IMG/VR virus record: IMGVR_UViG_3300020057_000006 | Coordinates: 1 to 42,169 of that record | Strand: one strand, 5' to 3' | Length of the DNA: 42,169 bases | Source of the DNA: a virus | Shown here: positions 1 to 42,169 of the stretch, one piece after another | How the letters are laid out: every line of letters begins with the position of its first letter | Position numbering within the stretch: position 1 is the stretch's first letter | Notes under the pieces: model-generated | Database searches by the model: none | What the model saw: only the letters and a program-made list of their open reading frames with translations | Told to the model about the DNA's origin: nothing | Position numbers and translations under genes: made by a program

Positions 1-127
1 ATATGCTATGTTAGGAGCGTAAGACCAGGAGCAGGAAGTCGATTTAAATCCAGAAGCTGCTCCAGCACCTACAGTGATTGTGCCTAAGGTGGCAACTAAG
101 CTCCCAGGATTTCCGGAGTTGTCAGAA
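1..127. repeat. Left copy of 127-bp terminal direct repeat
   Basis: These 127 bases are identical to the last 127 bases of the window (42043-42169). The length equals a standard maximal assembler k-mer (127), and the tail gene reads in frame across the join once one copy is removed. I infer an assembly overlap of a circular contig rather than a biological terminal repeat. Confidence 0.93.
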
Positions 128-1827
128 TACACCAACACTTGAGCGGTTCTAGCCCCCGCGTTTGTTATAAAATACTGCCCGACGCTTGTCATTGTGCCTG
201 CACGGTCGGGGGTTGAGAATATTTGTGCGTAGTATTTTCCAGACGTGGTCAAAGTTCGGAAGTTAAAGTTAGAGTTTGAGTTTATCCACGAATGTGTATA
301 GCTTCCAGACGCACTAGACGCCGTCGCCATGACTAAGCTTGAAGAGCCACTAAGACTAGAGTAGCCGCCGGCATCTAAGACATAGGCAGCCTGTGTAGGA
401 ACTTTAATAGTATTAGACCCATCAAGATAAGACAGGTTTGTTTTGGTTCCAGCAGTGAACAGCGTCTGGTTATTGTAAGTGTGTATCGGGTTTGCCTGGC
501 TCACCGTACCACCGCTGATTGCGACACCAGCAGACGCTGTACCAGCAGTGAAGTCGGTTGTGGTGTCTTGGGTGTTTTTACCCTTAACTTGACTTGCCTG
601 TTGAATGTTTACGTTTAGCTGATCTTCAATGCCTTCGCTAACGTAGTTGATTGAGCTTCCGTTAAACTCGTACAGCCCCTTATCAGAAAGCCATATAAGT
701 GTTGGCACACCTCTTACTGTGCGAATCTGGATCGAGCGAGTGTCCGAGCAACCAATAGAGGAGGGGATTTCTTCATAGCGAAATGTGTCTTTTGTCCTTC
801 CCATGATCCAGCCCATCGAATTGCGATTAAAAATGAGAATCTTCCCTGAATACACCACCATACCGATAATCGGGTCACGAGGGTTACAAACAATGTAGTT
901 GGTAGAAGGGAAAATATCAGGCTTGCCTGCATCACTGAAGTAGACAGTGGAGGAGGCAGCTGAAACGCCATCCAGCCAAATACGATCTAAGTATTGAAGG
1001 AATAAAGAAGCGAGAGGAGGCATACCATTATCCGTAGGGATAGCAGTGGTTCCAGTGGCAGCCGTGTCGCTGTAGGTGGTGGCAGTGTTGTTACTGATTG
1101 TCCCAACTAGCAGCCAGTTACCATCATTATTATCTCTGTAAACTTTACGTGCGGAAACACCGTACCCACCCACAGGGATAGCAGTGAGTGCGACGGTTGA
1201 AGCCGGAGCTGTAACTGTGCACACGCCAGAGACAACGTTACCATTCGACTCCTCAGAGCCGTAGTACAGGTAGGTCACTTTATACGTGTGAGCACCATTA
1301 GGCACTGAGCCAACAGAGCCGGAGCCAGTGGCAGGAGCTGTACAAGCTGAAGAAGGAATAATACAGCCCATCTGCTTGGTCTTAGGGGCTACGTATGTCA
1401 CTCCCCCGTAGCTGGTCTGAATATCGTAGACCTGAGGGTTATCAATGCCATTACCGAAATACACACGATCCTGATAGGAAGTAAACTCCATGTTCCCAGA
1501 GGTGCTATATCCACTGGTAACATCAGAAAAAGTCCCACCGCCGGAAGTGTGCTTAAGCACGCCGTCAGCCATGGTGAGCATGTGCCTAGTACCATTAGCA
1601 AAGATAGCCTCGTAAAGGTCTTTAGGTGCACCCGTGAAAGTGCTTGCATTGAAGTTGATCCCACCTGGACGTTTGGTGATTGCACCTGTAGCGTCTGTAT
1701 CAAAGTTCTTGCTCGTCCCAGTGAAATCATTGAAATTGACTTTCGAAGAGTCTTTTGGATACTTGGTTTTAATGCTCCCCCAAGATCCCCCATTGGACTC
1801 CGGCAGTGTAACCTGAACTTTTCTCAT
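1..1827 (-). CDS. Tail nozzle / tail tubular protein B-like, N-terminal 609 residues
   Basis: This frame starts at ATG 1825-1827 and runs off the left edge without a stop. Across the circular join it continues to 40432, giving 1145 residues in all. The start overlaps the previous stop as TAATG. The N-terminus carries a KRPGGINF-type motif and repeated aromatic and glycine-rich strands (YQDRVYFGNG, YLDRIWLDG, LIWLSDKGLYEFNG). These resemble the beta-propeller of podoviral gp12 (T7) or gp10 (P22) nozzle proteins, which form the end of the short tail. From about residue 430 the sequence changes to Ser/Thr/Gly-rich beta-sandwich-like sequence. It follows the fibre-like genes and precedes the ejection proteins. 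The nozzle role is inferred from motif style and position. Confidence 0.72.
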   Translation of the reverse strand, partial: MRKVQVTLPESNGGSWGSIKTKYPKDSSKVNFNDFTGTSKNFDTDATGAITKRPGGINFNASTFTGAPKDLYEAIFANGTRHMLTMADGVLKHTSGGGTFSDVTSGYSTSGNMEFTSYQDRVYFGNGIDNPQVYDIQTSYGGVTYVAPKTKQMGCIIPSSACTAPATGSGSVGSVPNGAHTYKVTYLYYGSEESNGNVVSGVCTVTAPASTVALTAIPVGGYGVSARKVYRDNNDGNWLLVGTISNNTATTYSDTAATGTTAIPTDNGMPPLASLFLQYLDRIWLDGVSAASSTVYFSDAGKPDIFPSTNYIVCNPRDPIIGMVVYSGKILIFNRNSMGWIMGRTKDTFRYEEIPSSIGCSDTRSIQIRTVRGVPTLIWLSDKGLYEFNGSSINYVSEGIEDQLNVNIQQASQVKGKNTQDTTTDFTAGTASAGVAISGGTVSQANPIHTYNNQTLFTAGTKTNLSYLDGSNTIKVPTQAAYVLDAGGYSSLSGSSSLVMATASSASGSYTHSWINSNSNFNFRTLTTSGKYYAQIFSTPDRAGTMTSVGQYFITNAGARTAQVLVYSDNSGNPGSLVATLGTITVGAGAASGFKSTSCSWSYAPNIAY

Positions 1828-2150
1828 TAGTTGCTCCAAGTGCTACCGGTATTCATTCTACGAATCTGAATCCAATCATTAACGCGAATAGATTCTGCTA
1901 AACCCTTATTTGTAATTGATTTAGTTACTGCATCTGTCAGCGTAAGAGCTTCAGCGAAGTCGTGAGTTTGAGACTTCGTCATTGTTGCGTCAGTAGCCGT
2001 GATGGTCTCGGCTAAAAGCTTAGTAGCAGCCTTCCCGCCGATACTATCGACAGAACTGATCGTCTCCGCACAAGCCAAGACTAGAAAACTAGCATCGGCG
2101 TTATACTGCGATTCGTTGTAACGAAATGTGTTGTATTGATGGAGAGGCAT
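1827..2150 (-). CDS. Small repeat-containing tail-region protein
   Basis: A 107-residue protein starting at ATG 2148-2150. Its middle is built from imperfect repeats of the form AETITATDA, AEALTLTDA and AESIRVND, about 20-25 residues apart. Such Ser/Thr-rich strand repeats are typical of small virion or fibre-associated proteins. It overlaps the nozzle start by TAATG and follows a 47-residue ORF. I do not recognise a named family; a minor tail role is inferred from position. Confidence 0.6.
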   Translation of the reverse strand: MPLHQYNTFRYNESQYNADASFLVLACAETISSVDSIGGKAATKLLAETITATDATMTKSQTHDFAEALTLTDAVTKSITNKGLAESIRVNDWIQIRRMNTGSTWSN

Positions 2151-2152
2151 AA

Positions 2153-2296
2153 CTACTCCTGTTCTACAGTCCTTAATTGATCCGCTGGAACACCAGACGC
2201 AATAATACGCTGATACTGAGCGTCTCTATCAACTGGGTGTGTATGACTTGATGCAAGTTCCCAATTACCTTCAATCAACTGTTCAATGATAAGCAT
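2153..2296 (-). CDS. Small hypothetical protein (47 aa)
   Basis: ATG 2294-2296 overlaps the stop of the upstream fibre-like gene as TAATG, and TAG lies at 2153-2155. The product begins MLIIEQLIEGNWELASS and is acidic and soluble. The tight coupling to both neighbours supports translation. Function unknown; possibly a small chaperone or a short tail component. Confidence 0.6.
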   Translation of the reverse strand: MLIIEQLIEGNWELASSHTHPVDRDAQYQRIIASGVPADQLRTVEQE

Positions 2297-3180
2297 TATC
2301 TCACCCTCCGTGCTGACAGCCGCCCATAGCGAATAGGCGTGGCAGCTGTATATTCCGCATACCCTTTTAAATAAACCGTAGAGTTTCCAGAAAGCAAGAT
2401 TCGAAACGACGGAATACTTAAAGTTACGTAGTTGTAGACGGTACTAGCCGCAGCGGGGTAAGAATATACAGCGTTTGATCCTGCGACAAGCCCGGTCCCA
2501 CTATTGCCAGTGGTTTGACTGATTCCGAGTTCAATCCCAGTCCACGACGCTCCATTACGTAAATACATAACGATTCCAGTGACATCCCAATCACCGGCGG
2601 TGAGCGAGATTGACGTAATATCGTAATACTGAGCAGTTGTACCAACGCTCCCACTTCCCACAACCGACTCAACATATTCGCCCACTACACCAGCAACCGC
2701 GTTGTTGTTAGTGGCGGTGCCCGTGATTCCGGCGGTAGATGGACTAAACGCCAGGTTTCCGGTTAGTGTTCCGCCACTCTTCAACAAATATTTTCCAAAG
2801 GTGGTAGCGATTGAAGTGGAAGTTTCAATGAAGGAAGCACGTAGATCAGTAGCAATCGCAATAATCTCATCTTTCAATGTGTTGTGGTGAGCAGCCACAA
2901 CGGTATGAAGCACCTGAGCAGCATTTAAGTGAGTGGCAGCAGCAGTGCCATCAGCTCCACGAGTACAGCCGGTGAATGAATAAGCTGTCACACCTGTATA
3001 GCTAATCGCCTCAGCATCAATCGTGATGTATCCAGCCGTAGGAAATCCTGTGGTGGGTGCCAGCGTTACGATTGTAGTGGTTGAGATGTTATGATCCAGG
3101 TATAGTGAAGTGGCAAGGTTATTTACAGCAATGAACAGATTTGCGTCTGTTCCCGCAGCAGAAGGGTATTGGGCAGGCAT
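2296..3180 (-). CDS. Tail fibre / receptor-binding-like protein
   Basis: A 294-residue protein with a Shine-Dalgarno AGGAGA before ATG 3178-3180. It has an N-terminal beta-rich part with GFPTAGYITID-type strands. A KSGGTLTGNLAF motif near residue 135 is widespread in phage tail fibres and spikes, where it marks a trimerisation or shaft region. The C-terminal 130 residues are predicted beta-sandwich-like and could bind a receptor. Its place between two other tail proteins agrees. The fibre role is inferred from the GGTLTGNL motif and location. Confidence 0.65.
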   Translation of the reverse strand: MPAQYPSAAGTDANLFIAVNNLATSLYLDHNISTTTIVTLAPTTGFPTAGYITIDAEAISYTGVTAYSFTGCTRGADGTAAATHLNAAQVLHTVVAAHHNTLKDEIIAIATDLRASFIETSTSIATTFGKYLLKSGGTLTGNLAFSPSTAGITGTATNNNAVAGVVGEYVESVVGSGSVGTTAQYYDITSISLTAGDWDVTGIVMYLRNGASWTGIELGISQTTGNSGTGLVAGSNAVYSYPAAASTVYNYVTLSIPSFRILLSGNSTVYLKGYAEYTAATPIRYGRLSARRVR

Positions 3181-3192
3181 GAGATTCTCCTA

Positions 3193-3642
3193 TTAGGAAA
3201 GTGTGATAGACCACGTGACCTGAAGGGAGTCACCAGCGGCTTTATTAATAACAGCGAATGTCTGACGAGCGAGCATTGTTCCGGCAGAAGAAGCTGAAAA
3301 CACTCCTGACTCCGTGATTGCACCAGTGGACACACCTGCCGCAAACGTTGCCTGGTTTTGCCAGACGTTCGTCGAGGATGAAAGCGTTCCAGCGACGCGA
3401 GTGCCTGTTTCAGTGACGAGAGCTGTCTGAGCAGCAGATGCAGCCGTGGTGTCTGTACCAAGCGCGATATGCTGCATAAATTGGCCAGCCTGCGAAGCAG
3501 CCGCAACCCACGAAGCGAGGTAGTTCTTTCCAGCCGTCACAACTGTATTGGTAACGTTTCGTTCTTCTTTCAGGTTGCCATTCTCGTCAAAGAGTTTATA
3601 GTTAACCAGTCCTGTAACTTTTAATGTCTCGTAATTTTCCAT
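3193..3642 (-). CDS. Virion structural / tail fibre-associated protein
   Basis: A 149-residue protein with RBS AGGAGAACACAC before ATG 3640-3642. The N-terminus (VTGLVNYKLFDENGNL) and the central motif IALGTDTTAASAAQTAL followed by an ETGTRVAG stretch are typical of small phage structural proteins found beside fibres. There is no catalytic motif or membrane segment. It lies 12 bp before the fibre-like gene and just after the adaptor gene. Structural role inferred. Confidence 0.55.
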   Translation of the reverse strand: MENYETLKVTGLVNYKLFDENGNLKEERNVTNTVVTAGKNYLASWVAAASQAGQFMQHIALGTDTTAASAAQTALVTETGTRVAGTLSSSTNVWQNQATFAAGVSTGAITESGVFSASSAGTMLARQTFAVINKAAGDSLQVTWSITLS

Positions 3643-3660
3643 GTGTGTTCTCCTAAAGTT

Positions 3661-4353
3661 TTATACGAATGGGTTGAAGCCGTGCGAGCCTGCGTCAAAC
3701 CCTCTGTTAGATTCAATATCCAATCTCTTCCGTTCGTCTCCAGCGGTTTTCTTAACATACCTATGTCCTTGACGAACACTCTCATCATAGAGGTCTTTAT
3801 ACTCCGCAGCCTTGCCATCTTCCTGCTCTTTCTTCCACGATTTCCATAGAATGAAGTTGTTAATTGCTTCACTTAGCGAGTCGTCTATGTTGATGCTATC
3901 TGTCGTAAACACCATAGGAATTGGCTTACTTTTAAAGAACATTAGGATGTTAGAAGAGCCAACATTGGGGATTGGATCAAAGTTTATTGATCGCCCTAAT
4001 AGCCAATACCGATTTGGAGTGCTCCTAAGCGTTGTGTCAGACGAGTTGAAGTTCTCATTCATCTGTGTTTCTTTCTCTAGGTTAATCGCCGACACTCTTA
4101 CCCATTGTGGGGTGGAAGTTGCTGAAACGTTGCAGAATACAGCCTGTGCGCTTAGCCAGTTTGAAGGCAGCGGGTAGTCTTGCTGACCGGCCGTAGTGGA
4201 TAGGTAGGCTTTATCGTCCAAACAGCGAGTTTTCTGTACGAAGTCCCGCTCTGCGCGATTAGCTAAGGCTAGAAGTTCAGCGTCAGACCAGAAAGACGCT
4301 GAGGATTCCACCAACTCACTACGAACATCTGAAATAATTGAACTTATTTGCAT
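3661..4353 (-). CDS. Head-tail adaptor / tail tubular protein A-like
   Basis: A 230-residue protein from ATG 4351-4353, overlapping the upstream gene by 10 bp. The N-terminal half matches the pattern of podoviral adaptors (T7 gp11, P22 gp4 type): ISSIISDVRSEL, then SFWSDAELLALANRAERDFV, then a YPLPSNWL strand and a central strand-rich segment. The C-terminal half is helical (EAINNFILWKSWKKEQ). Such proteins form the dodecameric ring joining portal to nozzle. Its position between capsid and nozzle genes agrees. Confidence 0.75.
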   Translation of the reverse strand: MQISSIISDVRSELVESSASFWSDAELLALANRAERDFVQKTRCLDDKAYLSTTAGQQDYPLPSNWLSAQAVFCNVSATSTPQWVRVSAINLEKETQMNENFNSSDTTLRSTPNRYWLLGRSINFDPIPNVGSSNILMFFKSKPIPMVFTTDSINIDDSLSEAINNFILWKSWKKEQEDGKAAEYKDLYDESVRQGHRYVKKTAGDERKRLDIESNRGFDAGSHGFNPFV

Positions 4354-4784
4354 ACTTTAACCTCACTTGCTATGTCCATCAATTCTGTCTTAGACATGGC
4401 AGGCTTTCCTGTCCTATTCATTCCACGCGCGTAGGAAGCTTGTATCTCGTTCTGAACTTTGTCCACTGTGCCTGAGAATTGGTACAGAGGTCTGCGTGTT
4501 CCTATAATCTGGCAACCAAACACCCTTTCCGTTCTCGCTCTGTCTAAGTGTCCCTGCTCGATCAACACACGGAGAGCGCGTTTCCACCCGCTCTTTAAAA
4601 TACGTCCTGATTCCAAACAATACACTGGCCACTCAGGAACACTATTCTTATCAATACCAACTATGGACGTTTCGGGGTCACTCGCATCGAAGATACCAGC
4701 AGGTCTATTTTCATCATTTCCGCAGAATATGCGGAGTTTGGAGCTGCACTTTCGGAGTTTCTTCTGAAAGTCACCTGATAGCAT
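4344..4784 (-). CDS. Hypothetical structural-region protein (146 aa)
   Basis: I chose ATG 4782-4784 because it follows directly on the stop of the 487-residue gene (TAG at 4786-4788). An upstream TTG at 4797-4799 is the alternative. The product is basic, with four scattered cysteines and no motif I recognise. It sits between the repeat-domain structural protein and the adaptor, so head completion or connector functions are possible but unproven. Confidence 0.55.
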   Translation of the reverse strand: MLSGDFQKKLRKCSSKLRIFCGNDENRPAGIFDASDPETSIVGIDKNSVPEWPVYCLESGRILKSGWKRALRVLIEQGHLDRARTERVFGCQIIGTRRPLYQFSGTVDKVQNEIQASYARGMNRTGKPAMSKTELMDIASEVKVCK

Positions 4785-4785
4785 A

Positions 4786-6249
4786 CTACCGTCCCACAAC
4801 CATCAAACGATAAGCAGGAGCCGCACTGACATACTTCATCCAGATACCGGAAACATGAGCGTCTTGCACCTCGATAGCCTGAGCAAACAGCAGCGTTCCG
4901 TGAGTGTTAACCCCATCGAAGCTGTAGATAACACCTTTAGCTCCAGACGTTTCATCACAGACGAGTTTCATATATCCAGCGTGGCAGCTAAAGTTAAAAC
5001 GAACGAACGCAGAAGTGAGGGTAGTGACGCTATTAGCAACATAGTAGGAGTTTGCACCGTTGCCAACTCCGCCAGCGGTGGCAGCACCATTCACAGTTCT
5101 CTGAGCAGTGCCAGCAGTTCCAGGGATCGTGACAACCAATCCATCTTGTCCGCCGGTCAGTGTGGCAGCAGACAGCACAAGAGCTGTACCAGTCTTAGCC
5201 ATCGTGATCGCGTTACCAGCAGTTCCGGTCGTCGCAGCTGTAACAGTGATAACTGTGCCATTCTCCGAGGAGTTAATTCCAGTGAGGGCCTCGATGAGTA
5301 ATTCTAATTCTCCAATCGTGGAGAATTCTGTGGCAGATCCGACAGCGGCTTTGGTAAATGTAGTCCCATTAACAATGATCGTGTTTCCATCAGCGGGGGC
5401 ACCGTAAGTAATCGTTCCGGTAGCCGCTTGCGGGATCATTGCAGCAATGGACGCAATCTCAGTGTCAACTTGGGTGGCAGTAGAAACAGCGTTTTCAATT
5501 TGAACGTTGTAAGCACCGACCACAACTGTACCCACTTCTGAGCCGGCTGTAGCCCCAGTCGTGTAGGTCATGGTCTTGCCGTTACCAACTGTGCCGGTAA
5601 CGTTCCAAGCAAACTTCATATCTTGAACAGTGACGGAAGCAGCAAGGGCAGTCGTCCCACCAGCAAGAGCCGCGAAGGCGGCAGCATGAGACACACGAGC
5701 AACATTCTGCGAAGATTGAACAAAGGTACAGTCAACCAGAGCAGCAGCGTCCACTGAGGCTTCAATGGCAGTCTTAACCTGAGCGTAAGTAGAAACGCCT
5801 TCGGAAATCTGGCACGTGATATCATTCGTACTAACAGTCATAGCTTCTGAGCCAGCAGTGGCTCCAGACGTGAATTTAAATCGAATGCTATTTCCACCCG
5901 TTCCAGTGGCATCAGCTGTGAGCTTAAGAGTGTCCCCAAACGTATTTGTTGCTTTAGCCGCAGCAACACCGCCAGCAAACGTAGCCGTCTTACAGGTCAG
6001 CTGAACAGTAGAAGCTGTACCAGAAACAGTGATCGTAACTAGAGCGTTAGCGTCATAATGCGCTTCAACCGCTGCTTTAACTTGAGTGGCTGTCGAGGCA
6101 CCAATCTGGACAGTGATTGCATGTCCTGAAAGAGTCACCACTTCGGAGCCAGCAGTGGCTCCATTCGTATAGGAGACGGTAACGCCAAGTCCTAGAGTGT
6201 TTTCTGTGTATGTTAAATCTTGAACCACTACCGAAGCTTGAGTTGCCAT
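4786..6249 (-). CDS. Repeat-domain virion protein, possible capsid decoration
   Basis: A 487-residue protein with RBS AAAGGAGAC before ATG 6247-6249. It contains at least three tandem beta-domains of about 100 residues. Each carries GATAGSE (residues 30-36, 129-135 and 232-238) followed about 25 residues later by STATQVKAAVEA or STYAQVKTAIEA. A fourth, diverged unit around residues 285-375 has TATGTIT and TGTAGNAITM strands. The C-terminal 110 residues differ. The gene is immediately downstream of the major capsid gene, so decoration or head-fibre function is the simplest idea. No family is identified with certainty. Confidence 0.6.
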   Translation of the reverse strand: MATQASVVVQDLTYTENTLGLGVTVSYTNGATAGSEVVTLSGHAITVQIGASTATQVKAAVEAHYDANALVTITVSGTASTVQLTCKTATFAGGVAAAKATNTFGDTLKLTADATGTGGNSIRFKFTSGATAGSEAMTVSTNDITCQISEGVSTYAQVKTAIEASVDAAALVDCTFVQSSQNVARVSHAAAFAALAGGTTALAASVTVQDMKFAWNVTGTVGNGKTMTYTTGATAGSEVGTVVVGAYNVQIENAVSTATQVDTEIASIAAMIPQAATGTITYGAPADGNTIIVNGTTFTKAAVGSATEFSTIGELELLIEALTGINSSENGTVITVTAATTGTAGNAITMAKTGTALVLSAATLTGGQDGLVVTIPGTAGTAQRTVNGAATAGGVGNGANSYYVANSVTTLTSAFVRFNFSCHAGYMKLVCDETSGAKGVIYSFDGVNTHGTLLFAQAIEVQDAHVSGIWMKYVSAAPAYRLMVVGR

Positions 6250-6355
6250 TGTGAGTCTCCTTTAGATATGCGTTGGTTTCATAAGAACCAGTTACGCAAT
6301 ACGACAAATTGTGCCTGGATGCTTTCGCAGAGCCAGGGCTTGTACAGATTCTTAC
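6250..6355. other. Capsid-downstream intercistronic gap with short hairpin
   Basis: This 106-bp non-coding spacer has an inverted repeat CCTGG/CCAGG (6314-6318 and 6333-6337). No clear U-tract follows it on the minus strand. It may stabilise or partly terminate the capsid transcript. I see no small ORF with a ribosome binding site. Confidence 0.35.
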
Positions 6356-7288
6356 TTAGCTAGCAGACGTACCAACCACCATGATTCCACGATTCGTCTC
6401 CAACACTTTCGTGACGTGCGAGAATTTGTAACCAACGGTGCTGATCTGATCCAAAGGATCGGACACGCCAGAGCTACCAAGCTGTTTCACGTACGTCTTG
6501 AGGCCCATTCCGTCAATGTCAACGATACCGTAGCCTTCCGAAGCAAACACCCAATTGTGATAGGTGACAGCAGACGACGCGCCAACACCAGTTTTCACGT
6601 TAGGAGCCAACACGAACCGAATGTTCCAGAGCTTGCCCACTTCACCTTTCATGGCAGGGGTAGCAGAGGTGTATTTCGTCACGTCGAGCCATCCACCAGC
6701 CGTCGACTCAGACATCAAGTCATACTCGGTCGCAGGATGGATAAGACCCATAAACTCACCACCAGAAAACCCTTTCGCGCCGATCAGCTTCAAAGCTTTA
6801 GCAGCTTTGCGGAAGTCAGCAGACGAGCAGGCAGCGGAGGTGAGGAGTTCAGTTGCCCCACCAGCAGCAAACAAGTTTGTCATGTTCGCGTCGATGGTGT
6901 TACGGATGATCGTGTCGATAGACAGACCCGCTTGATAACCAAGCACTTCGGTCGCGCCTTTAACGATAGGATCAATCGCTTCCAACTGGAGCATGTCCGA
7001 CAACGCAATGTAGTTACCATATTGCGTAGGGCGGGCAGTGATCTGAGTGGACGCCAGCGTGTCCCCATCTGGAACCGTGCCGTCCGTGAGGGCGGTCGTA
7101 TTCGCAGCAAGGTTGGTGTATTTCGTGAAGGTGATGTCACGAGCTGAATTCTTCGGGAGCTTCTTTTTGGTAGCAGCTTTATCGAAGGACAGTTCGAGTT
7201 CGAGACGGGATAACAGAGTGCGGTCATAGAAAATACCAACCGCATTCGGAAGGCCAGAGGTGCTAACTACATTAGTGTTTAAGGGCAT
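6356..7288 (-). CDS. Major capsid protein, N4-gp56 family
   Basis: A 310-residue protein. The sequence follows the N4-gp56 major capsid family: FYDRTLLSRLELELSFDKAA, then KKLPKNSARDITFTKYTNL, ALTDGTVPDG, QITARPTQYGNYIALSD, an EAIDPIVKGATEVLGYQAG helix and a TIIRNTIDANMTNLFAAGG stretch. These proteins have the HK97 fold and form the icosahedral shell. It is preceded by a coiled-coil scaffold gene, as expected. ATG 7286-7288 begins MPLNTNVVSTSG. Length is near that of family members. Confidence 0.9.
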   Translation of the reverse strand: MPLNTNVVSTSGLPNAVGIFYDRTLLSRLELELSFDKAATKKKLPKNSARDITFTKYTNLAANTTALTDGTVPDGDTLASTQITARPTQYGNYIALSDMLQLEAIDPIVKGATEVLGYQAGLSIDTIIRNTIDANMTNLFAAGGATELLTSAACSSADFRKAAKALKLIGAKGFSGGEFMGLIHPATEYDLMSESTAGGWLDVTKYTSATPAMKGEVGKLWNIRFVLAPNVKTGVGASSAVTYHNWVFASEGYGIVDIDGMGLKTYVKQLGSSGVSDPLDQISTVGYKFSHVTKVLETNRGIMVVGTSAS

Positions 7289-7341
7289 TTGAGATACTTC
7301 CAGGGAACTTCATCTTCACGCACCCTGGTGATACAATAGGA

Positions 7342-8250
7342 CTAGTCTCGGTCAGCAATACCGTGCAGCTGAATTGCCAGCTGTTCGAGCTTGTCGAGAG
7401 GCATCTTATGTAAGTCAGCGGGTGACGTGGATACGCCTTTCCCCCCTGTCGCTACGGCTGCTTTAGCCTCATTAGCGAGTTCAGTTTCAGCTTTCTGTCG
7501 GCCATGCTGCTCGGCCTGTTTAATAGCTTCTTCACTGTGTTGAGTCTTTGACAGGTTGTACAAGTGGTCAATCACTTCACCGATAGGCTGGTTATCGTCC
7601 CAACGAACTTGTCCTGACTCCACCAGTTCTTTCATTGTGGGCTCCAGGTCTGTAAAGTTGGGATACTGCGCCGAATCCGTCCTACGTCTTTCAACTTCCC
7701 GGTCATACTTGAGTGCTGTCACTTCTTGACCCTGTGCAGCCAGCTTAGCTTCATACTGTTCTGCAAAGGCTCTACGAGATTCAGCATCACGTTTCATCAG
7801 GTAGCTGTTGAGTGCTTGAGGATCTTGTGTCTGTAAAGCTCTCTGTAGTTGCTGAAGGTCTCCGGTTTCATTGTCTCTTACCAGCTTCTCCACCATAGGC
7901 CTCTGATTCGCTTGTAACACTTCAAGCTGCTTTCGCAACTCTGCGCGTTCCTGCGCCATCTGAGTGGCCCACTTACGGGTTTCGGTCAGCTGCTTCTGAA
8001 CATCCGCGAAACTTTTTTCAGCATCAAATACAGGTTGTCCTGCCGGTTGTTTTTCAGGGGCTGTCTTTTGTTCAACCTTTGCGGGGCCTGTAACATCAGG
8101 TTTTTTCACTTCGATCTTGCCGGATTGTTCAACGGACGTTTTCGCTGCTTCTACTTCTTTTGCGGCAGCAGCGTTAACTGAATCCTCGTTAGAGTAGTCC
8201 ACTTCCGTTGAGTCTGCTTGGGTGTCGAGTGCTTCATTTTGTACGTCCAT
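7342..8250 (-). CDS. Capsid scaffolding protein
   Basis: A 302-residue, highly charged protein. Residues 1-80 are acidic and disordered with Pro/Lys stretches. Residues about 85-180 form a strong heptad coiled coil rich in Gln, Glu and Arg (QMAQERAELRKQLEVLQANQ). The C-terminal helix contains LDKLEQLAIQLHGI. This composition and the location between portal and major capsid match podoviral scaffolds, which guide procapsid assembly and then leave. There is no protease motif. Confidence 0.75.
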   Translation of the reverse strand: MDVQNEALDTQADSTEVDYSNEDSVNAAAAKEVEAAKTSVEQSGKIEVKKPDVTGPAKVEQKTAPEKQPAGQPVFDAEKSFADVQKQLTETRKWATQMAQERAELRKQLEVLQANQRPMVEKLVRDNETGDLQQLQRALQTQDPQALNSYLMKRDAESRRAFAEQYEAKLAAQGQEVTALKYDREVERRRTDSAQYPNFTDLEPTMKELVESGQVRWDDNQPIGEVIDHLYNLSKTQHSEEAIKQAEQHGRQKAETELANEAKAAVATGGKGVSTSPADLHKMPLDKLEQLAIQLHGIADRD

Positions 8251-8292
8251 TAAGTCTCCATTGGGGCTTGTCCGGTTAGGGGGCCATTTTAT

Positions 8293-8589
8293 TTACTGCA
8301 AATCTTCATCTTGATTCTTAAGCTTGGTGAAAGCATCAGCGGCTGTATCTCCAGCAATGATCAAGCGTTTAAGGAAGTCCTGAAACTCCTGATAGGGCTG
8401 CACTTTGTACCACAGCTCATCTCGTCGATCTCTCTCCTTACAGGCCATCCATTCTTTATGGCCATCATCCACTTTACGATTGATCCACTTTTCGACTTCT
8501 TTATAGATAGGGTGTTTGCAAAAGTCTCTTGCATCTCCGCCCAACTGCATTGCAGCCACTAAGTTTTGCTCTAATCGGTCGTTATCCAT
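8293..8589 (-). CDS. Small hypothetical protein downstream of portal
   Basis: A 98-residue mostly helical charged protein (EKWINRKVDDGHKEWMACKERDR), overlapping the portal stop by 8 bp (ATG 8587-8589; portal TAA 8582-8584). The overlap implies translational coupling. Podoviruses often have a small protein here, but its role is unknown to me. Confidence 0.6.
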   Translation of the reverse strand: MDNDRLEQNLVAAMQLGGDARDFCKHPIYKEVEKWINRKVDDGHKEWMACKERDRRDELWYKVQPYQEFQDFLKRLIIAGDTAADAFTKLKNQDEDLQ

Positions 8590-10474
8590 TACTGTTCACT
8601 CCTGGAATGGCCGGTGGACTACCCGCACCATTCTGATCCACCTGCCCTTGAACCGCCTGATCTTGGCCGGGCTCTGGGGGCATTGGCTGAACGGCCACGA
8701 TGTTCACTTCATCCTCATCAAATCCCATCAATCCCCATGACTTCTTGGCTAGGGCAGATATAGACTCAGGAGCCAACACTTTGCCGAATATGCCCATGAA
8801 AGACATAATGCGGTTTACCTGACCTTCTTTATCCACCATTTCAGAAATGCCCTTCATCTGGAAGGTCACTTCAGCGCGAATCATCTCAGGAGTGACTTTC
8901 TGGTCAAAGATATTCCCATACAGGCCCGTTTCTAAGAACACTTCGTCATCACTGATAAACTGCAAGTTGAGCTGGTGAAACATGCGAAGGACACGCTTAA
9001 TCGCTGTCTCTTCCACCATCTTTACAGCTGTGCCAAACTTCTCCAGTGCCTGCCCGATAATCAGTTGGGCTCCGCGAGCAGTGCGGCCGAGCTTTCCGCT
9101 GTCAGGAGCTCCCTGGATGCTCTTAGGGGCTGTGACGGCTTCAATGTCGTTTTGAACGATTGCAGCTTCATTATAATTTTGGTCTGTAACGTTAGGGCTT
9201 TCCAATGCAACGATATCCATTGGATTATCGCCACGTAGGACAATGCCGCCTGGGGTGGAAACGAGCGTTCCGAGGTCGATATCTGCGTAGGCGTTAACAC
9301 TCCACATGCGATTGATGGCTAGGTTGATGTTGTCCAACCGTTGCCGTCTTAGTGTGTTGAGTTCGTGAATGAGAGGAAGCACTGGCTCAATAAGGCCAAT
9401 ACCAAACCACTCTTTAGGCACTGTAAAAAGAACTGAGCGAACAATAGGACGTTTCTGGTGATGGAAAGGATTGCCATCTGCATGCACCAGAGTTTTACGG
9501 TTTACAATCGCAATGTAGGTTTCTTCTGCGATTCCGTCTCCGTCAAGGTCACACAACCCCCAACGCTCTAAAAGCTCTAATTTGCTGCTGTCCTGCTTCT
9601 GCTGTTCAGACGACTGGCGAGCTGATAATCTGCTTCCACGACTATTCGTGAATGACGTATCAGTGCCAGAAAGCGTGCTTTTATCTGGAATGTTGCCATA
9701 CACTGGATACTTGCCCTTTGACAGCTCTGACAACTCGTCATAGCTAATCCAGCTTCTAATCCATATTGCTTGCCCTTCTTTCTCGTTTGAGGCATCTGGG
9801 TCAGGAAACACGTCTAACACGTCTAAAACGTCAACCTCGGGCCGTCTCTCAACGATTTTGTAGGTCTTCTGCACCGTCCAAGTGATTTCTTCACCTATAT
9901 TGAATCCCATATAGGTTTTAGGCGTTCTAACGGCTGTACGTTCCCACACCCATTTGCGAGTCACTTTCCAGTACACTTTTAAATAGGACGTTCCATAAAG
10001 CATGAGCTGCTTCGTGAAGTCCATAAACTTAATGAAGAAGTCTGCCTGCCCTAGCTGGAAGCTGAGGAGGAGCTTAATTACTCTAGCCATCGGGCCATCC
10101 TTCATGGACGTAGGCACCACATCAAAGAATCCGTCTGACCCAAAGATCACGTTGATCACTTTAGGAACAGCAGCTTCCACCACTTGGAATACAATAGGAA
10201 GGGAGATTTTGGCTCTAGTGGTGGTTTTGTTCTCCTCAGTGTTTCCGGAGATAAAGAGCTTGTACACTTTGTTCCACACGCCTTCGTAAGAACGACGCCA
10301 TGTTTCCCATCGTTCAAATTCCTTCATATACTTGGCAGCAAACTCCTCAGCCTTGTAAACATCAAGGAGCTCAGGGACAATAGGCTGCACTAAAGGCGCT
10401 TCAGCTGGAGGAGCCTGAAGGCCTTCGCTAGCTACTTGGGATGGATCTTGCTGTGTGGGGTCTTGATAGTCCAT
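8582..10474 (-). CDS. Portal protein
   Basis: A 630-residue protein following the terminase gene directly, with RBS AAGGAATTTT before ATG 10472-10474. An N-terminal Pro/Gln-rich arm leads into helical sequence with FERWETWRRSYEGVWNKVYKL. A beta-rich wing follows (DVLDVLDVFPDPDAS). The long stem and crown region contains VPKEWFGIGLIEPVLPLIHELNTLRRQRLDNI, a pattern typical of podoviral portals. The protein forms the dodecameric DNA channel at the capsid vertex. The Gln/Gly/Pro-rich C-terminus is probably flexible. Size fits the family. Confidence 0.85.
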   Translation of the reverse strand: MDYQDPTQQDPSQVASEGLQAPPAEAPLVQPIVPELLDVYKAEEFAAKYMKEFERWETWRRSYEGVWNKVYKLFISGNTEENKTTTRAKISLPIVFQVVEAAVPKVINVIFGSDGFFDVVPTSMKDGPMARVIKLLLSFQLGQADFFIKFMDFTKQLMLYGTSYLKVYWKVTRKWVWERTAVRTPKTYMGFNIGEEITWTVQKTYKIVERRPEVDVLDVLDVFPDPDASNEKEGQAIWIRSWISYDELSELSKGKYPVYGNIPDKSTLSGTDTSFTNSRGSRLSARQSSEQQKQDSSKLELLERWGLCDLDGDGIAEETYIAIVNRKTLVHADGNPFHHQKRPIVRSVLFTVPKEWFGIGLIEPVLPLIHELNTLRRQRLDNINLAINRMWSVNAYADIDLGTLVSTPGGIVLRGDNPMDIVALESPNVTDQNYNEAAIVQNDIEAVTAPKSIQGAPDSGKLGRTARGAQLIIGQALEKFGTAVKMVEETAIKRVLRMFHQLNLQFISDDEVFLETGLYGNIFDQKVTPEMIRAEVTFQMKGISEMVDKEGQVNRIMSFMGIFGKVLAPESISALAKKSWGLMGFDEDEVNIVAVQPMPPEPGQDQAVQGQVDQNGAGSPPAIPGVNSNG

Positions 10475-10490
10475 GTTTAAAATTCCTTAG

Positions 10491-11813
10491 CTAAAAATAT
10501 CCGGTGAATGGATCAGCGTCACGTCGCACTCTTTCCACCAGGCCACGAACATATGCCTTCTTAGAAGCTATACGGTTTTCAGAGTCGGTGTAGATTTGCT
10601 TCCCGCTCGTGCCTAAGCTAAACGCATATCGCAATGCGTCTATGGCGTGGTTGTTCTTGTCTACTGGATTGTCTTTTGTCACCTTGTCATCATTAGGAGC
10701 TGGATAGTGATACCCCGCGATTTCCTCGATTAGGTTGCGACAATGGCGAAACACTTTGAGCCGCCCTGTCTTCATAAGCTCAAAAATGCGCTTGCATCCG
10801 CTTTCAATATCTTTGGCAGGCCCTGAGATACCAGTGATCTGTCCTAAGCCGAAAGCATTAACCAGTTCGCTGATAAGCTGCTTCGACTGGCCATCTGCCC
10901 CAATGCGGGACATCCCTTCATCTTTGATAAAGGCTGCAATGATTCCTAGCTGGCCTACGTTAGCCTTGTAGAATTCCCTGCTCACGTAAAACACTGAAGG
11001 GGATTTCGTAGTGTCCTCAGCGATAGATACACACGCTGTAGGGTCTGCACTACCAAAGTCTAGGCCACCTATACGCTTCCATTCAGAAGGCACTTCAAAG
11101 GCGTCCACCACGTATTCATCTTCATCAAAAGGGAATACAAGCCCTGTCAGCTGTGTAAACTTGCCACAGTAATCCCTTTCGAATATAGCTGCGGGTAAAA
11201 TGTTTCTTAAACGTTCAAACTCTTCTTTGGAGAAGTAGGGGTTGTCAGAAGATGTCCAGTTGATCACTGCAATCGTCTTATCGCCACCCGCCACCGCCAC
11301 GTCATTAACCCGGCCTGCACGCTTAAGAACATCACGCTTGAGCCAATTGGCTGTGTAGGGGGTGGTGGTGTAGAGCCCTCGTCCCATATGAATAGCGACA
11401 CGGGCCATAAGGTTTTGATGCACTTCCCACTTAAACTGTCCAGCCTCGTCACCCCAATAGGCACGAAGGGTCATTGATTCAATATGCTTAGGCTCATCAG
11501 CTGAACGAACGTAAATCCTGTCTCCCCAGACTAATTCAAAACAATGCTTCTGTTCTTTCCATTCCCCCCAGTCTTTGGGCATGATGTCTTTAAACTTAGG
11601 AAGAGCCGCCTGTTCCAATATCTTATTGGTGGGAGCTGTAATGAGGTAGTCACCCCTCAGGCCTTTTTCAAAATTCTTATAGATCTCAGAGCATAGCCAC
11701 ACAGGCCCCACCATCGTCTTACCGCTCTGCTTCCCTGCAATGGCATTAACAAACCGCTCAGGTGCATCTAGGACAAGCTGCTGGTATTTATGAGGCTTGA
11801 ATTCATTGGCCAT
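10491..11813 (-). CDS. Terminase large subunit
   Basis: A 440-residue packaging motor. The ATPase part has Walker A AGKQSGKT near residues 26-33 and Walker B-type YWGDEAG near residue 119, followed by the coupling-motif-like TTTPYT. The RNase H-like nuclease has acidic residues in GLDFGSADP (about 246), GADGQSKQ (about 303) and NHAIDALRYAF (about 390). It cuts concatemers and pumps DNA through the portal encoded next. The upstream sequence lacks a clear Shine-Dalgarno. A rightward gene starts only 40 bp away on the other strand. Confidence 0.92.
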   Translation of the reverse strand: MANEFKPHKYQQLVLDAPERFVNAIAGKQSGKTMVGPVWLCSEIYKNFEKGLRGDYLITAPTNKILEQAALPKFKDIMPKDWGEWKEQKHCFELVWGDRIYVRSADEPKHIESMTLRAYWGDEAGQFKWEVHQNLMARVAIHMGRGLYTTTPYTANWLKRDVLKRAGRVNDVAVAGGDKTIAVINWTSSDNPYFSKEEFERLRNILPAAIFERDYCGKFTQLTGLVFPFDEDEYVVDAFEVPSEWKRIGGLDFGSADPTACVSIAEDTTKSPSVFYVSREFYKANVGQLGIIAAFIKDEGMSRIGADGQSKQLISELVNAFGLGQITGISGPAKDIESGCKRIFELMKTGRLKVFRHCRNLIEEIAGYHYPAPNDDKVTKDNPVDKNNHAIDALRYAFSLGTSGKQIYTDSENRIASKKAYVRGLVERVRRDADPFTGYF

Positions 11814-11853
11814 TTGTTGTATTGTCTGCCCATACCTTTAAAGGAGGATATTT

Positions 11854-12126
11854 ATGAAACTCAAAGCAATGGAACTAGACTCGATGGTGTGGACCAGACA
11901 GCGGCCTTTAAATCAGGAAGTGATGAATCTGGTGTCTGAGCTGCTTAAGGCTGAGAAGGGCAAAACCTACGAAGTGGAGCTGGATAAGCCGATGAAGAGT
12001 CTTAAGGCATCCTTGAACAAACACTTCAAATGCGCTGTTAAGGCGAAGGACAAGACAGGCAAGTCGTTCTACGTGAAGATGCTCACTCGCACATCAAAGG
12101 CTAAGAGGGAAGCAGCCGTTAAATAA
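11854..12126 (+). CDS. Rightward hypothetical protein between terminase subunits
   Basis: A 90-residue basic protein with an excellent RBS (AAAGGAGG about 8 bp before ATG 11854). It begins MKLKAMELDSMVWTRQRP and ends in a Lys/Arg-rich tail, so nucleic-acid binding is conceivable. It lies on the strand opposite to the late genes, divergent from the terminase large subunit. Any promoter must lie inside the first codons of that gene or in the 40-bp gap. It is followed by a hairpin-rich region ending in a terminator-like structure. No family recognised. Confidence 0.65.
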   Translation: MKLKAMELDSMVWTRQRPLNQEVMNLVSELLKAEKGKTYEVELDKPMKSLKASLNKHFKCAVKAKDKTGKSFYVKMLTRTSKAKREAAVK

Positions 12127-12459
12127 CAAATGGTTGCACCAGCCTTGTGCAGGCTTATGGGGCCCGTATGTTCCTCGAACACCAAAGCGCGAAATAGGAG
12201 GTAAGGTTTGCCTTCTTGTTAGGGTTGCATCTCTCTCAAAGAGGGAGCAGCTTGGTTGGCAAACCTTACCAAAATTGAACGCTGGTGACATTACCCTTTC
12301 AGGTTGCTCGCAGAGAAGCGAACCTAGGAATACCATTCTCCTAGTCACAGCAAAATTGAGCAGGTGTTTAACGAGCGTTTCCTGCAAGCTCTGGGGGATG
12401 CACCCCCCGCCTCACGTCTGAGGTCTTTATTGTCCAGGTGGGTCGTTAATTCCACAATC
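12127..12459 (+). ncRNA. Candidate structured RNA or highly structured 3' UTR
   Basis: No convincing gene lies here, but perfect inverted repeats are unusually dense. Pairs are 12135-12139/12147-12151; 12170-12173/12177-12180; 12200-12212/12258-12270 (13 bp, perfect, with an inner CTCTCTC/GAGGGAG stem); 12324-12329/12339-12344; 12393-12397/12403-12407; and 12410-12414/12419-12423. A hairpin with a T-rich tail follows at 12460-12489 in plus orientation. The stretch could be a 3' UTR of the 90-residue gene, an autonomous RNA or an intron remnant. I could not fit it to a known RNA class by eye. Confidence 0.45.
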
Positions 12460-12489
12460 CCTACGTTAATGGGCGTAGGCTTTACTTTT
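12460..12489 (+). terminator. Probable rho-independent terminator, rightward
   Basis: The stem CCTACG/CGTAGG (12460-12465 and 12474-12479) has an 8-nt loop and is followed on the plus strand by CTTTACTTTT. The opposite orientation lacks a U-tract. It would end transcription of the 11854-12126 gene and its structured downstream region. Confidence 0.55.
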
Positions 12490-12514
12490 AAGCTACTGGA
12501 GGGAGTTGTTTGTT

Positions 12515-12697
12515 TTAAGACGCTCTACCCATCCCGTCTTTTGTACAAATCTTGCCTCTTCCTTTAGGCTCATAGTGCTTCTTAGCGTAGCTGATGCTCT
12601 TTGTAGCCTTCTCTTCGCTATCGTGGTGGCTCTTAACGCTTCCGTCCGCTCTCACCACCTGCCACCTACCATCCTTCTTAACTACTAAATTTGACAT
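12515..12697 (-). CDS. DUF2188-like small protein
   Basis: A 60-residue protein from ATG 12695-12697, which follows GGGGGAGATTG. The core VVKKDGRWQVVRADGSVKSH followed by an EEKATKSISYAKKH helix resembles DUF2188-type beta-beta-alpha proteins, which are common in phages and of unknown function. A TTG one codon upstream is a less likely start. It is the first leftward gene upstream of the terminase large subunit, past the hairpin-rich region. Confidence 0.6.
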   Translation of the reverse strand: MSNLVVKKDGRWQVVRADGSVKSHHDSEEKATKSISYAKKHYEPKGRGKICTKDGMGRAS

Positions 12698-12777
12698 CAA
12701 TCTCCCCCATACATATCAGGCAAATGTACACCCTACCTAGCGGCTCATCCCACACCAGCACCACCGGAGTGGCGCGC

Positions 12778-12930
12778 CTACATCTGCAAAACATCTACTG
12801 ACACGCTTAAGAAAAATTTTCCAATGTCGTGAAACACCATCACTGCCGCGTAGCCTAAAAGATAGCCCCCCACCCCTAAAACAAGGCCTAAAACGAGTTG
12901 TGCAGCAATGAGCTTAATAAGAGAAGGCAC
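12778..12930 (-). CDS. Small single-span membrane protein (50 aa)
   Basis: GTG 12928-12930 is preceded by GGAG at 8-nt spacing; TAG lies at 12778-12780. The product begins MPSLIKLIAAQLVLGLVLG, and a hydrophobic run of about 28 residues follows the short basic N-terminus. This is one long transmembrane helix with a short amphipathic tail. It could be a small holin-like or antiholin-like protein or a membrane effector. Only topology supports this. Confidence 0.5.
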   Translation of the reverse strand: MPSLIKLIAAQLVLGLVLGVGGYLLGYAAVMVFHDIGKFFLSVSVDVLQM

Positions 12931-13258
12931 TTTTTGGGCTCCATGTCAGCTGGAATGTCAGATCTGTACTGGCATCAGATGCAGCATTCCTAGCGAGGAG
13001 ACAGCTGGATCTGGCGTAGACAGTAGCGTTGTATTACGTACATTTTGAAGGGAGAAGGCGCACCGTCCAGCACCCCTGGGGGACATGTCCGCTTTTGTTA
13101 AGCCCTTAACCTACCTTAACAGCCACTTAACCCACCTTAACATGTGACATATTAGTGGCATTCAAATAGGTGGTTGTCCAGATGGTGTCTGGCCACTTCC
13201 TATCTGTACAGTGTCTGTATGCTGGTGTGGATTGTTAAGCTCTCAGAGGGTAGATGGA
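12931..13258. other. Intergenic region downstream of terminase small-like gene
   Basis: About 330 bp without a convincing ORF. It contains a perfect palindrome GGACATGTCC (13081-13090) and then an array of TTAAG-type repeats (annotated separately). Its position next to the terminase small-like gene makes a packaging-site role possible. Confidence 0.4.
13098..13141. repeat. Short tandem repeats, candidate pac/TerS binding site
   Basis: On the minus strand GTTAAG or a close variant recurs about every 10-11 bp (plus-strand copies of CTTAAC near 13105, 13115, 13126 and 13136, plus GTTAAG at 13098). Helically phased copies beside a palindrome are typical of a protein-binding array. Being beside the terminase-small-like gene, a packaging recognition site is one reading; an operator is another. 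Confidence 0.4.
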
Positions 13259-13720
13259 CTACTGAGCGTCTTCTTGATAAGGAGCCGTTACGTCGATTAC
13301 CTCACTAGGTTGGGCAGATGATGGGCGGTTGTTCACGATGAATGCTGTGATCTGAGGACGAGGAGAGTTGACTGGTGTCTGAGCTTCCACCATTTTTGCA
13401 AGCAAGTTAAGGGCTGTTAACTTATGCTTTAGCAGGATGGTTCCATTTACTTCCTCTATTGTGGGGCGGTCAATTAGATTTTTTAGCGTCAGCATCAGCC
13501 CAGCCCTATCAATGCCTTGCCCTTCTAACACCTTAATCAGCTCTTCTTTTAGATCGCTTCTTAACTGATAGGCTGAATGATCAGACCCTTTATAGCCTGC
13601 TTCTCTATAGGCTGTTAAAGTGCTATTGCCTTGTGTTAAGAGTTGTAAAAACAACCTATTCTTAGCTGTTAGCTCTCTTGGCTTATTAAGCGTTAAAGCT
13701 TTATCGTTTAATTCTTCCAT
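13259..13720 (-). CDS. Terminase small subunit-like DNA-binding protein
   Basis: A 153-residue protein. Residues 15-60 read LTAKNRLFLQLLTQGNSTL, then TAYREAGYKGSDHSAYQLRS. This is the arrangement of helix-turn-helix small terminases (phosphoprotein-like lead helix, AYREAGY, then a second helix). A helical oligomerisation region follows, then a Pro-rich, acidic tail ending YQEDAQ. Small terminases bind pac or cos and recruit the large subunit. It lies about 1.4 kb upstream of the large subunit, separated by small genes and a rightward gene, which is unusual. Confidence 0.65.
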   Translation of the reverse strand: MEELNDKALTLNKPRELTAKNRLFLQLLTQGNSTLTAYREAGYKGSDHSAYQLRSDLKEELIKVLEGQGIDRAGLMLTLKNLIDRPTIEEVNGTILLKHKLTALNLLAKMVEAQTPVNSPRPQITAFIVNNRPSSAQPSEVIDVTAPYQEDAQ

Positions 13721-13736
13721 GTTTACATCCCTTTAC

Positions 13737-13766
13737 TATATAAAGACTTGTTAACGTCCACGTCAA
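13737..13766 (-). promoter_or_regulatory. Probable sigma70 promoter for the terminase operon
   Basis: On the minus strand TTGACG (13761-13766) is followed after 18 bp by TATATA (13737-13742), about 15 bp before the start codon of the terminase-small-like gene at 13720. A second TTGACC lies at 13780-13785. It is a credible start point for the leftward structural transcript. Confidence 0.5.
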
Positions 13767-13916
13767 CACCCAAGTTAGAGGTCAACGGCTACTTGCTTGC
13801 CTCTCTGAACTATTGGAACGCAAGGAGAGAGTATAGCTATATAAGCTATTTATAGTGGTGCCAAATTCGACTGATTGATTTTAGTAGTGAGGTCTCTCAG
13901 TTCTCAGTACCTAAGA
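13767..13916. other. Gap between the terminase small and DUF559 genes
   Basis: Together with the promoter this 196-bp gap has no ORF I can support. An AT-rich stretch near 13820-13850 contains two AGCTAT elements, resembling the origin-like repeats at 31239-31302. Confidence 0.35.
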
Positions 13917-14324
13917 CTAAACCAATAAACTTGCCAGTGAAGCGGATACGGCTTTCGGAGTACGAAACACTTGTTGGGATGTAAATCTCACTACCTGGTA
14001 GCCTTTAGACGCGAGGTAGGCATCCCTCGCAGCATCATAGGACTCTCGCCCCTTGTGACACATTCCGTCTGTTTCAATAATAGTCTTGCCTATAAGGAAG
14101 TCGACGATGTAGCTACCAATAATTGATTGTCTAACGAAGCTTATGCCAAGTTCTTTCAGTATGCCAGCCATAGCATTTTCTAATGGGTTGTATGCCGCTA
14201 ATTGACCCTTTCTGAACGCTCCCAGCGCGTTACTAACAGCACCGTTACTGGCCTTCCACTTCTGTATAAACTTCGATTCTTTCTTCTCCCAGCTATACTG
14301 TTTGATTCGGATAAACGTTTTCAT
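13917..14324 (-). CDS. DUF559/Vsr-like endonuclease
   Basis: A 135-residue protein. Residues about 45-125 form a PD-(D/E)XK-type core: NPLENAMAGILKELGI (glutamate on the first helix), GSYIVDFLI (catalytic aspartate), IIETDGMCH (ExD) and VVRFTSQQVF. This arrangement is that of DUF559, related to very-short-patch repair nucleases. The N-terminal 40 residues are basic. Such free-standing nucleases are often mobile or repair-related in phages. It is divergent from the rightward gene array. Confidence 0.7.
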   Translation of the reverse strand: MKTFIRIKQYSWEKKESKFIQKWKASNGAVSNALGAFRKGQLAAYNPLENAMAGILKELGISFVRQSIIGSYIVDFLIGKTIIETDGMCHKGRESYDAARDAYLASKGYQVVRFTSQQVFRTPKAVSASLASLLV

Positions 14325-14336
14325 AAACAGTGTGCC

Positions 14337-14364
14337 TCTATATGAGACAGACCGAAATTAACAA
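14337..14364 (-). promoter_or_regulatory. Probable promoter for DUF559 endonuclease gene
   Basis: On the minus strand TTGTTA (14359-14364), a 16-bp spacer and TATAGA (14337-14342) lie 13 bp before the start at 14324. It faces away from the rightward array promoter about 90 bp further right. Confidence 0.4.
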
Positions 14365-14393
14365 AAAGCAACATCTTCCCCTCTATAAATAGA

Positions 14394-14446
14394 CGAATAT
14401 CGCATTTTAGGGGTGAGGTGCATCCGTTACAAACAATTTACAATCA
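14394..14446 (+). promoter_or_regulatory. Copy 1 of the CCGTTACA element
   Basis: This intergenic stretch has a TTTTAGGGGT block followed by GCATCCGTTACAAACAATT and a second TTACA 11 bp after the first. Related sequences occur at 30791-30850 and, inverted, near 34915-34975. It lies just upstream of the first array promoter, so it could be a regulator or polymerase-associated site. Confidence 0.4.
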
Positions 14447-14452
14447 TATCCA

Positions 14453-14481
14453 TTGCATATGCTTTTCATATGTGATACATA
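14453..14481 (+). promoter_or_regulatory. Promoter P1 of the rightward small-gene array
   Basis: TTGCAT (14453-14458), 17 bp, TACATA (14476-14481). Two CATATG palindromes lie within the spacer region. The predicted transcription start falls on ATG 14487, implying a leaderless message. A related promoter occurs at 14861. Confidence 0.55.
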
Positions 14482-14486
14482 TAGGT

Positions 14487-14681
14487 ATGAAAAACAAAAC
14501 GTACGTGTTTCAGGATGGCATTTTGGTCCGGCGGACCCTCACACAATCGTCTGGCCGTCGGCTGGCGGATCAGCTAACGGGCACGATTCATATTGTGAAG
14601 GCGGGACGTGTGAGGGAATACCGGAACAGCCTCGCGACGCGCCCGAATATTTTTGAGTTCCTTAATAGGGGGAATGTATGA
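14487..14681 (+). CDS. Array gene 1: small basic hypothetical protein
   Basis: A 64-residue protein beginning MKNKTYVFQDGILVRRTL. I chose ATG 14487 because the P1 promoter ends there; an upstream in-frame ATG (14418) would lie before the promoter. There is no Shine-Dalgarno because the ATG coincides with the predicted transcription start. It ends with RGNV encoded by the GGGGGAATGTATGA junction and overlaps gene 2 by ATGA. The N-terminus resembles array gene 3 (MKNKKAYM). Function unknown. Confidence 0.6.
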   Translation: MKNKTYVFQDGILVRRTLTQSSGRRLADQLTGTIHIVKAGRVREYRNSLATRPNIFEFLNRGNV

Positions 14682-14857
14682 ATGCTACCATGCGGGAATT
14701 AATTGAGATTCAGCTAATCGGAATTGAATATGCGTCGGCATCACGCCGGCAAATCAAAGCGTTGCACGACGTGAAAGCGTGGGTTTTCTTTGGATGGGCA
14801 CGTGTGGAGCTATTGAAACTGGGCCATAAGGCTCATTTTATTTATGATCCAAAATAG
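14678..14857 (+). CDS. Array gene 2: small hypothetical protein
   Basis: A 59-residue protein starting MNATMRELIEIQLIGIEYAS, with ATG 14678-14680 after GGGGGA and TAG at 14855-14857. It is helical with a Trp/Phe-rich centre (KAWVFFGWARVELL). It is the only array gene that does not end in the usual Gly-X-Lys/Asn junction, because a new promoter follows. Function unknown. Confidence 0.55.
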   Translation: MNATMRELIEIQLIGIEYASASRRQIKALHDVKAWVFFGWARVELLKLGHKAHFIYDPK

Positions 14858-14860
14858 CCC

Positions 14861-14889
14861 TTGCACATATGATTCTCATATGATAGGCT
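14861..14889 (+). promoter_or_regulatory. Promoter P2 of the small-gene array
   Basis: TTGCAC (14861-14866), 17 bp, TAGGCT (14884-14889). The layout duplicates P1, including two CATATG palindromes separated by 11 bp. An in-frame ATG (14895) lies at the predicted start, as at P1. The -10 is weak, so activation may be needed. Confidence 0.45.
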
Positions 14890-14927
14890 TAAGTATGCAA
14901 ACAGACACACTACCAGGGGGACACACA

Positions 14928-15116
14928 ATGAAAAACAAAAAAGCGTACATGACAAAAGAGGGGACCGGACAATGGGTAGTGTATCAATGGGATGAACACG
15001 TGGGATGTTACCGCTCAGGAATTTCCCAGAATTACTTCGCGGCCCGGGCCACCATTGGTGAGATTCGGATTGAAGAGAAAATCGAAAACCTACTCATGAA
15101 AACAGGAGATAAATAA
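14928..15116 (+). CDS. Array gene 3: small hypothetical protein
   Basis: A 62-residue protein beginning MKNKKAYMTKEGTGQWVVYQ, with GGGGG just upstream of ATG 14928. An in-frame leaderless start at 14895 would add 11 residues. The C-terminus EEKIENLLMKTGDK closely resembles that of array gene 5 (EEKIKNLLTKGAKS), suggesting duplication of the 3' end. The GGAGATAAA junction encodes GDK-stop. Function unknown. Confidence 0.6.
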   Translation: MKNKKAYMTKEGTGQWVVYQWDEHVGCYRSGISQNYFAARATIGEIRIEEKIENLLMKTGDK

Positions 15117-15118
15117 TC

Positions 15119-15340
15119 ATGACTACCTACACTCAGAAAGATATTTTGAATTGCTCCATCGTCGGGGATTACAAGTTTTACATCCAAACCTACCACTCCA
15201 CTGGCATGCCGTGGAGCGAAGAAAATTGTCCACGCTTCCGCTACAAAATGGACGCGAAGGAATGGGTCCGGCTCTCCAAACCCACGATGAAACCCTTAAA
15301 ACTCACCGGAGTGATGGTTGATTGTGGAGAGGGTGAATAA
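15119..15340 (+). CDS. Array gene 4: small hypothetical protein
   Basis: A 73-residue protein, MTTYTQKDILNCSIVGDYKF onward, beginning 2 bp after the gene 3 stop through the standard TAATCATG junction. It is rich in Tyr, Trp and Lys with two lone cysteines. Its first codons ATGACTAC match array gene 10. It ends GEGE before TAA. Function unknown. Confidence 0.6.
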   Translation: MTTYTQKDILNCSIVGDYKFYIQTYHSTGMPWSEENCPRFRYKMDAKEWVRLSKPTMKPLKLTGVMVDCGEGE

Positions 15341-15341
15341 T

Positions 15342-15641
15342 ATGACACTAACAACGATGGAACATAAAGTTTTGGAAGCAATGTTTGAGAGCGCAGCGGG
15401 GAATGGTCATGATTTTGGAGTGATGGAAGAGGTTATCGCGGCGAATGCGGTAGGGAAGGTCCAGCTAGGTGCAGTCGTTACCAATCTGATTAAAAAGGGG
15501 CTGGTCATCGTTTATCCCCCCGTCTGCGTGGATGGCGAAGAGATGGTGACACAATTCGCGTGGAGTGCTGTAGATCCGCTTCAATCCTCAGATATGGAAG
15601 AGAAAATAAAAAACCTACTCACTAAAGGAGCAAAATCATGA
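15342..15641 (+). CDS. Array gene 5: winged-helix-like small protein
   Basis: A 99-residue protein from ATG 15342 (GAGAGGG upstream). Residues 1-55 (MTLTTMEHKVLEAMFESAAG, then VIAANAVGKVQLGAVVTNLIKKGLVIV) have the helix pattern of a winged helix with a wing strand VIVYPP, so DNA binding is possible. The tail EEKIKNLLTKGAKS is shared with array gene 3. It overlaps gene 6 by ATGA. The DNA-binding role is inference from pattern only. Confidence 0.6.
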   Translation: MTLTTMEHKVLEAMFESAAGNGHDFGVMEEVIAANAVGKVQLGAVVTNLIKKGLVIVYPPVCVDGEEMVTQFAWSAVDPLQSSDMEEKIKNLLTKGAKS

Positions 15642-15790
15642 TCCACTTGGCCGCCTCTCTCGTCGCGCTGGTTGTGATACTCATCGCCGCTATGTGTGCG
15701 TTCGCGGTAGTGTGTTCAATAATTGGATGGATTGTAGGAGAGGTCAAACAGCTGGGCACTGATATAAATCGTGCATTTGGGTGGAAATAA
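15638..15790 (+). CDS. Array gene 6: small membrane protein
   Basis: A 50-residue protein (ATG 15638-15640, TAA 15788-15790) beginning MIHLAASLVALVVILIAAMC. A single transmembrane helix of about 28 residues is followed by a short polar tail ending FGWK. RBS AAAGGAG lies in the gene 5 coding end. It could be a membrane-acting early effector; function unknown. Confidence 0.6.
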   Translation: MIHLAASLVALVVILIAAMCAFAVVCSIIGWIVGEVKQLGTDINRAFGWK

Positions 15791-15792
15791 TC

Positions 15793-15918
15793 ATGATCCA
15801 CACTACCGATCGATCCGGATATCCAGTGATGCTGATTCAAATTGCTACGAAACGTTTCCAGTTGGTTACATGGTTCGGGATTAATACACGTTATGAAATT
15901 CTAGGGGGAAAATCATGA
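15793..15918 (+). CDS. Array gene 7: 41-aa hypothetical protein
   Basis: Begins MIHTTDRSGYPVMLIQ 2 bp after gene 6, sharing the ATGATCCAC start with it. The central segment IATKRFQLVTWFGI is amphipathic. It ends GGKS before TGA, with ATGA overlap to gene 8. Function unknown. Confidence 0.5.
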   Translation: MIHTTDRSGYPVMLIQIATKRFQLVTWFGINTRYEILGGKS

Positions 15919-16472
15919 GTACACAAAAAGAAATTGCCTACAACATCGCATATGAAAAACATTCCATAGACTATGACGCTAATTGTATCGCCTATCAGGC
16001 GGAGATCGCCGACGTCGAAGCAAATTTTGAAGCGGCTGAATATGCCGCGTGGGAAGCGTACGACAAAAAACTATACTCGGATAACTGGGCGAAATCTAAA
16101 GACCTTGCGGCACACTCCGTAGCTGAAAAATCTGCAATTTCTAGTGAGAAAGACGCGGCAATTGCCGCCGCTCTTAAATCTAGAGACGCGGCAAAAGCGT
16201 TCGTCAAGGGTGCCCACACCTACAAAATGGTTGTTCTGGATGCCGCCCTAGAAGCGGCAAAACATACCTCATATGATGCCGACGCCATCGCGGCGAACGT
16301 CGCTCACTACAAAGCAGCCTGTGATGCCAAAAAAATTGCCGCTGATAAAGCGGCCGAATCCCCCGCTAAAGTGGCCGCCGACAAAATCGCTTACGGGGAG
16401 TACAACGGCATGAGCGAAGCTGGCAGAAAAGAGTTTGTGGCTTATTTAGCCAAAGCACTCGGGGGATATTAA
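15915..16472 (+). CDS. Array gene 8: alanine-rich helical protein
   Basis: A 185-residue protein, the longest in the array. It is Ala/Lys/Asp/Tyr-rich with almost no Pro before residue 150, predicting a long helical bundle. Imperfect repeats include EYAAWEAYDKK, DAAIAAALKSRDAAKA, DAALEAAK and ACDAKKIAADKAAE. This resembles the Ala-rich repeat proteins found in many phages whose function is not established to my knowledge. It ends GGY-stop encoded by the GGGGGATAT junction. It shares Ala/Tyr bias with array gene 14. Confidence 0.6.
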   Translation: MSTQKEIAYNIAYEKHSIDYDANCIAYQAEIADVEANFEAAEYAAWEAYDKKLYSDNWAKSKDLAAHSVAEKSAISSEKDAAIAAALKSRDAAKAFVKGAHTYKMVVLDAALEAAKHTSYDADAIAANVAHYKAACDAKKIAADKAAESPAKVAADKIAYGEYNGMSEAGRKEFVAYLAKALGGY

Positions 16473-16474
16473 TC

Positions 16475-16672
16475 ATGGAAAAATACACAGTAGAATTATT
16501 GGACGACGGAACGATGGATACAGTGGTATCGGTAAACGGAAGAGTGTACAGATTCGTAGATGTAGATAGGTCCAGACCGGGATGGGACGAGGATATCCGT
16601 TCTCAGGCGATCGGAAGCTATGAAGAAGACGACACCTACGATGCCGACGCAGGAATCCAAGGAGCAAAATAA
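16475..16672 (+). CDS. Array gene 9: small acidic protein
   Basis: A 65-residue protein, MEKYTVELLDDGTMDTVVSV onward. The first 30 residues are a beta-strand pattern (YTVELLDDG, VVSVNGRVYRFVDV); the rest is very acidic with DD/EE runs. It ends GAK from the GGAGCAAAA junction. An acidic, DNA-mimic-like role is conceivable but unsupported. Confidence 0.55.
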   Translation: MEKYTVELLDDGTMDTVVSVNGRVYRFVDVDRSRPGWDEDIRSQAIGSYEEDDTYDADAGIQGAK

Positions 16673-16674
16673 TC

Positions 16675-16869
16675 ATGACTACATGCGACTACGGGCACGA
16701 CGTGGACTCCGACGTTCGGACGCTACCAATTGGAATAGAAGGAAACATCCTCATCTGTGAAAATCACTACAAAAAGGAAATGAAATTCCGTCGATCGTAT
16801 CCAAAAGACTTCAAGTCTGTCCGGGATTTTCCAAAGTTCTCTAGTTTAAAAATCTACGGGGGGAAATAA
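16675..16869 (+). CDS. Array gene 10: small metal-binding-like protein
   Basis: A 64-residue protein, MTTCDYGHDVDSDVRTLPIG onward. CDYGH and CENH could form a treble-clef or ribbon metal site (Cys-x3-His and Cys-x2-His). The C-terminal half is basic (KKEMKFRRSYPKDFK). It ends YGGK from the GGGGGGAAA junction and shares its ATGACTAC start with array gene 4. Confidence 0.55.
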   Translation: MTTCDYGHDVDSDVRTLPIGIEGNILICENHYKKEMKFRRSYPKDFKSVRDFPKFSSLKIYGGK

Positions 16870-16871
16870 TT

Positions 16872-17102
16872 ATGGATACAAGCATATCATCCCATACTAT
16901 CGTTGATGGAAAAACGGGACGAGTCTGGTACTACTCCGAGAGTGTTGCGAAGGGACGTACTGTAGCGTGCGTGTGTGGTGCCAGCGTGATGACGTTCGAC
17001 GGAAAAACGATCGAGCGTTACGCGCCGTGGCCTACTCCATGTTTCGGACCATCTAAGGAGATAAATAATCATGAAAACACTAACGGTAAACCAGTTGTAT
17101 GA
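16872..17102 (+). CDS. Array gene 11: small hypothetical protein with read-through junction
   Basis: A 76-residue protein beginning MDTSISSHTIVDGKTGRVWYY. CVCG near residue 33 is its only cysteine pair. The usual GGAGATAAATAATC junction is present but out of frame, so this protein reads through it and adds ENHENTNGKPVV-like residues that overlap gene 12 by 32 bp. A one-base indel in an ancestral GDK-stop junction would explain this. Function unknown. Confidence 0.5.
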   Translation: MDTSISSHTIVDGKTGRVWYYSESVAKGRTVACVCGASVMTFDGKTIERYAPWPTPCFGPSKEINNHENTNGKPVV

Positions 17103-17220
17103 ATTGCGAAATGCCCTAGCATTGCATTTTTATTTTCACGAAGGGCAGGCTGATCTGGCGATGTCCATTTTCATAGCTGATTCATTCGTCGCTAACCAAT
17201 ATATTAAGGGAGCCAACTAA
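17071..17220 (+). CDS. Array gene 12: small hypothetical protein
   Basis: A 49-residue protein from ATG 17071-17073 after AAGGAG. It begins MKTLTVNQLYELRNALALHF, is helical and ends KGAN-stop from the GGGAGCCAAC junction. Function unknown. Confidence 0.5.
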   Translation: MKTLTVNQLYELRNALALHFYFHEGQADLAMSIFIADSFVANQYIKGAN

Positions 17221-17222
17221 TC

Positions 17223-17399
17223 ATGAAAAAAGAATGTAATGGATGCTTTAAACTTTTCAAGGATAAGGGGATACGATTCTGTAAAAATTGTCTGATTAGT
17301 TTGTCGTCGCTGGATAAAAAAGTTACGGCAATACGAAAATATCAAGAGGCGATCAGATGCCGGGACGCTTTCGGAATTCAAAATCAGGGAGCTAACTAA
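17223..17399 (+). CDS. Array gene 13: zinc-ribbon small protein
   Basis: A 58-residue protein, MKKECNGCFKLFKDKGIRFC onward. CNGC and CKNC pairs 15 residues apart make a zinc ribbon or knuckle, followed by a basic helix. It ends QGAN-stop. Nucleic-acid or protein binding is likely; the target is unknown. Confidence 0.6.
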   Translation: MKKECNGCFKLFKDKGIRFCKNCLISLSSLDKKVTAIRKYQEAIRCRDAFGIQNQGAN

Positions 17400-17401
17400 T
17401 T

Positions 17402-17422
17402 ATGAAAACAGGGGGAAAATAG
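17402..17422 (+). pseudogene. Empty cassette: 6-codon mini-ORF MKTGGK
   Basis: ATGAAAACA (a start like those of genes 12 and 13) is joined directly to GGGGGAAAATAG (the standard 3' end). This leaves a start plus the Shine-Dalgarno tail with no body. It looks like the product of junction-to-junction deletion of a former array gene, though a short leader peptide is possible. Confidence 0.5.
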
Positions 17423-17424
17423 TC

Positions 17425-17622
17425 ATGCGAAACAAATTCACGACGGTAAAATACGCACAATCCGCCTACGCAGCCGCCAACACCGCCGCCTACGTCGCAT
17501 ATGCCAACTACGTATCAGCCAGCTCCATAGCAGCCTACGCCGCATACGTATCAGCCCACGCCACCGCCGCCGCCGCATACGCCGCATACGACGCCGCCGC
17601 CACGCCAAAAGGAGACAACTAA
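17425..17622 (+). CDS. Array gene 14: Ala/Tyr-repeat protein
   Basis: A 65-residue protein, nearly all Ala, Tyr, Ser, Val and Asn. It consists of AAYAAY-type units (residues about 12-60), with near-identical DNA units containing GCCGCATACG and TACGTATCAGCC. The low complexity predicts a helix with aromatic stripes and suggests slippage-driven growth. It ends GDN-stop from the GGAGACAAC junction. Function unknown. Confidence 0.55.
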   Translation: MRNKFTTVKYAQSAYAAANTAAYVAYANYVSASSIAAYAAYVSAHATAAAAYAAYDAAATPKGDN

Positions 17623-17624
17623 TT

Positions 17625-17828
17625 ATGAATGAACATCTAGCCCTGTTAGAAAGAATAACGACGGCGGCCACACGATGGACGCGTTGCTGTGATTTATGGC
17701 GTGATGGCATGGGCGGGATGCACTGCCTCGAGTGTGAGCAAAAAACATTTGTAATGCTTCGCGCAGTTCAGGAAATACTTGGAGTGGACAAAGAACTAAA
17801 AGCAATTCAAAAAAGGGAAGGTAACTAA
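17625..17828 (+). CDS. Array gene 15: small cysteine-containing protein
   Basis: A 67-residue protein, MNEHLALLERITTAATRWTR onward. CC near residue 21 and CLEC near residue 34 could form a metal site between two helices. It ends EGN before TAA. The typical TAATCATG junction is lost here and a 57-bp spacer follows. Function unknown. Confidence 0.55.
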   Translation: MNEHLALLERITTAATRWTRCCDLWRDGMGGMHCLECEQKTFVMLRAVQEILGVDKELKAIQKREGN

Positions 17829-17883
17829 GTCTAGCGCGACTGGCGGGATGCAAGGCGTCGATTCCACCTAGCGGGGTGAATAA
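17829..17883 (+). repeat. Spacer element A, diverged duplicate of 18114-18167
   Basis: Starts GTCTAGCGCGAC and ends CCACCTAGCGGGGTGAATAATC before ATG 17886. A similar block precedes ATG 18168. The CTAGCGGGG end supplies the ribosome binding site for gene 16. It may be a mobile or recombination-derived segment, or a structured leader. Confidence 0.4.
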
Positions 17884-17885
17884 TC

Positions 17886-18068
17886 ATGGAAATGCATGAA
17901 TGTAAAAAATGTGGAAGCCGGTTTTCGGATGAGGAAGTGGCGGAAACGTTTCCGGTGGAATATCCCGGCGGCGATTCCAAAAGGTGGCCGGTGTCTGTGT
18001 CCCCGTGCTGTCTTTGGGCCTACGACTACGTCGGCACGGATATAAAGCGTGCCCTAGGCGGTAAATAA
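17886..18068 (+). CDS. Array gene 16: zinc-finger-like small protein
   Basis: A 60-residue protein from ATG 17886, MEMHECKKCGSRFSDEEVAE onward. CKKC and a CC pair near residue 40 (VSPCCLWAYDY) suggest a zinc ribbon like those of short regulatory phage proteins. It ends LGGK before TAA and is the last substantial gene of the rightward array. Confidence 0.6.
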   Translation: MEMHECKKCGSRFSDEEVAETFPVEYPGGDSKRWPVSVSPCCLWAYDYVGTDIKRALGGK

Positions 18069-18113
18069 TCACACCGAGGCATGCCCTAGCCAATTTGGTG
18101 TCGCTACCAATAT

Positions 18114-18224
18114 GGTCTAGAGAGACAAGCAGGGCTTAGCGGGACAAGTCTACCTAGCGGGGCTGTGATGAGTCCTAAAAACAAAAATTCCCTAGCCTGT
18201 GAGAGCACTAGGGACAATGTATGA
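18114..18224 (+). other. Spacer element B and 18-codon mini-ORF
   Basis: GTCTAGAGAGAC at 18114 to CCTAGCGGGG near 18154-18163 resembles spacer element A. It leads into ATG 18168 and an 18-codon frame ending TGA 18222-18224. The mini-ORF overlaps the leftward terminator and is probably a decayed cassette rather than a working gene. Confidence 0.35.
18176..18214 (-). terminator. Terminator of the early leftward operon
   Basis: Arms TCCCTAG (18189-18195) and CTAGGGA (18208-18214) form a perfect 7-bp stem. On the minus strand they are followed by ATTTTTGTTTTTAG. It lies 15 bp past the stop of the last leftward gene (18229). Confidence 0.7.
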
Positions 18225-18228
18225 GGGT

Positions 18229-18405
18229 CTATGGTTTAGGCGGGTCTGAGAGATGCTCTAGAATGGCCTCAGGAATGCCATTAGGGTAGCCAAAGTTAAG
18301 CCTACCCATGGACATCTTAAGGAATTTCAGCATCACTTTACGTTGTGAGGAGCTAAGGCAGGCAAATCCTGCCAGTATCATTTCTTTAGCGTCTTTGTCG
18401 GTCAT
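18229..18405 (-). CDS. Small hypothetical protein, last early leftward gene
   Basis: A 58-residue protein starting at ATG 18403-18405 with RBS AGGAGAAACTGA. Sequence MTDKDAKEMILAGFACLSSS continues with a helix VMLKFLKM and ends PPKP. It is predicted helical and could be a small protein-interaction domain. It is followed directly by the terminator. Confidence 0.6.
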   Translation of the reverse strand: MTDKDAKEMILAGFACLSSSQRKVMLKFLKMSMGRLNFGYPNGIPEAILEHLSDPPKP

Positions 18406-18446
18406 TCAGTTTCTCCTGTAATTTGAAAAAACAGTTTGCGTCCCTG

Positions 18447-18481
18447 TCAAACCCAATTTAGGTCGACTTAGACTTTTTTCC
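18447..18481. repeat. 35-bp direct repeat, copy 1
   Basis: Identical to 18512-18546, 65 bp away, with partial similarity extending about 12 bp further (TAGAAT-CCAA). It contains GTCGACTTAGAC and ends in a T6 run. It lies in a non-coding gap between leftward genes. Confidence 0.75.
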
Positions 18482-18511
18482 TTAGAATCCCAATTCAAGT
18501 TTTCGGTCCTA

Positions 18512-18546
18512 TCAAACCCAATTTAGGTCGACTTAGACTTTTTTCC
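18512..18546. repeat. 35-bp direct repeat, copy 2
   Basis: Exact second copy of 18447-18481. The pair could be a duplicated regulatory site, with each copy providing a T-tract, or a recent local duplication. No ORF spans it. Confidence 0.75.
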
Positions 18547-18568
18547 GTAGAATTCCAAAAGTTATTTT

Positions 18569-18598
18569 CAGACTGTCCTGAGGCTATTCTGCTTTTTT
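18569..18598 (+). terminator. Possible rightward terminator
   Basis: CAGA/TCTG ends around an imperfect inner stem (CCTGAGG) are followed by CTTTTTTC on the plus strand. It could stop rightward array transcripts before they enter the early operon antisense. The stem is weak. Confidence 0.35.
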
Positions 18599-18611
18599 CT
18601 TATACAGGAGT

Positions 18612-18758
18612 TCAGGTGTCCACTTCCTTATTGGGCTTAATCGACACGGTGTTGAATTCAATCTTCAAAGGTACATGATCGTATGGGCACTCAGTAACTT
18701 TCTCTTTCGTTTGCCAGATTCTGCTACATTTTGGACAAGCGAATTCGATCTTATACAC
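18612..18758 (-). CDS. Zinc-ribbon-like small protein (48 aa)
   Basis: GTG 18756-18758 overlaps the ligase stop by 8 bp, with AAAGGA upstream; TGA lies at 18612-18614. It starts MYKIEFACPKCSRIWQTKEK. CPKC and CPYDH can form a Cys3His-type zinc site. It is translationally coupled to the ligase. Confidence 0.55.
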   Translation of the reverse strand: MYKIEFACPKCSRIWQTKEKVTECPYDHVPLKIEFNTVSIKPNKEVDT

Positions 18759-19368
18759 TCGGCTGTCCTTTGGCTTTTTCGTCACTCTCAACAGTTTTCT
18801 TATAGTATTGCTTAGACGCTGTGTGAAATATCACAATGCCTTCGGGCTGCATAAACCCCGGAGCGACATGACTCCCTGTGATTTTAAGAGTGTCTAGGAG
18901 GCCATTGATCACCTGCGTGTTAAACTCCCCTGAGTACAGTATCGGAACTTCATTCACACAGAGAGGGCCTCCGTCAATCCATTTCGGCCGGAATAAGGAG
19001 AAGTGTTTTTCACTCTCTCCATAGCCTCTATTGATTCCCTCCCCCCACCACTCCCCGTAATGGCGGCCTGGACCTAGCTTAAGCAGCTCTTCTCTGTTTG
19101 CTCCAACCCACGCAGCAAACCCGTGGTTGTCCGTGGTCTTGCCGGGTGTCACCCACCGACTCCGAGATCCTGCTAACACAGTCTTTAAGTCGTCGGAGAT
19201 AAAGACCTGCGCATTAGTGCCATCGATCTTCTCAGTTACCACGCAATCCCTGCTTAGTCGCGGGATCTTGTTAAACGATCTAAACTCATAGAGAGGTACT
19301 ACTAGAGCCTCACTATCAGTGCTAGTCGGCTCTTCGCCATACACACTACTGAATGTATTTACAAGCAT
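18751..19368 (-). CDS. RNA ligase family nucleotidyltransferase
   Basis: A 205-residue enzyme of the ATP-dependent ligase superfamily. Motif I TEKIDGTNAQ (about residue 46, adenylated Lys), motif III HYGEWWGEGI (about 106), motif IIIa FSLFRPKW, motif IV PEGIVIF (about 176) and motif V YYKK (about 186) are all visible. There is no extra domain, so it resembles short phage RNA-ligase-type proteins. It would seal RNA or nicked nucleic acid using ATP. ATG 19366-19368 overlaps the protease stop as TGATG; a GTG one codon earlier is possible. Coupling to an exported protease is odd. Substrate cannot be told from sequence. Confidence 0.8.
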   Translation of the reverse strand: MLVNTFSSVYGEEPTSTDSEALVVPLYEFRSFNKIPRLSRDCVVTEKIDGTNAQVFISDDLKTVLAGSRSRWVTPGKTTDNHGFAAWVGANREELLKLGPGRHYGEWWGEGINRGYGESEKHFSLFRPKWIDGGPLCVNEVPILYSGEFNTQVINGLLDTLKITGSHVAPGFMQPEGIVIFHTASKQYYKKTVESDEKAKGQPSV

Positions 19369-20081
19369 CACTTAGCTCCTAAGAAATCATTAATATCCTC
19401 GAGCAGTACAGCTAGGTGCATGCCTTCAGCTGTGGAAAATGTACCACTTCTGAATGTGGCGACATTAACACCAACCAATTCGCCGTTAGCATTCACCAAA
19501 GGGCCACCACTGTTACCGGGATTGATAGAGGCTGTGTGCATCGTGAACGTCTCATCCCCCCGAGGATGTCTAGCTCTAGGGTTACTTACATATCCCAATG
19601 TCGCTGTATGAGAGATACCTAACGGGCTGCCAAACGACACTACAGGTTGACCACGCTCCACAGCTTTACCAAGCTTGAAGTGAGGCTGTTTAGTTAGCGG
19701 AAACACTTTCAACAGTGCAAGGTCAGTAGTTGAACTAACGCCAATCAAAAACGCTGTGTACTTCCGGTTGTCGGAAGTCTTAACAGTAATTACCATGTCA
19801 GTCATAGGCTCATCGAACAAGTGGTAGCAGGTGAGGATGAATCCATCACTACTGATAAATGAGCCCGTTCCACCATATGCGACAGTCTTTGTTGAGCGTT
19901 CTACAATAACAGCTTTAGTACTCTTGTCGGTATCAAGGAATGCTCCGTCTGGCACTACAACCACGCCTTTAACCTGAATATCTACGACTTTAGGGAGTAC
20001 GGAATTCGCCAACGCTTGGTAATTATCCAAAGCGCACGCAATAGATGATAACAGCAGCAGCAGAGCCGTGACAGTTTTCAT
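19368..20081 (-). CDS. Exported trypsin-like (HtrA-type) serine protease
   Basis: A 237-residue protein with an N-terminal signal peptide (MKTVTALLLLLSSIACA; likely cut after ACA, although a lipobox reading SIAC is imaginable). The S1 triad is intact: His in LTCYH (about 86), Asp in TTDLALLKV (about 120) and Ser in NPGNSGGPLV (about 189). The fold is that of the DegP/HtrA protease domain without a PDZ domain. It would act in the periplasm or outside. Start ATG 20079-20081 overlaps the previous stop as TAATG. Secreted proteases are rare in phages; superinfection control, periplasmic remodelling or lysogenic conversion are possible roles. Confidence 0.85.
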   Translation of the reverse strand: MKTVTALLLLLSSIACALDNYQALANSVLPKVVDIQVKGVVVVPDGAFLDTDKSTKAVIVERSTKTVAYGGTGSFISSDGFILTCYHLFDEPMTDMVITVKTSDNRKYTAFLIGVSSTTDLALLKVFPLTKQPHFKLGKAVERGQPVVSFGSPLGISHTATLGYVSNPRARHPRGDETFTMHTASINPGNSGGPLVNANGELVGVNVATFRSGTFSTAEGMHLAVLLEDINDFLGAK

Positions 20082-20314
20082 TAGTTACTCCTAAATGTGT
20101 CTGGTCCTAAGTCTGAGTGGAACTGGTTGCACTTAGTACACTTCGCCTCATCCTCGGATACTGTGTTCTCTTCAACCCATCGGATCTGTCCCAGAATTGT
20201 GGAGATCATCACCCGAAGCTTTAGCCGCGTTATAGGTTTCCACTGCGGGGTGGCCTCGTACATTTCGGTCAAACGGTCGGACATAGTAATTAGCTGTTCA
20301 TATGTGATGTACAT
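20081..20314 (-). CDS. Small hypothetical protein with C-terminal cysteine pair
   Basis: A 77-residue protein, MYITYEQLITMSDRLTEMYE onward. I chose ATG 20312-20314 because GGTGGGAGC precedes it and the previous stop is 1 bp away. The body is helical; CTKC near the end could bind metal with the His of QFHSD. Function unknown. Confidence 0.55.
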   Translation of the reverse strand: MYITYEQLITMSDRLTEMYEATPQWKPITRLKLRVMISTILGQIRWVEENTVSEDEAKCTKCNQFHSDLGPDTFRSN

Positions 20315-20315
20315 G

Positions 20316-21101
20316 TTAGCTCCCACCTTTTTTACGCTTAGTAGTCAGAAGATTCGCCTTGCCGGCGGTATTAGCACCACACTCCAAACAGATATAACGC
20401 TGATACTTGCCAGTAGACGTATAAGCAAACCCTTTTTTCTCCACTTTCGTTGAGCCGCAGTTACAGACGCGCTGCTTAAAGTCTCCGTATACTTTAAAGT
20501 TGATCGACTGATCCCATGCCTGCAGTTTCGTGTACAGCTCTTCGGTCGATAACACGTCGTGCTTGTTATATCGCTCCATGTGTTCCCAAGCGTCGCGGTT
20601 GCCTTTTCTACACTCACGCCAAAGTAAATGGCCCGGATACTTTGTATGCTTCAGCTTCTTATATTTAGTGCAGATCTTATCTGTCAGGTACTCGAGCTTG
20701 TTAGATGTGAAAGCTCCGATCTTCTTAGCAATGACAAGCGTGTCAATTTGCCGAAAACTGCTAGGTGGTAACATGCCATTAAGTATGAAACGGGTATTCA
20801 GCTTCTTAATGTCGAACTTCTTTCCGTTCTGAGTGATAACAATATCCGCAGCATCCAAAAGCTCCCAGATAATCCTAAGCAGTGCCTTATCATCCCGGAT
20901 GTTCTCAATATTGCGCTGGTCCATGTACATCATTTCAGACGCAGGGGCATGGAGCCACTTAGCGGCCCACGCACCTACTGTCCAATCTTCGACGATCTGG
21001 TTAAGTCCGATGTTCTGATCCCATATGTCCCACACTTCAGCGACGATAGGAAGTGTTTCGATATCCAAGACGAGGCATTTCGGCCCTTTATTTGTCGACA
21101 T
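20316..21101 (-). CDS. DnaQ-like 3'-5' exonuclease with zinc ribbon
   Basis: A 261-residue protein of the RNase H-like exonuclease fold. Exo I is VLDIETLP (DxE, about residues 13-15), Exo II is VITQNGKKFDIKKLN and Exo III is YNKHDVLSTEEL with the catalytic Asp. The C-terminal 50 residues add a zinc ribbon (CNCG and CLECG). Such free-standing exonucleases proofread, degrade host DNA or process ends. RBS AGGAGATATGA precedes ATG 21099-21101. It overlaps the HNH gene by 14 bp. Confidence 0.78.
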   Translation of the reverse strand: MSTNKGPKCLVLDIETLPIVAEVWDIWDQNIGLNQIVEDWTVGAWAAKWLHAPASEMMYMDQRNIENIRDDKALLRIIWELLDAADIVITQNGKKFDIKKLNTRFILNGMLPPSSFRQIDTLVIAKKIGAFTSNKLEYLTDKICTKYKKLKHTKYPGHLLWRECRKGNRDAWEHMERYNKHDVLSTEELYTKLQAWDQSINFKVYGDFKQRVCNCGSTKVEKKGFAYTSTGKYQRYICLECGANTAGKANLLTTKRKKGGS

Positions 21102-21519
21102 TCATATCTCCTAAACGACTTTCGCGACGAGATTTGTTTTCCTGCTGTGTTTTAAGCTTGTGACACTCGACGCACAAGATTTGCAGGCCCTCAGGCCCAC
21201 AGAACATCCGTACAATGTAATCATCAAAGGTGGTAAAGCCCTTCACAGGGTCAACCACTGGCTTAATATGATCTACTTGAACTTCTTTCTGCGGGAAGTC
21301 ACTACTACAGGCTGCACACTTATGGAGAAATTTAAGACGCTTGTTTTCGTAGTTGGCGGGTACAGGGACCCGGCAGGCTGCTAAGGCTTGTGAACGTGCT
21401 TTAGTTCGGTAGCTTGCTTTCCGTAATGTCCAAATTACAAACTGCTTCAGGTCGAATGCTTTTTCCTTTCTTATCAAGTTTGCAGTCCTCGCATTTAGAG
21501 TCCAATGGAGGCACTCCAT
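21088..21519 (-). CDS. HNH endonuclease
   Basis: A 143-residue frame. FVIWTLRKASYRTKARSQAL leads into CAAC (zinc), VQVDHIKPV (DH of HNH), FCGPEGLQILCVECHKLKT (second CxxC and the terminal His). These nucleases nick DNA and often help phage packaging or behave as homing enzymes. The start is uncertain. ATG 21517-21519 lacks a Shine-Dalgarno and overlaps the neighbouring gene by about 120 bp; TTG 21475-21477 after GAGG is an attractive alternative. Confidence 0.75.
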   Translation of the reverse strand: MECLHWTLNARTANLIRKEKAFDLKQFVIWTLRKASYRTKARSQALAACRVPVPANYENKRLKFLHKCAACSSDFPQKEVQVDHIKPVVDPVKGFTTFDDYIVRMFCGPEGLQILCVECHKLKTQQENKSRRESRLGDMNVDK

Positions 21520-21559
21520 CGATGTCTTTTAAGCAACCACGACAAAACCAGTCAATCAC
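21401..21559 (-). CDS. Zinc-ribbon small protein (52 aa)
   Basis: I chose GTG 21557-21559, which follows GGGGAGG and overlaps the previous stop by 8 bp. It starts MIDWFCRGCLKDIDGVPPLD. CRGC and CEDC pairs 17 residues apart make a zinc ribbon of the kind found in HNH-associated or transcription-related micro-proteins. It runs in another frame under the N-terminal part of the HNH gene. Confidence 0.5.
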   Translation of the reverse strand: MIDWFCRGCLKDIDGVPPLDSKCEDCKLDKKGKSIRPEAVCNLDITESKLPN

Positions 21560-21701
21560 CTCCGGCCTCCCCGCTACCCGTGCAGTAGCTACAATCGTAG
21601 ATTTCTGCGTGTAGGTAGCTTCCAAGCCTGTAAGTCCAACGCTTCATAAACCTCACGATCTTTCCAGTACCTTCACAGTGGGGACACTTTGTTTTTGTCA
21701 T
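21552..21701 (-). CDS. DnaJ-type zinc-finger small protein (49 aa)
   Basis: ATG 21699-21701 with GAGG upstream. It begins MTKTKCPHCEGTGKIVRFMK. CPHCEGTG and CSYCTGSG are the CxxCxGxG repeats of DnaJ-like zinc domains, here forming a single four-cysteine site. The start overlaps the DNA polymerase 3' end by 29 bp. Probably a protein- or nucleic-acid-binding module. Confidence 0.55.
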   Translation of the reverse strand: MTKTKCPHCEGTGKIVRFMKRWTYRLGSYLHAEIYDCSYCTGSGEAGGD

Positions 21702-23484
21702 CCTTAGCCTCATACCAACTATGTCCCTTAGATACCTCAACGGTCATGGGAACTGTGAGACGTACAGCATTCTCCATAGCACTCTTCATAATGGCCGCTG
21801 TGCTACTAATGGCCGCTTCATTGTCCGGTATCTCAGCAAGCAGTTCATCGTGAATAGGTAACAACGCCAACACGCCATTGCGATACAGGTTTATGTCGGC
21901 AATCTTTAATATCTCAGCATTAGAGCCTTGGATAATCGCGTTCACACACTGTCTCTCAGCTTCCCATCTGACATACTTATTGTCTGCGTAAATGGCCGGA
22001 TAGCGAATGAATCGTCCCATGAGAGTAGACACTCCACCTTTCTTCTTGAGTGTCCATTTAGTCTGGTCGATCCACTTCTTCAGAGTACCCATGCCTTCCC
22101 AATAGTCGTTTAGTAAGTCTGTGGCCAGTTCTTCACTGAGGTGCAGCTGCTTAGCTAGCTTACGTTCCTTCTCTCCGTACAGCACGCCGAAGTTGATGGT
22201 CTTAGCAGCGTTTCTCTGATCTTTAGTCACAGCATCCAGCGACACTTTAAATATCTTCGATGCAGTTTCTTTATGTGGATCGCGTCCGTTCAAAAACGCT
22301 TCCATGTAAACTGGCTCTTGGCTGAAATGAGCCGCCGTCCGTAAGTCCATAGCTGAATAGTCACCATCAAGAAATATGTGTCCGGGTCTTGCTATGAACA
22401 TCTTCCTGAACATTGGTCCATACTCACCACGAGACGGAATGTTCTGCAAGTTTGGCTCTCTACTTGAAAGCCTAGACGTAATGGTTACAGTTTGAGTAAA
22501 CTCGCTATGAACTACAGGCAATGTGGGAAGCTCAAGCATCCCGTCAATGTAGGTAGACGTAAGCTTTTTGAGCTTCTTATACTCATCAAACGTGGCAACC
22601 ACAGGGTTGTCTAAGTAGGGCTCCCTCACGTCAGACTTGGTTGAATCAACGTTAATACCAATCATGTTAAAGAGCGTCACGGCCTGCTCAGGAGAATTAG
22701 GATTAAACGCCACTCCCTCAATCACCCGCTTCTTTAGCTTGTGCTTAAATCCGATATCCAAGGCCTTATTAATAAGGTTTGCTTCAAGTTGATCCTGCTG
22801 TGGCATCATCTCCGCTCTCAGACCCTTAAGGTAGTCAACGTCAATCATCACTCCCTTACGCTCTCTGAGAAACAATATCTTCAACACTGGTAGCTCAAGC
22901 AAGTAGTGCAGCTTCTTCTCCGCAACACTCATCACCCTTGTGTAGTGATAGAATAGACGCATTGTCTCTAGTGCATCCATTGCGCAGTAGTTAGCCACCT
23001 TCTCTACTGGCTGTAGCCCTAAGTGAACTTTATGGTTTTCTGTCATCTCTTCGTATGTAGGCCAGACATGGCTAAAAGTGTCCTTAGCGAGTATCTTTAA
23101 GCCGTGCTGTCTTTTGGAACTATCCATGCAGTAGCTCATTAGCATGGTGTCGGCTAGGATGTTCGCTAAGTTGACTTCCAATCCAGCATTCGTCAGGAAG
23201 TTCAAATCCGCCTTAAGTCCATGTCCTATGAGTTTGCAGCCTGATAACAGCCTTTTAACGGTGGGAGAGAGTTCTGTGAAATACCACACTTCCTGTAAGT
23301 TTGGACAAATAGCGATTCCTACAAACACTTGATCCTTAGACCCGTCCGTCTCGACATCAAACGTGATGAGGTCAGGGAGTTGTAGATTCTCCAGATTCGG
23401 ATTGATCGTTAAGCGTGCCCCTACGGTATGTGGACCGTAGCTGTAAGATTCTAGCGATAATTGCTCCGACTGCGTAGATGGCAT
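21673..23484 (-). CDS. Family A DNA polymerase with 3'-5' exonuclease domain
   Basis: A 603-residue replicative polymerase. Exonuclease motifs: FDVETDG (about 42-48), GHGLKADLNFL and YCAMDALETM. Polymerase motifs: A LDGDYSAMDLR (about 375), B AAKTINFGVLYG (about 428, with Phe at the dNTP-selecting position as in E. coli Pol I rather than the Tyr of T7) and C PIHDELLAEI (about 545). There is no 5' nuclease domain. Start ATG 23482-23484 follows AGGAATGT and overlaps the upstream membrane-protein gene by 112 bp. With the primase-helicase it forms a T7-like minimal replisome. Confidence 0.92.
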   Translation of the reverse strand: MPSTQSEQLSLESYSYGPHTVGARLTINPNLENLQLPDLITFDVETDGSKDQVFVGIAICPNLQEVWYFTELSPTVKRLLSGCKLIGHGLKADLNFLTNAGLEVNLANILADTMLMSYCMDSSKRQHGLKILAKDTFSHVWPTYEEMTENHKVHLGLQPVEKVANYCAMDALETMRLFYHYTRVMSVAEKKLHYLLELPVLKILFLRERKGVMIDVDYLKGLRAEMMPQQDQLEANLINKALDIGFKHKLKKRVIEGVAFNPNSPEQAVTLFNMIGINVDSTKSDVREPYLDNPVVATFDEYKKLKKLTSTYIDGMLELPTLPVVHSEFTQTVTITSRLSSREPNLQNIPSRGEYGPMFRKMFIARPGHIFLDGDYSAMDLRTAAHFSQEPVYMEAFLNGRDPHKETASKIFKVSLDAVTKDQRNAAKTINFGVLYGEKERKLAKQLHLSEELATDLLNDYWEGMGTLKKWIDQTKWTLKKKGGVSTLMGRFIRYPAIYADNKYVRWEAERQCVNAIIQGSNAEILKIADINLYRNGVLALLPIHDELLAEIPDNEAAISSTAAIMKSAMENAVRLTVPMTVEVSKGHSWYEAKDDKNKVSPL

Positions 23485-23590
23485 ACATTCCTGTTAAGAC
23501 TAAGATGATGTTATTTAGTGCGTAGTACACGACTACAGGGCTTACTGCTAATAGGACAATGCTTAAAAGCTGCCGATTAATATTCCGCAC
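23372..23590 (-). CDS. Small two-span membrane protein
   Basis: GTG 23588-23590 is preceded by GGAGG at 6-nt spacing; an ATG at 23629 would overlap the kinase more deeply. The 72-residue product begins MRNINRQLLSIVLLAVSPVV and has two hydrophobic segments (about 8-27 and 31-50) and a polar, acidic tail. The tail is encoded in a second frame under the first 112 bp of the polymerase gene. Function unknown; membrane anchoring of replication is one idea. Confidence 0.5.
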   Translation of the reverse strand: MRNINRQLLSIVLLAVSPVVVYYALNNIILVLTGMYAIYAVGAIIARILQLRSTYRRGTLNDQSESGESTTP

Positions 23591-24140
23591 AACCGGCCTC
23601 CAGAAACGTTGCGAGGTTCTTAAGGTCATCCAGCTTTACGTTCAAGTGAGCGGGCAGTTCATAATCAAACTTGTCGTAATCGTCTAGCTCTGTCTCTGAG
23701 GGATCGTCGATCTTTCCTGTGTAGATATTAAGATCTGCGTCGCGCTCTAGTCTGATCAAGATTCCACCCATGTCTTTAATGTAATTGGCCTCGTTCTTAA
23801 ATCGAACATCCGAGATAACATACTTGCCGTAATTTCTAGCAATGTCCTTGTACACCAGCTTCACCCAATACAAAGGGTCTATAGACCTGTAGTAAAAACC
23901 ACAGCGAATCATAATGTCACGAGGTGTATAATAGCCACCATCCAATTGACGCTTAAACGTAGTGGGAGCTTCTTTAAGAGCACCATCTGTCTGCTCTACA
24001 GTGAGGCCAAAATCCTGTCTTACACGTTTCTTAAGTTCGGCAGCAAAGCTCTTCTGCTCCCACTGGTGCTCTTTTAAGTAGCCCGCTAATGTGTCTTTGC
24101 CACAGCCGCGTTTTCCAGACACTCCAATAATAGTTTTCAT
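23577..24140 (-). CDS. Deoxynucleoside monophosphate kinase
   Basis: A 187-residue P-loop kinase. Walker A GVSGKRGCGKDT (residues 6-17), a DQFGLTVEQTDGALKEAPTT-like substrate segment, and a YVISDVRFKNEA motif with the conserved Asp-Val-Arg match phage dNMP kinases (T4 gene 1-like and adenylate kinase-like). It feeds dNTP synthesis for phage replication. ATG 24138-24140 overlaps the preceding stop as TGATG. Confidence 0.82.
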   Translation of the reverse strand: MKTIIGVSGKRGCGKDTLAGYLKEHQWEQKSFAAELKKRVRQDFGLTVEQTDGALKEAPTTFKRQLDGGYYTPRDIMIRCGFYYRSIDPLYWVKLVYKDIARNYGKYVISDVRFKNEANYIKDMGGILIRLERDADLNIYTGKIDDPSETELDDYDKFDYELPAHLNVKLDDLKNLATFLEAGCAEY

Positions 24141-24250
24141 CACTCTCTCCCCACTTTCGCGATATCGTCTAAGTCACTAGCCATTTTTCTGAGGTACTCT
24201 AAAACAGCTCGTTCAAATGGTGTCAGTTTATTGAAGTCGTCTACAGTCAT
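24140..24250 (-). CDS. Micro-protein (36 aa)
   Basis: ATG 24248-24250, TGA 24140-24142, coupled on both sides by overlaps. It begins MTVDDFNKLTPFERAVLEYL and is a single amphipathic helix ending in VGRE. Function unknown. Confidence 0.45.
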   Translation of the reverse strand: MTVDDFNKLTPFERAVLEYLRKMASDLDDIAKVGRE

Positions 24251-24363
24251 AAGCTCACCCCTAAGATCCAGAAAGCGGCCTGAAACACTATGTTGGCTAC
24301 TATGAAATACACGACAACCACCACCGCTAAGGCGACTACGAAGGCGTAATCAAAAAGCCTCAC
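24247..24363 (-). CDS. Single-span membrane micro-protein (38 aa)
   Basis: GTG 24361-24363 overlaps the preceding TGA as GTGA and has AAAGG upstream; TGA 24247-24249 overlaps the next ATG. It begins MRLFDYAFVVALAVVVVVYF. A strongly hydrophobic segment spans about residues 5-36. The start-stop overlaps on both sides support expression. Function unknown. Confidence 0.5.
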   Translation of the reverse strand: MRLFDYAFVVALAVVVVVYFIVANIVFQAAFWILGVSL

Positions 24364-24593
24364 TTTGCCTTTCTTAGGACGTAAAGCGAATTTCGAGTAC
24401 GTATAATTTTTATAACTCCTAGATTAATCACCCAAGCAACAGTGGACAAATTACCAACACCAAAGGAGCGTAAACGAAACAGGAAAGCCTCTCCTGCCTT
24501 AGGGCTCTCGGAGTACCTGATTCGCACCGGAGAGGCAAACACTTGGGGATTCTTTGACCACACCGAATACATTAATGACTCTTGTTGCTTCAT
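24360..24593 (-). CDS. Small hypothetical protein (77 aa)
   Basis: ATG 24591-24593 follows a strong GGAGGTATT. It begins MKQQESLMYSVWSKNPQVFA, is basic with a hydrophobic centre and ends RKAK at a GTGA overlap with the next membrane micro-protein. The amino-acid mix is not fully convincing, so coding is supported mainly by the ribosome binding site and coupling. Confidence 0.45.
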   Translation of the reverse strand: MKQQESLMYSVWSKNPQVFASPVRIRYSESPKAGEAFLFRLRSFGVGNLSTVAWVINLGVIKIIRTRNSLYVLRKAK

Positions 24594-24922
24594 AATACCT
24601 CCCCATTTTCAGCTCGTTTTTCTAGTTCATAAGGCATGACTTCTAAGTTAAAAAACACCTGCCACGCTAGGTGAGAAGCACAACAAATGTCCATCCAGCC
24701 CAATAAGGGAGCCTTATTACTAAGTCCGACTAAGAAGTCATTGAACTCAGTATCGAAAACGAAGTCTCTATAGATGGTGTCTGCGGTAGTCCAGCGACGC
24801 TCAAGCTTCCACAGTCTTTTCATTTCCCTGTAGATAGCCCAAGTCCTGTTTCCAGGAATAAGGAGGGCTTTAGAGGGGTGTTCGACTGTCTCCAATCTTG
24901 CTTCTGTTGTCGTAAAGGGCAT
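24590..24922 (-). CDS. Hypothetical early protein (110 aa)
   Basis: RBS AAAGGAGACAGC precedes ATG 24920-24922. The sequence begins MPFTTTEARLETVEHPSKAL; the middle is rich in Trp, Arg and Asp (WKLERRWTTADTIYRDFVFD), then LLGWMDICCASHLAWQVFF. No motif recognised. It overlaps the zinc-ribbon gene upstream by 53 bp. Confidence 0.55.
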   Translation of the reverse strand: MPFTTTEARLETVEHPSKALLIPGNRTWAIYREMKRLWKLERRWTTADTIYRDFVFDTEFNDFLVGLSNKAPLLGWMDICCASHLAWQVFFNLEVMPYELEKRAENGEVL

Positions 24923-25058
24923 CTGCTGTCTCCTTTAAATCTCGTTCCAGTCCTACATACTCACAGGCTGGACAAATGTAGGTACGCTCATTCAATGGCA
25001 GCATCCAAGCTAGTTTGCACTGAGGGCACTGAACATTCAGAATAGAGGGCTCAATCAT
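24870..25058 (-). CDS. Zinc-ribbon small protein (62 aa)
   Basis: ATG 25056-25058 follows GAGGGACAAG and overlaps the previous TGA (25051-25053). It begins MIEPSILNVQCPQCKLAWML. CPQC and CPAC pairs form a zinc ribbon, followed by an acidic helix. An upstream in-frame ATG at 25080-25082 lacks a Shine-Dalgarno. Confidence 0.55.
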   Translation of the reverse strand: MIEPSILNVQCPQCKLAWMLPLNERTYICPACEYVGLERDLKETADALYDNRSKIGDSRTPL

Positions 25059-25218
25059 CTTGTCCCTCAAATCCGTGTACATTGTTTTCGCGTTCAAATG
25101 AGGTCTGCTCTAAGCCTGACATACGATCCTCAAGCTGCTGCATATTCTCACGGAATGTCTCTATAGTTTCCTGCAAATCTTTAATTTTGGCCTCTAAAGC
25201 TGTAATGTTTTTGGTCAT
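25051..25218 (-). CDS. Coiled-coil micro-protein (55 aa)
   Basis: ATG 25216-25218 overlaps the previous TGA as ATGA; TGA 25051-25053. It begins MTKNITALEAKIKDLQETIE and continues with heptads to about residue 40, predicting a parallel coiled coil. Role unknown. Confidence 0.5.
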   Translation of the reverse strand: MTKNITALEAKIKDLQETIETFRENMQQLEDRMSGLEQTSFERENNVHGFEGQDD

Positions 25219-25727
25219 TTAATTTCCCCTATCTGGCACACGATAAATTTAATCAGACAGCGGTTAAGCATCTTTAATCGCCATTTGAGACGCTTTCCGA
25301 AACTGCCCCATCTAAGCTGAGCAAAATAGGCAGCTTGCTCAATACTTGCAACAACAAGGTCATCTTCCAAGTTGGCAATGCTGATACTTGTGTTTCTAGC
25401 GTAAGTAGCGGAGACACGAATAACTGGCTTCCAGAGAAAGCAACGGGCATACGCAATTTCATGAGATACGCCTTCGGATTTTCTGTCTGCTGTAACGTCA
25501 ATGAGAACATGAGCATTACGAATCATCTCCTTATCACGACTCCACAAAACAGGCAAAATCTCATTGGAAGAAAGTAGTTTACTTTGCGTGAATTTAACAC
25601 CCTCTTCGATAACAGGATCTAATGGCTCAATACCGTATTTCTTGCACACCTCTAAAACGTGAAGAGACTCACGAATAAGCTCCTCTCCTGGACGGCCTGT
25701 CATTGCATGAGCTATGTAGGCACGCAT
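25215..25727 (-). CDS. Nucleoside 2-deoxyribosyltransferase-like protein
   Basis: A 170-residue protein from ATG 25725-25727, which follows GGGGGG. MRAYIAHAMTG (N-terminal strand and glycine loop), PLDPVIEEG, SRDKEMIRNAHVLIDVTADR and SEGVSHEIAYARCFLWKPVI match nucleoside 2-deoxyribosyltransferase-like folds: the D in the AHVLID strand and the E in the SHEIAYA helix are the usual active-site region. Such enzymes cleave or swap nucleobases. The C-terminal 45 residues are basic with a hydrophobic end. It may serve base salvage or modified-base metabolism. Confidence 0.6.
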   Translation of the reverse strand: MRAYIAHAMTGRPGEELIRESLHVLEVCKKYGIEPLDPVIEEGVKFTQSKLLSSNEILPVLWSRDKEMIRNAHVLIDVTADRKSEGVSHEIAYARCFLWKPVIRVSATYARNTSISIANLEDDLVVASIEQAAYFAQLRWGSFGKRLKWRLKMLNRCLIKFIVCQIGEIK

Positions 25728-25729
25728 TG

Positions 25730-25843
25730 CTACCCCCCTGTACAATCCTGATATTCGTACTCGACGTGCCCACACCTACAGCGGTAAACCATCTCGCCAT
25801 GCCTACATTCAACAAACTCTAAATTGTGCTCGTGCTCACTCAT
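25730..25843 (-). CDS. Cysteine-rich micro-protein (37 aa)
   Basis: ATG 25841-25843 after GGGGGA, TAG 25730-25732. It begins MSEHEHNLEFVECRHGEMVY. CRH, CRCGH and a final DC make a possible compact zinc site. It sits between the metallopeptidase-like gene and the deoxyribosyltransferase-like gene. Confidence 0.45.
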   Translation of the reverse strand: MSEHEHNLEFVECRHGEMVYRCRCGHVEYEYQDCTGG

Positions 25844-25855
25844 TCGATCCCCCAT

Positions 25856-26137
25856 TCAACCAGTCTTTTTGTACCTCCGAAAGCATGGTTCTGCTACATT
25901 TCCAACTAACCGAGCTATGCGTTCCTCATCTTTTGTTGGAAGCACTTCGTTTTGCCAGTGTATATAGGCATGTGCCAACTCATGAAAGAACGTGTTAATC
26001 ATCTCTCCCTGCGACTGTCTCGACTCTAGGAAAATCTTTGTAACACCATCGACTGTCTCAGTAGCACCATACAAGCCTTTTTCAGCTTTTTTGCCTTGTC
26101 TAAACTCGACTATAATCACCTTGGTTTTTGCTTTCAT
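25856..26137 (-). CDS. Small HExxH metallopeptidase-like protein
   Basis: A 93-residue protein. FFHELAHAYIHW near residue 52 is a zincin HExxH motif as in ImmA/IrrE and SprT-type proteins. Acidic residues downstream (DEERIARLVGN) could give the third ligand. The length is minimal for a zincin. ImmA-type peptidases cleave phage repressors, so a role in induction or host-factor cleavage is possible. It overlaps the primase-helicase stop by ATGA. Confidence 0.65.
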   Translation of the reverse strand: MKAKTKVIIVEFRQGKKAEKGLYGATETVDGVTKIFLESRQSQGEMINTFFHELAHAYIHWQNEVLPTKDEERIARLVGNVAEPCFRRYKKTG

Positions 26138-27765
26138 TCTGAAAACCTCACGTGTTTTTGGTCAAACTTAAGCTGAAATTCGGCCACTTTGCCAAAGCGA
26201 TTTTTGGCTAGGATGAAGTTGACCGGAAATTCCATACTCTCAGTGAAGCGTTCCTTCTCTACTGGGTACATAAGCAGTGCCAAACTCACTTCACGCTCGA
26301 TTTGACCGCATTCCGCAAAGTCAAACATAGTAGGGGGCACAAGCTCTCCATCATTGCTCTTGTAGGGCCTATGGAACTGGCTGGTAACGACACCAGCGCA
26401 CTCATACCGTTTTGCTATATCTTTAAGGCCCATCACTAGATCTGAGATGTCGGTACGCTTACCACCTGTGCTACCTGTAGTGTGCTGCAAGTAATCCAGC
26501 ATAAATACATTAGGCTTTGTCTGCGCAACAGCTCTTTCAATGTCTGCTAACGTAGGAGACGTGATAGGCTCAATATGCAGCTTCTCTAAAACAGGTCCCT
26601 CTAAGTATTCAGCGGCTTTAGCATGTTCCTCTTCTGAGAGGTCGCCATCCATCACGCGCTGAAACGGAATATCTAGCCCACTGGAGATAAACACCCTCAT
26701 TAGCTCATTCACAGCCATCTCTGTAGGAAAGTAAAGTACACTGTTTCCCGCTTCAGCTAGCTTACGCGCTAAGCCTAAAGTGAAGGCTGTTTTACCCACT
26801 CCGGGCCATGCTCCAATTACCGATAGGTTTCCGATGAGTAGTCCCCTGGAATGCCTGTCCAGTGAAGGAAAACCTGTTGCGATTGTCTTTGCGCCTTTTC
26901 TGAGCTCTTCTTTAAATCCAGCGTATGCGGATTTTGGAGTCGTAATAGACGCACTAACTGCGTGTGCTCCTTGGACGTTATCGCTCCGTTGCAATATGCT
27001 ACGTCCAGAGGTCGCATATCGACGGTAGACATCCTCAACTCGCTCAATGATCCCACTCGCTTCTGCGGGAGGCATGTTTCTGCTATTCCAGTCAAGTAGC
27101 AGCGACTTTGTGACATCAACTGGTAAACCTTTAGAGCTGAAGTAAGCAGCAAGTCTGATACAAGATTTATGTTTTTCGCCATCTGACACTCCTTTCAATA
27201 ATTCGGATACCCAAGGCTCCTGCGTTGATACGTCTGTAAATCCACTTTTCTGTACACTGCTAGGGACGCTAAGCAGTCCAAGCACGTTCTGGGGGAATGT
27301 CGTGAGCGGGTCTTGAAGCTTCTCAAGGCCGCCCATCCACGCGTACACCTTTCCGTTTTCATGGGTGCTATAAGGAGCAACAACATATCCGCCATCTCCT
27401 CTAATATCTACCTTCTCACAGCCAGGGATATTGGAACAATTCTTCACGTGACTCCCAGGGTGCCTGTAATACATATGTCTCCCCTTGCCGCTCTTCACAG
27501 ATACAGTGGCTGGAAGGCAAAGTTTGAGCACTGACTCCTCTCCTAAGGGCCCGTCTATGTCCACTACGGCTATACCAGAAACAGCACCTGTCACAATTCC
27601 TACGTTTGCTGTCGGCCATTTTGTAAACCATTCTTCTACCTCCTGTTTAGTCGGGAGACGTTTAGAATACTCGGACCACTCAATAAGAGGCTTTTTACCC
27701 TTCTCTTCGAGAGGGATAATTGACCAATTTTTAGCCAGATACTGAAGTGCAAAGTTGAGGAGCAT
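26134..27765 (-). CDS. Primase-polymerase / DnaB-type helicase fusion
   Basis: A 543-residue bifunctional replication protein. Residues about 1-190 match bifunctional DNA primase/polymerase (prim-pol) domains: WSIIPLEEKGKKPLIEW, VVDIDGPLG (catalytic acidic pair), SGKGRHMYYRHPG and DIRGDGGYVVAPYS. Residues about 290-540 are a RecA-type helicase with Walker A GAWPGVGKTAF (about 320), Walker B VFMLDYLQH (about 423) and TSQFHRP. I chose ATG 27763-27765 after AAAGGTG; a GTG two codons earlier is possible. It unwinds DNA and makes primers for the adjacent polymerase. Confidence 0.88.
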   Translation of the reverse strand: MLLNFALQYLAKNWSIIPLEEKGKKPLIEWSEYSKRLPTKQEVEEWFTKWPTANVGIVTGAVSGIAVVDIDGPLGEESVLKLCLPATVSVKSGKGRHMYYRHPGSHVKNCSNIPGCEKVDIRGDGGYVVAPYSTHENGKVYAWMGGLEKLQDPLTTFPQNVLGLLSVPSSVQKSGFTDVSTQEPWVSELLKGVSDGEKHKSCIRLAAYFSSKGLPVDVTKSLLLDWNSRNMPPAEASGIIERVEDVYRRYATSGRSILQRSDNVQGAHAVSASITTPKSAYAGFKEELRKGAKTIATGFPSLDRHSRGLLIGNLSVIGAWPGVGKTAFTLGLARKLAEAGNSVLYFPTEMAVNELMRVFISSGLDIPFQRVMDGDLSEEEHAKAAEYLEGPVLEKLHIEPITSPTLADIERAVAQTKPNVFMLDYLQHTTGSTGGKRTDISDLVMGLKDIAKRYECAGVVTSQFHRPYKSNDGELVPPTMFDFAECGQIEREVSLALLMYPVEKERFTESMEFPVNFILAKNRFGKVAEFQLKFDQKHVRFSE

Positions 27766-28411
27766 ATTCACCTTTCCGATAAATGTAATCCCAGAGTTTA
27801 CGTGTCATCACTAATGGGTCAATCCATTTATGCAATTCATGCACCTCTAAGATTTGTATCTGCTGCTTTTTCTTAGGACTCTTCTCTAAACGAAGCAAAA
27901 CACCATCATCCACCCATTCACCAGTTTTCTCCCACCAACCAAGTGCGTAGCCTGCCAGCTGCATCTTGTATTTGTCTGAAAGCCCGCTACTTGTCTTATA
28001 GTCCAACACCCACTTCTGTGGACCATTGTTAAATGTCACAATCCTGTCAACCCGACATGAGAAATTTAGCCACTTGCTATCCAGCTTGACTTCCATAGCC
28101 TTGCCGTTTTCACTGAAAGAGCAATCAACTGCCTTCATGCCAGTCTCAGTGATCCACTGCCACGCTAGGGCCACCATAGAGGCCTCTCTAGGGTCTATCA
28201 CTGCTGTCTGAGGCTGTCCAAGCTCCAACTGCTCCAAGGCCGTGTGAAGGCGCGTTCCGAGCTCCTGAGCGGCCTTGTTATACTCTTCACACGCCTGCGT
28301 TCCGAATGAGCCGTAGTAGCCCACTAGCCCATTCGGATCTTCAGCGGCTCCGTAGATTTCACACAAAATCGACAAACTTGGAAACTCACGATCCACTTTT
28401 ATCTTTTTCAT
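27731..28411 (-). CDS. PD-(D/E)XK exonuclease (Cas4/RecB-like)
   Basis: A 226-residue protein. GTRLHTALEQ (GxxxH motif), FSCRVDRIV (Asp), KWVLDYKTSSG (DYK catalytic core) and YKMQLAGYALGWW (QxxxY) are the RecB/Cas4 nuclease pattern. There is no clear four-cysteine cluster. In phages such proteins process DNA ends for recombination. It overlaps the primase-helicase start by about 35 bp and lies with the binding-protein genes. Confidence 0.8.
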   Translation of the reverse strand: MKKIKVDREFPSLSILCEIYGAAEDPNGLVGYYGSFGTQACEEYNKAAQELGTRLHTALEQLELGQPQTAVIDPREASMVALAWQWITETGMKAVDCSFSENGKAMEVKLDSKWLNFSCRVDRIVTFNNGPQKWVLDYKTSSGLSDKYKMQLAGYALGWWEKTGEWVDDGVLLRLEKSPKKKQQIQILEVHELHKWIDPLVMTRKLWDYIYRKGEYAPQLCTSVSG

Positions 28412-28885
28412 TTAACGTGTAACCACCCAAACAGTTAATCCTTCTGCAATCTTCTTAGCCCGTTCAATAGTGGCTGACGTGCTTAGTGCTAATGCGTCAT
28501 TACACTCAGACAGAGCCTTGCTATTCAGCGTCGCACCAATAGCCCATTGGCGCATAATGTCTAAATCTTTCTGTGTCCGATTTCCGAACACTGAAACACC
28601 CTCCACAGGGGCAGCTTCTGGAATGCCAAACTGGAGCTTAGGCATGTTTGCGCTAGGAGCCTGGTCAATAGGGCCTTTGGTTTCTTCGGCTTTAGTCTTT
28701 GGGACAGACGGTTTCACTTCAGACACCATTTTGTACCCCTTTTCTTCTTCGTAAGTAGCTTCCACTTCACTCATTAAGTGCTGGTAATACTGTGCAGGTT
28801 CAATACCCTTACGCAGCACCACAACATCTTCACCAATGGTGAGCTTACGTCCATCAATATGCTCAAGCGTTCCAGTGATAGTCAT
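28412..28885 (-). CDS. Hypothetical early protein (157 aa)
   Basis: Starts MTITGTLEHIDGRKLTIGED, an OB- or SH3-like small barrel pattern, followed by a low-complexity Pro/Lys/Glu linker (about 60-85) and a helical C-terminal domain (SALSECNDALALS-like helices). It directly precedes the nuclease and follows a probable ssDNA-binding protein, so a recombination or replication accessory role is plausible. Not recognised. Confidence 0.55.
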   Translation of the reverse strand: MTITGTLEHIDGRKLTIGEDVVVLRKGIEPAQYYQHLMSEVEATYEEEKGYKMVSEVKPSVPKTKAEETKGPIDQAPSANMPKLQFGIPEAAPVEGVSVFGNRTQKDLDIMRQWAIGATLNSKALSECNDALALSTSATIERAKKIAEGLTVWVVTR

Positions 28886-29346
28886 TAGTCTGGTAGACCC
28901 TCGTCACTCACTCCAGCGGCTACTAAAACAGCCTTCTTCTGGACTCGGAAGTTGTGAGCGTTCACAGAACGGCCATTCACCACTTCTTTCTTCTTGCCGT
29001 CATAGACGATCATCACTTCGTTCTTACCACCATCTTCAATCGCATTAAGCGCGCGTTCGAGACGAGTGGGAGCCCCGTAGATCGTCACTTCAGCACCGGC
29101 TTTAACATCATCGACAGGAGCATAGCCCTGAATGCCTTTTAAGATCATTGTGGCATCGGTGCTAATCAGCTTGAAGCTGGCAATCATGCGTTCTTTACCC
29201 TCACTGTCTTTGAAGGGCTTTTTAGTCATCAACACACCGTGAAGGTGGGTTCCAGCCTTCTCGCTGATCTTCACGATAGGAGTTTTCTTACCGCTGCTAG
29301 TACCACGAACTGTCTCACCACCAAAACCTTCTAATTTGTCGCTCAT
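28885..29346 (-). CDS. Putative ssDNA-binding protein
   Basis: A 153-residue protein. Beta-strand alternation (THLHGVLMTKKPF, RMIASFKLIS, AEVTIYGAPTRL, EVMIVYDGKKKEVV) suggests an OB-like fold, and it ends with an acidic tip (SDEGLPD), as seen in phage ssDNA-binding proteins. The neighbours are nuclease, helicase-primase and polymerase. I do not see a decisive family signature. Confidence 0.5.
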   Translation of the reverse strand: MSDKLEGFGGETVRGTSSGKKTPIVKISEKAGTHLHGVLMTKKPFKDSEGKERMIASFKLISTDATMILKGIQGYAPVDDVKAGAEVTIYGAPTRLERALNAIEDGGKNEVMIVYDGKKKEVVNGRSVNAHNFRVQKKAVLVAAGVSDEGLPD

Positions 29347-29744
29347 GATAAGTTCTCCAGTTTATTGTTAATCTCTACCTGAAAATCAGTTAGAGCCTTG
29401 ATCTTCTCCGCTTCTTTCCAGTCTTTTGGCATTTTCAACTTTCTAGCCCATATAACCAATTCCGGAAAGAGACTTGTTGGCACGTGAAGCAGAATAGTGT
29501 TTGTTCTCTTCTGAATCTCAGCCTCAACAACGCCCAATACATCAACACTCCGGTCACCAGCCTGCACGCGTTCAATCTTCACAGGGCCATCCTTGCCTAG
29601 CGGCTCAGTAATCATAATCGTATGCCCAGTTTTAGGCTCATTCGTGCCGCAGTTGGGACAAAGCCACTTACCGTCTGCGATTATCTTCTGCATCCCACAC
29701 GTGTTACAATGTGGAGACTGTTTGTCTTGTGTCGCAATATTCAT
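29343..29744 (-). CDS. Zinc-ribbon early protein (133 aa)
   Basis: Starts MNIATQDKQSPHCNTCGMQK. CNTCG and CPNCG form an N-terminal zinc ribbon; the rest holds strand-rich sequence (VLGVVEAEIQKRTNTILLHV) and a helical end. Both ends are coupled to neighbours by ATGA overlaps. A DNA-associated role is likely from context only. Confidence 0.55.
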   Translation of the reverse strand: MNIATQDKQSPHCNTCGMQKIIADGKWLCPNCGTNEPKTGHTIMITEPLGKDGPVKIERVQAGDRSVDVLGVVEAEIQKRTNTILLHVPTSLFPELVIWARKLKMPKDWKEAEKIKALTDFQVEINNKLENLS

Positions 29745-29893
29745 GACGCTTTCTCCTGAGGCTCAACGTGAGCTTCACACAGGTGTACGTTAAGTGCACC
29801 AAACACTAGCGTACAGACAGCCATACGGCCACAGAACGCGCAATCCCTGTCTACTGTCTCATCTTCTCGATCAATCCAAGAGTCGAAGATCAT
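29741..29893 (-). CDS. Zinc-binding micro-protein (50 aa)
   Basis: ATG 29891-29893, TGA 29741-29743. It begins MIFDSWIDREDETVDRDCAF. CAFC and HLCEAH could co-ordinate zinc in a treble-clef-like arrangement. Its start overlaps the HNH stop region and its stop overlaps the next ATG, indicating coupling. Confidence 0.5.
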   Translation of the reverse strand: MIFDSWIDREDETVDRDCAFCGRMAVCTLVFGALNVHLCEAHVEPQEKAS

Positions 29894-30345
29894 TTAGTTG
29901 CCCCCTCACGCGGTCTACGATTGCTAGTTTGCGTTTTCTTGTCTGCCCAACGGCAATTCGAAGGCTCGTAGTTCCCATTTGCATTAATTCGGTCTAACGT
30001 GTATTCCAGCGACTGTCGACGGCCCATGTCTCTCAGAAACGTTGAGTAATCGTGCCACTCTGTACACACCGATATCCCTCTCCCACCGTAGTAGTGATAG
30101 CTCTCACAGTTTGGGTTTTCACAACGTTGGAGCATTGAGCGCCAACTGCGATATTCAGGAGACTGCGAATCACCATGTGTTGTACTCGTTATCAAATTAA
30201 GTGCAGATTTCAGACAGCCACAAGAATGCGTTGCTCCTGATTTAATATGGTCGAGCCGCGATATAAACTCTTTACCGCAGGAACACTCAACTGCGACCCT
30301 GCTTCTCCTGCGCGCATCTCTACCGGCATAACGAATAATTCTCAT
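29890..30345 (-). CDS. HNH homing-type endonuclease
   Basis: A 151-residue protein. CSCGKEF with HSCGC forms an N-terminal zinc site. The rest follows a widespread free-standing phage HNH pattern: YRSWRSMLQRCENPNC, YYGGRGISVC, then YTLDRINANGNYEPSNCRWA with the terminal basic DKKTQTSNRR. The catalytic His is probably the one in the YHYYGG/LDRI core region. Such genes are usually mobile. It is inserted between the holin and replication genes. Confidence 0.75.
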   Translation of the reverse strand: MRIIRYAGRDARRRSRVAVECSCGKEFISRLDHIKSGATHSCGCLKSALNLITSTTHGDSQSPEYRSWRSMLQRCENPNCESYHYYGGRGISVCTEWHDYSTFLRDMGRRQSLEYTLDRINANGNYEPSNCRWADKKTQTSNRRPREGATK

Positions 30346-30767
30346 TTCGATGCCACGCCTTTGTACTTTTCGAACGAACGAATTGCCCCCATTCCGAGCA
30401 TACCGATCAACAGGCTCAGCAAGTCGCCACTGGCTATAACGGGAGTAGTGATTCCTGGTTTAATGATCGCCAAAAGCCAATCCAACAAAGGCTTTAGGAC
30501 AAATGCCCAAGCTACCCCAAATCCGCACACCCATCCAACAAACGGCCTCCAGCCTGCGACAAATAAAGAGCTGGAGGCGGCCTCGACTTTGTTCACTTCA
30601 GCCTGCCCCATATCTTGAGCAATTAGCAGCTTCATCAATTCATGCTCTTGCTCTTTCATTTTCAACTCGAAATCGAGCTTAGCCTTAGCCCTTTCGACAG
30701 GGTTTGGAATGAAGTCCAATACTTTGTCCAGAATTGGTGAGATGCTGCCTAAAAGTGCTGATAGCAT
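30342..30767 (-). CDS. 3-TM holin (gene-transfer-agent type)
   Basis: A 141-residue protein from ATG 30765-30767 with RBS AGGAGTTTCAA. An N-terminal amphipathic helix and a charged coiled region (ERAKAKLDFELKMKEQEHEL) precede two to three membrane segments: SLFVAGWRPFVGWVCGFGVA, then VLKPLLDWLLAII and GDLLSLLIGMLGMGAIRSFE. GWRPFVGW is the hallmark of the GTA-type 3TM holin family. It would permeabilise the inner membrane at lysis. It is unusual that it sits in the early operon, far from the NlpC/P60 gene. Confidence 0.78.
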   Translation of the reverse strand: MLSALLGSISPILDKVLDFIPNPVERAKAKLDFELKMKEQEHELMKLLIAQDMGQAEVNKVEAASSSLFVAGWRPFVGWVCGFGVAWAFVLKPLLDWLLAIIKPGITTPVIASGDLLSLLIGMLGMGAIRSFEKYKGVASK

Positions 30768-30790
30768 TTGAAACTCCTTTTGAAAATCAC

Positions 30791-30850
30791 TACCCCTCAT
30801 ATGATCAGCTAAAACGGCGTTTTGAGGGGTATCCGTTACAAATGTTTTAC
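30791..30850. promoter_or_regulatory. Copy 2 of the CCGTTACA element with nested hairpin
   Basis: TACCCCTC (30791-30798) and GAGGGGTA (30824-30831) form a perfect 8-bp inverted repeat enclosing CATATG and an inner AAAAC/GTTTT hairpin (30811-30823). ATCCGTTACAAATG follows, with a second TTACA 11 bp after the first. It lies between the sigma-like gene (whose stop it overlaps) and the holin. It could be an operator, an attenuator delaying holin expression or an RNA processing site. Confidence 0.5.
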
Positions 30851-31201
30851 AGCCAGAGCCTTAAGTTTCTTTCCGATTAGCTTCACGTGCTGTCGAACAC
30901 CACTCTCGTCAATACCGAGATGTTTCGCAGCTTCACGATTGCTCATACCCTCAACAACAGAGAGCTGAAACACTTTCTGTTGCAGTGCAGTGAGCCCGGC
31001 GAGCCCGCTAGTGTTCAGAACTAATAGAGCTGCTTCAAGCTCATCAGATTTCTCTTCTTCGATGAACGGGAGGAGGTCTGGCTCAGCTCTACACAAGTCA
31101 ACATCCAAGTTAATTGAATTAGGCTCATCACCGTCTTTATACTGCCCGTTTCTCCAGTTCTGATATGCTTCTGAGCCATTCTTTGATTTAATTGTTTTCA
31201 T
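30836..31201 (-). CDS. Sigma region 4-like transcription regulator
   Basis: A 121-residue protein with RBS AAAGGACTAT. Residues about 68-118 (LTALQQKVFQLSVVEGMSNR, then EAAKHLGIDESGVRQHVKLI) form a sigma-70 region-4/LuxR-type helix-turn-helix. The N-terminal half is acidic. There is no region 2, so it cannot be a full sigma factor; an activator or anti-sigma-like regulator of late genes is more likely. It reads leftward out of the AT-rich origin-like region. Confidence 0.7.
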   Translation of the reverse strand: MKTIKSKNGSEAYQNWRNGQYKDGDEPNSINLDVDLCRAEPDLLPFIEEEKSDELEAALLVLNTSGLAGLTALQQKVFQLSVVEGMSNREAAKHLGIDESGVRQHVKLIGKKLKALAVKHL

Positions 31202-31260
31202 ATAGTCCTTTCTTCAAGTTAAATGTAATTTACTTATAAGCTGTATAAATATATATATAC

Positions 31261-31302
31261 AGCTATAGAGCTATAGAGCTATAGAGCTATAGAGCTATAG
31301 AG
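31261..31302. repeat. 8-bp tandem repeat (AGCTATAG x5)
   Basis: Five perfect tandem copies followed by AG. Each unit holds the palindromes AGCT and CTATAG. Non-coding. Confidence 0.9.
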
Positions 31303-31308
31303 TTTGGT

Positions 31309-31356
31309 CTATAGTTTATTCTGTAGTTTGTTCTATAGTTTGTTCTGTAGGTTGTT
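31309..31356. repeat. 12-bp tandem repeat (four copies, plus one at 31372)
   Basis: Units CTATAGTTTATT, CTGTAGTTTGTT, CTATAGTTTGTT and CTGTAGGTTGTT differ at one or two positions. A fifth copy, CTGTAGCTTGTT, begins at 31372. The right part encodes the C-terminus of the 3D-domain protein. Confidence 0.85.
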
Positions 31357-31758
31357 TAGAATCAGTTTGTTCTGTAGCTTGTTAGTTCGTTTTATTAAGC
31401 TATTAGGCTGTATAAGCTTATACACTCGCCCACGCTTAACTTGTATTCTCTTCTCTTCTGCATGAGTAGCTACCCAAAAATCTACCGAGTTCTTATGTCG
31501 CTTATTCATAGTGTCAGCGACTAAGCAAAATCGGCTTAATTCCGGGTCGTTTATCACTTCTATCCACACGATATCTCCATACTTCAACAGGCCTGTGTCT
31601 TGTTTATTAACAACATCTCTAGAAACAGCGCAAATTCCTTTCCTAACCCTTGTTCCAATACTAGTGCGGAAAGGAGTGCTATCTGTTTGTTCTGGTACAG
31701 ACCTATAACTTGTCACTTGGAAGGTCATCGTAGATACTAAAAGCATTTCGACTAGCAT
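31333..31758 (-). CDS. 3D-domain (double-psi beta-barrel) cell-wall protein
   Basis: A 141-residue protein with RBS AGGAGGCACTAA. Residues about 10-115 match the 3D domain of MltA/RlpA-like barrels: TSYRSVPEQTDSTPF, TRVRKGICAVSRD, GLLKYGDIVWIEVI and VADTMNKRHKNSVDFWV, with the conserved Asp residues. These bind or cleave peptidoglycan glycan strands. The hydrophobic N-terminus is short and may not be a signal. The last 16 residues (NKL/LQNKL repeats) are encoded by the 12-bp iterons. Likely a lysis or entry-related wall enzyme. Confidence 0.7.
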   Translation of the reverse strand: MLVEMLLVSTMTFQVTSYRSVPEQTDSTPFRTSIGTRVRKGICAVSRDVVNKQDTGLLKYGDIVWIEVINDPELSRFCLVADTMNKRHKNSVDFWVATHAEEKRIQVKRGRVYKLIQPNSLIKRTNKLQNKLILNNLQNKL

Positions 31759-32065
31759 TTAGTGCCTCCTGAGATGAAGCCAACAACCTGTCTAGCTTTG
31801 CGTTAAAACACACCGCGCACCGCTCAACAGAGCACGTGGATTCTTCATGCTGTGCAACTTTCTTCTTTACAGGTGCTTGCACTACTTCTTTGCTAGGGAA
31901 GGTAATGTACTGTAAGTGCCTACCTTCCCAATCAGCAACGACTTCGTGCTTAGGTCTAAACCTAGTCTTAACTTGGTTGTGGCTAACAGCGTGATATCTA
32001 CGCATATGACTCTTCAGTCCATCATCGGACTCTGCAAGTTTGCATCCACACAGATGGCAGATCAC
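31703..32065 (-). CDS. C2H2 zinc-finger-like early protein
   Basis: GTG 32063-32065 begins MICHLCGCKLAESDDGLKSH, continuing MRRYH: Cys-x2-Cys, 12 residues, His-x4-His, a C2H2-like finger. Another four-Cys/His cluster (CSVERCAVC) lies near residue 80. 120 residues. RBS GAGGG lies in the previous gene. It overlaps the next gene by 56 bp. Nucleic-acid binding likely. Confidence 0.6.
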   Translation of the reverse strand: MICHLCGCKLAESDDGLKSHMRRYHAVSHNQVKTRFRPKHEVVADWEGRHLQYITFPSKEVVQAPVKKKVAQHEESTCSVERCAVCFNAKLDRLLASSQEALNASRNAFSIYDDLPSDKL

Positions 32066-32236
32066 TTACTTACCCTCGTACTGAGCCACTGCTGCTTTGA
32101 ATCCTTCTTTCCAAGCGTTCTGCTTTTCAAACGCCATAATCGTTAGAAGATTTCTTACAGCGATATCCAAATCATCTTTGAACTGCGGCAACTCTGAAAC
32201 TGGTGTCCATCCAGCAGCAACCGGTAAATAGTCCAT
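32066..32236 (-). CDS. Small hypothetical protein (56 aa)
   Basis: ATG 32234-32236 overlaps the previous stop as TAATG; TAA 32066-32068. It begins MDYLPVAAGWTPVSELPQFK and is helical after residue 18. Function unknown. Confidence 0.5.
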   Translation of the reverse strand: MDYLPVAAGWTPVSELPQFKDDLDIAVRNLLTIMAFEKQNAWKEGFKAAVAQYEGK

Positions 32237-32370
32237 TAGCATCCTCCTCGCAATTTGCGAAACTCTTCAGGTGTCATTTCCCGTCCGTTCTCTTTACGAA
32301 ATCGCTCAAACATCTTCCTCACCGTTTTCCAATTCTTCTTTGCATTCTTCGTATATTTCGGATTGCTCAT
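32236..32370 (-). CDS. Basic micro-protein (44 aa)
   Basis: ATG 32368-32370 with RBS AGGAGACATATT; TAA 32236-32238. It begins MSNPKYTKNAKKNWKTVRKM, is Lys/Arg-rich and ends RGGC. A nucleic-acid contact is possible. Confidence 0.5.
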   Translation of the reverse strand: MSNPKYTKNAKKNWKTVRKMFERFRKENGREMTPEEFRKLRGGC

Positions 32371-32396
32371 AATATGTCTCCTTTTTACAAACCCAG

Positions 32397-32591
32397 TCAT
32401 TCACGATCTATCTGCTCAAAAGCTTTTTTGACCTCATCAGCACATTCACCACATCCACCATCCCAATCAAACACGCTTACGTGGTATCCATTCTCGTGAC
32501 AGTAGTAACATGCACAAGTCTCATGCTCTTCACTATCCCTAGGAAGATCGTCGTTATTACAAACTTTACAGTTACACTCGTAGAAGCTCAT
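32397..32591 (-). CDS. Cysteine-rich small protein (64 aa)
   Basis: Starts MSFYECNCKVCNNDDLPRDS. It has eight or more cysteines in CNCKVC, CACYYC and CGEC clusters, enough for two zinc sites. The start overlaps the lipoprotein stop as ATGA. Function unknown. Confidence 0.55.
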   Translation of the reverse strand: MSFYECNCKVCNNDDLPRDSEEHETCACYYCHENGYHVSVFDWDGGCGECADEVKKAFEQIDRE

Positions 32592-32737
32592 TTACTATCT
32601 CCTCTAATGACATCCCCACCTGGCCGTAAAAAGCTCATAGGATCACGTCTTGGCTCATCACTTTCCTGCGTTCGACAACCGCCCAACTGGGCCAGTGCTA
32701 CAGCCAACAGTAAGAATCCGGCAAACTTAGTAATCAT
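32588..32737 (-). CDS. Small lipoprotein (spanin-like candidate)
   Basis: A 49-residue protein, ATG 32735-32737, TGA 32588-32590. It begins MITKFAGFLLLAVALAQLGG followed by Cys: a lipoprotein signal with lipobox LGGC at residues 18-21. The mature 29-residue tail is polar (CRTQESDEPRRDP). The size resembles Rz1-type outer-membrane spanins, but no Rz-like partner is seen overlapping it. A surface-exclusion lipoprotein is the alternative. Confidence 0.6.
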   Translation of the reverse strand: MITKFAGFLLLAVALAQLGGCRTQESDEPRRDPMSFLRPGGDVIRGDSK

Positions 32738-32838
32738 GATTTAGCTCCTTTACGCTTCTTGTTGTGCTGAATGAAGGTGTCGCTATTAGGCTGCCGAATC
32801 TCTTCTCTAACCTCTGACATCAAATCCGCGATATTCAT
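32734..32838 (-). CDS. Micro-protein (34 aa)
   Basis: ATG 32836-32838 with AGGAGCTTCCA upstream; TGA 32734-32736 overlaps the lipoprotein start. It begins MNIADLMSEVREEIRQPNSD and is helical. Function unknown. Confidence 0.45.
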   Translation of the reverse strand: MNIADLMSEVREEIRQPNSDTFIQHNKKRKGAKS

Positions 32839-33004
32839 TGGAAGCTCCTTTCACACACGGGCTGCAATACGCTTCACCTCTACTTACGATCGACACGTGC
32901 TCGGCTTTCAAATTAGGGCGGTAGCAGTTTTCGCACTTGTACACTTTGGCGGCTTCAGGCTTCTCGGCAGTCTGTAAGAGCGTTTCAAGAAATCGAATTG
33001 TCAT
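32807..33004 (-). CDS. Zinc-ribbon small protein (65 aa)
   Basis: RBS AGGAGAACAAAT before ATG 33002-33004. It begins MTIRFLETLLQTAEKPEAAK. CENC and CSPC 26 residues apart form a zinc ribbon. The last 32 bp overlap the next gene in another frame. Function unknown. Confidence 0.55.
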   Translation of the reverse strand: MTIRFLETLLQTAEKPEAAKVYKCENCYRPNLKAEHVSIVSRGEAYCSPCVKGASNEYRGFDVRG

Positions 33005-33192
33005 ATTTGTTCTCCTTTATTCACTAAGACGCGTATGGTGAAGATCTGCTCCGTTTCTTTCTTGATCTTGACTGCTGCATAGCCCTGTGCTTTAAAGAAG
33101 CCGATCAACTGGAAAGCTTCGTGGTAGTTAGTGTAGGACTCATGCAATTTCCAGAAGGTCTGGTCCGTCGTTTGCAGCGTTTCGAGTTTCAT
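33001..33192 (-). CDS. First gene of the early leftward operon (63 aa)
   Basis: I chose ATG 33190-33192 because GGGGGAAAATG lies just upstream; the frame extends further but without a binding site. It begins MKLETLQTTDQTFWKLHESY and is a small alpha/beta protein (AAVKIKKETEQIFTIRVLV strands). It is immediately downstream of the leftward early promoter, so it is likely among the first genes expressed. Function unknown. Confidence 0.55.
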   Translation of the reverse strand: MKLETLQTTDQTFWKLHESYTNYHEAFQLIGFFKAQGYAAVKIKKETEQIFTIRVLVNKGEQI

Positions 33193-33289
33193 CACATTTT
33201 CCCCCTTGACTTCGATACCTACATGCTTGTAAGATGCTTCCCATGTAACCAAGATTTAACATCCGCGTAACCTGCTCGTCACACTCGTT

Positions 33290-33317
33290 TTGTATGCTGT
33301 AGTATTGCTCATATATG
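33290..33317 (+). promoter_or_regulatory. Rightward promoter for regulator and integrase
   Basis: TTGTAT (33290-33295), 16 bp, TATATG (33312-33317), overlapping the divergent leftward promoter. It would transcribe the 33395 gene and then the integrase. Confidence 0.4.
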
Positions 33318-33329
33318 GTGACCAGTCAA
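33301..33329 (-). promoter_or_regulatory. Leftward early promoter
   Basis: On the minus strand TTGACT (33324-33329), 17 bp, AATACT (33301-33306). It overlaps the rightward promoter at 33290-33317, so the two cannot both be occupied. CATATATG (33310-33317) lies in its spacer. Confidence 0.55.
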
Positions 33330-33354
33330 GTAACAGATTTGTAACACTTTATCA

Positions 33355-33364
33355 GTCATATGAC
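33355..33364. promoter_or_regulatory. Palindromic operator candidate GTCATATGAC
   Basis: A perfect 10-bp palindrome between the switch promoters and the regulator gene. The same CATATG core occurs in P1, P2, at 33310-33317 (as CATATATG) and at 30797-30803. Confidence 0.4.
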
Positions 33365-33394
33365 GTAGTAGGATTCTACGAGGAGGAATTCTTA

Positions 33395-33697
33395 ATGGAG
33401 GTTAATAAAATGAACAGAGTTAGGGAGATAGTTAACGAGGAGCGCAGAAAGACTAGGGCAATTAAGCCTGGATACCCATTCATTCCGGCGGATCCTAACG
33501 CGCTCCAAGAGGGTAAAGTTCTAGCGCGTGCCTACAAAATCAGTTTCAATAAGCTCCTTTCCTTATTACTAGAAAACGCTATCGAAGAGTGGGCTGTGCC
33601 GTACATGCAGCCCAGGCCTAGAGTGGGAGAGGAGCCTACAGCACCAGCGAATGAGGGCGTGTACCCAGAGAAGGCTATTGACAAGCAGCCTACCTGA
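33395..33697 (+). CDS. Putative regulator / excisionase-like protein
   Basis: A 100-residue protein. ATG 33395 follows AGGAGG at 8 nt; a second in-frame ATG at 33410 follows GGAGG, so two forms may be made. It begins MEVNKMNRVREIVNEERRKT. The segment GKVLARAYKISFNKLLSLLL, continuing ENAIEEW, looks like the helix-helix part of a ribbon-helix-helix or MerR-like DNA-binding domain. The Pro-rich C-terminus is probably flexible. Its place between the divergent promoters and the integrase suggests a lysogeny switch or excision factor. Confidence 0.5.
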   Translation: MEVNKMNRVREIVNEERRKTRAIKPGYPFIPADPNALQEGKVLARAYKISFNKLLSLLLENAIEEWAVPYMQPRPRVGEEPTAPANEGVYPEKAIDKQPT

Positions 33698-33745
33698 CTG
33701 TATACTTGTCCCGTACAGATAAGGAGACGTTCACAGGGGGACAGT

Positions 33746-34792
33746 ATGGCAGGAGCGACATTTGGTACAAGAAAGAAGCTGAGCGTGAAGGGGCAGGAGA
33801 AATGGTATGCCACCCTCTGTTTCGACGGTAGCAAAACAGAGAAATACGCAGGGTATCTAGAATCCGACGCCTACAATCTAGGATTGAAGCTCTGTGGGGA
33901 GTATAACCAGAATCGCTCCGGCGTGTCTGTCAAAGGGAATGTAGACTTCCGTAAGGCTCTAGAGGAGTTTACCACCCGCGATAACGTGCAGGACAACACC
34001 TTAGAGAGCAACGCCTACATTATGGACACCTTCGCCAAGATGAATGAGAAGGTGAAGCGGCTGGAGGACATCACCTCAGACCTGTTGATTGGCTGGAAGA
34101 AAAAGCTTAAAAAAGCTGGATATGCGGATGGCACGATCAACATGCAGACATCCCTCATCAGGATCTTCCTTAACTGGTGTGTGAAGCGGGACTACCTCCC
34201 TAAAAACCCCTGTCCTGACAAATACGTTCATAAGTACACCAAGACAGGCCACTACTACACACTAGAAGAGCTAGACAAGCTCACAACGCCCATTGTAGCC
34301 ATTAAACCCCAACAGGCTAAATCAGATGTCCTTCTCATCTGTGCCATCAAGATAGCTGCACACCAAGGCATACGGTTGTCCCAAGTGTGGGGCATTGAGA
34401 TGAAGCACTACAAGCCTTCTACCAATAGGCTTTGGACTAAAGGTATTAAAGGAGCACCGGATAAGGACGTGATGTGCCACCAAGTGACGGTAGAGGCTAT
34501 TAAGGAGGCAGCAAAGGTGAGTGGAGTGGAGACAGGTAGGGTGTTTGGAAATTGGGGTATGCCGGAGGCTATGGGGTTGGCTTTCAGGAGGAAGTGTGCG
34601 GAGCTGAAGATTGTGGAAGGCGACTTTCACGACTTGAAGCACACCTGTGTATCGCGACTTGAAGAGCAGGGCTTTACGCCGTCTGAGATGGAAGACATCA
34701 CCAACACTACGAGAGCAGCATTGAGCCACTACACTCACGCATCGGAAGAGCGACTGAGGGTGAAGTTTGAGAAGTTTGGGTATAACCAGTGA
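33746..34792 (+). CDS. int: Tyrosine recombinase / integrase
   Basis: A 348-residue site-specific recombinase with GGGGGACAGT before ATG 33746. Residues about 70-160 are the SAM-like core-binding domain (EDITSDLLIGWKKKLKKAGY). The catalytic domain has Arg in AAHQGIRLSQVW (about 208), HDLKHT (about 294) and the nucleophile Tyr in LSHYTHAS (about 328). The usual HxxR is HxxK here, and the residue nine before Tyr is Asn rather than His/Trp; both are less common. It should insert the phage at the nearby attachment region. Confidence 0.85.
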   Translation: MAGATFGTRKKLSVKGQEKWYATLCFDGSKTEKYAGYLESDAYNLGLKLCGEYNQNRSGVSVKGNVDFRKALEEFTTRDNVQDNTLESNAYIMDTFAKMNEKVKRLEDITSDLLIGWKKKLKKAGYADGTINMQTSLIRIFLNWCVKRDYLPKNPCPDKYVHKYTKTGHYYTLEELDKLTTPIVAIKPQQAKSDVLLICAIKIAAHQGIRLSQVWGIEMKHYKPSTNRLWTKGIKGAPDKDVMCHQVTVEAIKEAAKVSGVETGRVFGNWGMPEAMGLAFRRKCAELKIVEGDFHDLKHTCVSRLEEQGFTPSEMEDITNTTRAALSHYTHASEERLRVKFEKFGYNQ

Positions 34793-34914
34793 GAGCGTCT
34801 TATGCACAAAACCGTACAGACAAAATAATCGAAATATCTCCGTACAGACATTGTACAGATGGATGTAGAAAATGTACTGCAAAAACATGTCTCAAACATA
34901 AGGTGAACATATAT

Positions 34915-34975
34915 GTTACATGGTGTAACGAATACCCTTAATGTATTAAAAATGGCCTTTTTAGCATGTTTAGAG
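34915..34975 (-). promoter_or_regulatory. Copy 3 of the CCGTTACA element (inverted)
   Basis: On the minus strand GCTAAAAAGGCCATTTTT, then TTAAGGGTATTCGTTACACC, resembles copy 2 (GCTAAAACGGCGTTTTGAG, GGGGTATCCGTTACAAA). GTTACA/TGTAAC (34915-34920 and 34924-34929) is a perfect inverted repeat within it. It may bind the same factor as the other copies, here within the attachment region. Confidence 0.4.
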
Positions 34976-35080
34976 GGTGGAATTGGTAGGATTTAGATCT
35001 GAGCGTATTTATGGCATGGAGGGAGCATGCATTGATTTATAGAGGCGTTTTGACTCCCGTACAGACAACGTACAGACGGT

Positions 35081-35109
35081 TTGACATACTTGCAGGATAC
35101 TGTTACTAT
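35081..35109 (+). promoter_or_regulatory. Near-consensus sigma70 promoter of the tRNA gene
   Basis: TTGACA (35081-35086), exactly 17 bp, TACTAT (35104-35109), about 22 bp before the tRNA. CGTACAGA repeats lie directly upstream (35058, 35069) and across the predicted start (35120), so integrase binding could affect its activity. Confidence 0.7.
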
Positions 35110-35131
35110 TTGACCACTTCGTACAGATTTC

Positions 35132-35204
35132 GGGCCCGTAGCTCAGCTGGGAGAGCGTCCGCATGGCATGCGGAAGGTCGCAGGTTCAATCCCTGTCGGG
35201 TCCA
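35132..35204 (+). tRNA. tRNA-Ala (anticodon GGC)
   Basis: 73 nt with a full cloverleaf: acceptor GGGCCCG/CGGGTCC (one G-U), D stem GCTC/GAGC, anticodon stem TCCGC/GCGGA with loop ATGGCAT (anticodon GGC), variable AGGTC, T stem GCAGG/CCTGT with loop TTCAATC, discriminator A. CCA is not encoded. It has its own promoter. It may be a working phage tRNA, the captured attachment target, or both. Confidence 0.92.
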
Positions 35205-35208
35205 TGCT

Positions 35209-35400
35209 TTATCCCATGGGTACAATAGATTCTAAACGATGCACGATGTCATTAAGCTCGATAATCTCCCTGATTAAGCGTTTAGCTTCTTCTCCTGCGT
35301 CTTGGTCGTGGTCTACCTGCTCCTGTTCCACCAGCGCAGCGTAGTCCACTATGAGTCGTTTTCTGTATGCTCCCAGGTACCGGGCCATTTTTCCAGTCAT
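35209..35400 (-). CDS. Small charged helical protein (63 aa)
   Basis: Excellent RBS AGGAGGTAAATAAG before ATG 35398-35400. The protein begins MTGKMARYLGAYRKRLIVDY and continues with Glu/Gln/Asp-rich helix. The gene ends 5 bp from the tRNA and converges with it. It is transcribed separately from the late operon (a terminator lies upstream), perhaps under the 18-bp repeats. Function unknown; a lysogenic or regulatory protein is possible. Confidence 0.6.
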   Translation of the reverse strand: MTGKMARYLGAYRKRLIVDYAALVEQEQVDHDQDAGEEAKRLIREIIELNDIVHRLESIVPMG

Positions 35401-35426
35401 CTTATTTACCTCCTGTGGAGACTATG

Positions 35427-35444
35427 TGCATAACATTGCAATGC
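35427..35444. repeat. 18-bp direct repeat, copy 1 (operator candidate)
   Basis: TGCATAACATTGCAATGC, identical to 35490-35507, 63 bp apart; each holds the 10-bp palindrome CATTGCAATG. The pair flanks the likely promoter region of the 35209-35400 gene. Confidence 0.7.
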
Positions 35445-35489
35445 GCAGTATTTCTTATCAATTCGACTTGCAGTAGACCTATACTGTTT

Positions 35490-35507
35490 TGCATAACATT
35501 GCAATGC
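35490..35507. repeat. 18-bp direct repeat, copy 2 (operator candidate)
   Basis: Exact copy of 35427-35444. It lies between the late terminator and the 35209-35400 gene, fitting a two-site repressor operator. Confidence 0.7.
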
Positions 35508-35509
35508 AT

Positions 35510-35558
35510 AAAAAAAAAGCCCCCTAGGCTATACCTTTTCAGATATAGTCTAGAGGGC
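35510..35558 (-). terminator. Strong terminator of the late operon
   Basis: On the minus strand a 15-bp stem (35544-35558 with 35519-35533, two non-canonical positions) and a 10-nt loop are followed by nine U. It lies just past the NlpC/P60 stop (35571) and separates the late block from the 63-residue gene. Confidence 0.85.
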
Positions 35559-35570
35559 ATTTGCAGCTAT

Positions 35571-35966
35571 TTAGAGTATTTTGAAGCGTCTCCAGCCAGT
35601 AAACTCCTTCCAAGCATCCCAACGGGCCTTCTCTCGCAGAAACACCTTGTTAAAGGGCTCTCCACGAGCTTCTAGCACCCATTTATCATTCCAGAGCACT
35701 CCGACGTGGTGAGTGGGGCTATTGGGCTTCTTAAAGAAGCCTACGTCGCCTAGACGAGGATCTGCGACAGGCACCGACTGGTTATACTGGTTCATGGAGC
35801 CATCTGGCACGACAACGCCCACCTGAGCGTACAGCCACTCAACCAGCTCCGAGCAGTCAAAGGCTTTTGGGTTGGGGTCTTTCAGATTAGTTTCCACACC
35901 GAAAATGTAGGGCTTTCCTACTTGCTTCTCCCCCATTTCCTTGAATTTGCTCCAGTCAATTTTCAT
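35571..35966 (-). CDS. NlpC/P60 peptidoglycan endopeptidase
   Basis: A 131-residue single-domain NlpC/P60 enzyme. GKPYIFG, AFDCSELVEWLYAQVGV (catalytic Cys), DVGFFKK, THHVGVLWND (catalytic His) and VLEARG (third polar residue) are in family order. It would cleave stem-peptide bonds in peptidoglycan, as endolysin or virion-associated wall hydrolase. There is no signal peptide, so a holin (next but one gene) or the tail would be needed for access. It is the last late gene. Confidence 0.82.
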   Translation of the reverse strand: MKIDWSKFKEMGEKQVGKPYIFGVETNLKDPNPKAFDCSELVEWLYAQVGVVVPDGSMNQYNQSVPVADPRLGDVGFFKKPNSPTHHVGVLWNDKWVLEARGEPFNKVFLREKARWDAWKEFTGWRRFKIL

Positions 35967-36108
35967 AGTCGTCTATCTCCAGGTTGGTTTTACAAAGGCT
36001 GCATTGGCTGATAGTAAACGTCTTAGTTATCAGCCCTTTCTTCTTTTTGACGATTTTTTGAATGACGTGAACACGCTTCTCGCATTTAGGACAGAGGGGC
36101 TTTGGCAT
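35956..36108 (-). CDS. Zinc-ribbon small protein (50 aa)
   Basis: ATG 36106-36108, TGA 35956-35958, overlapping the endopeptidase start by 11 bp. It begins MPKPLCPKCEKRVHVIQKIV. CPKC and CSLC 27 residues apart with a basic middle (KKKK) make a zinc ribbon. It sits between the holin-like and endopeptidase genes. Confidence 0.55.
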   Translation of the reverse strand: MPKPLCPKCEKRVHVIQKIVKKKKGLITKTFTISQCSLCKTNLEIDDYEN

Positions 36109-36119
36109 GGTGGCACTCC

Positions 36120-36320
36120 TTAGTGAATCGTTTTAATGAGGGCTAGAATAATGCCTACAATTAAGCTTCCTGTAGAGGCTACGGCTGCTGCTACGCAGCC
36201 ATACACTCCACGCTTAATCCAAGCAATATCAGTCCTAATCTCTCCCGATTCCATAAGGTGCTGTGCCACTGCGGCTTCAATCTTCGTTAAACGAATGAGT
36301 ATGTGGGATTCTTTTGGCAT
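36120..36320 (-). CDS. XhlA-like membrane protein, holin candidate
   Basis: A 66-residue protein. A helical N-terminus (IRLTKIEAAVAQHLMESGEI) leads through DIAWIKRGVYGC to a membrane segment CVAAAVASTGSLIVGIILAL and a short basic end. DIAWIKRxVxG before the span is the style of haemolysin XhlA proteins that accompany phage lysis enzymes. It directly precedes the zinc-ribbon and endopeptidase genes, suggesting a lysis role. Confidence 0.6.
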   Translation of the reverse strand: MPKESHILIRLTKIEAAVAQHLMESGEIRTDIAWIKRGVYGCVAAAVASTGSLIVGIILALIKTIH

Positions 36321-36321
36321 G

Positions 36322-38217
36322 TTATCTATCCTTGCGCATTCTCTTGCTCTTGCTGTCGCGATCCATCAGGGATGCAGCGAGGGTTTGAGGTGTAGCATTA
36401 GTTAAATCCTTCCCAACTCGGTCAAGACCAGGGCTGAGTTTATTTGAAAGCTTGCTGACAGCTCCGACTCCTTTTGCAGCGTTCTGTGGATTAAGACCGA
36501 ATATCTTGAGAATTTGGCGTATACCAAAGTCTCCAGACGGGTTTGCTTCAGCCTCATTAATCAAGGCTTTCGTCATATCGTCCTTTACAGGAGAAACAAC
36601 ATCTTCTCCAGCCAATGCGTTCACTTGTTCCAAGGTGGGTTCAAGCTCTGTCGCGTTGATCTTCGGGCGACTTCCTGTTTTACCTGAGAAACGCACCTGA
36701 TCTAGGATGGTGGATTTGCCTGCTTCAATGTCAGCGAATTTGCTTTGTAGCTTGTCGTGGAGAGCCATCACCTCACTAAATTCTTTGTCTTTATTGCGAA
36801 GTGGGCCAGCCTCTTCCATACCGTCCAACACTTCATTAATCTTTTTTCGGTACCCCGTCAGAATCACTGCATCGTCTCCCTGAGCTTCTTTCATCTCACC
36901 GGGTTTAAACTTAACTTTAGTGTCGATCTTAGAGCGCAGTAGGTACAGCTCCTTAATGTAGTCCTCACGTGTCTGAGGAGTGGGAGGTTTTGGAGCAGCC
37001 TTCGGTTCAGGAACATCTGAAGAGAGTGCGCCTTTAGGTCTACGAAACGTCTCAGGTGCGTTAACTGGTCTGGACAATGTTCCGTCGGTGGCTGTAAACT
37101 GTGGACCATCTCCTGCGGTTTTGTATTCTGTTTTACCAACACCAGGAACACCGAATTCTGTGGATACACCTTCAGGGCCTTGCACTGTCTTAGGAGATTT
37201 GGGCGCAGGAAGGGCCAAGGTAGGCGGCTTCTCGCGAACAATCTCCGGCTCGACAACAGGTCGTTCAGGAACATCTTTCGACAGCTTTGATCTAGCTTCC
37301 ACCATAACATCATCCACGCTTGGTTTGCCGTCGCGGATACGTCTATTAGCCTTATTGGAAAGGGTTTCAGCAATTCCGAGAGACTCTTTTTCAGCTTGCA
37401 TTTTTGCGCCAGCAGACGCCTTCGCTTTTACCAGCACGTCTTGGATTTTACGAACACCTCTACCAACTGAATCAGGAGAGCCTTCAAGATTTAAAAGCTT
37501 AGGGTTTTCAGAAACTCCTCTGCCTAGATATTCTTTCAGGTTGCCCACTGCCTCAGCAATTTTAGGAGAGGCATTTTTAGCACCCTTCAGAATAGCACCA
37601 GGAGCTTTGAAAAGTCCTGTCGCTATTGGGCCAAGTGCTCCCCCAACAGCAGCGGAGCCTGCCACTTCTGCGCCATCCACCTCACCCTTCCGCTCGAATT
37701 GGTTTAGAGCACTTGATCCCGCACCAGCACTAGCACCCTGAAGTGCAGCGATACCGGCTTTCCCCACCATACCAGCACCTTTCGCAGCTTTAAGGCCTGC
37801 AATAGGAATGTATCGAGGATCGGCCATATTGCCTAAGAAGTCCCCAACTTTCTCACCATCTTTAGGAACATACCCCACCTCAGTAGCAGCGGCACCGCGC
37901 TGTAGTGAAGCGGCTAAGCTATCACCTTCAATAGCTCGCTGAGCGGCCACACCGGCACCCCTGAATCCACGCATAGGCATGCCAGTGGCATCAATGAGGT
38001 CTTTACGAGCTTCTTCATTGAACGATCCATCTTCTTTGCTGCCACCACGACGAACAGCATCAACAACGTTCATGGCTTTATCAGCAAATGAGCGTTCTGG
38101 CTTAGGAGCTTCAACAGGCGCAGGAGCACCTGCCCCGGAAGCCAGCTCTTCTAAGTCGTCATCCGATAGAGGAGTGTCTGAGCGATATACTTTTCCGTTA
38201 ATTGTATACTTAGGCAT
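36322..38217 (-). CDS. Internal virion / DNA ejection protein (631 aa)
   Basis: It begins MPKYTINGKVYRSDTPLSDD, a common N-terminal signature of podoviral internal virion proteins. Glycine/alanine-rich amphipathic segments (about 125-220, GAGMVGKAGIAALQGASAGA) could insert into membranes; the middle is Pro/Lys-rich and disordered, then helical. It is grouped with two other ejection-type proteins after the tail nozzle, like P22 gp7/gp20/gp16 or T7 gp14-16. No transglycosylase motif is evident. The role is inferred from composition and order. Confidence 0.65.
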   Translation of the reverse strand: MPKYTINGKVYRSDTPLSDDDLEELASGAGAPAPVEAPKPERSFADKAMNVVDAVRRGGSKEDGSFNEEARKDLIDATGMPMRGFRGAGVAAQRAIEGDSLAASLQRGAAATEVGYVPKDGEKVGDFLGNMADPRYIPIAGLKAAKGAGMVGKAGIAALQGASAGAGSSALNQFERKGEVDGAEVAGSAAVGGALGPIATGLFKAPGAILKGAKNASPKIAEAVGNLKEYLGRGVSENPKLLNLEGSPDSVGRGVRKIQDVLVKAKASAGAKMQAEKESLGIAETLSNKANRRIRDGKPSVDDVMVEARSKLSKDVPERPVVEPEIVREKPPTLALPAPKSPKTVQGPEGVSTEFGVPGVGKTEYKTAGDGPQFTATDGTLSRPVNAPETFRRPKGALSSDVPEPKAAPKPPTPQTREDYIKELYLLRSKIDTKVKFKPGEMKEAQGDDAVILTGYRKKINEVLDGMEEAGPLRNKDKEFSEVMALHDKLQSKFADIEAGKSTILDQVRFSGKTGSRPKINATELEPTLEQVNALAGEDVVSPVKDDMTKALINEAEANPSGDFGIRQILKIFGLNPQNAAKGVGAVSKLSNKLSPGLDRVGKDLTNATPQTLAASLMDRDSKSKRMRKDR

Positions 38218-38220
38218 TGG

Positions 38221-39201
38221 CTATTCCTCAACTTCAACAACTACTCCGCTTTTGAGCGTTTTAGAGCGTTTACCACCTGTGGCCGCTGTGTTTGGTGCAG
38301 AAGGAGCACCCGTTGATACCGGGGCAGTGTCACCCGAAGTGTCCTGATCCACCATCTGCATAACCTGATCACGCGTGACTTTAGATTGACCGGTGAATCC
38401 TTTTAATGTCCCATTCTTTCTAAAGTAGTCTATAGATAACGCCCTATGTTTCCCCATCTCTCCTAGAACTAAGGACAAACGTGCTATACGTTTTTGGTTC
38501 ATTTCCGCGGGTAGACGTGGGTTAAACGTTTGCGAGAAGATCCTTTCTCCTTCATCCTTCGTAAACTGCGCCCCTAATGTAGCCCTCAATCTCGATAGTA
38601 CGGCAGACCTGCTTGTCGCTTCCACGTCTGCTAAACCAGGATTAATAATATCTTTAAACATATCCGGAAGAAGTCCAGTGGCTCGGTTGTATCCGTCGCG
38701 TAAGGCTGATGTTTTGCCTAACGCATCTACATTGGTTTTAAGCACGCCAGCAGTGTCTGCCTCGCCGGGATTGCCATAAGCAATTTCATCCGCGTTATCT
38801 TTAGCAAACGCTTTATCTAGTGCTTCTTCTCCCGGAGTGAACGGGTTTGGAGTGTCACCACCACTTTTAGCGTTTGCAGCAACCTGCGCGGTAAGAGCAG
38901 CTAAACCAACAGGTCTCTTCCCTAGACCCATTAAGGAAGGTACTCCAGTCGCGTCAGCAGGAATTTCATTAGCGTCCTGTGCACGAATCTTGACATCCGT
39001 GTCACGCATATCGTTTGCATTTTTAGATTCTAGAATACCAAGCTCTCGCAGTTTAGCCTGAAAGTCTTGCTTACGAGTTTCAGAGTCATCTGCCATTTTC
39101 TTACCAGCTACAAAACCATCTGTACCGGCGTTAATTGAATCTCCTAAGCCCTTTGCATTATTCGCTTGGAGTAGTTCTGCTAATGATGCGTATCTAGCCA
39201 T
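38221..39201 (-). CDS. DNA ejection / internal virion protein
   Basis: 326 residues from ATG 39199-39201, chosen because GAGGTAATAAT precedes it; a longer frame would overlap the upstream gene. It begins MARYASLAELLQANNAKGLG. It is Ala/Asp/Lys-rich with long helices, a Gly/Pro linker, and no membrane span until the low-complexity C-terminus. Membership in the three-gene cluster suggests an injected protein that helps DNA cross the envelope. Confidence 0.6.
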   Translation of the reverse strand: MARYASLAELLQANNAKGLGDSINAGTDGFVAGKKMADDSETRKQDFQAKLRELGILESKNANDMRDTDVKIRAQDANEIPADATGVPSLMGLGKRPVGLAALTAQVAANAKSGGDTPNPFTPGEEALDKAFAKDNADEIAYGNPGEADTAGVLKTNVDALGKTSALRDGYNRATGLLPDMFKDIINPGLADVEATSRSAVLSRLRATLGAQFTKDEGERIFSQTFNPRLPAEMNQKRIARLSLVLGEMGKHRALSIDYFRKNGTLKGFTGQSKVTRDQVMQMVDQDTSGDTAPVSTGAPSAPNTAATGGKRSKTLKSGVVVEVEE

Positions 39202-39205
39202 ATTA

Positions 39206-40168
39206 TTACCTCTTACCGAATGTTGCGTAGCGTTGACCGTTAAACCTGTTGTTTCTCTGATATCCATCACTCGTGACATTAGGCTGGACCTGTCCACGTC
39301 CGCCAGCATCGCCGACAGCTCCACCTAATGATCCACCAATAGCAGCTCCAGGAGGACCACCAAACGCAGCACCAGCAACAGTGCCACCAACTTTCAGTAA
39401 GCTACTAAGCATTTCGGTTTTACGGTTGGCATCTGCATTAGCTTTAGCCATATCTGCCGACTGCTTGAAGCCCATAGCGTCCAAAGTGTCACCCTTACGA
39501 GTTTCTTCAACGCCTAATAGCTGTTCTGCTTCACGAATCAGCGCAGCATCACCAGATGCGTACACCTTTGCAAGGATGTCTTGATCCACTCCAAGACGAT
39601 TCTGAATAAGATTTTGATCGTAGTCATACGCCTTCTCTGTCGCTCCAATACGAGCATCTAGTGTGTTATTGACAATGTCCTGGTTTCCTTCAAACAGTTT
39701 GGAGGACGTATCAGCACTTTGCTTAATGAACGCAGAATCAGCTGATCCACGGTTTAATCCACCCGTCGCAGCAAGCTGTTCACGTAGTGCATCATTCTGA
39801 GCTGGCTGTGCCTGCATGGTGCGCCTGTACAGGGCACTGCTTAAGTTTTCACCAAGCCTGTCAGAGGATTTGCCTATATCATCCAGGAATTGGGAACTGG
39901 AAGCACGAGCAGTAGCATCCGACCTATCAGCATTACCCATAGCCTCAGCTTTATAGTTTTGTCCTGAGTTGAGCACGTTGTTCTTTAGACCGGTAGCGAG
40001 AGACGATTGTTTATTCGCGCTATCGTTAATCTGTTGAAATTGAGGCTGTACGTCTACACCAGGCCCCGATGATTTGCCCATCTTTGAAGCCATTAAAGGC
40101 GCAAGTCCGAGCGCGCCAGTGCCAGCGACTTTTCCTGCAAACTTCCCTACTTTATTAAAGAATCCCAT
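39206..40168 (-). CDS. DNA ejection / internal core protein
   Basis: 320 residues, RBS AGGAGATAAAA before ATG 40166-40168. It begins MGFFNKVGKFAGKVAGTGAL, a basic amphipathic N-terminus. The body is Gln/Asp/Ser-rich and helical. Near residues 255-290 a glycine-zipper-like stretch (VAGAAFGGPPGAAIGGSLGG) may insert into membranes. This resembles internal virion proteins such as T7 gp14 or P22 gp7. It is the first gene of the ejection cluster. Confidence 0.65.
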   Translation of the reverse strand: MGFFNKVGKFAGKVAGTGALGLAPLMASKMGKSSGPGVDVQPQFQQINDSANKQSSLATGLKNNVLNSGQNYKAEAMGNADRSDATARASSSQFLDDIGKSSDRLGENLSSALYRRTMQAQPAQNDALREQLAATGGLNRGSADSAFIKQSADTSSKLFEGNQDIVNNTLDARIGATEKAYDYDQNLIQNRLGVDQDILAKVYASGDAALIREAEQLLGVEETRKGDTLDAMGFKQSADMAKANADANRKTEMLSSLLKVGGTVAGAAFGGPPGAAIGGSLGGAVGDAGGRGQVQPNVTSDGYQRNNRFNGQRYATFGKR

Positions 40169-40177
40169 TTTTATCTC

Positions 40178-40432
40178 CTACGATAATGCGACATACTTCC
40201 ATGTCGTTAAATCTACTTTTATATACTGTCTCCACGTTCCAGACACTAAAACATAACGCACACTGCCGACTGTACCTTCAGAGCTAGTAGGCACTGTTGA
40301 GCTGGTCTGAACGTCTGCCACCAGCTCAAACAGTCTTTCTAGGTTCTCTTGAATAACTTGCGAGAAGTCATTTAAGGATTCTCTGTCAGACTCAGGAGGA
40401 GCCACTACAGGACGATACTGTTCAGAGGCCAT
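40178..40432 (-). CDS. Small tail-region protein (84 aa)
   Basis: ATG 40430-40432 overlaps the nozzle stop as TAATG. MASEQYRPVVAPPESDRESL leads into a helix (VIQENLERLFELVADVQ) and strands with an RYVLVSGTWRQYIKV motif. A small trimeric fibre-knob or needle-like tip protein would fit, but this is inference. Confidence 0.5.
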   Translation of the reverse strand: MASEQYRPVVAPPESDRESLNDFSQVIQENLERLFELVADVQTSSTVPTSSEGTVGSVRYVLVSGTWRQYIKVDLTTWKYVALS

Positions 40433-42169
40433 TATCTAGGTTCTCCATTTCTAATCCAAGCACTAAGCTTTATGGATTCAATTTGACAAGTACGCGCGTC
40501 ATTACTGACGAGCCTAACGATATGCGACGATCCGGTAGCGTTGTCTGTGGAGAATACTGGCTGGAGTCTTATGATGAACGGCATGCCGTCATTCACGGTT
40601 GTGAACGTCGTTAATCCAGTCAGCGGATTTACCATCTGCTTCCAGGTTGCGCCGTCATCTACTGAGTACTGAGGAGTGTAGGCAGCTCCAGTACCTTTTC
40701 CGGTCACGTACACTTTTCGGAGTATTTTGGTGTGTTCTGTGTCCTCGTAACTAATAGCAGCTGTCTGAATGTCTAGCTCAATATTAGTGCCTTGGTCGTC
40801 TAATCCAGTAAGCCATTTAACCACTCGGCCTTCTGTGGATCTGCCATAGTACACGTCATTGAAGAAGGACGTGAAACAGTTGATAGCTAAACCACGGTAT
40901 ACCCTAAAGTTATTATCTTTTTCAAGTTTGAATACGATGTTATTAGTCGTCTGTCCATACTCTGCGGCAGATAAGTAGTAGCTGAGCCCATCGAAGATTG
41001 ACGCAACACGGATACTCTGTGTGCTAGAGATAAACCAGTTGACAACAACGCTGTCAATGGACGCCTGAGCATCAGCAGTCGAGGTTAACGTACCTCTCCA
41101 TTGAATGAACGGGTTAACAGTGGCTGTGATATACGTTCCACTTGTCACCGTCACCCAACTAGCCCCAGCCAGTCCACCAGAGTTAGCAGCTGTTTTAACA
41201 CTCCATGTCACTGTGCCTAACGAGCCGATAGCCGCTGTGAACAGTTCCCAACCTACAGGAGTGGCACCCGTATCAATCGCAGAAGAAACTAGCGTAGAAA
41301 CCACGGTGCTTCTGAGAATAACGCTAGAGACTGACGCTGTGAGAGCATTGGCAGCGTCAGAAGTTAAGGTAATCCTTATCTTCGTGTACCGCGCAGGAGT
41401 GGCCGATCCAACTACCGAGTAGGCACTGTAAGTGCTATTATCCGAAGAGGTGGCTACTTCCGAAGAGACACTTGTACCAGTCGGAATGCTGCTTGTGACG
41501 GTAAGCGAGTTAAGTGCAGTGATGTCTGTTGTGTGGTCAATCGCCGCACTAACCCAAGTGGATGTTCCTGTAAACTTTAGTGTAGGTGCTCCTGCAATGG
41601 AGGAGTAAACGTCGTCTGTTGTAGAGAGCTGTATTTTGACTCTCCAATAACGCCTACCCGCTAACGCTACCGCTGAGCTTCCATTTAAGTTACTGTACAC
41701 CTGCGATACGTCCCACGTCGATCCGTTATTGCTACCTTCTACAGTAGTTGTGGTGGATGTTGTATATGTGCTGGTGACTGTTGTACTTGTATGTGAAATA
41801 GTTGCAGGAACAGCAGCATCTGAGTTAGTGTCATGTGTTGCAGAGGTCCATGTACCTGTGTTGGAAACAGTCGCAGACGTATAGGCGTATGTTAGGGCCA
41901 TACTAGTGCACGTTTGTCCAACACTGTCTTGAATAGACGACCAACTTGACGCATCCGCACTACGCTTTGCACTAGATCCGGATACTGATCCGCCGAAATC
42001 ACCACTCCAAGCCGAATGACTTGTACAATTAAACACAAGCCAATATGCTATGTTAGGAGCGTAAGACCAGGAGCAGGAAGTCGATTTAAATCCAGAAGCT
42101 GCTCCAGCACCTACAGTGATTGTGCCTAAGGTGGCAACTAAGCTCCCAGGATTTCCGGAGTTGTCAGAA
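40432..42169 (-). CDS. Tail nozzle protein, C-terminal part (same gene as 1-1827)
   Basis: The open frame enters from the right edge and ends at TAA 40432-40434. Bases 42042-40432 give residues 610-1145 of the protein begun at 1827. A GTG at 42034-42036 could be mistaken for a start, but it is an internal valine. Residues 610 to about 880 are Ser/Thr-rich and look like discoidin or choice-of-anchor-type beta-sandwiches. Residues from about 880 return to propeller-like sequence (SIFDGLSYYLSAAEYG, NDVYYGRSTEGRVVKWL). So a large, possibly glycan-binding, region appears to be inserted into the nozzle. The stop overlaps the next start as TAATG. Confidence 0.72.
   Translation of the reverse strand, partial: SDNSGNPGSLVATLGTITVGAGAASGFKSTSCSWSYAPNIAYWLVFNCTSHSAWSGDFGGSVSGSSAKRSADASSWSSIQDSVGQTCTSMALTYAYTSATVSNTGTWTSATHDTNSDAAVPATISHTSTTVTSTYTTSTTTTVEGSNNGSTWDVSQVYSNLNGSSAVALAGRRYWRVKIQLSTTDDVYSSIAGAPTLKFTGTSTWVSAAIDHTTDITALNSLTVTSSIPTGTSVSSEVATSSDNSTYSAYSVVGSATPARYTKIRITLTSDAANALTASVSSVILRSTVVSTLVSSAIDTGATPVGWELFTAAIGSLGTVTWSVKTAANSGGLAGASWVTVTSGTYITATVNPFIQWRGTLTSTADAQASIDSVVVNWFISSTQSIRVASIFDGLSYYLSAAEYGQTTNNIVFKLEKDNNFRVYRGLAINCFTSFFNDVYYGRSTEGRVVKWLTGLDDQGTNIELDIQTAAISYEDTEHTKILRKVYVTGKGTGAAYTPQYSVDDGATWKQMVNPLTGLTTFTTVNDGMPFIIRLQPVFSTDNATGSSHIVRLVSNDARTCQIESIKLSAWIRNGEPR
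42043..42169. repeat. Right copy of 127-bp terminal direct repeat
   Basis: This is an exact duplicate of 1-127. Base 42042 joins base 1 when the redundancy is removed, giving a 42042-bp circle. It lies wholly inside the coding frame of the tail nozzle gene. Confidence 0.93.

Follow-up and report, generated by a model that had tools for sequence, protein, structure and literature searches.

A strongly folded non-coding stretch between the terminase genes of an uncultivated phage as a candidate 3′ untranslated RNA of an accessory unit

What kind of element is the non-coding stretch between the two terminase genes of IMGVR_UViG_3300020057_000006, an uncultivated tailed phage of a podovirus group: an RNA in its own right, a DNA site, or the trailing part of a message? 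The original prediction had proposed a dedicated RNA at 12127–12489 of this record, whose 42,169 nucleotides form the window analyzed here. Positions 1–127 are identical to 42043–42169, and these 127-bp ends mark the phage genome as complete, closed into a circle or else bearing terminal repeats. Genes for an SU10-type portal, TerL, capsid protein, DNA polymerase A, primase-helicase, and integrase were recognized, along with one for tRNA-Ala. Close to the integrase and tRNA-Ala, two identical 18-bp copies of TGCATAACATTGCAATGC with an operator-like appearance (35427–35444 and 35490–35507) precede a strong terminator-like hairpin of leftward orientation (35518–35560), and on the minus strand at 18751–20081 an RNA ligase-like gene adjoins a trypsin-like peptidase gene. 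Host searches of bacterial genomes, for TerL relatives and with the tRNA-Ala sequence, returned none.

The stretch is indeed non-coding and flanked by the terminase subunit genes, as had been claimed. Assignment of the right-hand gene as TerS is based on its resemblance to the ORF immediately before terL in a relative, L084. The terS–terL interval spans 1,445 bp and comprises a rightward 90-aa gene, the stretch itself, and a short leftward ORF:

10491–11813, minus strand: terL, terminase large subunit (Pfam Terminase_6C/6N and PHROG terL matches; 49% identity to L084 TerL); left border of the island
11797–11825, plus strand: weak promoter-like site within the terL start, read from the sequence (TTGAAT-17-TATTGT, 8/12 matches)
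11854–12126, plus strand: 90-aa accessory gene of no recognizable family; ATG at 11854, ribosome binding site AAAGGAGG at 11840–11847
12137–12191, plus strand: linker from gene to hairpin, deleted in the sibling by alignment; unstructured beyond chance (z +0.7 for 12127–12191)
12198–12272, plus strand: main hairpin, with a perfect 13-bp stem (12200–12212/12258–12270) and a nested stem of ~14 bp with G-U pairs
12273–12459, plus strand: rest of the untranslated RNA, with competing folds and several minor hairpins; near chance level
12460–12489, plus strand: intrinsic-terminator-like hairpin (CCTACG..CGTAGG stem, 12460–12479) with T-rich tail CTTTACTTTT
12515–12694, minus strand: convergent 59-aa ORF with weak DUF2188 similarity (sub-threshold Pfam match, E 0.005)
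13259–13720, minus strand: putative terS, terminase small subunit (43% identity to the L084 ORF; weak PHROG terS match); right border of the island

A coding role for 12127–12489 was rejected, as it contains only GTG/TTG ORFs whose frames are disrupted by indels in the sibling contig described below; likewise, the linker was dismissed as a degenerate tRNA for want of an ARAGORN or Rfam match. Beyond the interval, a DUF559-type nuclease gene (13917–14324; weak homing-endonuclease match) neighbors terS. Inside it, immediately downstream of terS, lie phased CTTAAC repeats (13095–13142; four in 37 bp, spaced by 10–11 bp), a candidate protein-binding array and perhaps a packaging or replication site.

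A rightward gene with a strong ribosome binding site had been said to precede the stretch, and the plus-strand ORF at 11854–12126 with its upstream AAAGGAGG bears this out. Searches with the 90-aa protein in viral contigs, phages, Pfam, PHROGs, PADLOC, and the PDB retrieved the sibling and sub-threshold matches only, and single-sequence structure prediction was of low confidence (pLDDT 69). The promoter-like site ahead of the gene scores below the threshold of our promoter scan.

The stretch had further been described as hairpin-dense, with at least seven perfect inverted repeats, a description that did not survive comparison with dinucleotide shuffles: its ten non-overlapping perfect repeats of at least 5 bp compare with 8.8 ± 1.9 in the shuffles, a count attained by 35% of them and by 22% of equal-size genome windows, and longer repeats are no more frequent than expected (3 vs 3.2 for at least 6 bp; 1 vs 1.0 for at least 7 bp). 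Folding energy, proposed as a check, gave the opposite result, with 12127–12489 being more stable than 100 of 100 shuffles (z −3.4) and 12192–12489 reaching z −4.3; the minus strand gives −2.4. This excess is confined to 12198–12272, since z-scores elsewhere are unexceptional (+0.7 for 12127–12191, −1.5 for 12273–12352, −1.1 for 12273–12455, and −1.2 for 12354–12490). There, the anticipated 13-bp stem with a nested stem was recovered as a plus-strand hairpin that is exceptional by several measures: it folds at z −6.7 with a stem pair probability of 1.0, its 13-bp stem never arises in shuffles, and none of ~8,400 80-nt genome windows (both strands, step 10) yields a more stable fold. Owing to the G-U pairs of the nested stem, it is more stable as plus-strand RNA (−41.3 kcal/mol) than as minus-strand RNA (−27.6 kcal/mol). 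With 29 pairs interrupted by internal loops, it exceeds the 20-pair stem in an untranslated region that we took as the mark of an RNase III-type site. Other strong local folds occur elsewhere, among them a hairpin (−40 kcal/mol, z −5.4) within a minus-strand 66-aa ORF at 36120–36320, which ranks among the strongest of the genome, and a strong plus-strand hairpin formed by short tandem repeat arrays (TATAGAGC and AGTTTGTTCTAT units) in the intergenic segment 31256–31383.

The rightward terminator expected at the end of the stretch is likewise present as a terminator-like hairpin, a G+C-rich stem at 12460–12479 running into the T-rich CTTTACTTTT. Four such sites were found in the region vs 2.1 expected, so that 12460–12489 by itself is weak evidence.

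Pattern scans of viral contigs uncovered a single relative carrying the RNA, the sibling contig IMGVR_UViG_3300015360_001643 (L002 and L083 in our set), which is ~99% identical across the neighboring 5.5 kb; the first scan pattern partly overlapped a segment that this contig lacks. As the sibling stops at window position 12403, the comparison covers the RNA up to there. It has lost 135 bp (45 codons, in frame)—half of the 90-aa gene—as well as the 55 nt immediately upstream of the hairpin, while the hairpin itself is retained; consequently, the latter begins about a dozen nucleotides past the stop codon in the sibling, compared with 74 nt in this phage. Six substitutions fall in the portion covered, five of them within 12357–12386. 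Among these five, A-A at 12359/12386 is replaced by U-G, and 12379 T>A disrupts a predicted long-range helix, so that a local stem at 12357–12388 is favored in the sibling. The sibling RNA folds at z −4.4. Together, its substitutions shift the plus-strand fold by −0.4 kcal/mol and the minus-strand fold by +6.2 kcal/mol; a strand difference this large or larger occurred in 3% of random substitution sets of the same type (20% for the plus-strand change alone). The proposed search for compensatory changes, made on the consensus aligned with the sibling, yielded zero pairs kept through changes on both sides. Coming from one sibling and few substitutions, the pattern is suggestive only, and would favor a plus-strand RNA.

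These observations bear on whether the fold might be incidental to a DNA element, either a palindrome that functions in protein binding, replication, or packaging, or a very small insertion bearing inverted repeats. We judge this improbable. A perfect 13-bp inverted repeat in the gap between terminase genes, a possible place for packaging sites, would suit such an element, as would the phased CTTAAC repeats nearby at 13104–13142. However, the nested stem depends on G-U pairing and forms well only in plus-strand RNA, and in the sibling the main-stem substitution 12260 C>T breaks one of the 13 DNA complements, yet the RNA pair persists as G-U instead of G-C. The orientation of the terminator also speaks against a DNA element, and no further copy of the hairpin was detected in the window or the fetched loci, apart from the sibling.

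Alignment-based searches added 14 more distant relatives with TerL proteins 41–49% identical to that of this phage. A covariance model of the RNA core (R1) matched none of the 14, several of which are fragments that may carry the RNA elsewhere in their genomes, the gap being whole in ten; the 90-aa protein had no match in any of the 13 relatives searched. Instead, seven of the 14 (L086, L088, L089, L090, L091, L092, and L103) harbor tRNA genes (Thr-TGT, Met-CAT, His-GTG) in the gap, directly before terL and on its strand, relatives devoid of tRNA genes there possess small ORFs, and in L084 terS and terL are ~100 bp apart. The terS–terL gap is thus a variable accessory island.

The location had been taken to recall packaging-associated RNAs, and an RNA acting within the terminase motor in the manner of the phi29 packaging RNA would share with the latter its nearness to packaging genes. 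Position between terS and terL is all that speaks for it, and since relatives with the same motor (homologous TerL and portal) lack the RNA, the idea is unsupported. Moreover, the gap is variable, the transcript would run on the strand opposite to the packaging genes, and no match to the phi29 RNA was seen in sequence or, at gathering or relaxed thresholds, with the pRNA covariance model of Rfam. This phage belongs to a different group from phi29 and has another type of terminase, a conventional two-subunit one, and conservation with the motor, as expected of a phi29-type RNA, is not seen among the 14 relatives with model R1. We therefore regard a packaging RNA as exceedingly improbable.

Is the RNA, then, a dedicated one? 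That no homology to a known RNA is visible was confirmed: with either gathering or relaxed thresholds, scanning against Rfam returned only tRNAs, and searches for DNA similarity in phages and plasmids gave nothing meaningful. Phage-encoded small RNAs are a known kind (reviewed in PMC12197685) and, like the present stretch, can be untranslated RNAs of up to a few hundred nucleotides in phage accessory regions; ours is a predicted one. A trans-acting small RNA of about 12192–12489, whether transcribed from a dedicated promoter or processed out of the 3′ portion of the 90-aa message, and targeting host or phage RNA or protein, would accord with the fold of this segment (z −4.3) and with the RNA core being kept in the sibling when adjoining coding and linker sequence was deleted. 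Yet structure outside the single hairpin is at chance level, covarying pairs and Rfam matches are missing, all 14 relatives lack it, and the promoter scan revealed no promoter-like site directly ahead of 12192–12489, leaving such an RNA unlikely. As for the claim of a dedicated RNA, its rightward, structured nature is upheld by the strand asymmetry of the hairpin, the orientation of the terminator, and sibling substitutions that hurt the minus-strand but not the plus-strand fold, whereas its dedicated status is not, most of the region being no more structured than shuffles.

The larger ornate phage RNAs GOLLD and ROOL, often found near tRNA islands (GOLLD often exceeding 800 nt; PMC12286853), resemble this locus in being structured and phage-encoded, and in that the equivalent gap of relatives holds tRNA genes. 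In contrast to them, the RNA here is ~290 nt long, has its excess folding in one hairpin only, and shows no covariation, and their Rfam models found no match in it at either threshold. It is decidedly doubtful that it constitutes a lineage-specific regulatory RNA of ~290 nt, built from one very stable hairpin with possible loop–loop contacts (UUAACGA at 12368–12374 with UCGUUAA at 12443–12449) and lying antisense to the packaging operon, within an island occupied by tRNA genes in relatives.

We consider it somewhat probable that the stretch belongs to an accessory transcription unit (~11.83–12.49 kb) as its structured 3′ untranslated RNA, in which a hairpin that stabilizes the message or is of the RNase III type precedes a terminator. 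Ribosome binding site, gene, hairpin, and terminator succeed one another on one strand in support of this, while the weak promoter candidate (8/12) argues against it. The distance from the stop codon to the hairpin, 74 nt here and about a dozen in the sibling, means that a 3′ untranslated region suffices as an explanation; retention of the hairpin despite the loss of half the gene would also be compatible with an RNA that is important on its own. Messages of T7-like phages have structured 3′ UTRs with RNase III-type hairpins. Similarly, a long, imperfect hairpin here, its ~29 pairs interrupted by an asymmetric internal loop, stands behind a small gene, with further untranslated RNA after it, though as one site rather than a series and in a predicted RNase III-type role. 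We infer both that the region is transcribed and that the hairpin acts in stabilization or processing. Within such a rightward unit of the accessory island, 12198–12272 would shield the 3′ end of the message against exonucleases or, alternatively, serve as a double-strand cleavage site of the RNase III type, assuming that the host has RNase III. The hairpin at 12460–12489 would then halt transcription before it could run antisense into terS.

Should the hairpin mark where an accessory message ends, its role would be an ordinary one; discovery of a discrete RNA, by contrast, would add a new phage RNA specific to this lineage. For this little-known podovirus group, the terS–terL gap emerges as a site where small RNA genes—the tRNAs of relatives—and accessory units gather.
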